Shown: positions 1-35,373, numbered from the stretch's first letter. The stretch: DNA of 35,373 bases from Flavobacteriales bacterium (GCA_020435415.1 JAGQZQ010000028.1:1-35373); one strand, 5' to 3'. Notes: generated by a model not told the origin, from the sequence alone. Made by a program: numbers and translations.

Positions 1-497
1 AGGTGCGACGCATCATCCTTACCCGTCCCGCTGTTGAAGCAGGGGAAAACCTGGGTTTCCTGCCCGGAGACCTGAAGGAAAAGATTGATCCGTACCTGCA
101 ACCTTTGTATGACGCCCTTCATGATATGATCCCCGCCTCAAAACTACAGGCGTATATGGAAAATGGCGTGATCCAGATCGCTCCGTTGGCGTTTATGCGT
201 GGTCGTACACTTGACCATGCATTCGTGATCCTTGATGAAGCGCAGAATGCGACAGAAAACCAACTGAAGATGTTCCTGACCCGGATGGGGCCGAGTGCCC
301 GCTTTATCATCACCGGTGACGTGACTCAGGTGGATTTGCCCAGGAACCAACCCAGCGGCTTGTTGCAGGCCGAGAAACTTTTGCAGGATGTCAAAGGCAT
401 CGCATTTATTTACCTCGATCATGTAGATATTATCCGGCATAAGCTGGTGAAACGCATCGTGGAAGCTTATAATACGACCAAGCCGTCAAAAGTTTGA
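1..497 (+). CDS. phoH: PhoH-family ATPase, C-terminal part (5' end outside window)
   Basis: This is the C-terminal part of a PhoH-like P-loop ATPase; the gene runs off the left edge. The first complete codon is at 3, a GTG coding an internal Val, so it is not a start. Visible family features are the segment ILTRPAVEAGENLGFLPGDL near the left edge and a Walker B-type strand FVILDEAQN (about residues 74-82 of the visible part), followed by the conserved ITGDVTQVDLP. The Walker A loop must lie upstream. PhoH proteins are cytosolic nucleotide-binding proteins linked to RNA metabolism and phosphate stress; their substrate is not well defined. purC follows 52 bp downstream on the same strand, so the two may be cotranscribed. 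Identification is firm, precise function is not. Confidence 0.93.
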   Translation, partial: VRRIILTRPAVEAGENLGFLPGDLKEKIDPYLQPLYDALHDMIPASKLQAYMENGVIQIAPLAFMRGRTLDHAFVILDEAQNATENQLKMFLTRMGPSARFIITGDVTQVDLPRNQPSGLLQAEKLLQDVKGIAFIYLDHVDIIRHKLVKRIVEAYNTTKPSKV

Positions 498-549
498 TGG
501 CGGCCTGATTTTAACAGAATAGATTGTGTAACGATAAATACAGACAGGA

Positions 550-1503
550 ATGACAAATGCAGTAACAAAAACCCAATACCAGTTTCCAGGACAAGTAAGT
601 CATTACCAGGGAAAGGTTCGTGACGTATATAATATCGCCAATAAACACCTCGTGATGGTGGTGAGCGACCGCATCTCCGCTTTTGATGTGGTATTGCCTC
701 GCGGAATTCCCTACAAAGGTCAGGTGTTGAACCAGATTGCCGCCAAGTTCTTGCAAGCTACATCTGATATCGTACCTAACTGGGTGATCGATGTGCCGGA
801 TCCCATGGTGACCGTAGGAAAATACTGTGAGCCCTTTAAGGTGGAGATGGTTATCCGTGGTTATTTGTCAGGTCATGCCTGGAGAACCTACAAAAGCGGT
901 GAGCGTGTACTGTGTGGTGCCACCATGCCGGAAGGAATGAAGGAGAATGACCGTTTTCCTGAGCCGATCATCACGCCGTCTACCAAAGCAGATGAAGGTC
1001 ATGATGAGGATATCACACGTGAACAGATTATTGCTACCGGTCTGGTGAGCGAGGCCGACTACACGCAGCTGGAAAAATACACCAGAGCCTTGTTTCAAAG
1101 GGGTACGGAGATTGCCGCTGAAATGGGCCTTATCCTCGTGGATACCAAATATGAGTTCGGAAAAGATGAGAACGGTGTGATCACCCTCATCGATGAGATT
1201 CATACCCCCGATTCATCCAGGTATTTTTATAAAGAAAGATACGAGGAGCGCCAGTCCAAAGGTGAAGCGCAAAAGCAACTGTCGAAAGAGTTCGTTCGTG
1301 AATGGTTGATGGCCAACGGCTTTCAGGGTAAGGACGGCCAGCAGGTACCGGAAATGACCGATGACATCGTAAACCAGATCTCCGAACGTTACATCGAACT
1401 TTTTGAAAAGATCACCGGTGATACCTTTGAAAAGGCAGATTCCGACCAGGTACTCGACCGCATTGAAACGAATGTGAATGCCTTTTTGAAGGTGGGGGTT
1501 TAG
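550..1503 (+). CDS. purC: Phosphoribosylaminoimidazole-succinocarboxamide synthase
   Basis: SAICAR synthase joins aspartate to CAIR using ATP in de novo purine synthesis in the cytosol. The 317-residue length matches the longer form of the family seen in Bacteroidota. The nucleotide-binding start GKVRD is at residues 21-25, [19 protein letters not shown] at about 39-57, and [20 protein letters not shown] and [14 protein letters not shown] follow. The ATG at 550 gives the expected N-terminus. It lies 52 bp after phoH on the same strand and converges on the M1 peptidase gene. The intergenic space is filled by a heptamer inverted repeat that could act as a two-way terminator. Nothing in the enzyme looks unusual. 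Confidence 0.97.
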
Positions 1504-1506
1504 TCT

Positions 1507-1617
1507 TTAGTAGATAGTAGTTAGTAGATAGTAGTTAGTAGTTAGATACAAAACATGCGGTAAAGGCAGACCTTCTCCAAAGAGCACCATACTATCTACT
1601 AACTACCATCTACTTAG
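1507..1617. repeat. WTAGTAG heptamer tandem repeat forming a large inverted repeat
   Basis: Five head-to-tail 7-bp units (TTAGTAG or ATAGTAG) occupy 1507-1541. An inverted copy of the same pattern lies at 1591-1617. Aligning 1507-1532 with the reverse complement of the right arm gives 24 of 26 matches, with about 58 bp between arms. It lies between the convergent purC and M1 peptidase genes, so a role in transcript 3'-end formation is possible. A second copy of the heptamer block is at 5763-5797. Confidence 0.8.
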
Positions 1618-1620
1618 TAC

Positions 1621-3942
1621 TTAATTATTCGTCCCCTGTTTCTTTTGTTCGTAGTTCCGTTTTTGCTGCATCGGATTCTCACCGCGATTGCGCTCCCGTT
1701 GCTTGTAGAGCTGGAAGCGGGAAGGCATGAACTGCCGGGGGAAGTAATTGTTTGATACGTCTGTGTCCGCTGTTTCCAGGAAAGGGTCCAGGGTAAACTG
1801 AACCACCTCTTTGTCTGTTTGTACCACCTTGGTGATATGGTCATTGTCCATGGCCCATATCTCGGCGGGGAACCGGCGTACCTCTTTGGTTCCGTCCTCA
1901 TATTCCAATTCCAATATCACCGGCATGACCAGTCCGCCCACGTTGGTCAGTTCCAGCTCATAGAAATGCTTTCCAGACTGAAGCAGGCCCTTTTCTTTGT
2001 CGTTCAGACTTTCCATATAATGGTTGTACTGATCGATATCCCAGGGTTGTACTTCCAGCGGATCATACTTGGTGTAGAAGTCGATCACCGAACTGTCTTT
2101 GTCCGATAGTTTGTCCAGATCCTGATTCCGGATAACGGTGATGTTCTTTGGGCCTTCTTCTCTTTCTTTTCTCTGTGCAGTCTTTTCCACTTCCGGGTTT
2201 TGGGTATCGATCCGGTACCATTTGATGTTATCGATGGAGATATCCACGTTGTCGGTGGTATAGAACCAGCCCCTCCAGAACCAGTCCAGGTCGGTACCTG
2301 AAGCGTCTTCCATGGTACGGAAGAAGTCTGCAGGATCGGGGTGCTTGAAGGCCCAGCGACGGGCATATTCTTTGAAGGCATAGTCAAACAGCTCATGACC
2401 CATAACGGTTTCCCGCAAGATGTTCAGAGCGGTGGCCGGCTTTGAATAACCATTGTTTCCAAATTGCTTGATGGATTCGGAGTTGGTCATGATGGGCATC
2501 ATGGTGTTTTTGGCCCCTTTCATGTAATAAACGATCTGATTGGCAGGTCCCCGACGCAACGGGTAGTTATCTTCCCATTCGGACTCGGCGAGGAATTGTA
2601 CGAAACTGTTCAGTCCTTCATCCATCCATGTCCACTGGCGTTCATCGGAGTTGATGATCATCGGAAAGAAATTATGCCCGACTTCATGGATCACCACACT
2701 GATCAGTCCGTATTTGCTGCGTTGTGAGTAGGTGCCGTCCTTTTCCGGACGAGGCCCGTTGAAACAGATCATGGGATATTCCATGCCACCGACCGGACCA
2801 TTTACGGAGATAGCCACCGGATACGGGTAGTCGATGGTATACCTGCTGTAAACGTTCAGCGTATGGATCACGGCTTTGGTACTGTACATTTCCCAAAGAG
2901 GATTGCCTTCATTGGGATAGTACGACATCGCCATTACTTTTTTATTGCCGACTTTAACGCCCTGGGCGTCCCAGATAAACTTTCTGGAGCTTACCCAGGC
3001 GAAGTCCCGGACCTTTTCCGCATGAAAGACCCACGTTTTTTTACCGGTAGATCTCGACTTTTCATTGGCCCTGGCTTCTTCAGGTGTTACGATCAGCACG
3101 GGTTGATTTGCTGTTTCGGCTGTCTTCAGGCGTTTTTGTTGATCAGAGGTTAACACCTGTCCGGCGTTCTGAAGCACACCGGTAGAACCGACCATATGGT
3201 CCGCAGGTACGGTAAGGCTTACCTTGTAGTCGCCGAATGGAAGAGTAAATTCACCACGGCCGAGGAATTGCTTGTGCTGCCATCCATTAATGTCATTGTA
3301 TACTGCCATTCTCGGAAACCATTGGGCAATCTCATAAAGGTAGTTGTCATCTTCCTTGAAATACTCATAACCGCTTCTTCCGCCCATCTTGTCATTATCC
3401 TGGATGTTATACCACCAGCTTACCTGCAGGGTAAAGGTACCTTTGGGGGCAAGGGTTGCAGGTAGGTCTACCCTCATCATTGTGTTGTTGATGGTGTAAG
3501 GTAAATCCTTGCCGTTTTTGTCTTTTACGGCAGTGATCTTGAAGCCGCCGTCGAAATCACTTTCCATAAACCGTTCTGCCTGTTCAAATGTGATGTTGTC
3601 CGGCAGGGAACCTGTGCGCATGGCATACGACATGGAATTCTTGGACCTCACGTTCTGATCAAGCTGAAGCCATAGATAAGTGAGGGGGTCCGGTGAGTTG
3701 TTGAAGTAAGTGATGGTCTCCGATCCGGTGATCCGTTGTTGTTGGTCATCAAGCTCCGCCTTGATCACATAATCGGCCTTTTGTTGCCAGTATTCATGTC
3801 CGGGAGCACCTGAGGCGGCGCGATAGACATTGGGTGTGGGTAGTTCCTGTCCGAGTTGTTTGAATCTGGAATTGTTGATGTTTTGTGCTTGCATGGCTAC
3901 GGCACCAATACAAAGCAGGCCAACGGAAACGATGGTTTTCAT
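1621..3942 (-). CDS. Secreted M1-family zinc metallopeptidase
   Basis: A 773-residue exported aminopeptidase-type protein. An N-terminal signal peptide of about 20 residues ends near MQAQN. The gluzincin motif HEVGH is at 419-423 and the third zinc ligand Glu442 lies in MDEGLN, the usual HExxH-18-E spacing. The substrate-anchoring motif appears as GGMEYP (385-390) in place of the classic GAMEN. The N-terminal half is the expected beta-rich domain; the tail after about residue 700 is basic and rich in Gln and Asn. It probably trims peptides in the periplasm or outside the cell. A -7 element lies 39 bp upstream, and a DUF6702-like gene diverges from it. Family assignment is strong, substrate unknown. 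Confidence 0.93.
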   Translation of the reverse strand: MKTIVSVGLLCIGAVAMQAQNINNSRFKQLGQELPTPNVYRAASGAPGHEYWQQKADYVIKAELDDQQQRITGSETITYFNNSPDPLTYLWLQLDQNVRSKNSMSYAMRTGSLPDNITFEQAERFMESDFDGGFKITAVKDKNGKDLPYTINNTMMRVDLPATLAPKGTFTLQVSWWYNIQDNDKMGGRSGYEYFKEDDNYLYEIAQWFPRMAVYNDINGWQHKQFLGRGEFTLPFGDYKVSLTVPADHMVGSTGVLQNAGQVLTSDQQKRLKTAETANQPVLIVTPEEARANEKSRSTGKKTWVFHAEKVRDFAWVSSRKFIWDAQGVKVGNKKVMAMSYYPNEGNPLWEMYSTKAVIHTLNVYSRYTIDYPYPVAISVNGPVGGMEYPMICFNGPRPEKDGTYSQRSKYGLISVVIHEVGHNFFPMIINSDERQWTWMDEGLNSFVQFLAESEWEDNYPLRRGPANQIVYYMKGAKNTMMPIMTNSESIKQFGNNGYSKPATALNILRETVMGHELFDYAFKEYARRWAFKHPDPADFFRTMEDASGTDLDWFWRGWFYTTDNVDISIDNIKWYRIDTQNPEVEKTAQRKEREEGPKNITVIRNQDLDKLSDKDSSVIDFYTKYDPLEVQPWDIDQYNHYMESLNDKEKGLLQSGKHFYELELTNVGGLVMPVILELEYEDGTKEVRRFPAEIWAMDNDHITKVVQTDKEVVQFTLDPFLETADTDVSNNYFPRQFMPSRFQLYKQRERNRGENPMQQKRNYEQKKQGTNN

Positions 3943-3980
3943 ATGATCTGGAAATAGGATAAATACTGGGTGACCAGTCT

Positions 3981-3988
3981 CAAATGTA
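3981..3988 (-). promoter_or_regulatory. Bacteroidota -7 element for the M1 peptidase gene
   Basis: On the minus strand this reads TACATTTG, an exact TAnnTTTG match, 38 bp before the ATG at 3942. No convincing TTG -33 element is seen at the usual 17-23 bp, so support rests on the -7 box and its position in a divergent intergenic region. Confidence 0.5.
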
Positions 3989-4052
3989 CGGAAACAGGAT
4001 TGATGTATAAAGTACGAAACTGCAATTTTTTAATACTTCGTTAGCGTATTTC

Positions 4053-4060
4053 TACCTTTG
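4053..4060 (+). promoter_or_regulatory. Bacteroidota -7 element for the DUF6702-like gene
   Basis: TACCTTTG is an exact TAnnTTTG match 31 bp before the ATG at 4092. The upstream sequence is A/T-rich but has no clear TTG at the standard spacing. Confidence 0.55.
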
Positions 4061-4091
4061 TGGCAGACAGACATACCAAGTCAAAGACGAT

Positions 4092-4589
4092 ATGATGAAT
4101 ATGATTGTTGCATGGTTGTTCTGGTGTGTGCCGCTTCATCCGGTACACCTGAGTGTTTGCGAGGCGAACTACAATCCCCATAGCCAGAACCTTGAACTGG
4201 CCCTGAAAGTATTTGTGGAAGATATGGAGCAAAGCCTGATGGAACGCACCGGCAAGGAGGTCCGTTTCGGAGATGATCTCACGGATGCACGCCACGACAG
4301 CCTGATCAACGTATACCTTCAGGAGGTTTTCCTGGTCAAAGCGGATGATAGTCTGCTGACCTGGCACATGCTGGGAAAAGACGGCCAGCTGGGTGATATG
4401 TGGATATACATGGAAGTACCCCTGGCGGACGGATTTCAGGAACTGGTTTTTGAAGACAAGGTGTTGATGGACCTGTTCGCGGATCAGAAGAATCTTATTC
4501 ACTTTACTTATGGTGAGTTTAAGCAATCTGTAGCCTGTACGGTGCTGGAGCCGGTGGGAAGGGTGTTGTTAGGGGGGAGTAGGCAGTAG
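4092..4589 (+). CDS. DUF6702-like small secreted protein
   Basis: A 165-residue protein with a hydrophobic N-terminus followed by HPVHLSVCEANYN, then LELALKVFVEDMEQSL. That pattern (HP-x-H, a strand, then K-x-F-x-D-D/E-x-E-x-x-L) resembles the DUF6702 family of small exported Bacteroidota proteins, whose function is unknown. It is divergent from the M1 peptidase; members of this family are, to my recollection, often found near M1 peptidases, which suggests a shared job but does not prove it. The last residues (GGSRQ) and the stop codon at 4587-4589 are read from a tandem heptamer repeat, so the natural C-terminus has probably been changed by repeat insertion or expansion. Confidence 0.75.
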   Translation: MMNMIVAWLFWCVPLHPVHLSVCEANYNPHSQNLELALKVFVEDMEQSLMERTGKEVRFGDDLTDARHDSLINVYLQEVFLVKADDSLLTWHMLGKDGQLGDMWIYMEVPLADGFQELVFEDKVLMDLFADQKNLIHFTYGEFKQSVACTVLEPVGRVLLGGSRQ

Positions 4590-4627
4590 GCAGTAGGCAG
4601 CAGGCAGGAGGCAGGAGGCAGGAGGCA
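4579..4627. repeat. GNAGGCA heptamer, seven tandem copies
   Basis: Seven perfectly phased 7-bp units: GTAGGCA three times, GCAGGCA once, GGAGGCA three times. The array begins inside the 3' end of the DUF6702-like gene and its second unit supplies that gene's TAG stop. The change of the second base along the array (T, C, G) indicates stepwise expansion and homogenisation. Confidence 0.9.
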
Positions 4628-4638
4628 GTGCGCTGCCT
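4623..4638. terminator. Hairpin between convergent genes
   Basis: AGGCAG-TGCG-CTGCCT is a perfect 6-bp stem with a 4-base loop, directly after the heptamer array and between the convergent DUF6702-like and flavin oxidoreductase genes. It lacks a clear T-tract on either strand, so terminator activity is only a possibility. The array's other AGGCAG units could also pair with the right arm. Confidence 0.4.
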
Positions 4639-4662
4639 AAACCTTAGACTTTGAACCTTAAG

Positions 4663-5760
4663 CTATACCGATACAAATCCCGGCCATCGCTTCATATATT
4701 CGATGAAGGCAGGGCCGAGGTGTTGTTTTTTCAGGTGTTCTTCTGTGTAGGGGGGAGGAGCAGGAACATAGTCCTCTGACCTGACCTTTTCGGGCCAGTC
4801 GGTATCACCGATGGCCGCCTTGCCGATGGCCAGCATATCAGCGCCTTCGTCCATGGCCCTTGTCAGGTCAGCCTTCGTTCGGAGTTCGCCCGCCACCATC
4901 ATCACCACATCCTTGGGGATCACATCCCTGAAATGTTCTATAATGGTTGGCCCTTCCGGATCATGGTCGGCTTTCTTGAACGCGTCCCAGATGGACACAT
5001 GTATGTAGTCTGCCCCGCTGTGCGAGAGATAGTGGGTGAGGGCCAGGCTTTCATTCAGGTCGATGCCTTCTGCAAAACCACGACTTTCGGGAGAGATGCG
5101 CACACCCACGATGAAGCTTTCCGGTACGTTGCGACGTACGGCAGAGAGGCATGACAGGATAAACCGGAACCGCTTTTCCATGCTGCCACCCCACGCATCC
5201 TCCCTTTGATTGTAAACGGTGCTCAGAAACTGACTTAGCAAATAACCATGTGCGCCGTGAAGTTCAACGCCATCGAAGCCCGCCTTGTAAGCCCGCTGTG
5301 CTGCTTCTCCAAATGCAGTGATCACCCGTTGTATGTCTTCGGTGGTCGCTTCGCGGATCAGCATCTCCGAACCATCCCTTTTCTTTATCGCCTGGGCCGA
5401 AGCACTGAAGGGCTGCTTGCCGGTCACATCTTCCGGTGCCCGCATACCACCGTGGTAAAGTTGCACGATCGCCAGGCTTCCGGCATCCCGGATACCCTTT
5501 GACAAGCGGGTCAACCCGGGAAGCAGACGGTCATTAAAAATGCCCAGCTCACCCTGCCATCCCTGTCCGTCTTCTGTCACATGCGCCGCGCATGTAATAA
5601 TGGTGCCGAATCCGGCCCTGGCCCTGCTGATCAGCCATTGGTATTCGTCTTCTCCCAGACTGCCATCTACATTGCTTTGCACATTGGTCATGGGTGCCAG
5701 GACCAACCTGTTGGATGCGGTTTTACCGGCTTTTTTAAATGTGATGGGAGTGTGTGGCAA
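4663..5760 (-). CDS. NADH:flavin oxidoreductase, Old Yellow Enzyme family
   Basis: A 365-residue TIM-barrel flavoprotein of the OYE family, which uses FMN and NAD(P)H to reduce activated C=C bonds. Conserved segments are LAPMTNVQS near residue 21 (FMN contact), QLYHGG (100-105), ELHGAHGYLLSQFLS (166-180, with the substrate-binding His pair 168 and 171) and NQREDAWGGSMEKRFRF (184-200). The C-terminal phosphate-binding region reads LAIGKAAIGDTDWP. There is no extra iron-sulfur or pyridine-nucleotide domain, so it is a simple ene-reductase type rather than a dienoyl-CoA reductase. The physiological substrate cannot be read from the sequence. The gene stands alone, with a repeat cluster immediately upstream of its start. 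Confidence 0.92.
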   Translation of the reverse strand: MPHTPITFKKAGKTASNRLVLAPMTNVQSNVDGSLGEDEYQWLISRARAGFGTIITCAAHVTEDGQGWQGELGIFNDRLLPGLTRLSKGIRDAGSLAIVQLYHGGMRAPEDVTGKQPFSASAQAIKKRDGSEMLIREATTEDIQRVITAFGEAAQRAYKAGFDGVELHGAHGYLLSQFLSTVYNQREDAWGGSMEKRFRFILSCLSAVRRNVPESFIVGVRISPESRGFAEGIDLNESLALTHYLSHSGADYIHVSIWDAFKKADHDPEGPTIIEHFRDVIPKDVVMMVAGELRTKADLTRAMDEGADMLAIGKAAIGDTDWPEKVRSEDYVPAPPPYTEEHLKKQHLGPAFIEYMKRWPGFVSV

Positions 5761-5762
5761 GG

Positions 5763-5797
5763 TTAGTTGTTAGTAGATAGTAGTTAGTAGATAGTCA
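5763..5797. repeat. WTAGTAG heptamer tandem repeat, second locus
   Basis: Five 7-bp units (TTAGTTG, TTAGTAG, ATAGTAG, TTAGTAG, ATAGTCA), the same family as at 1507-1617, starting 3 bp upstream of the flavin oxidoreductase start. Its placement before a start codon differs from the first locus, which lies between convergent gene ends. Confidence 0.8.
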
Positions 5798-5813
5798 TTA
5801 GAACATCATCACA

Positions 5814-5902
5814 CCAGCCTGCCTTGCAATGGCTAGTGCTTCGGCTGGCAGGTCACCACACCAGCCTGCCTTGCAATGGCTAGCGCTTCGGCTGGCAGGT
5901 CA
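5814..5902. repeat. REP-like duplicated 42-bp palindromic element
   Basis: Two copies (5814-5855 and 5861-5902), period 47 bp, differ at one base (T at 5837, C at 5884). Each copy starts CCAGCCTGCC and ends GGCTGGCAGG, so CCAGCC can pair with GGCTGG, or CCTGCC with GGCAGG; GCC-TTGCAAT-GGC is a further small palindrome inside. This architecture resembles repetitive extragenic palindromic elements. Nothing here supports a protein product. Confidence 0.8.
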
Positions 5903-5906
5903 TCAC

Positions 5907-5938
5907 ATCACCACATCACCAAATCACCACATCACCAA
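5907..5938. repeat. ATCACCAM octamer, four tandem copies
   Basis: ATCACCAC and ATCACCAA alternate (C, A, C, A) in four perfect 8-bp units directly after the REP-like pair. A partial ATCAC precedes them. It is low-complexity intergenic sequence downstream of the YCII gene. Confidence 0.8.
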
Positions 5939-5956
5939 ATGTCAAATGGTCTCAGG

Positions 5957-6394
5957 TTATGGCAGCTTTGTGCCTTTCGCGGCCCACCATGGACGTACAT
6001 CAATCTTTATTCTTCCTGCTTTTACTGCAGGGTCGGCTTCAGCCAATGCGCGCGCTTCTTCCTTGTCCTTTACATTGGTGTATATGGCAATACCGCGGTA
6101 TTCCGTGTCTTCGTCAAACGGTCCGGCCATGCATATTTTACCTGCTTTGGCCAGGCTGTCCAGATGAGCCATGTGTCCCGCCTGGATCTTCTCAAGTTGC
6201 AGGGAATCTAATTCAAATGCCTTATCCCCACGCATGAGGAACACCATGTAGTATTTCTTCATGACGTAAACGGTGTCGCCTTGCTTGTGCTCAAAAGTAT
6301 CCTGAGCAAGCGATGTTAATGATACCCCTAAAAAGAGTGTCAGGACAAGGCTAAAGCGGACGGTTAAGCCATTGGTCCACCAGGCGGCTTTCAT
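5957..6394 (-). CDS. Exported YCII-domain protein
   Basis: The 145-residue product has an N-terminal signal sequence (hydrophobic FSLVLTLFLGVSLTSLAQ) followed by a dimeric alpha/beta-barrel YCII-like domain: KKYYMVFLMRGD, then HMAHLDSLAKAGKICMAGPF, then an EARALAEADPAVKAGRI helix. YCII domains are usually cytosolic and of loosely defined enzymatic role, so an exported version is notable. The ATG at 6394 is chosen because the hydrophobic signal core begins shortly after it; earlier in-frame ATGs would put about 30 coding-like residues of the neighbouring gene in front. With this start the gene overlaps the 3' end of the aminotransferase gene by 44 bp, which implies translational coupling. Confidence 0.75.
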   Translation of the reverse strand: MKAAWWTNGLTVRFSLVLTLFLGVSLTSLAQDTFEHKQGDTVYVMKKYYMVFLMRGDKAFELDSLQLEKIQAGHMAHLDSLAKAGKICMAGPFDEDTEYRGIAIYTNVKDKEEARALAEADPAVKAGRIKIDVRPWWAAKGTKLP

Positions 6395-7898
6395 CGGACG
6401 GCGTGCTTTTGTGTTCGAACTCATTGGTTTTTGAATTGTATTTATAGTCGGCAGCATAGATTTCATGGTTTTCCGCGACATCGGTGATGGCCTTCACGAA
6501 CAAGCGTGCTTCTTCGTTTGTTGTTGTCGGGTGTACAGACAAGCGTACCCAGCCCGGTTTATCACTCATGTCTCCCAGATTGATCTTCTCGGTGATTGAC
6601 TTCGAATGGTCTTTATCAACATGAAGGAGGTAATGTCCATAAGTACCCGCACATGAACATCCTCCACGTACCTGGATTCCGTACTTGTCATTCAAAAGCT
6701 GCACAATGAGGTTGTAATGAGCCTGGTCAATATAAAAGGAGATGACGCCCAGGCGTTCGCGGATGTTTCCCGCCAGAATGTGCAGATTGGGGATGGCCTC
6801 CAGTCCCGGCCAGATAATGTCAATCAGCTCTTTTTCCCTGGCGAGGATCTTTTCAGTGTTCATGGCTTCTTTCAGCCGGATACACATGGCAACCCGAATG
6901 GTCTGAAGGAAGGAGGGGGTCCCGCCATCTTCCCTTGCTTCAATATTGTCGATGTATTTGTGTTCACCCCATGGGTTGGTCCAGTCTACGGTACCTCCTC
7001 CCGGGTTGTCGGGGACACGGTTGGTGTATAAGCTTTTGTTGAAAATGAGGATGCCGGAGGAGCCGGGCCCGCCCAGAAACTTATGAGGGGAAAAGAAGAT
7101 GGCGTCCAATGCCTGCTCTTCATTCTTCGGATGCATGTTGATGTCGATGTATGGCGCAGAACAGGCAAAGTCAACAAAACAAAGTCCGCCATGGCGATGC
7201 ATGATGGCGGCCATTTCATGGTAGGGTGTTTTGATACCGGTGACATTTGAACATGAGGTGATGGCCGCAATTTTAACTTTCCTGTTTTTATACCTGTCCA
7301 GAAGTTTCTCCAGACTGGAAAGCTCAACCAGTCCCTCTTCATTGGCATCCATGATCTCCACGGTGCATATGGTTTCCAGCCAGGTGGTCTGGTTGGAGTG
7401 GTGTTCCATATGAGTCAGAAAAACCACGGGTCTTTCTTCATCGGGAATGTGAATACGGTCACGGTATCGTTCGTGTATTTTAAGTCCGAGAATCCTCTGG
7501 AACTTATTCACTACGCCTGTCATGCCGGAATTGGAAGAAATGATGATGTCATTCTCGCTGGCATTCACATGGCGTTTGATCAGATGCATGGCATGGTGGT
7601 ATGCCTGCGTCATGGTGGACCCGGTGAACGAGGTCTCCGTATGGGTGTTGGCTACGAAGGGTGCTACCTCGTTTTGCATGCGCTCCTCAATGGGACGGTA
7701 AAGTCTTCCGCTTGCCGTCCAGTCGGCATATGAGATCACTTTCTCCCCGTCAGGACCGGAAAAGGTCTGGTCGATCCCGATGATGTTTTTCCGAAAAGGC
7801 TCGAACCACTGTTCCAGCTCCGAAACGGCGGTTTTTATTTGTACAGCTTTGTTCTCCACAAAACAAAAATAAGAGATAATTGGAGATTGTGGAGTCAT
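6351..7898 (-). CDS. Class V aminotransferase / cysteine desulfurase-like PLP enzyme
   Basis: A roughly 515-residue fold-type I PLP enzyme. The cofactor lysine is in FFSPHKFLGGPGSSG (Lys273 from this start), ISSNSGMTG early in the protein forms the phosphate-binding region, and TSCSNVTGIKTP carries the usual S-N-V-T-G. A late RGGCSCAGTYGHYLL loop resembles the cysteine-bearing loop of SufS-type desulfurases. The true substrate is unknown; Bacteroidota proteins of this type are generally annotated only as class V. The frame stays open to 7976, but its first residues are encoded by a CTCTGTG repeat and do not fit the family. I chose ATG 7898; GTG 7859 fits the family N-terminus equally well. 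The exported YCII gene overlaps the 3' end. Confidence 0.82.
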   Translation of the reverse strand: MTPQSPIISYFCFVENKAVQIKTAVSELEQWFEPFRKNIIGIDQTFSGPDGEKVISYADWTASGRLYRPIEERMQNEVAPFVANTHTETSFTGSTMTQAYHHAMHLIKRHVNASENDIIISSNSGMTGVVNKFQRILGLKIHERYRDRIHIPDEERPVVFLTHMEHHSNQTTWLETICTVEIMDANEEGLVELSSLEKLLDRYKNRKVKIAAITSCSNVTGIKTPYHEMAAIMHRHGGLCFVDFACSAPYIDINMHPKNEEQALDAIFFSPHKFLGGPGSSGILIFNKSLYTNRVPDNPGGGTVDWTNPWGEHKYIDNIEAREDGGTPSFLQTIRVAMCIRLKEAMNTEKILAREKELIDIIWPGLEAIPNLHILAGNIRERLGVISFYIDQAHYNLIVQLLNDKYGIQVRGGCSCAGTYGHYLLHVDKDHSKSITEKINLGDMSDKPGWVRLSVHPTTTNEEARLFVKAITDVAENHEIYAADYKYNSKTNEFEHKSTPSDESRLVDQWLNRPL

Positions 7899-7905
7899 CG
7901 ATGTT

Positions 7906-8050
7906 ACTCTGTGAAACTCTGTGCATTCTCTGCGATACTCTGTGCTAAAAAAGGAAACCGAACACATATAACACAAAGGGCACAGAGCAACCTTTAAAGA
8001 AACACCTCCGTGTAACTCCGTGCATTCTCCGTGAAACTCTGTGTTAAAAA
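7906..8050. repeat. CTCTGTG-type degenerate repeat, two 46-bp copies
   Basis: Copies at 7906-7951 and 8005-8050 match at 38 of 46 positions, in the same orientation, each ending in TGTG-(C/T)-TAAAAA. Each copy is itself built of four variants of CTCTGTGnAA. A short inverted piece (CACAGAG at 7981-7987) lies between them. The block lies directly upstream of the aminotransferase start and overlaps the non-genuine N-terminal extension of that frame. Confidence 0.8.
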
Positions 8051-8156
8051 CATACCTGGCACAGCGTGTTTATAGAAGTCACAAAGTTTACAGCGGTTTG
8101 TGAGAATACCGAAATATTCCCGGGTAGGTCAGATCGTTAAGATATTTTGCCAATAC

Positions 8157-9104
8157 TCAATTCACTACTGCATGAGCCAGGCTTTCCCTCCAAACCAGTA
8201 CCACAACACCGGTGATGGCCAATATGGCACCCGCAATGGATGGCAGGGTGATCTTTTCTTTATAGTAAAGAACGGCGATGGGTAACACCATGATAGGCAA
8301 TAAGGAAAAAATGGTTTGCGCAACGGATACCTTCAGAAGGGTGATGGCATAGATGCTCAGTGAAACAACGATCACAGGACCCAATACTGCTCCCGTGATA
8401 CTATATAATATAGCCGTCCGGTTCCCGCTTAACAATGGCCGGGTGACCCTTCGAAGTCTCCCGGAAAGTATTGTGATCGTGTAAATGGCAATGGTGCCGG
8501 TGACCATACGGATCCATGTGGCATGAAGAACGTGAAGCCCCGGCGTGGTTTGGGTCAATCCCTTCTTGGCAAGAACCAGTCCGGTGCCCTGACAGACAGC
8601 ACCTGCAAGTGCGTAAACAACGCCTTTTCCGAAAGAACCGTGTTCTTCGGTAAAACCTTCTTCACGCTTCGGCTTGTTGAATATGAGCAACAGAATGCCT
8701 GAAATGGTGACCAGCATGCCGACAATGCCAAACACGTTCAGGGTTTCCCCAAGAAGCCAATACCCTCCTGCCAGCGCTGCAATAGGCGCAACAGTGGTAA
8801 ATGCACTTGACAATCGTGCGCCGAGAATGGCAAAGCTGGTGAAGTTAAAATGATCACCCAGGGCCAGGCCGATGATGCCGGATAAGCCCAGCCATATAAA
8901 GTGGGATGGCAATGGAGTGGTGAACAGTTTAATGGGAGAGATACCCATCGCAACGGAGGCCATGATGGTTAGCAGCAATGTGGCGATAACCAGTCGGAAA
9001 TGATTAAGTACGTTGGCTCCTATACGGCGCGCTCCCTCAGTGAATGAGAAGATGCTCAAAGACCAGCACATGGTGGTTCCCACGGCGATCAGGATACCTG
9101 TCAT
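8157..9104 (-). CDS. EamA/DMT-family membrane transporter
   Basis: A 315-residue hydrophobic protein with about ten predicted membrane segments arranged as two repeats of five, the pattern of the drug/metabolite transporter (EamA) superfamily. The segment GLSGIIGLALGDHFNF ends the third helix region, and a charged loop NKPKREEGFTEEHG near the middle separates the two halves. The C-terminal half contains the EamA-typical YKEKITLPSIAGAILAITGVVVL. Such proteins export or import small metabolites, often amino acids or nucleosides; the substrate cannot be told. It stands alone, with a CTCTGTG repeat region downstream. Confidence 0.88.
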   Translation of the reverse strand: MTGILIAVGTTMCWSLSIFSFTEGARRIGANVLNHFRLVIATLLLTIMASVAMGISPIKLFTTPLPSHFIWLGLSGIIGLALGDHFNFTSFAILGARLSSAFTTVAPIAALAGGYWLLGETLNVFGIVGMLVTISGILLLIFNKPKREEGFTEEHGSFGKGVVYALAGAVCQGTGLVLAKKGLTQTTPGLHVLHATWIRMVTGTIAIYTITILSGRLRRVTRPLLSGNRTAILYSITGAVLGPVIVVSLSIYAITLLKVSVAQTIFSLLPIMVLPIAVLYYKEKITLPSIAGAILAITGVVVLVWRESLAHAVVN

Positions 9105-9190
9105 ACGGCAAAAGTGCTAACCATTTTGTTAAGGGAGAAGCACGAAGGTATGAAATAGGTGACTTGTTATGTTGGGGGTGAATAATTTTC

Positions 9191-9877
9191 TCACACCTGG
9201 TAAGACCGTGAACCGAAGATCATGCTTCCCACCCGAACCATGGTGCTGCCTTCTTCCAGGGCAATCTGATAATCTCCGGACATGCCCATGGATATTTCCT
9301 TGAAGCTTAGTTGATCGGCGAAGTACTTTTCACGCAAAGAGTCGAAGATTCCCTTCAGGTTCCGGAATTCACTTCTTACTTTGTCCTGGTTGTCAGTAAA
9401 CGTGGCCATTCCCATCACGCCATGAATGGCGATGTGGTTCATGGCTTTGTATTCTTCGCTTTCCAGTAGTTGTCTCGCTTCATCTATATTCAGGCCGAAC
9501 TTACTTTCCTCTGTGGCAATATGAAATTGGAGCAGGCAGGGAATCACCCGGTTGTTTTTGGCGGCCTGTTTGTTGATCTCTGCCAGCAGCTTGAGACTGT
9601 CTACCGCATGGATCATGGCTACGAAAGGCGCAATGTACTTCACCTTGTTGGTTTGCAGGTGGCCGATAAGGTGCCATTGTATATCCGGGGGCAGGACCGG
9701 TTGTTTGGTTTGAAGCTCCTGTACCTTGTTCTCTCCGAATATCCGCTGACCGGCGTCATAGGCTTCGCGGATCACTTCCGGGGGGTGGGTTTTGGATACG
9801 GCGATCAATGAGGCTCCGAAGGGCTTCAGTTCATTGTTGATCGTCGTCAACTGAGTAGCAATATGATCCTGGGTCAT
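9191..9877 (-). CDS. yggS: YggS/PROSC-type PLP homeostasis protein
   Basis: A 228-residue TIM-barrel protein of the YggS/YlmE/PLPBP family, which binds pyridoxal phosphate and buffers free PLP and amino-acid/keto-acid pools. The PLP lysine is Lys29 in LIAVSKTHP; FGENKVQE, WHLIGHLQTNK, IHGVMGMAT and SMGMSGDYQIAL are all conserved. The ATG at 9877 gives the usual N-terminus. It comes directly after the T-tract of an intrinsic terminator (9878-9907). A TTG at 9919 would extend the frame through that hairpin, adding APPEPAGLFF-type residues, and is rejected as the main start. It is the last gene of the serC-serA-DUF1015 series. Confidence 0.93.
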   Translation of the reverse strand: MTQDHIATQLTTINNELKPFGASLIAVSKTHPPEVIREAYDAGQRIFGENKVQELQTKQPVLPPDIQWHLIGHLQTNKVKYIAPFVAMIHAVDSLKLLAEINKQAAKNNRVIPCLLQFHIATEESKFGLNIDEARQLLESEEYKAMNHIAIHGVMGMATFTDNQDKVRSEFRNLKGIFDSLREKYFADQLSFKEISMGMSGDYQIALEEGSTMVRVGSMIFGSRSYQV

Positions 9878-9907
9878 AAAAAAAAGCCCCGCCGGTTCTG
9901 GCGGGGC
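9878..9907 (-). terminator. Strong intrinsic terminator abutting the yggS start
   Basis: On the minus strand: GCCCCGCC, loop AGAACC, GGCGGGGC, then eight T residues and immediately the ATG of yggS. The stem is a perfect 8 bp of mostly G-C pairs. It should end transcripts coming from the DUF1015 gene 9 bp upstream. Confidence 0.9.
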
Positions 9908-9915
9908 GGTATTAA

Positions 9916-11160
9916 TCAATTCAATCCGTGGACTACAAGTCCGCTTCTGAGTTTAGGTTCAAACCATGTCGTTTTAGGAGGCATGATGTTACCGGTATCG
10001 GAAATCTTGATCAGCTGATCAAGGGTCACGGGGTAGAGGGCAAAGGCGACAGTCATTTCACCGCTGTTCACTCTCTTTTCCAGTTCACCAAGGCCGCGGA
10101 TTCCGCCAACGAAATCAATTCGTTTATCCGTACGAAGGTTTACAATATTCAGGATCGGTTCCAGTACCTGTTGCGAAAGCACAGTCACGTCAAGCACACC
10201 GATCGGGTCATTGTCATCGTACGTTCCGGCTTTGGCTGTCAGGGAATACCATTTTCCATCAAGGTACATACCGAAGTTATGCAGGCCGGTCGGACGGTGT
10301 TGACCGGAAGCTTCACTAACTTCAAATCCCTCGGAAAGCTTTTGAAGAAAATCTTCTTTAGACAATCCGTTCAAATCCTTTACTACACGGTTGTAGTCGA
10401 AGATCTTCAATTGGTTGTCGGGGAAATTCACGGACAGGAAATAATTAAATTCTTCCGAGCCGCTGAAGCCGCCGTTTTCCTTACGTAGATCCTGACCTAC
10501 AAGGGCTGCTGCCGCGGTTCTGTGGTGACCATCTGCCACATAAACACTAGGGATGCTGTTGAAGGCATCGCTGATCTGTTGGATGGTAGCATCGTCATCC
10601 ACAACCCAAAGTTCGTGGCGGATGTTGTCGTCTGCAGTGAAGTCGTATTCCGCAGGTTTGCTGCTGGTAACCTTGGTCATGACTTCGTCCAGAGAGGCGA
10701 CAGCGGGGTAGGTGAAAAATACCGGCTCTGCATTGATGCCACTGATCCGAACATGTTTCTTGCGATCTTCTTCTTTGTCCGGACGGGTCAGTTCGTGCTT
10801 TTTGATGACATCATTGAAATAGTCATCAACCGCAGAACAACCAACGATACCCGTTTGCTTACGTCCGTCCATGGTTTGTGCATAGATATAGTAGCAGTCT
10901 TTGTTGTCTTGAAAAAAGACGCCATCTTCAATCAGTTTCTTGAAGTTGTCACGGCCTTTTTCATACACTTCCTGGGCATAGTGATCTATACTCTCCGGGA
11001 GATCAACTTCCGGTTTTACCACGTGAAGGAATGAGTAAGGTTTACCCTTTACTTCTTCCCGTGCTTCTTCGGAGTTCAATACATCGTATGGGCGGGATGC
11101 CACTTCAGATACCTTATCCTTTACAGGGCGATATCCTTTAAATGGTTTCAGTACAGCCAT
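9916..11160 (-). CDS. DUF1015-family protein in the serine biosynthesis cluster
   Basis: A 414-residue cytosolic protein of the DUF1015 family. It opens with VLKPFKGYRPVKDKV and has the family hallmark VADGHHRTAAAAL with DGHHR at 210-214; ISGINAEPVFF precedes it. DGxxR motifs also occur in ParB/Srx-like free serine kinases (SerK, SbnI), so a phosphotransfer role on serine or a related small molecule is conceivable; that is inference from the motif and from position only. It lies 49 bp downstream of serA, which follows serC, so it is probably cotranscribed with the phosphorylated serine pathway. A strong terminator follows its stop codon. Family assignment is secure; function unproven. Confidence 0.88.
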   Translation of the reverse strand: MAVLKPFKGYRPVKDKVSEVASRPYDVLNSEEAREEVKGKPYSFLHVVKPEVDLPESIDHYAQEVYEKGRDNFKKLIEDGVFFQDNKDCYYIYAQTMDGRKQTGIVGCSAVDDYFNDVIKKHELTRPDKEEDRKKHVRISGINAEPVFFTYPAVASLDEVMTKVTSSKPAEYDFTADDNIRHELWVVDDDATIQQISDAFNSIPSVYVADGHHRTAAAALVGQDLRKENGGFSGSEEFNYFLSVNFPDNQLKIFDYNRVVKDLNGLSKEDFLQKLSEGFEVSEASGQHRPTGLHNFGMYLDGKWYSLTAKAGTYDDNDPIGVLDVTVLSQQVLEPILNIVNLRTDKRIDFVGGIRGLGELEKRVNSGEMTVAFALYPVTLDQLIKISDTGNIMPPKTTWFEPKLRSGLVVHGLN

Positions 11161-11209
11161 TTTTTTGGTAGATAGGTGTTAGGCTATGAAATCTTAGGTC
11201 CTGTTATGA

Positions 11210-12181
11210 TCAGGAACCTACGGTTTGTTGTTTGTAAGAGGCGATAAGAAAATCAGCCAGTTCCTCACCGATGCGATCCTGTGCTTCCTCTGTAGCCGCA
11301 CCGATATGCGGGGTCAGGGAAATCTTCGGATGGGTAAGCAATTCGGTACGTGGAGTGGGCTCATTTTCAAATACGTCGATACCGGCGTGGGCTACCTTTC
11401 CGCTGTTGAGAGCGTCAACCAATGCCAGTTCGTCGATCATTCCGCCGCGCGCAGTATTTACGAGTACCACACCATCTTTCATCATGGCAAGCTCTTCTTT
11501 TCCGATCAAGGCTTTGTCGCCAATCTTCGGAACGTGCAGACTGATAAAATCAGACTGAGCAAGAAGATCTTTCAATGGAACGGTTTGAATCTCAACGGAA
11601 ACTTCCTTTGTGCCCGCGATTTCCAGGGTTACCGTTGCGCTCTCGATGCCACGGTCAGTAGCGATTACGTTCATGCCGCAACCCAGAGCATATTTGGCGG
11701 TAGCCTGACCGATCCGTCCGAAACCAATGATACCGATGGTTTTTCCGCGAAGCTCGGCGCCTTTGGCATACTTCTTTTTCAGGGCACCGAATTCGGTTGC
11801 ACCTTTCACCGGCATCTGGCGGTTGCTGTCATATACAAAACGAACCATATTGAACAGATGAGCGAAAACCAGTTCGGCAACGGACTGTGAAGAAGCGCCT
11901 GGGGTATTGAAAACGGTACGACCAATGGAACGGGCATATTCTACATCGATGTTGTCCATTCCAACGCCACCGCGACCGATATACTTCAGGTTGGGACATG
12001 CATCGATCAGCTCTTTGCGTGCTGTTGTGGCGCTGCGAACCAGAAGTACTTCATAACCTTCCTTGTTGATCGCTTCGGCCAATTGTGCCTGATCTACCTT
12101 GTCGGTTACCACTGTAAAGCCTGCCGCCTCTAGTTTCTGTTTACCAGCGGGTGAAATTCCGTCATTTGCTAAAATCTTCAT
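11210..12181 (-). CDS. serA: D-3-phosphoglycerate dehydrogenase, short form
   Basis: This enzyme oxidises 3-phosphoglycerate to phosphohydroxypyruvate with NAD, the first step of serine synthesis. At 323 residues it consists of the substrate-binding and NAD-binding domains only and has no C-terminal ACT or ASB domain, so classical allosteric inhibition by serine through ACT is not expected. The dinucleotide motif GFGRIG is at 153-158. Catalytic Arg245 (NTARGG), Glu274 (FENEP) and His292 (PHIGAAT) are all present. serC lies 33 bp upstream and DUF1015 follows. Another 2-hydroxyacid dehydrogenase specificity is possible in principle, but the serC neighbour makes serA the best call. Confidence 0.94.
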   Translation of the reverse strand: MKILANDGISPAGKQKLEAAGFTVVTDKVDQAQLAEAINKEGYEVLLVRSATTARKELIDACPNLKYIGRGGVGMDNIDVEYARSIGRTVFNTPGASSQSVAELVFAHLFNMVRFVYDSNRQMPVKGATEFGALKKKYAKGAELRGKTIGIIGFGRIGQATAKYALGCGMNVIATDRGIESATVTLEIAGTKEVSVEIQTVPLKDLLAQSDFISLHVPKIGDKALIGKEELAMMKDGVVLVNTARGGMIDELALVDALNSGKVAHAGIDVFENEPTPRTELLTHPKISLTPHIGAATEEAQDRIGEELADFLIASYKQQTVGS

Positions 12182-12214
12182 GGATATTGGGATTTGAATA
12201 TGTAATGGTTTGTA

Positions 12215-13315
12215 TTAACCGTTTTTAGTGGCAAGTGCCTGCATGATTTCAACGAGCGCCTTTACGCTGTCTGTGCCCATGGCATTGTACATGGATGCGC
12301 GGTAGCCGCCAACAGAACGGTGTCCTTTCAGGCCACTGATTCCAGCTTCTTTCTGCATGGCATTGAATTCTTCTTCCAGTTCCGGTTTGGTCAGGACGAA
12401 GGTCAGGTTCATCACAGAGCAATCCTCTTTTTTCGCAGTAGGTTGGAACAATGGGTTGCTTTCAAGCTCGGTGTAAAGGATGTTAAACTTCTCCTGGTTG
12501 CGCTTTTGTGCGAATGCAACACCACCGTTATCTTTCAGCCACTGCATGGTGAGCATGGAAACATAGATAGGGAATACAGGAGGTGTATTGAACATGGATT
12601 CCTTTTCAATGTGTGTCTTGTAGTTCAACATGGTTGGGATGTCACGTCCTGCTTTGCCGAGAAGGTCTTCTTTAACGATCACCATGGTGGTTCCGGCTGG
12701 TCCCATGTTCTTTTGAGCACCTGCGTAGATCAGTCCGTATTTGGATACATCTACCGGGCGGCTGAAAATATCGGAAGACATGTCTGCAACCACAGTGATA
12801 GGTGCGTCAATGTCCTTTTTGTATTGGGTTCCGAAGATGGTGTTGTTGGTGGTGATGTGCAGGTATGCAGCATCTGTAGGGATCGTGTAATCCTTCGGAA
12901 TATAGTTGTAGTTCTGATCCTCGGATGAGGCAATGATATCGACCTGACCGTATAGTTTGGCTTCTTTTGCAGCTTTGCGGGCCCACTCTCCTGTGTTGAT
13001 GTACGCTGCCTTGCCATTAACCGGCAGGAGGTTGCATGGTACCATGGTGAATTGTGTGCTGGCGCCACCTTGCAGGAACAAAACCTGATAACCTTCAGGA
13101 ACCTGGAGCAGATCCTTTACCAGGGCTATGGCCTTGTCCATTACCGCAATAAACTCTTTGCTTCGGTGTGACATTTCCATCAGAGACAGGCCTGAACCTT
13201 CGTAGTTCAGAACAGCCTGAGCGGCTTGTTTAAATACCTCCTGTGGCAAAATGCCCGGGCCGGCACTGAAATTATGGATTTTCTTCACGTCAGTTGGGTT
13301 GAGAACCTGGCTCAT
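12215..13315 (-). CDS. serC: Phosphoserine aminotransferase
   Basis: A 366-residue PLP enzyme that transaminates phosphohydroxypyruvate with glutamate; the same enzyme acts in vitamin B6 synthesis in some bacteria. The N-terminus [14 protein letters not shown] is diagnostic of SerC. The PLP lysine is Lys202 in [20 protein letters not shown] binds the cofactor phosphate, and [15 protein letters not shown] is the expected C-terminal substrate-binding region. It is the first gene of the serC-serA-DUF1015 run. No TAnnTTTG element is seen in the 120 bp upstream, so its promoter is unresolved. Nothing in the protein is unusual. Confidence 0.96.
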
Positions 13316-13435
13316 GATACAATGTTCATTAGGGTTAGTATACCTTGATTTTAAAGGGTTTGCAAGTTAAGAATAATGTTATGAATTCGCTACTAACGGA
13401 CGTTACGAAATCTGCTTAATTTTAGAAGTGAGAAC

Positions 13436-14392
13436 CTATTCCTCTTTCTTCTTGAACAAACCTTTTTGCACGCCTTGTTCCAGTTGTTGTCGTTCTTCCT
13501 GGCTGGGGGCCTGCTCGGAGATGGTGTTGTTGGAAGGGTTGGTAATGTTCACGTTAGGGATGTAGATCCACTTGCCTTCCTTCAGTTCCAGGGCGTCATA
13601 GGTGAGGTCGGGACCATAGTAAATGAACTGACCTTCAAGTTGAGGTTTCGAAGGGGCAAGGTGGTCCATGATGATCCGATGCGGCTCCGGGTAATACCGG
13701 ATGGACATAATCGCCTGTGAGGAGTATTCATAAATAAGCCGGTAGGGTCGTGCCTTGGGAATCATGAAGATAGGTGCGCCAAAGCGAAGCTTTCCTTTAT
13801 CAAAGTAAATGACATCAATTACCTTCTTGGTGGTCTGAGGATTATTGCCGTCCCATCCGATCAGGGTATAATAAGTGCTCCTTTTTTTCTGTTCGGGAAT
13901 GATGGAATAGTATAAGGCTCCGTACCAGTTATCCGCTCCCAGTAACTTGCTCTCCGGATCTGATATTTCCGCAGACCCGTCGGTTAAAGAAAATAGCATG
14001 GAAGATTTTTTCTTTTTATCGTAAGTCTGAACCATCCCGAAGTACCTGAAAGTTCCATCGTCCAACGGCATGTTCCAGTTAAAAATCCGAAATGTGCGAT
14101 CCGGTGCTGTCAAACGTGCAATGGATGATAACGAATCGAAGGGGTAAAGAAATGATTTATCCCTTTCGAGTGTGGTTTGAAGCAGGGTGCTGAATTGCAG
14201 ACAAGCTTCCGATCGTTCCGGATCCTTTTTTCCGTAAAGAATGTGATAGGCCAGTACCCGGAGAGAATCTTCTCTGGCTGCAAATGCTGCCTTTTCTTCG
14301 GAAGTTAGTTTTTGTCGACCGGAAGCATCCTGCATCAGGAAAAGACACAGGCATGCCAGTACATAGGGGAAAGAGCGTAACATCACCTTCAT
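13436..14392 (-). CDS. Secreted protein of unknown function
   Basis: A 318-residue protein that I do not recognise. It has a clear signal peptide (hydrophobic core FPYVLACLCLFLM, cleavage probably near DASG). The mature part is mixed alpha/beta, with YYTLIGWDGNNPQTTKKVIDV and YGALYYSIIPEQKK in the middle and a charged tail ending in KKKEE. No catalytic motif, no haem or metal-binding cluster and no membrane segment beyond the signal are seen. Similar-looking secreted proteins of about 300 residues are common in Bacteroidota. It lies between serC and the ferredoxin on the same strand, but a terminator at 14425-14463 separates it from the ferredoxin. Confidence 0.8.
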   Translation of the reverse strand: MKVMLRSFPYVLACLCLFLMQDASGRQKLTSEEKAAFAAREDSLRVLAYHILYGKKDPERSEACLQFSTLLQTTLERDKSFLYPFDSLSSIARLTAPDRTFRIFNWNMPLDDGTFRYFGMVQTYDKKKKSSMLFSLTDGSAEISDPESKLLGADNWYGALYYSIIPEQKKRSTYYTLIGWDGNNPQTTKKVIDVIYFDKGKLRFGAPIFMIPKARPYRLIYEYSSQAIMSIRYYPEPHRIIMDHLAPSKPQLEGQFIYYGPDLTYDALELKEGKWIYIPNVNITNPSNNTISEQAPSQEERQQLEQGVQKGLFKKKEE

Positions 14393-14424
14393 AAACTACT
14401 AACGGTTATTGCGCTTCCAGATTA

Positions 14425-14463
14425 TAAAAAAGCACCGCATGACGATTATGGTCAGCGGTGCTT
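14425..14463 (-). terminator. Intrinsic terminator downstream of the ferredoxin gene
   Basis: Inverted arms AGCACCGC (14431-14438) and GCGGTGCT (14455-14462), with an inner TGAC/GTCA pair separated by one bulged base. On the minus strand the stem is followed by a short T-run (14426-14431). It ends the ferredoxin transcript before the secreted-protein gene. Confidence 0.8.
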
Positions 14464-14485
14464 AAAGATAAGCATATGGTTGATG

Positions 14486-14833
14486 CTATAAATGAAGCTT
14501 GGCTTTCTTTTCTAAAAGTTGTTCTTCAGATTCCCGATGGTCTGGGTCATCCACGCAACAATCTACCGGGCAAACAGCAGCACATTGTGGTTCGTCATGA
14601 AAACCTTTACACTCGGTACATTTATCCGTGACGATATAATAGTAATCGTTGGCTACCGGTTGCTGAGCGGTTTCGGCATCTACAGAGGCCCCGCTCATGG
14701 TAGTGATGGATCCTTTAACCGAGGTTCCGTCAGAAAAACGCCATTCAGCTCCGCCTTCATAAATAGCATTATTGGGGCACTCCGGCTCGCAAGCGCCGCA
14801 GTTGATGCATTCGTCTGTAATCATTATGGCCAT
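14486..14833 (-). CDS. 2[4Fe-4S] ferredoxin, Alvin type
   Basis: A 115-residue electron carrier. Cluster I ligands are Cys9, Cys12, Cys15 and Cys19 (CxxCxxCxxxCP). Cluster II ligands are Cys72, Cys75, Cys84 and Cys88, with an eight-residue insertion between the second and third cysteines as in Allochromatium-type low-potential ferredoxins. Between the clusters is an insertion of about 45 residues (roughly 27-66) that is longer than in the classic protein. Two further cysteines (92, 93) follow. It diverges from a LuxC-type acyl-CoA reductase gene, with about 104 bp between starts; electron supply to that or another reductase is possible but unproven. Confidence 0.93.
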
Positions 14834-14905
14834 GAGATCGTCCTTTGTTTAGTTTCGGGGTAAAATTAATAATTAATTCGTTAAAGGAGGAGGTGGGTTA
14901 ACCTT

Positions 14906-14933
14906 TTGGTGTTCCGGGATACTGTTACCTTTG
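14906..14933 (+). promoter_or_regulatory. Bacteroidota promoter placing the start of luxC-like mRNA at the ATG
   Basis: TTG at 14906-14908 and TACCTTTG at 14926-14933, separated by 17 bp, match the TTG/TAnnTTTG consensus. The predicted transcript start, about 4-6 bases after the -7 box, coincides with the ATG at 14938, so the mRNA would be leaderless or nearly so. Confidence 0.7.
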
Positions 14934-14937
14934 CGGA

Positions 14938-15984
14938 ATGGAAAGCACAATAAATCAAAGGGTTTCTGCAATGGCCGCCCTGGGAGATGATCTCAGGTCA
15001 CTGTCGTCGGGCGAGGGTCAGTTTTATCATTCATTTATGGAGGCTGTTGCAAGCGCAGAAGTTCGGAACCGATGGTTCACACCGCAACATTCCCTGAATG
15101 CTGCCATGGCTTTGGGGGAGATGTTGAATAAACAGGACCTGGATATCTGGATTTCCAGGTATAAGGAGAAAGATGCCGGAATCAGTTCGAAAAATGTCGG
15201 ATTGGTATTGCCAGGGAATGTCCCAATGGTTGGGTTTCATGATTTGATGTGTGTGCTCATGGCAGGACATGTTGCTCAGGTGAAATACGCATCCGACGAT
15301 GCAGTGCTTCTGCCGTTCCTGATAAATAGGCTTGAAGAGCACAATGCCGGGATAGGTGAGCAGGTGTCTGCAGCAAACGCATTGCTCAAAGGGTACGAAG
15401 CGGTGATTGCCACTGGAAGCAATAACAGTGCACGGTATTTCAAACAATATTTTGGTAAAGTTCCTCACATCATAAGAAAGAACAGAAACGCTGTGGCTGT
15501 ATTAAATGGTGATGAATCCAGGGAGGGTTTGTCAAAGCTTGCAGCCGATTGTATGGCGTATTTCGGAATGGGCTGTCGCAGTGTAAGTAAGCTTTATGTT
15601 CCGGAAGGCTACCTGTTTGATCCATTGTTGCACGCGTTGTCGGAGTTTGATTCCATGACACAACATGACAAGTATAGAAACAACTATGATTATAACAAGG
15701 CTTTGTTACTACTGAATAAGCAGGTCCATTTTGACAATGGTGTGGTTATGTTGACCGAGAATCCATCCATTGCCTCTCCTGTTTCGGTGATTCATTTTGA
15801 ATACTACCGGAACGTTTCAGATCTGGAAGAGTTGGTGTTAAATCAGGCGGAACAACTTCAGTGCATCGTCTCCGAAGCAGATATATTTGAAGGAAGTGTT
15901 CCTTTCGGACGTGCCCAACATCCGGCACTATGGGATTATGCAGATGGGGTGGATACGATGGCCTTTCTTCATTCCCTGTCCTGA
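14938..15984 (+). CDS. LuxC-type acyl-CoA reductase family protein
   Basis: A 348-residue member of the LuxC/acyl-CoA reductase family (aldehyde-dehydrogenase fold, NADPH-dependent reduction of an acyl thioester). The GNVPM segment (94-98) lies in the nucleotide-binding half, and the probable acyl-accepting cysteine is Cys213 in YFGMGCRSVSKLYVPEGY. There are no luxD or luxE neighbours and no luciferase genes, so bioluminescence is not implied; Bacteroidota commonly carry such lone genes of unknown role. It diverges from a 2[4Fe-4S] ferredoxin. Its stop codon directly abuts the stop of a small convergent gene. Family confident, substrate unknown. Confidence 0.88.
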   Translation: MESTINQRVSAMAALGDDLRSLSSGEGQFYHSFMEAVASAEVRNRWFTPQHSLNAAMALGEMLNKQDLDIWISRYKEKDAGISSKNVGLVLPGNVPMVGFHDLMCVLMAGHVAQVKYASDDAVLLPFLINRLEEHNAGIGEQVSAANALLKGYEAVIATGSNNSARYFKQYFGKVPHIIRKNRNAVAVLNGDESREGLSKLAADCMAYFGMGCRSVSKLYVPEGYLFDPLLHALSEFDSMTQHDKYRNNYDYNKALLLLNKQVHFDNGVVMLTENPSIASPVSVIHFEYYRNVSDLEELVLNQAEQLQCIVSEADIFEGSVPFGRAQHPALWDYADGVDTMAFLHSLS

Positions 15985-16116
15985 TCAGTTGTCACGTTTT
16001 TCAAAATCCTCCCGTGACTTGATGTCCAACCTTCGAAAGATCAGAAAAACGATGAGGATCAGGCAAACAACTCCAAAGCCTAGTTCAATAAACGGGATAT
16101 AACCGAGCCAGCTCAT
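15985..16116 (-). CDS. 43-residue single-pass membrane protein
   Basis: This small gene has ATG at 16114-16116 and TGA at 15985-15987. The product begins MSWLGYIPFIELGFG, continues with the hydrophobic VVCLILIVFLIF, then has a charged tail RRLDIKSREDFEKRDN. That gives one membrane helix at about residues 6-27 with a positive-inside signal (RR) after it, so the tail should face the cytosol. It starts 4 bp after the YbjQ stop codon, which indicates one transcript, and its last base abuts the convergent LuxC-like gene with no gap. I know no function for it. Alternative: chance frame, made unlikely by operon spacing, the clean TM-plus-charged-tail layout and the lack of other coding in this gap. 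Confidence 0.7.
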   Translation of the reverse strand: MSWLGYIPFIELGFGVVCLILIVFLIFRRLDIKSREDFEKRDN

Positions 16117-16120
16117 CAGG

Positions 16121-16435
16121 CTATTCGAAAGTAACCGCTGTTCCGTAAGCGAGGATCTCTGAGGCCCCCTGCATGATCACAGAAGTGGAGAACCTGATGT
16201 TGACAATACCATGGGCTCCCATTTTCTCTGCATCCTGAATCATACGTTGCAGTGCTTGCTCTCTGGACTGGGCCTGTAACTTGGTGTATTCTTCAATTTC
16301 ACCACCCACAATATTTTTAAGCCCTGCAAAAATGTCTCTTCCGATGTTACGTGCACGCACGGTGCTGCCGCGGGCTACACCCATAACCTGTTTGATATTC
16401 TTCCCGGCAACGGTTTCGGTAGTAGATAGGATCAT
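16121..16435 (-). CDS. ybjQ: YbjQ/UPF0145 family protein
   Basis: A 104-residue protein of the YbjQ family (often labelled heavy-metal-binding domain protein), which forms ring-like pentamers. Typical features are ILSTTETVAGK at the start, VMGVARGSTVRARNIGRD, the helix TKLQAQSREQALQRMIQDA, and AHGIVNIRFSTS with AYGTAVTFE at the end. No cysteine is present, so metal binding through thiols is not supported. It has no membrane anchor of its own; the 43-residue membrane protein 4 bp downstream may provide one. A terminator just upstream (16465-16492) separates it from the gap gene, so it needs its own promoter, which I could not identify. Confidence 0.93.
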   Translation of the reverse strand: MILSTTETVAGKNIKQVMGVARGSTVRARNIGRDIFAGLKNIVGGEIEEYTKLQAQSREQALQRMIQDAEKMGAHGIVNIRFSTSVIMQGASEILAYGTAVTFE

Positions 16436-16464
16436 TTCTCAGAATTTAGGTATATACTATGCAA

Positions 16465-16492
16465 AACGACCTGCTAGTGCCAGCAGGTCGTT
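16465..16492 (-). terminator. Terminator hairpin downstream of gap
   Basis: AACGACCTGCT, six-base loop, AGCAGGTCGTT: a perfect 11-bp stem. The minus-strand 3' side continues into TTTTGC, a short T-run. It lies 37 bp beyond the gap stop codon and upstream of ybjQ, so it most likely ends the rpoD-gap transcript. Confidence 0.75.
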
Positions 16493-16528
16493 AAAATTAC
16501 AACTTAAGTATAAGAAATGCGATGGATG

Positions 16529-18013
16529 TTAATAATAAGTAAGACGTCTTACTTCAGAGAGATGTTTGGACAATCTGATCACTTGTCTGGTGTATCCGTA
16601 TTCGTTGTCATACCAGGCGTACAGCACAATGTCTTCGCCTGATTCCCCTATAATGGTGGCCGGACTGTCATAAACAACGGCGCACGGATTTCCGACGAGA
16701 TCGGAAGAAACCAATTCATTGGAAAAAGAATATTGAATCTGTTCGACCAGTTCCCCCTTCAGGGCTGCTTCTTTCATGATCTCGTTCACCTGATCTATCG
16801 TGACCTTCTTGCCAACCTTCAGGCTAAGGATGGCCAGCGAAACATCCGGTGTTGGTACACGCACAGCGTTTGCCGTCAATACCCCTTTTAAGCCGGGTAA
16901 GACTTTGGCCACCGCTTTGGCTGCGCCGGTTTCGGTAATTACGAGGTTTAAAGGTGCTGATCTTCCCCTGCGATATTTCTTGTGGTAATTGTCTAACAGG
17001 TTCTGGTCATTGGTGTAGGAGTGAATAGTTTCTATGTGACCGGACTTGATGCCCAATGCATCATTGATCACTTTAAGTACCGGAACTATGGCGTTTGTAG
17101 TGCAAGATGCGGCTGAGTATACGCGCTCTTCGTTAAGCTTGAACTCCTTTTGATTTACACCGTGTACAATGTTGGGGATATCGCCTTTGCCGGGGGCCGT
17201 CAACAAAACCTTATCAACACCCTTGGCCTTGAGGTGTTGCTCAAGTCCTTCACGTTCCCTCCAGGCACCGGTGTTGTCTATCAACAGCGCATCCGTGATC
17301 CCGAATGACTCGTAGTCTATGGTTGCAGGGTCATTGGTGGCGAGCATCAGAACATTGTGTCCGTTAACTACCAGGGCTTTATTTTCGAGGTCTTCATGAA
17401 CAGTTCCCGGGAATGGACCATGAACGGAATCCACCCGGAAGAGGGAGGCCCGTTTCACAATATCCGCATCGGAATTGGAACGTGTAACAATGGCCCTTAA
17501 ACGGAGTTGTTCGCCGCGACCGGCCTGGGTGATAAGTTCTCTGGCTAAAAGTCTGCCTATCCGCCCAAAGCCAAACAAAATCACATCCTTCGGCTTGAAG
17601 GGTTTCTTATGTTGACTGGTGAACGGTCCAAGTTTATTAGAAAGGAATTCCTGCAGGGTAGTGGTATCCTTTTCCTTGACCCATTCCGCGCCCAGTTTAC
17701 CGATGTCGATCTTGGCGGGTGCCAGATCCATCTTCAACATTTCAAGGGCGAGGTTAAGGGTGTCAACGACCTGAATGGGCTGTTTCACGATCTCCTTGGC
17801 ATACTGGTGCAGGTTCATGATCTCGCTCACACTCCGGTCTACCAATTGGTTTCGGAAGATGATCAGTTCCACAGACTTGTCAAACCAGAGACTGCCGATG
17901 GCATGGATCAGTTCAATGGCTGCCTTCTCTTCTGAAATGTATGCTTTTAATTTGCCGTCAAATCCGTTGTCCGAGACATTCATAGCCGGTTGGTGTTGGG
18001 TTTCTGGTGACAT
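16529..18013 (-). CDS. gap: Glyceraldehyde-3-phosphate dehydrogenase, long Bacteroidota form
   Basis: A phosphorylating GAPDH of 494 residues. The canonical enzyme of about 340 residues begins near 142 with VILFGFGRIGRLL (NAD fold, 148-153). The catalytic pair is Cys304 (SAASCTTNAIVP) and His331 (TIHSYTNDQN). RGRSAPLNLV and YDNEYGYTRQV are conserved. The extra N-terminal region of about 140 residues is mainly helical and lacks an export signal; extensions of this kind are found in one GAPDH group of Bacteroidota, often alongside a normal-length paralogue. The gene begins 9 bp after the rpoD stop codon, so it is very probably cotranscribed with the sigma factor. MNV at residue 11 is an alternative start. 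Confidence 0.94.
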   Translation of the reverse strand: MSPETQHQPAMNVSDNGFDGKLKAYISEEKAAIELIHAIGSLWFDKSVELIIFRNQLVDRSVSEIMNLHQYAKEIVKQPIQVVDTLNLALEMLKMDLAPAKIDIGKLGAEWVKEKDTTTLQEFLSNKLGPFTSQHKKPFKPKDVILFGFGRIGRLLARELITQAGRGEQLRLRAIVTRSNSDADIVKRASLFRVDSVHGPFPGTVHEDLENKALVVNGHNVLMLATNDPATIDYESFGITDALLIDNTGAWREREGLEQHLKAKGVDKVLLTAPGKGDIPNIVHGVNQKEFKLNEERVYSAASCTTNAIVPVLKVINDALGIKSGHIETIHSYTNDQNLLDNYHKKYRRGRSAPLNLVITETGAAKAVAKVLPGLKGVLTANAVRVPTPDVSLAILSLKVGKKVTIDQVNEIMKEAALKGELVEQIQYSFSNELVSSDLVGNPCAVVYDSPATIIGESGEDIVLYAWYDNEYGYTRQVIRLSKHLSEVRRLTYY

Positions 18014-18022
18014 ATACTGTAT

Positions 18023-18886
18023 TTATCCGAGGTATGCTTTGAGCAATTTGCTCCGTGAGGTGTGTCTTAATCTGCGTATGGCTTTCTCCTTGATCTGCCT
18101 TACTCTTTCGCGTGTGAGATCAAATTTGGCACCGATCTCTTCAAGGGTCAGTCCGTGATTCATTCCAATGCCGAAGAACAGGCGGATCACATCTCTTTCC
18201 CTTTCTGTAAGGGTAGATAAGGATCTTTCGATCTCCCTTTGAAGAGACTCTGACATCAAAGTATTATCTGCGGTGGGGGAGTCCTTGTTGATCAGGACGT
18301 CAAGCAGGCTGTTGTCTTCACCGTCTACGAAAGGTGCATCCACGGATACGTGTCTGCCGGATACCCGTATGGTGTCGGCAACTTTATCTTCCGGAACTTC
18401 AAGGAGTTCAGCCATTTCATCCGGTGATGGCTCACGTTCGTACTCCTGCTCCAGTTTTGAAAAGGCTTTATTGATTTTATTCAATGAGCCCACCTGGTTC
18501 AAGGGCAGACGAACAATCCGGGATTGTTCAGCCAGTGCCTGCAGGATGGATTGGCGAATCCACCATACGGCATAGGAAATGAACTTGAAACCACGGGTTT
18601 CATCAAAACGTTGAGCAGCCTTGATCAATCCGAGATTTCCCTCGTTGATAAGGTCTGGCAAGCTGAGTCCTTGATTCTGATATTGTTTGGCTACAGAAAC
18701 AACAAACCTGAGATTGGCTTTGGTCAGTTTTTCAAGAGCGAGCGGGTCGCCATCTTTAATACGTTTTGCCAGTGTAACTTCCTCATCGGCGGTGAGTAAT
18801 TCTTCGCGGCCTATTTCCTGGAGATATTTATCAAGGGATTGACTTTCACGGTTGGTAATGGACTTGGTGATCTTAAGTTGTCTCAT
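18023..18886 (-). CDS. rpoD: Primary RNA polymerase sigma factor, Bacteroidota type
   Basis: A 287-residue sigma-70 factor with regions 1.2 to 4 and no region 1.1, the standard size in Bacteroidota. Region 1.2 is about 16-45 ([15 protein letters not shown]). Region 2, including the core-binding and -10-binding helices, is about 55-122, with [20 protein letters not shown] and [10 protein letters not shown]. Region 3 covers about 130-205, and the region 4 helix-turn-helix [17 protein letters not shown] lies near the C-terminus. This sigma would read the TTG/TAnnTTTG promoters seen throughout the window. Its own promoter (18958-18988) is one of the best matches here. gap follows 9 bp downstream. 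Confidence 0.96.
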
Positions 18887-18957
18887 TCTTCTAAGTACTT
18901 AAGCAATCGATTAAACTTCGTGCTATGATATAAAGAACACGCGTAATTTTGAAGGCG

Positions 18958-18988
18958 CAAAGGTAGGGATATTAGAGATTAAATTCAA
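18958..18988 (-). promoter_or_regulatory. rpoD promoter
   Basis: On the minus strand, TTG (18986-18988) and TACCTTTG (18958-18965) are separated by 20 bp, matching the Bacteroidota consensus. The expected transcript starts near 18953, leaving a leader of about 65 bases before the rpoD ATG. The rest of 18887-19060 shows no other feature. Confidence 0.7.
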
Positions 18989-19060
18989 AAAGGGTAACTC
19001 CTTTTTATGAACAGGTTTTCCATAGGAGTTGCGGGAGTTGACGTTGATGGTTATAAACAA

Positions 19061-19090
19061 CAAAGGTGTGGAGGGGAATCCACACCTTTG
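19061..19090 (-). terminator. Terminator hairpin downstream of degP
   Basis: CAAAGGTGTGGA, loop GGGGAA, TCCACACCTTTG: a perfect 12-bp stem starting 21 bp past the degP stop. On the minus strand it is followed by TTGTTTATAA, a T-rich but interrupted tail. Confidence 0.8.
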
Positions 19091-19111
19091 CTACCTTAAA
19101 AGTTGTTCCGA

Positions 19112-20557
19112 TTAAATACCGAAACCATAATAGGCCCTCAGGCCATTGGGGTAAATGCCTTCAATGAGCACACCTTCCTGCGCTTTTTTGCTGGCCAGAA
19201 TCTTTTGGAGCTCACCCGTGCTATTGATATCCTTATGATCAATTTTGGTAATGATGAAGCCTTCGCGAATGCCGGCGCTACGGAATTTCCCGCCCTTTAA
19301 CTCCTTGATGAGTAAGCCGTTGTTTATTTTTAGTTCATGCTTTGCTTTGGCATCAACGGGTTCCAGTACGGCACCCATCACCGTTACACTTTCAGAGGAA
19401 GGTTTCCTGATCACATTGGTGTTTCCTTCCTTGTTTTTTAAAATCATACGAATACTTTTTGATCTGCCATCGCGCCTAACGGTAACATCAATTTTGTCAC
19501 CCGGTCTCAATCGGCCGATTTGTTCTTGTAATTCCGGCACGTTGCCGACCGTTATATCTCCCACCTTGGTAATAATATCACCCTCTTCGATGCCCGCGTC
19601 TTTTGCTGCTCCACCCTCAAGAACGGCAGCCACATATATGCCCGAGATTTCTTTCTCGCCCAGTTCCTCGGCCAATGCTGCATTCATATCCTGAATACTC
19701 ACGCCGATGAATGCCCGTTGTGCTGTGCCAAATTTCAAGAGATCGTCAATGACTTTCTTTACGATATTTACAGGTACGGCAAAGGAATAACCCGCATAAG
19801 AACCTGTATTGGATTTGATGGCTGTATTAATGCCGATAAGGTTTCCGAATCGATCCACCAATGCGCCGCCGCTATTTCCCGGATTCACTGCAGCATCCGT
19901 TTGTATAAATGATTCTATGGCAAATTCTTCATTCAGAATGTTGATGTTCCTGCCTTTTGCACTGATGATACCTGCGGTTACAGTTGAATTTAAATTGAAG
20001 GGGTTGCCAACGGCAAGGACCCATTCTCCTGTTCGGATCAGGTCTGAGTTGCCATATTGGATCATGGTGAGATTGTGTTCATCAATTTTGATGAGTGCCA
20101 GGTCGGTTGTCGGGTCAACCCCGATTACCTCCGCCGGGAAACTACGTTTGTCGTTAAGTGTTACCAGGATCTCATCCGCTCCGTTTACCACGTGGTTATT
20201 CGTTACAATGTAACCGTCATCTGAAACAATGACCCCGGAACCTTGTCCCATAACCCGAGAAGGTTCTCTTTGGTAAGGGCGGTCAAAGAACAGGTCCCTG
20301 AATGGGTCGTACTGCTGGGCCTGGTAATTCTGCTGTACCGTCTGAATGTTTACAACCCCCTGAACACTTTTTTCCGCAGCATAAGTCAGATCAGGCAGTG
20401 CATCCGCCTCCCTGGCTTTGTTGCCGGCGAGATAGGCATTATCCCGATTTAGAACGGTAATGGCCGTTTGTCTTTCCGGACCAAAATAATGGTAGATACC
20501 CATGGCCATGAAACCTCCTGTCATGGCTGTTAAGAAGAACATTGCAAACCGTTTCAT
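19112..20557 (-). CDS. degP: Periplasmic serine protease DegP/HtrA
   Basis: A 481-residue envelope protease/chaperone. The hydrophobic N-terminus (about 4-20, then HYFG) is a signal peptide or anchor. The trypsin-like domain carries the triad His122 (TNNHVV), Asp152 (TDLALIK) and Ser229 (GNSGGAL). A first PDZ domain covers about 285-380 (FIGVSIQD onward) and a second about 390-475. The Q-linker segment QQNYQAQQYDPFRDLFF before the protease domain is typical. ATG 20557 is chosen over an ATG 57 bp upstream because AAAGGTGAT, a good match to the 16S anti-Shine-Dalgarno, lies just before it, and a -7 element at 20601-20608 leaves about 40 bases of leader. Confidence 0.95.
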   Translation of the reverse strand: MKRFAMFFLTAMTGGFMAMGIYHYFGPERQTAITVLNRDNAYLAGNKAREADALPDLTYAAEKSVQGVVNIQTVQQNYQAQQYDPFRDLFFDRPYQREPSRVMGQGSGVIVSDDGYIVTNNHVVNGADEILVTLNDKRSFPAEVIGVDPTTDLALIKIDEHNLTMIQYGNSDLIRTGEWVLAVGNPFNLNSTVTAGIISAKGRNINILNEEFAIESFIQTDAAVNPGNSGGALVDRFGNLIGINTAIKSNTGSYAGYSFAVPVNIVKKVIDDLLKFGTAQRAFIGVSIQDMNAALAEELGEKEISGIYVAAVLEGGAAKDAGIEEGDIITKVGDITVGNVPELQEQIGRLRPGDKIDVTVRRDGRSKSIRMILKNKEGNTNVIRKPSSESVTVMGAVLEPVDAKAKHELKINNGLLIKELKGGKFRSAGIREGFIITKIDHKDINSTGELQKILASKKAQEGVLIEGIYPNGLRAYYGFGI

Positions 20558-20600
20558 AATATCACCTTTTTTGTTGGTTGTGCTTTTCATTAACATGTTA

Positions 20601-20608
20601 CAAAAATA
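20601..20608 (-). promoter_or_regulatory. -7 element for degP
   Basis: TATTTTTG on the minus strand, an exact TAnnTTTG match 43 bp before the ATG at 20557. No TTG is seen at the standard -33 distance. It supports the shorter degP start. Confidence 0.5.
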
Positions 20609-20722
20609 ACGCAAGAGAAGGTATGGAGTTGTTAATCGCGGGTAAATCGGTGTTAAAAGATGTTAACCTCCCCCGTGCAAAGAGCTTCATCCCAAACCTG
20701 TGCATAAGCGTTGCATATTATG

Positions 20723-20730
20723 TACCTTTG
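20723..20730 (+). promoter_or_regulatory. -7 element for the dapF operon
   Basis: TACCTTTG lies 24 bp before ATG 20755. Transcription from here would begin well inside the longer open frame that extends to 20578, so it supports the shorter dapF start. Confidence 0.6.
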
Positions 20731-20754
20731 CAACACTTAATACGGATAGCAGTG

Positions 20755-21552
20755 ATGGTTGTATTTGATAAGTTTGAGGGAACCGGAAACGATTTCGTGA
20801 TAATCGATAACCGGGACCTTTCGTTTAATCCGGATCCGGACACAGTGGCCCGTTTATGTCACCGGCGCTTCGGGATCGGAGCGGATGGATTGATCCTTCT
20901 GCAGTCGTACGAAGAAAAGGATTTTGAAATGGTTTATTTCAACTCCGATGGCCATTTGGGGAGTATGTGTGGCAATGGTGGAAGATGTATTTCCGCGTTT
21001 GCATATATGAAGGGAGTTGCCCAGGAACATTGTACATTCAAAGCATATGATGGCGATCACGAAGCATTCGTTCAACCCGTTCAAGGAAAGACAGGTGTTT
21101 TTCATGTGAAGCTTTCAATGAATGAGGTGGCAGGACTGCAAACCATAGCAGATGATTTCTTTCTGGATACCGGCTCTCCTCATTATGTCTCCATGAGGAA
21201 TAATCTTGGTGACATGGATGTGGTGGAGGAAGGAAGAAAGATCCGCTATAGTGAGCCCTTCAGGAAATCCGGGACCAACGTGAATTTTGTTCATGAAGAG
21301 GGAGAAGGCATCCGTGTCAGAACATATGAGCGTGGGGTCGAGGATGAGACCCTCTGCTGTGGAACCGGTGTTACAGCATCCGTCCTTTGTTATGCATCTA
21401 TCCGCGGAATGGATGCCGGTAGTGTTCCTGTAGCTGTCCAGGGTGGAAATGTTACCGTACATTTTGCAAAAAATGGAGACACATTCAGTAATCTTTGGCT
21501 GGAAGGCCAGGCCCGTCACGTATTTACAGGAACATGGCCTCTTGATCTATGA
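20755..21552 (+). CDS. dapF: Diaminopimelate epimerase
   Basis: This enzyme interconverts LL- and meso-diaminopimelate for lysine and peptidoglycan synthesis. The 265-residue product starts MVVFDKFEGTGNDFVIID, the typical N-terminus. The two catalytic cysteines are Cys72 (MCGNGGRC) and Cys202 (ETLCCGTGV); the extra Cys201 beside the second is uncommon. The frame is open back to 20578, but the added residues are not family-like and precede the promoter. dapF shares 4 bp (ATGA) with the next gene and heads an operon that ends with mltG, so peptidoglycan enzymes bracket it at both ends. Confidence 0.96.
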   Translation: MVVFDKFEGTGNDFVIIDNRDLSFNPDPDTVARLCHRRFGIGADGLILLQSYEEKDFEMVYFNSDGHLGSMCGNGGRCISAFAYMKGVAQEHCTFKAYDGDHEAFVQPVQGKTGVFHVKLSMNEVAGLQTIADDFFLDTGSPHYVSMRNNLGDMDVVEEGRKIRYSEPFRKSGTNVNFVHEEGEGIRVRTYERGVEDETLCCGTGVTASVLCYASIRGMDAGSVPVAVQGGNVTVHFAKNGDTFSNLWLEGQARHVFTGTWPLDL

Positions 21553-22103
21553 TAAACTCCTTTATTCTTAACAATGTGCTTCCGGTATCCGAGGAGGTGT
21601 TGAACAACAACATCTACCTGATGCTGCTACATGCACGTCAGGCGCCACCCCATATCTACCTCTCTATATCAGGTAAGATATTCTCACTCGGTGTCAAAGG
21701 TGCGATCATCGATGGTCACATGTCTCAGATGATCCGCTTTATCAAGTCAAGGAGAATAGAATCCCTGTTCATCCAGTTGAATATGCCTCCGTTGTTTACA
21801 CCTGCTGACCTTTCTGACCGAATTCGGGAGATCACGTTGGCCTATCCCAAAGTTGACGCGGGTATTGCCACGTGTCTCACACCTGTTCGTGATTTCTGTG
21901 ATGAGGTGTATGGTACCGGGATACAAAATATTCACCTGATCTTTGATTTGCTGCCGGAATTGCAGCGTAGAGGAGCGGTAGGAGGAGTATATCACTATTT
22001 TCTGGATGATGATATTCGCAATGGCTCATTCTCTATGAAGCGTTATGTTGTGGCGGATATATATGAAAGTATTCACAAAGCCAACGGTTTAATAACGGTC
22101 TGA
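21549..22103 (+). CDS. Conserved-looking protein of unknown function in the dapF operon
   Basis: A 184-residue protein that I do not recognise. It overlaps dapF by 4 bp (ATGA), so translation is probably coupled. It has no signal peptide, membrane segment or cysteine cluster, and looks like a soluble alpha/beta protein: NNNIYLMLLHARQAPPHIYLSI, then KIFSLGVKGAIIDGH, a basic IRFIKSRRIES, and a LIFDLLPELQRRGAVGGVYHYF segment. Codon use and composition resemble the neighbours. Its tight place between dapF and a GNAT enzyme suggests a housekeeping or envelope role, without indicating a reaction. Confidence 0.85.
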   Translation: MINSFILNNVLPVSEEVLNNNIYLMLLHARQAPPHIYLSISGKIFSLGVKGAIIDGHMSQMIRFIKSRRIESLFIQLNMPPLFTPADLSDRIREITLAYPKVDAGIATCLTPVRDFCDEVYGTGIQNIHLIFDLLPELQRRGAVGGVYHYFLDDDIRNGSFSMKRYVVADIYESIHKANGLITV

Positions 22104-22110
22104 CCGTCCG

Positions 22111-22635
22111 ATGCTGGAAGGGTCACGCATAAAGATCAGATTGCCGGAACCGGCGGATGTCGATGTTTTACACCGGTGGGAGAATGACCCCGAAATAATG
22201 CGTGCGGGTGAATCTGCCGAACCCATATCCCGCGATGCTCTGGTCGATTTTTTAAAAGCATACGAAACGTTGTCCTTGTCTGATGCAGGTCAGCAGCGAT
22301 GGATGATATGCGACATTGCCAACGGAAACGTGCTGGGCACCCTGGACCTGTTTGAGTATAGCCGGCGCCATGGCAGGGCGGGTATCGGAATCCTCATTGG
22401 AGAACAGGAAAGCAGGGCTAAGGGTTTTGCCAGTGAAGCACTGCGCCTGTTTCTTCCTTTTGCATCTTCAGAGCTTGGTTTGTTGCAGCTTTGGTGCCTG
22501 ATATCGCCGTCCAATAAGGCCAGTATCCGGCTGTTTGAAAAGAACGGGTTTGTGAAGACAGGAGAGCACCGGCAATGGGTACAGGATTCCGGGGGGTATG
22601 ACGACAGGTGGTTTTACCAATGCCTTGAACTATGA
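22111..22635 (+). CDS. RimJ/RimL-type GNAT N-acetyltransferase
   Basis: A 174-residue GNAT acetyltransferase. IKIRLPEPADVDVLHRWENDPEI is the N-terminal start of the RimJ/RimL subfamily, GIGILIGEQESRAKGFASEALRL spans strand 4 and the acetyl-CoA pyrophosphate loop (E-x-R-x-K-G-F-A, a variant of Q-x-x-G-x-G/A), and NKASIRLFEKNGFVKTGEHRQW is the C-terminal acceptor region. The usual loop glycine is replaced in part by Lys-Gly. Members acetylate ribosomal proteins, small amines or antibiotics; the substrate is unknown here. It starts 7 bp after the preceding gene and overlaps the cytochrome gene by 4 bp. Confidence 0.9.
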   Translation: MLEGSRIKIRLPEPADVDVLHRWENDPEIMRAGESAEPISRDALVDFLKAYETLSLSDAGQQRWMICDIANGNVLGTLDLFEYSRRHGRAGIGILIGEQESRAKGFASEALRLFLPFASSELGLLQLWCLISPSNKASIRLFEKNGFVKTGEHRQWVQDSGGYDDRWFYQCLEL

Positions 22636-24653
22636 AGACAAGGAAACAGGGATTGGTTTGGTTCGGGTTGTTGTTGCTTGCACTGACCATGTATCGCTGT
22701 GGAAGTGAATCACGGCATCAGGAAATTGCAACAAATGACAACCGGTCTGGTTACCTCAATCTTGCAGACTCCGTTGGTTATGTGGGCATGGAAACCTGCA
22801 GGAAGTGTCATGAACAGATATACCAAACATTCATTCAAACCGGTATGGGGCAGTCTTTTGGATTGGCTACAAAGGAGAAGAGCGCTGGAGATTACCGGCA
22901 TGCTGCCATTCATGATGGGGTGCGAAATCTAAGTTATCATGCTTTCTGGGAAAATGATTCATTGTTTTTCAAAGAGTTCAGACTTGAGAAGGGCGATACG
23001 GTATATCAGCGCAAAGAATATGTGTCTTATGTAATCGGTTCAGGACAGCATACCAATTCTCATATGATGAATCATGGCGGATATGTGACCCAGATGCCAA
23101 TGACGTTTTATACCCAGCAACAAAAATGGGATCTTCCGCCGGGCTTCGAAAATGGCAACAACAGTCGCTTCAGTCGCAAGATCGGTTTGGAATGTATGAC
23201 CTGTCACAACGGCTATCCCGTCATGGTGGAAGGATCAGAGAATAAATATAAGGTAGTGAGAAACGGTATCGATTGCGAAAGATGTCATGGCCCGGGCCAG
23301 GCTCATGTCAGGTTGAAGCAATCCGGCGTGATCGTGGATATTGATAAAGACATTGACTATTCTATTGTCAATCCCGCAAAACTGCCGGCAGATCTTCAGT
23401 TTGATGTTTGTCAGCGTTGTCATCTGCAGGGAAATGCAGTCCTTGCGGAAGGAAAGTCGTTTTTTGATTTCAGGCCGGGAATGAAATTGTCTGACGTGAT
23501 GAGTGTGTTTGTTGCCAGGTATGAGGGAGATGATAACGATTTTATTATGGCTTCGCACGCAGATCGTTTGAGGCAAAGTAAATGTTACCTGTCTACAACG
23601 GGAAGTCACACCGGGAAGACTGGGGAGGGTCAGGCCTATAAGAACCTGACCTGTGTTACCTGTCACAATCCGCATGTGTCGGTGAAGGTTACCGGTAGGG
23701 AGGTGTTCAATCAAACCTGCGCTTCATGTCATCCGGGATCGGAAGAACATACTGCCAGGGTGGGTGGTACGGATTGTGTTTCGTGTCACATGCCCCGGTC
23801 CGGGTCTATTGATATACCGCACGTATCTATTACGGATCACAGAATAGCTGTACATGAACAAAAGACCGAAGGGGAGAGAAGGGAAAAAGGTAGGTTTACC
23901 GGATTGGTTGCAGTGAATAACCCCAATCCGGATCGGCTGACCCGGGCAAAGGGTTTCTTAAATCACTATGAGAAATTCAACCCCCAAAGGATTTTTCTGG
24001 ATAGCGCTGAGGCATTACTTGATGGCCCTGTTACAAAAGGTGATTTTAATACAAGGGTAAAACTGTGGTACCTTAAAGGGGAATATAAGGTGGTTAAGAA
24101 CCTGGTCGCCAGTGCCGGGCCTGTGGTGTTGCAGCAATGGCTGACACAAAAATCATGGGACAATGAGGATGCCTGGACAGCATACAGGATAGGAGAGAGC
24201 TATAATCTCGGTTCCGGTGATGCAGGTGTTCTGGAAGATCTTAATCAATCACGGGTCTTTTTTAAACGTGCAGTGGAATTGGCGCCATTCATTATGGAAT
24301 TTCGTAATAAATTGGGTGTGGCAACACTAGTCACCGGAGATGCTGTTGGCGCATTCAGGATATTTGCAGACCTGGTAGCAGAGGACCCCGGGTTCACTTC
24401 ATCTTATGCAAATCTCGGTTATCTGAACCTCGCCAAAAGAGACGATCCGGATATAGCACTCCGTTATTACAAGCTGGGGTTGTCACTGGATCCGGATGAT
24501 GAAACACTCTGGATGAATATGGTTGGTTTGCATATTTATAACAAGGACTTTGAACAGGCCAAAAAAGTGCTGCGTGATATATTAAAAAGGAATCCCGAAC
24601 ATGAGCAAGCCCTGGCCGTTATGGAAAGCCTTAATAATCTAAGACCCGAATAA
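22632..24653 (+). CDS. Seven-haem c-type cytochrome with C-terminal TPR region
   Basis: A 673-residue exported protein with seven CxxCH haem-attachment motifs: 56-60, 188-192, 215-219, 260-264, 341-345, 363-367 and 382-386. The N-terminus has a hydrophobic stretch followed by Cys23; the context MYRC is a poor lipobox, so lipoprotein anchoring is uncertain. Motif surroundings (CVTCHNPHVS, CASCHPG, CVSCHMPRSG) match the cytochrome c554/NrfA-like multihaem superfamily. From about residue 430 to the end is a helical region with tetratricopeptide repeats (ANLGYLNLAKRDDPDIALRY, then a second clear unit). It overlaps the GNAT gene by 4 bp and mltG by 1 bp. An envelope redox or electron-transfer role is likely; partners are unknown. 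Confidence 0.9.
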   Translation: MKTRKQGLVWFGLLLLALTMYRCGSESRHQEIATNDNRSGYLNLADSVGYVGMETCRKCHEQIYQTFIQTGMGQSFGLATKEKSAGDYRHAAIHDGVRNLSYHAFWENDSLFFKEFRLEKGDTVYQRKEYVSYVIGSGQHTNSHMMNHGGYVTQMPMTFYTQQQKWDLPPGFENGNNSRFSRKIGLECMTCHNGYPVMVEGSENKYKVVRNGIDCERCHGPGQAHVRLKQSGVIVDIDKDIDYSIVNPAKLPADLQFDVCQRCHLQGNAVLAEGKSFFDFRPGMKLSDVMSVFVARYEGDDNDFIMASHADRLRQSKCYLSTTGSHTGKTGEGQAYKNLTCVTCHNPHVSVKVTGREVFNQTCASCHPGSEEHTARVGGTDCVSCHMPRSGSIDIPHVSITDHRIAVHEQKTEGERREKGRFTGLVAVNNPNPDRLTRAKGFLNHYEKFNPQRIFLDSAEALLDGPVTKGDFNTRVKLWYLKGEYKVVKNLVASAGPVVLQQWLTQKSWDNEDAWTAYRIGESYNLGSGDAGVLEDLNQSRVFFKRAVELAPFIMEFRNKLGVATLVTGDAVGAFRIFADLVAEDPGFTSSYANLGYLNLAKRDDPDIALRYYKLGLSLDPDDETLWMNMVGLHIYNKDFEQAKKVLRDILKRNPEHEQALAVMESLNNLRPE

Positions 24654-25702
24654 TGGCATCAAAAATGCGAAAACGCCGCCGCCTGGCTGGATGGATCACA
24701 CTGATCGCATTTGCGCTGCTTGGTTGGAAAGGATATCAGTATTTTCAGTACTTGTACAAACCCAATGCCTGGGTTGAGGGTAAGGATGTTCGGGTCATAT
24801 ATATCCCAACCGGTTCGGATTTTGATGACGTTCGTGAAGCTTTGACAAAGGCCGGTGTTATTAGCAATGTCAAAGCATTTGAATGGGTAGCGGATGTGAA
24901 GAAGTATCCTTCCAGGGTGAAGCCTGGTAGGTATAAGATCCGTCGGGGAATGTCCAATGAAGCAATCGTGAATATGTTGAGAAGTGGGGATCAGGAAGCT
25001 GTCAGGGTACGATTTGATCATATCCATGTTCCCGAGGAATTGGCGGGAATCCTTGGCCGTGAACTTGAACCGGATTCTGTGGAGTTTTTGAGAATGCTTA
25101 AGAGCGATGATGGATTGGCGGAACATGGTATCGGGTGGAAGTGGACCTTTTACATGTGTCTGCCCAATACCTACGATTTCTTCTGGAATACCAATCCGGA
25201 AAAATTCCGTGCGGTAATGATCCACCACTATAAAAAGTACTGGACCGATGAGCGCGTTGCCAGAGCATCTGCTATTGGTTTGTCTGTAAAAGAAGTGACA
25301 ACGCTTGCTTCCATTGTAGAAATGGAGGCTTGGAGAACGGATGAAAGGCCAACTGTTGCAGGGGTTTACATGAACCGGCTGCGCATTGGAATGCGGTTGC
25401 AGGCAGATCCCACCCTCATATTCTCTGTTGGGGACTTTAGCATCAGAAGGGTCACCAAAAAACATATGCTTGCCGAGTCTCCGTATAATACATATCGGTA
25501 TGCCGGATTACCTCCCGGACCTATTTGCTTGCCTTCATCGTCATCCATTGAAAGTGTTTTACACTATGAGAAGCATGATTACATTTACTTCTGCGCCAGT
25601 GATGACCTGACAGGATATCATAAGTTTGCAACGACTTTTCAGCAACACCAGCAAAATGCACGTCGGTATCAGGAAGCGCTGAACAGAAATAATGTGCATT
25701 GA
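24653..25702 (+). CDS. mltG: Endolytic peptidoglycan transglycosylase MltG
   Basis: MltG (YceG) cuts nascent glycan strands in the inner-membrane periplasm and sets strand length. The 349-residue product has a basic N-terminus, one membrane helix at about 11-28, a LysM-like domain (about 45-110, IPTGSDFDDVREALTKAGVI), then the catalytic domain. The catalytic glutamate is Glu223 in LASIVEMEAW, followed by VAGVYMNRLRIGMRLQADPT and the conserved SPYNTYRYAGLPPGPI. The start shares one base with the stop of the cytochrome gene (TAATG). It is the last gene of the dapF operon. Confidence 0.96.
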   Translation: MASKMRKRRRLAGWITLIAFALLGWKGYQYFQYLYKPNAWVEGKDVRVIYIPTGSDFDDVREALTKAGVISNVKAFEWVADVKKYPSRVKPGRYKIRRGMSNEAIVNMLRSGDQEAVRVRFDHIHVPEELAGILGRELEPDSVEFLRMLKSDDGLAEHGIGWKWTFYMCLPNTYDFFWNTNPEKFRAVMIHHYKKYWTDERVARASAIGLSVKEVTTLASIVEMEAWRTDERPTVAGVYMNRLRIGMRLQADPTLIFSVGDFSIRRVTKKHMLAESPYNTYRYAGLPPGPICLPSSSSIESVLHYEKHDYIYFCASDDLTGYHKFATTFQQHQQNARRYQEALNRNNVH

Positions 25703-25767
25703 TCACCTTTTATGTTTACGCTTCTGTTAATAAGGCCGTATATTTAGGTGTTAGCCGTGCATTTTCG

Positions 25768-25775
25768 TAAATTTG
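25768..25775 (+). promoter_or_regulatory. -7 element for the PKD/CHU_C gene
   Basis: TAAATTTG is an exact TAnnTTTG match 31 bp before ATG 25807. No good TTG is seen at 17-23 bp upstream. Confidence 0.5.
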
Positions 25776-25806
25776 TCTCGTCCCCTCCTGCACCTGGTAG
25801 TTAAAA

Positions 25807-27990
25807 ATGTTAAAAGCACTTCGAATAAGGTTCCAATGGCTTCATGCCAGCACCTTCAGGGCGTTGGTCCTGAGTGTGATGTTATTGGTGTCCTGGGATG
25901 TTCGTGCAACCCACATCATAGGAGGAGAACTTTACTATGAGTGTCTTGGTAATGGTGACTATCGCATCGTCATGAATGCCTATAGGGACTGTTACAATGG
26001 TGTTCCATTTTTTGACGATCCTGCACTTATCAATGTATTTGATGCCAATAATAACCTGGTGCAAACCATTAGTGCTCCCCTTGATTTAAGTTCGGTTCGC
26101 AACCTGGACCCGAATAATAATAACCCTTGTATTGATCCTCCTGCAAATGTTTGCGTTGAAGAGGCCCGGTATGAAATCATTGTCAATCTTCCACCCATCC
26201 CAGGTGGTTACCAGCTTGCTTATCAGCGTTGCTGTAGAAATCATACAATCAACAATATCGTTGATCCGGGTGGTACGGGAACTACATATTACATTGCCAT
26301 TCCGGATGAAGCCAATGTGCCTTGCAATGCAGCACCCCGATTCAGTGGTTATCCCCCCATATTTATTTGTAAGGATGAAAAGCTGATGTTTGATCATTCT
26401 GCAACTGACCCGGATGGGGATTCCCTTGTTTACGAACTATGCGTGCCTTATAAAGGTGCTTCAACCAATGATCCTACAGGCACCAATCCAATTGCATCAC
26501 CGCCTTACACGAATGTGGTGTACGTGAACCCATACAATCAGAATGATCCTTTGGGAGGAATTCCATTGAATATCGATCCGGTAACCGGCTTTTTGACAGG
26601 AACACCAAACCGGATTGGACAGTATGTAGTGGGTATATGTGTGAAAGAGTATCGGAATGGTGCATTGATAGGTATTAACAAGCGCGATTTTCAGTTCAAC
26701 GTAATGCAATGTGAACCCATTACCTCAGTGTCCGTTCCTCCAGCCATCACCCAATGCGGTGATTCAACCGTTGTGTTTAACAATACAAGTAAGGGAGTGT
26801 TTACCTATTCGTGGGACTTTGGTGTCCCGGGAACGTTGGCAGATACTTCCAATAAGGATATTCCTATTTTCACCTTCCCCGGACCGGGCATATATCCGGT
26901 TACCCTGATTGTCAATAAGGGACTTACCTGTGCTGATACAGCTAGTTCGCTGGTGCAGATATTTCCAACGGCCGTAGCAGAGTTCAGTTTTACCAACCAG
27001 TGCCAAAGTTTTGCGAATACGTTTGCCGACAGTTCCTTTACCATAGGCAAGGCGGCAATTCTGGGTTGGGACTGGGATTTTGGTGATGGCTTTCATTCCA
27101 CATTGATCAATCCCACTCATACATACGCACATCCTGGGAGTTATGGGGTCACCCTGAATATTACGACGGAACATGGTTGTATGGGTAAGGTCACTAAGGA
27201 AGTGCATGTATACCCCGATCCCGATCCGAATTTTACGGTATTGTCTGAAGAAGGCTGTGTGCCTACCAATATGATCTTTGCACCCGGTCATACAACCGAC
27301 CCCGGTGATACATTTATATGGGATTTTGGCGATGGTGAAAGAGACACAACACCCACGCCGTACCATGTCTATACTACGGCAGGAACTTATACCATCGGCT
27401 TGAAGCTCATCACAAGGCAGGGGTGTATGGACTCTATTCAACACAACGCCATGCTCACCGTATTCCCGATTCCAACGGCATTGTATTCGGTGGATACCTA
27501 TTTGCAGGATATCATAAATCCTGAGTTCAAGTTTACTGATAAGTCGCTGGATGCGAAATTCTGGAGCTGGGATTTTGGTGATGGACACCGGGATTCAGTG
27601 CAACATACCCATCATACCTATCAGGATACCGGTTGGTTTGATGTTACCCTTATCGTGGAGGATGACCATGCCTGCAGGGATACCTTGCTAGATAAGGTTT
27701 ATGTTGAGCCCGTGGTAAGTTTTTATGTGCCGAACGTATTCTCGCCAAACGGGGATGGAATGAATGATGTATTCAAAGTTTATTCCACCTACATCAAAGA
27801 ATATCGCCTGTTGATATTCGACCGCTGGGGAAATCAGATCTTTATTACCCATAACACAGAAAATGGCTGGAATGGCATGGGGAGAAACGGTCGGCCCATG
27901 CCGGAGGATGTCTACGTTTACAGGATTGATTACGTGGATGCGTTTCAGCGTGTCAAGCAACGGGTAGGTTCTGTAACACTCGTCAGATAG
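25807..27990 (+). CDS. PKD-repeat surface protein with CHU_C / type IX sorting domain
   Basis: A 727-residue exported protein. The signal peptide is long and ends near VRA-THIIGGE (about 35). An N-terminal region of about 300 residues, rich in Asn, Pro and Cys (ATHIIGGELYYEC, YRDCYNG, YQRCCRN), is followed by four PKD-type repeats marked by FTYSWDFG, GWDWDFGDG, FIWDFGDG and FWSWDFGDG. The last 90 residues contain VPNVFSPNGDGMNDVFKV and IFDRWGNQIF, the hallmark of the gliding-motility-associated CHU_C domain, which directs type B type IX secretion and surface attachment. It is probably an adhesin or cell-surface structural protein. No enzymatic domain is visible. It is monocistronic by spacing. 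Confidence 0.93.
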   Translation: MLKALRIRFQWLHASTFRALVLSVMLLVSWDVRATHIIGGELYYECLGNGDYRIVMNAYRDCYNGVPFFDDPALINVFDANNNLVQTISAPLDLSSVRNLDPNNNNPCIDPPANVCVEEARYEIIVNLPPIPGGYQLAYQRCCRNHTINNIVDPGGTGTTYYIAIPDEANVPCNAAPRFSGYPPIFICKDEKLMFDHSATDPDGDSLVYELCVPYKGASTNDPTGTNPIASPPYTNVVYVNPYNQNDPLGGIPLNIDPVTGFLTGTPNRIGQYVVGICVKEYRNGALIGINKRDFQFNVMQCEPITSVSVPPAITQCGDSTVVFNNTSKGVFTYSWDFGVPGTLADTSNKDIPIFTFPGPGIYPVTLIVNKGLTCADTASSLVQIFPTAVAEFSFTNQCQSFANTFADSSFTIGKAAILGWDWDFGDGFHSTLINPTHTYAHPGSYGVTLNITTEHGCMGKVTKEVHVYPDPDPNFTVLSEEGCVPTNMIFAPGHTTDPGDTFIWDFGDGERDTTPTPYHVYTTAGTYTIGLKLITRQGCMDSIQHNAMLTVFPIPTALYSVDTYLQDIINPEFKFTDKSLDAKFWSWDFGDGHRDSVQHTHHTYQDTGWFDVTLIVEDDHACRDTLLDKVYVEPVVSFYVPNVFSPNGDGMNDVFKVYSTYIKEYRLLIFDRWGNQIFITHNTENGWNGMGRNGRPMPEDVYVYRIDYVDAFQRVKQRVGSVTLVR

Positions 27991-28042
27991 ATGTAGGCCA
28001 TCCCGATATGGCTATTGACCATCCGGTTAGCACCTTCTTACT

Positions 28043-28056
28043 TTAACTTCCGTTAA
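28043..28056 (+). promoter_or_regulatory. FNR/CRP-geometry inverted repeat upstream of the histidine kinase
   Basis: TTAAC-TTCC-GTTAA is a perfect 5-4-5 inverted repeat, the arm and spacer geometry of FNR/CRP-family sites. Its centre (28049.5) lies 37.5 bp upstream of the last base of the -7 box (28087), that is near -42 from the expected start, the class II activator position. It may be an autoregulatory site for the response regulator in the same operon. Confidence 0.4.
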
Positions 28057-28079
28057 CAAATAGGCAGGGGTGTTTTTCA

Positions 28080-28087
28080 TAACTTTG
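28080..28087 (+). promoter_or_regulatory. -7 element at the histidine kinase start
   Basis: TAACTTTG is an exact TAnnTTTG match ending two bases before ATG 28089. A transcript from here would begin at about 28091-28093, at or after that ATG, so translation may really start at the next in-frame ATG, 28104. Confidence 0.55.
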
Positions 28088-28088
28088 A

Positions 28089-29300
28089 ATGAGTACCCGG
28101 AATATGATCAATCCACAAGACCATAATCAAACATTGTCCGGTCTTCCCGTTCAAGGCATGCTTGTTCTTAAAGACAACGGAGATATACAAGGTGTGAGTC
28201 ATACAGCCGCAGAGATGCTTGGTTTTGGCAAGGATGAATGGCGGAAAAGGAGTATGAAGGATAGTCTGATAAAGGATAGCATGGAGGCTTTCGATGCGTA
28301 TTTGCATAACTTTAAAAACAACTCAGACCATATCTCATCTCACACGAGTCATTTTCAGGTAATAGGAAGAGATGAAAAGCTTCTGGGACTGATACTCGAA
28401 CCAATGTTCGTGCCGGATGGGGATTCGGTTATCATTGGTCATGTCCTGGATAACACCACCTGGGAGAACCTGGAAATGGAACTGGTAAGACAGAAAAAAG
28501 GAAAGGAAAAGGTTGCGGAGCAGCTGTACAAAGAACGGGAGTTAAGTGACATGAAAAGCCGCTTCGTATCCACGGCATCCCACGAATTTCGCACGCCACT
28601 TGCAGGGATATTGTCCTCCCTGCAACTCATCAAAAGATACCTGGAAACCGAACCTGAAGAATGGGAGTCGTTCAGGCACCGCGAGAAGGTGGAGGGGCAT
28701 CTGCATAAGATCGAAGAGTCGGTTACCAACCTTACACTTATTATCAACGATTTTCTATCCCTTGGTAAGCTGGAGGAGGATAAGGTCACATGTAAGTATG
28801 AAGTATTTGATATTTCCAACTTTCTTGAAGAGACCTGTGAAGAGTTGAAGCTGCTTTGTAAGGATGGCCAGGAAATTGAATACACACATTTTGGTGACAA
28901 AGGTGAGGTTTGTCTCGACAGCCATATTCTGAAAAATATCGTAAACAACCTTATTTCCAATGCGATTAAATACTCTCCCGAAGGTGCTGTTGTTCGGCTT
29001 GTGTCTAGGGTTAGTGATGATGAGGTGCGGCTTGAAGTTCAGGATGAAGGAATTGGCATTCCAGGCTCGGAACATAAAAATGTCTTCCGGAGATTCTTTC
29101 GGGCTGCAAACGCATTAAACTACCAGGGAACAGGTTTGGGCTTGAGCATTGTAAGACGATATACCGATATTATGAACGGTAAGATCACTTTTCAAAGCCA
29201 GCAAAATCTGGGCACCACTTTTTGTGTAACATTTCCTGCCAAACCAATCTCTGATACTCCGGTTAATTCACCGGTAGAAGCTGACCAAATCCATACATGA
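28089..29300 (+). CDS. Soluble PAS-domain sensor histidine kinase
   Basis: A 403-residue cytoplasmic sensor kinase with no membrane segment. A PAS domain covers about 18-125 (GMLVLKDNGDIQGVSHTAAEMLGF), then a coiled linker, the dimerisation/phosphoacceptor domain with His165 in STASHEFRTPLAG, and an ATPase domain with the N-box NNLISNAIKYSPEG, G1 DEGIGIPG, F-box FRRFFRA and G2 GTGLGLSIV. The signal must be intracellular; no cysteine or haem motif in the PAS domain reveals it. The response regulator gene begins 1 bp after the stop codon, so the two form a pair. ATG 28104 is a plausible alternative start because of the promoter position. Confidence 0.94.
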   Translation: MSTRNMINPQDHNQTLSGLPVQGMLVLKDNGDIQGVSHTAAEMLGFGKDEWRKRSMKDSLIKDSMEAFDAYLHNFKNNSDHISSHTSHFQVIGRDEKLLGLILEPMFVPDGDSVIIGHVLDNTTWENLEMELVRQKKGKEKVAEQLYKERELSDMKSRFVSTASHEFRTPLAGILSSLQLIKRYLETEPEEWESFRHREKVEGHLHKIEESVTNLTLIINDFLSLGKLEEDKVTCKYEVFDISNFLEETCEELKLLCKDGQEIEYTHFGDKGEVCLDSHILKNIVNNLISNAIKYSPEGAVVRLVSRVSDDEVRLEVQDEGIGIPGSEHKNVFRRFFRAANALNYQGTGLGLSIVRRYTDIMNGKITFQSQQNLGTTFCVTFPAKPISDTPVNSPVEADQIHT

Positions 29301-29301
29301 T

Positions 29302-30351
29302 ATGAAAAAGATACTGCTAATTGATGATGACAGAATCATCCGCGAAAACATGGCGGAACTCCTTCAATTGTCCAATTATGAGGTGGAAGTAGCTGCCGAT
29401 GGTAAGGAAGGAGTGGAAAAAGCCAAATCCTGTGGACCGGATCTGATCATTTGTGATGTTATGATGCCGGAGCTGGATGGATACAGTGTTTTGCATCTGT
29501 TAGGAAAAGAGCAGGAAACGGCCTCAATCCCTTTTGTTTTTCTAACTGCAAGGACGGAGAAATCTGATGTCAGGCGTGGTATGAACATGGGTGCAGACGA
29601 CTTTATTACCAAGCCATTCCAGGATATTGAGCTGTTGAATGCGGTTGAAAGCCGTCTGAAAAAGCATGATGCGCTTAAGAAGCAATTTGCTCATAATGGC
29701 TCGGATGTGGACGCATTTCTGAATGAAGCCGGAAGGATTTTGTCGCAAGAGGAAATAGCAGAGAATTATGATAAACAAAAATACAGAAGCCGGGAAACCC
29801 TCTTCATGGAGGGTGAACACGCCCGATTCCTGTATTTTGTGGAAGAAGGCCAGATCAAATGTTATAAGTTGAATGAGGACGGAAAAGAGTTCATTACCGG
29901 AATTTACGGTAAGGGTGATTTTATAGGGTACAAGCCACTTCTGGAGGATCGGACATATCAGGAATTTGCAGAAGTACTGGAAAACTGTACCCTGTTCAAA
30001 ATTCCGAAAAATGATTTCCTTGCGCTGATCCACAAAAACCACGAAGTATCCGATCGCTTCATAAAAATGTTGTCCAAAAATCTATCCGAGAAGGAACAGG
30101 AGTTGATTGAAATGGCTTATAGCTCCGTAAGAAAAAGAACAGCTCATAAGATCATGGCACTGCTTGACAATGAAGGCGGTGAAGAAATCAGGATATCCAG
30201 GACTAACCTGGCCAGAATGGTGGGAACGTCAAAGGAAACATTGGTCAGGGTCTTATCTGAAATGAAGGAGGATAACATTATACATACCGAAGGTCCCAGA
30301 ATTATCCTGGTGGATAAAGAAAAGTTAATGTCACTGGAAAAGTCCTGGTAA
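29302..30351 (+). CDS. Response regulator with CRP/FNR-type output domain
   Basis: A 349-residue fusion. The receiver domain (1-125) has the acidic pair in LLIDDDR, phosphoacceptor Asp52 (IICDVMMPELDG), Thr/Ser in FLTART and Lys in FITKPF. After a linker, residues about 145-260 form a cyclic-nucleotide-binding-like jelly roll (LFMEGEHARFLYFVEEGQIKCY). A Crp-type helix-turn-helix follows: RISRTNLARMVGTSKETLVRVLSEM. The jelly roll lacks the canonical R-x-A phosphate cassette, so cNMP binding is doubtful, and there is no N-terminal cysteine cluster for an iron-sulfur sensor; phosphorylation is the likely input. Candidate FNR-like sites lie before this operon and before the baeRF and acetyltransferase genes. 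Confidence 0.94.
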   Translation: MKKILLIDDDRIIRENMAELLQLSNYEVEVAADGKEGVEKAKSCGPDLIICDVMMPELDGYSVLHLLGKEQETASIPFVFLTARTEKSDVRRGMNMGADDFITKPFQDIELLNAVESRLKKHDALKKQFAHNGSDVDAFLNEAGRILSQEEIAENYDKQKYRSRETLFMEGEHARFLYFVEEGQIKCYKLNEDGKEFITGIYGKGDFIGYKPLLEDRTYQEFAEVLENCTLFKIPKNDFLALIHKNHEVSDRFIKMLSKNLSEKEQELIEMAYSSVRKRTAHKIMALLDNEGGEEIRISRTNLARMVGTSKETLVRVLSEMKEDNIIHTEGPRIILVDKEKLMSLEKSW

Positions 30352-30411
30352 CATCTTCTCCCAATATTGGTCTTCGCACTATTTAGCCGCCCAAGGCCAA
30401 CTTCCAGGCCG

Positions 30412-30425
30412 TTGACGTATATCAA
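30412..30425 (+). promoter_or_regulatory. FNR/CRP-type box upstream of the baeRF gene
   Basis: TTGAC-GTAT-ATCAA matches the FNR consensus TTGAT-N4-ATCAA at nine of ten defined bases. Its centre (30418.5) is 58.5 bp upstream of the last base of a near-consensus -7 element (CAGCTTTG, 30470-30477). It is the best single candidate site for the neighbouring CRP-type response regulator. Confidence 0.55.
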
Positions 30426-30432
30426 TTCCGCT

Positions 30433-30448
30433 GATGAGTGGCGTCATC
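30433..30448 (+). promoter_or_regulatory. Second inverted repeat upstream of the baeRF gene
   Basis: GATGA-GTGGCG-TCATC has perfect 5-bp arms and the same TGA-N6-TCA core as an FNR box. Its centre (30440.5) is 22 bp, two helical turns, from the first box, and 36.5 bp upstream of the end of the degenerate -7 element. Confidence 0.35.
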
Positions 30449-30565
30449 GTGTACTGCACTTCGTTTTGCCAGCTTTGTATATGCTCCGTTAATATGATAT
30501 AAAGGAGTATAATCAGCTGCCTCAAACATGTATGATTTCTGTTATTGTCGAAAGTATGTTATGAA

Positions 30566-31735
30566 ATGGAAGAACTCATGATGGATCCTTCCATATATTC
30601 TTCGTTATCAAGAAAGCGGTTCGGGCAACTGGCGGCAACACACGATATTCACTGCATTTCCATATATCTGCCCGCCGTAGAAGAAGGGCGAATGGCGAAT
30701 GAGGACAAGCGACCGCTCCTGTTAAAGAATGATCTGAAAGAGTTGCATGCTGAGTTGGAACGATACAAGGGCGGAAAGAATTACGTGAAGAACTACCTGA
30801 GGCCCGTTGAACTTCTGCTGAACAACACAGGTTTCTGGAGAACACATCATCAGGCCCTCGCCATGTTCCTGTCTGGTAATGGTTTTGTTTGTTTTTCCCT
30901 GCCCATATCCGCAAGTGCCAGGGTGTATTTTGGAGATCATTTCTACCTGCAACCCCTTCTCCCGTTGTTTGCTGAAGACATAAAGTTTTTTGTAATGACC
31001 CTGACCCGGCATGAAATGATTTTGTACGAAGGAAGCTCATATGGTCTGACGGAACGCCTGGTAAAACGAAATGTGCCGGTATTGATGGGAGAGAATGGAA
31101 GGTCCGCTCAGAAAATGCTCCAATTCCGGAGTGGTCAGGAACAGGGAGGGAGGGCGATGTTTCACGGTCAGCATGAAGACAATGATAAGGAGCTGGTGAA
31201 ATTCTTCAAGAATGTGGATGCAGATGTGATGAGGTTAATCGGTCATGAAACTTATCCGCTTGTTCTGGCATGCCAGGGATACCATTTTACCCATTTCAGG
31301 AGGTTGACAAGGTATGCGCACGTGCATCCCGAGTTTATTGAAGGTAATCCGGCAACTGTGGGTATAAACAAGCTTTTTGTTCAGGCATCCAGGCTAAGGA
31401 GAGCTTTGATTAACCGGATGCGAAATGATAAAATTAAGTTGTTTAAAGAGCTGCAATTTGCAGCGCGTACCTCTATTCGCCCCGATAAAATAATTCCTGC
31501 TGCGATGGAAGGGAGAGTAGATACACTTTTTGTAAGGGAATCCCATGACCTTTTCGGCTTGTTTGATCAGCAGAACAGAACGGTTATCCTGGATGAATAT
31601 AAAAAGCCCGGTAACGCATCGTTGGTTAATATGGCTGCAGTTAACAGTTTTGAGAACGGTGGCCAGGTTTATGTCATGGAGGATGATGAAATGCCGGTTC
31701 GGGAAACCGTCATGAATGCACTGTTCCGTTATTAG
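30566..31735 (+). CDS. baeRF3-like protein (bacterial relative of archaeo-eukaryotic release factor 1)
   Basis: A 389-residue cytosolic protein resembling the bacterial archaeo-eukaryotic release factor (baeRF) families, group 3. Matching segments are HCISIYLPAVEEGR near the start, LLLNNTGFWRTHHQALAMFLS, FYLQPLLPLFAEDIKFFVMTLTRHEMILYEG, the AMFHGQ loop, then PLVLACQGYHFTHFRRLTRY and HPEFIEGNP, and the C-terminal L7Ae-like part ending GGQVYVMEDDEMP. The protein lacks a GGQ in the central catalytic position; the GGQ near residue 365 belongs to the C-terminal strand. These families are thought to act on stalled or hibernating ribosomes or tRNA, though evidence is mostly genomic. ATG 30566 is preferred over TTG 30545. 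Upstream are two FNR-like inverted repeats. Confidence 0.82.
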   Translation: MEELMMDPSIYSSLSRKRFGQLAATHDIHCISIYLPAVEEGRMANEDKRPLLLKNDLKELHAELERYKGGKNYVKNYLRPVELLLNNTGFWRTHHQALAMFLSGNGFVCFSLPISASARVYFGDHFYLQPLLPLFAEDIKFFVMTLTRHEMILYEGSSYGLTERLVKRNVPVLMGENGRSAQKMLQFRSGQEQGGRAMFHGQHEDNDKELVKFFKNVDADVMRLIGHETYPLVLACQGYHFTHFRRLTRYAHVHPEFIEGNPATVGINKLFVQASRLRRALINRMRNDKIKLFKELQFAARTSIRPDKIIPAAMEGRVDTLFVRESHDLFGLFDQQNRTVILDEYKKPGNASLVNMAAVNSFENGGQVYVMEDDEMPVRETVMNALFRY

Positions 31736-31926
31736 GCCGTTGGTTTCTTTTCAGGGGAATCCGGTTTATCTCTTCGGGGAACTTGTTCCGGAGGGATGGT
31801 TGCCGGACCCGGTTCTTCAGGTGGAATCCCGGTAGGGTGTTTTTCGGGAGGGTTTGCTCCCGGTTTCGTTTGTGGTCGGGTAGGCGGTTCTTTGGGGTGA
31901 TTGGGTTTTTTGGGCTTGTCATTCAT
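31732..31926 (-). CDS. Small proline-rich protein
   Basis: A possible 64-residue protein (ATG 31926) with 20 prolines and many Lys, Glu and Arg: it begins MNDKPKKPNHPKEPPTRPQT and ends SPEKKPTA. It is predicted disordered, with no signal or membrane segment. Small proline-rich proteins of this kind are common in Bacteroidota. Its stop codon overlaps the end of the baeRF gene by 4 bp on the opposite strand. A start at 31953 is also possible. A minus-strand TACCTTAT (31934-31941) resembles a -7 box, 36.5 bp from the centre of the FNR-like box at 31964-31977. Low-complexity composition means a spurious frame cannot be excluded. Confidence 0.5.
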   Translation of the reverse strand: MNDKPKKPNHPKEPPTRPQTKPGANPPEKHPTGIPPEEPGPATIPPEQVPRRDKPDSPEKKPTA

Positions 31927-31963
31927 ATCTACAATAAGGTACATTCTGTCCATGACTTTTCAA

Positions 31964-31977
31964 TTGATAAAGGTCAA
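31964..31977. promoter_or_regulatory. FNR/CRP-type box between the proline-rich gene and the acetyltransferase
   Basis: TTGAT-AAAG-GTCAA matches TTGAT-N4-ATCAA at nine of ten defined bases. The centre (31970.5) is 58.5 bp upstream of the end of the plus-strand -7 box (32029), the same distance as the baeRF box. It also lies 36.5 bp from a degenerate minus-strand -7 box, so it could serve both divergent genes. Confidence 0.55.
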
Positions 31978-32021
31978 TTAACGTGTTGATTAATGTATTC
32001 ACGATTCTGTCGTTCCTTCTA

Positions 32022-32029
32022 TACATTTG
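32022..32029 (+). promoter_or_regulatory. -7 element for the small acetyltransferase
   Basis: TACATTTG is an exact TAnnTTTG match 29 bp before ATG 32059. It rules against the longer frame beginning at 31993, most of whose extra N-terminus precedes or overlaps this element. Confidence 0.55.
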
Positions 32030-32058
32030 AGTCAAACACGAATCAAAAACAGCACGCT

Positions 32059-32343
32059 ATGAATGTTAAAGTAAAACACGACAGGCAGAGCCACAAGTTT
32101 CATGCTGTCATTGATGATGAGGTGGCTTACCTTCATTACCGTACGAAAGGATCGGGGAAGCTGGAGTATTATGAAACCTATGTTCCCATGGACCACCGGC
32201 ATCAGCGGATTGCCTCCCAGCTGGCTGATACGGCGCTGAGCTATGCAAAGAACAACCAGTATCAGGTGATCCCTACATGCTCTTTTGTGAGATCATATAT
32301 TAAGAATCATGAGGAGTTTAAGGATATCACGACACAGCGATAA
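32059..32343 (+). CDS. YjdJ-type small GNAT acetyltransferase
   Basis: A 94-residue minimal GNAT domain of the COG2388/YjdJ type. KVKHDRQSHKFHAVIDDEVAYLHY starts the fold, YYETYVPMDHRHQRIASQLADTAL carries the acetyl-CoA loop (H-R-H-Q-R-I-A in place of R-G-x-G-I-A), and VIPTCSFVRSYIKNHEEF is the conserved C-terminus with the Cys found in this subfamily. The two usual loop glycines are replaced by His and Gln, which is a clear deviation. ATG 32059 gives the standard N-terminus and follows a -7 box. Substrates of this subgroup are unknown. It precedes another small stress-type gene by 42 bp. Confidence 0.87.
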   Translation: MNVKVKHDRQSHKFHAVIDDEVAYLHYRTKGSGKLEYYETYVPMDHRHQRIASQLADTALSYAKNNQYQVIPTCSFVRSYIKNHEEFKDITTQR

Positions 32344-32385
32344 ACTTGTGGAGTAACCCTTTTCAAGCCTTATAAACCTTTTTGA

Positions 32386-32700
32386 ATGCACAATAACCAA
32401 TACGATACCCTGGCAGAAGCATTGGAAGATCTTGCCGAACGGGGATATGTTGAAGATTTTCATGTCAATTCCAAAGGGATGCTTGACGGTGGAGCCGGAC
32501 AAACCTTCTCACCTTCGCAAACAGAGCTTCATGAGTTCCATCGCTTTGAAGGAATGACCAACCCTTCCGATGCATCTATCGTCTATGCACTCCGAACCAA
32601 TAAGGGGTTAAAAGGTACCGTGGTGGATGCATACGGGGCAGAGGGTTCCGAAAGGATATCAGAATTCATGAACAGCCTGAGAGAACGCTTTGAGATCTGA
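32386..32700 (+). CDS. Small Bacteroidota protein often mislabelled PRPP synthetase
   Basis: A 104-residue cytosolic protein. It begins YDTLAEALEDLAERGYVEDF and continues with FHRFEGMTNPSDASIVYALRTNKGLKGTVVDAYGAEGSERISEF. This resembles a short Bacteroidota family that databases frequently label phosphoribosylpyrophosphate synthetase. It is far too short for that enzyme (about 310 residues) and has no PRPP-binding signature, so the label should not be used. The R-F-E-G-M-T/S-N-P-x-D motif is the family hallmark. Function unknown; position suggests joint expression with the small acetyltransferase in a stress-response cluster. Confidence 0.85.
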   Translation: MHNNQYDTLAEALEDLAERGYVEDFHVNSKGMLDGGAGQTFSPSQTELHEFHRFEGMTNPSDASIVYALRTNKGLKGTVVDAYGAEGSERISEFMNSLRERFEI

Positions 32701-32741
32701 CTTTACTGATTGTGATTAAGCACATCCGAATCAGCGATTCA

Positions 32742-32749
32742 TATCTTTG
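32742..32749 (+). promoter_or_regulatory. -7 element for the aldehyde dehydrogenase gene
   Basis: TATCTTTG is an exact TAnnTTTG match 21 bp before ATG 32771. The upstream sequence contains TGTG-N6-CACA (32711-32724), but at a distance and with a core unlike the FNR-type boxes. Confidence 0.5.
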
Positions 32750-32770
32750 AAGGAATAGATATCGCTGCCC

Positions 32771-34126
32771 ATGCATTTTAAAAGCATCAATCCGTATAAT
32801 GGGGAAGTTCTTGGTGGATTCCCGAAACAAACAGAAGAAGAGCTAACGAGATTACTTCATCATGGCCGGAAAGCCTTTGAAGATTGGCGTTTGACGAGCA
32901 TAGCTGAACGTATTGGGTATGTTGAAATGCTGGCACAAACAGTCCGGTCACAGCTTGATACATTGGCAAGGACCATTACACTGGAGATGGGCAAGACGCT
33001 GAAAGAATCCAAAGCCGAAATAGAAAAATGTGCATGGCTTTGTGACTATTACGCAGAACATGCAGAAGGTTTTCTAAAGGATCAAAAGATCCAAACCGAT
33101 GCGACGGAAAGTTATGTTCGCTACGATCCGCTTGGAGGTGTTTTCGCCATCATGCCCTGGAATTATCCATTCTGGCAGGTTTTCCGGTTTGCTATACCCG
33201 CTTTGATGGCCGGTAACACCGCGGTTCTGAAGCATGCGCCAAACGTATTCGGCTGTGCGAAAGAGATTGCCTCTTTATTTGCGGTGGCTGGTTTTCCTGA
33301 CGGTGCTTTTCTATCTCTTACCGTTGATGTAGATCAGGTGCCTGGCATTATTGCAGACCGGTATATCCAGGGGGTTACATTAACAGGAAGCGGACAGGCG
33401 GGTGCATCCGTCGCAGCAACAGCAGGAAGTCATATTAAGAAAACGGTTCTGGAATTGGGTGGAAGTAATGCGTTTGTGGTACTTGCTGATGCCAATCTGG
33501 ATCATGCTGTAGATCTGGCGGTGAGGTCCCGCATGCAGAATGCCGGACAGAGTTGCATCGCAGCTAAAAGAATCATTGTAGTGCGTGAGATATATGAGGT
33601 GTTTCAGGAAAAACTGGTTAGGAGTGTAAGTAATCTCAAAACCGGAGATCCCCTGGATGATTCCGTGGACATGGGACCGTTAGCAAGAACGGATCTGGCA
33701 GAGAAACTGGAGGATCAGGTTATGCTATCGGTGAAGTCCGGTGCGGAAGTTTTATGCGGAGGGATAAGGCGCGGTGCCTTCTACAAACCTACCGTGTTGA
33801 ATAAAGTCCAACCGGGAATGCCGGTGTTTGATGAAGAAACGTTTGGGCCGGTCGCGCCCCTTGTCATGGCACAAGATGAGCAGGATGCATACCGCTTAGC
33901 CGCCATGAGTGAGTATGGCCTGGGGATAACCATCTGTACGCAGGATATCGAAAGGGTCCGGTCCCGGATCCATCTGATTGATCAGGGGGCGGTTTTTGTC
34001 AATGAACTGGTTAAGTCCGACCCCAGGTTGCCATTTGGTGGCGTGGGTAAGTCAGGTTATGGACGTGAGTTGGGGGAGGAAGGCATACGTTCCTTTGTAA
34101 ACCGTAAAACAGTGTATATCGCTTAA
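32771..34126 (+). CDS. Succinate-semialdehyde-type NAD(P) aldehyde dehydrogenase
   Basis: A 451-residue aldehyde dehydrogenase, close in length and pattern to the GabD/Sad (YneI) subgroup. MPWNYPFWQ holds the oxyanion Asn131, Lys154 (AVLKHAP) contacts the cofactor, Glu228 lies in LELGGSNAF and the catalytic Cys262 in NAGQSCIAAKR. EETFGPVAP and LPFGGVGKSGYGREL are conserved. The product probably oxidises succinate semialdehyde or a similar short aldehyde to the acid. No gabT or other GABA-pathway gene is adjacent, so aldehyde detoxification during stress is an equal possibility. It ends one base before the convergent antiporter gene. Confidence 0.92.
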   Translation: MHFKSINPYNGEVLGGFPKQTEEELTRLLHHGRKAFEDWRLTSIAERIGYVEMLAQTVRSQLDTLARTITLEMGKTLKESKAEIEKCAWLCDYYAEHAEGFLKDQKIQTDATESYVRYDPLGGVFAIMPWNYPFWQVFRFAIPALMAGNTAVLKHAPNVFGCAKEIASLFAVAGFPDGAFLSLTVDVDQVPGIIADRYIQGVTLTGSGQAGASVAATAGSHIKKTVLELGGSNAFVVLADANLDHAVDLAVRSRMQNAGQSCIAAKRIIVVREIYEVFQEKLVRSVSNLKTGDPLDDSVDMGPLARTDLAEKLEDQVMLSVKSGAEVLCGGIRRGAFYKPTVLNKVQPGMPVFDEETFGPVAPLVMAQDEQDAYRLAAMSEYGLGITICTQDIERVRSRIHLIDQGAVFVNELVKSDPRLPFGGVGKSGYGRELGEEGIRSFVNRKTVYIA

Positions 34127-34127
34127 A

Positions 34128-35345
34128 TTATTTGAGGATGAAGCGGAGGGCAATAGGTGTGATGATGGTTGTGGTGATGGCCATGATGACCACGGCAGAG
34201 AACAGACTGTCGATGATTACATCTCCTCCGGATTGATTGAATAGCCCGGCCTTGAGGGCCACATCTGCGATGATGATCGATACGACACCCCTGGCGTTCA
34301 TACTGAATCCGATCGTGAGGATGTCCTCACGGGAAAATCCCAGCCATCTTGCCGGTATCATTGTTCCAATGAACTTGCCTGCAATGGCTATACCGATCAG
34401 CAAAAGGATAACGCCGGGAATATGAGGAATGGCTGAGAGATCCATATTCAGTCCGATGGAGGCAAAGAATACAGGTGCCAGAAAACCGGCGGTGATGCCT
34501 TCGATTTTAGCTTTTACTTTTTTAAATACTTCCTCACCAAGATTGCGTTGCATGAAGAAAAGCCCCGCAATAAATGCACCCATGATAAAGTGCATTCCCA
34601 GATATTCTGCAAGCCAGGCAAAGGCCATGGCAACGATGAGCAGAAAACCTATTTCAATCTCATCTACCAGTGCATTTTTAAAAACCAGTTCATTGACAAC
34701 CGGAAGTGCGTAGATGCCCACGGCAATGGTCAACCCAAAGAACAATACGATCTTTCCGAGTATCCAAAGCAAATCGGAAATACCCGGCATCGTTTGGGTT
34801 TCTATAAATGAAGTGAGCACGGCAAGCAGTAGCAGACTGATAACATCATCGATCACTGCCGCAGAAACGATGGTTTTACCTGCCCTGCTGTTAAGTTTTC
34901 CGAGGTCCATTAATAATCTGATAGCAACCGGGACGGCCGTAATGGCAAGCACCGTGCCCAGAAACAGGGCCAGGGCGGGTTTACTCTCGCTATCGGGGAA
35001 AAGCCATATACCTGTAATTAGTCCAAAAGCCAGCGGGATAACCATTCCACCGATGGCAATCCACAATGCTGTTCCGGATGATTTTCGGAAATCGTCCGGG
35101 TGAAGCTCCAGGCCCGCATAAAGCATCAGGAAAAAAACACCGAGGTCTGTGACGGCCCTGAATACTTCATCATTGGCAAGATCTGAAAGAAAGGGGAGTT
35201 GTGGGGAGAAAAAGGGAATGATCAGTCCTAATACGACACCGGCAATGATCTCGCCCAGGATGACCGGGAACTGAAATCGTTTAACAATTTCGCCGAATAA
35301 CCTGGTGGCAATTAAGATAATCAGAAGTATATGCAGTATCTCCAT
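34128..35345 (-). CDS. CPA2-family cation:proton antiporter
   Basis: A 405-residue integral membrane protein with about twelve helices and the Na+/H+ exchanger fold of the monovalent cation:proton antiporter-2 family. FPVILGEIIAGVVLG is the first-helix signature, AITAVPVAIRLLMDLG (about 134-149) lies in the unwound-helix region, and Asp166-Asp167 in VIDDVISLLLLA are the ion-binding acids. GFSMNARGVVSIIIADVAL is typical of the C-terminal half. It stops after the membrane part and has no TrkA-N/RCK domain, unlike KefB/KefC, so it is not a ligand-gated potassium efflux system of that kind. Sodium or potassium exchange is the likely role. Confidence 0.92.
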   Translation of the reverse strand: MEILHILLIILIATRLFGEIVKRFQFPVILGEIIAGVVLGLIIPFFSPQLPFLSDLANDEVFRAVTDLGVFFLMLYAGLELHPDDFRKSSGTALWIAIGGMVIPLAFGLITGIWLFPDSESKPALALFLGTVLAITAVPVAIRLLMDLGKLNSRAGKTIVSAAVIDDVISLLLLAVLTSFIETQTMPGISDLLWILGKIVLFFGLTIAVGIYALPVVNELVFKNALVDEIEIGFLLIVAMAFAWLAEYLGMHFIMGAFIAGLFFMQRNLGEEVFKKVKAKIEGITAGFLAPVFFASIGLNMDLSAIPHIPGVILLLIGIAIAGKFIGTMIPARWLGFSREDILTIGFSMNARGVVSIIIADVALKAGLFNQSGGDVIIDSLFSAVVIMAITTTIITPIALRFILK

Positions 35346-35373
35346 AAGGGGAGAGGTTGGTTTGATGGCAGAT

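Follow-up and report, generated by a model that had tools for sequence, protein, structure and literature searches.

FNR/FixK-type boxes beside a REC-CRP response regulator gene and a probable stress regulon in a Flavobacteriales bacterium

Two promoter boxes, TTGACGTATATCAA and TTGATAAAGGTCAA, look like real binding sites of an FNR/FixK-type regulator: judged by sequence comparison, they recur before stress genes and in distant relatives. Both lie in a 35,373-nucleotide stretch of DNA from a Flavobacteriales bacterium (the whole of which is called here the window), close to the gene of a response regulator with a CRP-type output (REC-CRP). This protein, encoded between a histidine kinase and a baeRF protein, is most likely the one that binds the two boxes. 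A small stress regulon is probably turned on by a CRP-type protein that itself answers to a two-component system. In the best explanation, to which we give a probability of about two in three, REC-CRP, once phosphorylated, activates a FixK/FNR-like set of stress genes through TTGAY-N4-RTCAA operators.

Table 1. Boxes, -7 elements and genes of the locus. Distances run from the centre of the box to the end of the -7 element.
Feature	Position	Strand	Context and distance	Sequence or domains
TTAACTTCCGTTAA box	28043..28056	+	upstream of kinase operon; 37.5 bp to -7 end	perfect 5-4-5 palindrome
TAACTTTG, -7 element	28080..28087	+	kinase/REC-CRP operon	exact TAnnTTTG
Soluble PAS histidine kinase	28104..29300	+		PAS, HisKA, HATPase_c (Pfam)
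REC-CRP response regulator	29302..30351	+		Response_reg, cNMP_binding, HTH_Crp_2 (Pfam); recognition helix GTSKETLVR
TTGACGTATATCAA, FNR/FixK-type box	30412..30425	+	baeRF promoter; 58.5 bp to -7 element; about -63.5, class I-like
GATGAGTGGCGTCATC inverted repeat	30433..30448	+	36.5 bp to end of CAGCTTTG	GATGA-N6-TCATC
CAGCTTTG, -7 element	30470..30477	+	baeRF promoter	degenerate, one mismatch to TAnnTTTG
baeRF (bacterial archaeo-eukaryotic release factor-like) protein	30566..31735	+		baeRF_family3, 2.8e-23 (Pfam)
TTGATAAAGGTCAA, FNR/FixK-type box	31964..31977	+	GNAT promoter; 58.5 bp to TACATTTG; about -63.5
TACATTTG, -7 element	32022..32029	+	GNAT promoter	exact (perfect) TAnnTTTG
Small GNAT-family acetyltransferase	32059..32343	+		Acetyltransf_CG, PF14542, 7.7e-21 (Pfam)

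Both boxes fit the FNR/FixK consensus TTGAY-N4-RTCAA, which is already known from FnrN/FixK regulons (PMC7713065). The coordinates, sequences and distances (37.5, 58.5, 36.5 and 58.5 bp) of the original prediction were all reproduced. It had described three 5-4-5 inverted repeats; TTAACTTCCGTTAA is indeed perfect, and TTGACGTATATCAA and TTGATAAAGGTCAA are imperfect, with a mismatch in the innermost arm pair (TTGAC/ATCAA and TTGAT/GTCAA). Perfect 5-4-5 palindromes number 33 in the window; chance, at 1 in 1024 positions, would give about 35. Palindromy alone therefore means little, and the case rests on sequence, placement and conservation. The -7 elements of the window were originally chosen by eye. 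That of baeRF is degenerate, as had been pointed out, and other promoters with a box have comparably degenerate elements at this spacing.

In the 3.48-Mb genome, TTGAYNNNNRTCAA (TTGAYN4RTCAA) occurs in 23 copies, with about 17 estimated from base composition by our own arithmetic. Two of them fall in the 4-kb stretch of the window considered here, for which the genome-wide density gives about 0.03. Open reading frames were called on the stretches around all pattern matches, and about 9 of the 23 copies are intergenic (a status that, for a few sites, hinges on the calling of ORF starts), mostly 68–100 bp ahead of a start codon. As a control we took the composition-matched palindrome ATTGYNNNNRCAAT, present in 18 copies; of 15 copies inspected, a single one is intergenic, and the zone 45–130 bp before a start holds none. 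The difference in intergenic share (about 9/23 vs. 1/15) is modest taken alone (Fisher p = 0.03). The reversed pattern, with 3 copies vs. 23 boxes, was discarded as an unfair control and the composition-matched palindrome used instead.

Outside the window, the genes behind the intergenic boxes encode Hsp20 (PF00011), Usp/UspA (PF00582), a SpoIIAA-like protein (PF11964), and DUF6157 and DUF4856 proteins. Also boxed are an operon with a LapA-domain gene (PF06305) and Dps (PF00210), and the gene of a secreted PKD protein; in the window, the boxed genes are those of baeRF and the GNAT protein. As in a regulon of the FixK/FnrN type, TTGAY-N4-RTCAA stands at class I and class II positions before a shared set of stress and redox genes. 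Two outcomes that would have told against the original prediction, missing conservation and missing enrichment upstream of stress genes, were looked for and did not refute it (the genome scan has boxes before Hsp20, Dps, UspA and SpoIIAA-like genes), and motif, placement and conservation support its proposal that the putative regulon takes in baeRF and the small-protein (GNAT) gene. Hsp20 promoters were rejected as a general marker. In REC-CRP genomes, only 3 of about 25 Hsp20 genes inspected have an exact box, so Hsp20 is an occasional target; all three have a -7-like element at 36.5 or 58.5 bp.

The spacing rule was tried on unseen sites, namely 25 promoter boxes outside the window, gathered irrespective of spacing from this genome, Ochrovirga pacifica, Wenyingzhuangia and REC-CRP loci. 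In these, -7-like elements (at most one mismatch to TAnnTTTG) pile up at 58.5 bp (5 cases), 59.5 bp (5) and 36.5 bp (3), with about 0.55 per bin at other distances. The pooled 58.5/59.5 excess has a Poisson p of about 3e-7, the 59.5 bin having been pooled after the data were seen. Among all pairs of distances 22 bp apart, 36.5/58.5 comes top (8 vs. a mean of 1.4). Further cases of 36.5 bp are the SpoIIAA-like promoter, with TAGCTTTA, and a box downstream of the baeRF-like gene of locus L300, with GACCTTTG. In a cruder scan of 18 REC-CRP genomes, which counted coding matches too, 36.5 and 58.5 bp take the top two places of 30 distance bins, judged on the 150 matches listed. Dps is boxed both here (36.5 bp) and in Wenyingzhuangia (58.5 bp, with a perfect -7 element). 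The baeRF -7 elements are degenerate, and at the Wenyingzhuangia locus (L045) no element with at most one mismatch occurs at either spacing. Since the TAnnTTTG element of Flavobacterium psychrophilum spans -12 to -5 (PMC9723704), 36.5 bp corresponds to -41.5 (class II) and 58.5 bp to -63.5 (near class I).

REC-CRP proteins occur in 143 of the 296 Bacteroidia genomes sampled, and the comparison of loci was made at the level of that class. Those of the window type are found in Ochrovirga (L044), Wenyingzhuangia (L045), L296 and L300; a search of the G173 family gave no recognisable window-type loci beyond the last two. The proteins of the window, L044, L045 and L296 form one clade (100/99 support), and L300, outside the tree, was assigned to this type by its recognition helix and the order of its genes. 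Directly downstream of REC-CRP, each of the four loci has a baeRF-like gene (pairwise BLASTP against the baeRF protein of the window: L300 2e-13, L296 8e-19, L045 2e-21; the L044 protein was judged by N-terminal likeness only). Pfam gave no name to these four genes, whose proteins are mostly shorter.

Every orthologous locus that was found keeps the TTGAY box ahead of its baeRF-like gene, and in the five aligned promoters (window included) the TTGA/TCAA halves make up 8 of the 11 invariant columns. The kinase promoter has a TTGAY-type box in three of the four orthologues (L044, L045 and L296), and none is present at the kinase promoter of the window or of L300. An exact box lies within 1.5 kb of REC-CRP in 4/4 loci with a baeRF-like neighbour vs. 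0 of about 44 others (Fisher 5e-6), counts that are not independent events, given the small number of genomes, their relatedness and the coincidence of locus type with the presence of the baeRF-like gene. The about 44 other loci have different genes downstream. The pattern of loci favours the window-type REC-CRP as the candidate binder, confounded as it is by gene content and shared ancestry.

The regulator of the window belongs to the CRP/FNR family (PF00027, 1e-21; PF13545, 2.2e-13; both over the cut-off) and has a complete receiver (PF00072, 9.9e-30) with D8/D9, D52, T82 and K104. As in a two-component system, the gene of a HisKA/HATPase kinase is directly upstream. Translation of the kinase more likely begins at the in-frame ATG at 28104 than at the ATG at 28089, which would precede the transcription start site. 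In the recognition helix, aligned by eye to residues 178–185 of CRP, the equivalents of Glu181 and Arg185 are present (K180/E181). Residues of this type correlate with TTGA half-sites, and TTAAC-N4-GTTAA goes with a Gln181 protein, NssR (PMC1274295). REC-CRP lacks the N-terminal cysteine cluster that holds [4Fe-4S] in FNR (its only cysteines are at 44, 51, 187 and 229, the first two in the receiver), and it reads GYKPL where CRP has GELGL in the region of the cAMP pocket (compared by eye), so control by phosphorylation would be the natural reading. A limited search of the open-access literature found no characterised REC-CRP of the window type.

The other two repeats of the original prediction are likely chance matches (28043–28056 and 30433–30448). 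TTAACTTCCGTTAA, proposed as the autoregulatory box, belongs to a palindrome class at chance frequency and is not conserved; where the window kinase promoter has it, the orthologues have TTGAT/TTGAC boxes. Its arms are those of the NssR site in the HcpR/NssR group (PMC1274295), but NssR has A180/Q181, unlike the window regulator with K180/E181, which goes with TTGA-type sites and for which TTAAC is unexpected. For this regulator, TTAACTTCCGTTAA is probably no standard box; it may be a decayed or variant site. The claim that the regulator controls its own operon is supported in part: the boxes at the kinase/REC-CRP operon of three of the four orthologues imply autoregulation, which TTAACTTCCGTTAA does not sustain, and in the window the site may be weak or lost. 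GATGAGTGGCGTCATC, also proposed as a site, is not FNR-like and is unconserved in the four orthologous promoters; it is probably not a site of the window regulator.

In the mechanism that we propose, the soluble PAS kinase would sense a cytoplasmic stress or redox signal and phosphorylate Asp52 of REC-CRP, as the intact receiver residues suggest. The active CRP-type dimer would then bind TTGAY-N4-RTCAA and recruit the Bacteroidota sigma-A RNA polymerase, activating rather than repressing. It would act from the class I-like position at -63.5 at baeRF and GNAT here, and at Dps and Hsp20 in other genomes. In this genome, the class II position at -41.5 would serve Hsp20, the Dps operon and the SpoIIAA-like gene. 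In E. coli CRP/FNR, -41.5 is exactly class II and -63.5 is close to class I. The present case differs from E. coli in the Bacteroidota sigma-A -7 element and in a regulator in which inspection showed no Fe-S cysteine pattern and no apparent cAMP pocket.

The closest parallel in target code is the FnrN/FixK regulon of alphaproteobacteria, as in Sphingopyxis granuli TFA (PMC7713065), with a TTGAc/t-N4-g/aTCAA box, class II sites near -41.5, uspA as a target and an activator of the CRP/FNR family. Those bacteria use a separate FNR or FixK protein as activator, whereas the candidate here carries a receiver domain and is itself a response regulator; the phylum (Bacteroidota), the promoter (TAnnTTTG) and targets like baeRF, Dps and Hsp20 differ as well. 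In design, the locus resembles FixL-FixJ-FixK, in which a PAS histidine kinase acts on a response regulator and a CRP/FNR-type activator works at FNR-like boxes. By inspection, several REC-CRP relatives follow FixL-like kinases with the heme-PAS stretch (HDxY...IIGxGREV) and lie near Usp, Hsp20, CcoI-like ATPase and HemN-like genes, an arrangement suggestive of a FixL-FixJ-FixK-like system in which FixJ and FixK are fused. Unlike FixL-FixJ-FixK, the receiver and the CRP-type DNA-binding parts are in one chain, and the kinases of the window, L044 and L045, again by inspection, lack the heme-PAS stretch. Tentatively, and at somewhat less than even odds, the widespread Bacteroidota REC-CRP class would combine the roles of the rhizobial FixJ and FixK in a single protein, and of this class the window subfamily, devoid of heme sensing, would drive through FNR-type boxes an autoregulated, baeRF-centred stress regulon with Dps, Hsp20 and Usp.

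The boxes could be real and yet serve chiefly an FNR-like paralogue that stands alone (contig C34, 254 aa) and responds to redox or oxygen, with REC-CRP merely adjoining the targets; we hold this to be unlikely, at a level that still deserves attention. The published FnrN/FixK box is the same TTGAY-N4-RTCAA; its regulon includes uspA, and the sites mostly lie near -41.5 (PMC7713065). All five box-bearing genomes have FNR-like paralogues whose recognition residues are similar, and boxed Hsp20/Usp genes with the same geometry occur where the other REC-CRP type is the only one present. However, the REC-CRP loci are free of boxes in genomes, such as G275, G062 and G107, that encode a close homologue of FNR, and the boxes at the kinase operon and the adjoining baeRF-like gene track the window-type REC-CRP locus. 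Recognition-helix residues do not discriminate between the paralogues, since all three candidates are of the Glu181/Arg185 type.

The third candidate is a second REC-CRP of the same genome (contig C54, beside a UspA gene), 48% identical to the first. Sharing of the boxes by this protein, or by several CRP/FNR proteins, in an overlapping network is improbable. The common recognition residues of both REC-CRPs and FNR would allow it, and so would the Usp/Hsp20 boxes of genomes with only the other type; but none of the about 44 other-type loci has an exact box nearby, and the C54 operon, with up to two mismatches allowed, has a single intergenic match, a poor one away from the kinase. That the boxes at 30412 and 31964 arose by chance and that their equal distances are a coincidence, as the palindrome frequency, the nearness of 23 copies to the estimate and the eye-picked -7 elements might suggest, is very improbable and already largely refuted by the conservation and geometry tests, given the placement before stress genes, the spacings repeated at independent sites and the footprint kept in four distant loci.

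To our knowledge, few CRP/FNR regulons have been defined in Bacteroidota. If activation by phosphorylated REC-CRP is correct, it would provide a regulator, a DNA code and a list of targets for a stress response in this phylum, and the fused FixJ-FixK design would be available for study. Activation from class II (-41.5) and from class I-like (-63.5) positions would be seen to operate on the atypical promoter of Bacteroidota. The bacterial aeRF-like families are little studied; one of their genes would be placed under a specific signal, and the role of its protein would become testable.

A proline-rich ORF lies on the opposite strand beside the box (TTGAY-N4-RTCAA) that precedes the small acetyltransferase gene (the GNAT box); it is a possible gene without a Pfam match. 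The loci L209 and L296 (the latter with a window-type REC-CRP response regulator and a baeRF-like gene) encode mutually related membrane-anchored proteins (RIALPY.. / VRLALPY..). Their genes are boxed in Wenyingzhuangia and lie 3' of the baeRF-like gene in L296, and the protein is a possible additional member of the regulon. In unrelated genomes, SRPBCC-like and DinB-like genes (L256, L264 and L257, L261) have a box upstream, at 36.5 bp to the -7 element, and perhaps form a separate CRP/FNR regulon with class II geometry.

Coordinates of the additional features
Feature	Location	Strand	Remark
Proline-rich ORF	window 31732-31953	-	73 aa; start 11 bp from GNAT box
Membrane-anchored protein gene	L296:1-592	-
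Second kinase/REC-CRP pair (L124)	G000:C54:1-4058		followed by Usp gene

The second REC-CRP of the same genome (contig C54) is 48% identical to the window regulator, and its kinase contains several PAS-like stretches. At many loci with the other type of REC-CRP, without a baeRF-like neighbor, a conserved small protein (MKISIDDNRKILEIQEEFSALFPYLKIEFF... type; L301, L303, L305, L307, L320, L323) is encoded directly 3' of the REC-CRP gene. Kinases 5' of other REC-CRP genes (L048, L049, L051, L052, L054, L059, L060) contain a FixL-like PAS stretch (for example, of the MPEPYHSEHDEYI..IIGVGREVIG type), with HemN-like, CcoI-like or Usp/Hsp20 genes as neighbors. Such loci in Saprospiraceae and Cytophagales are a possible oxygen-sensing counterpart of FixLJ-FixK.
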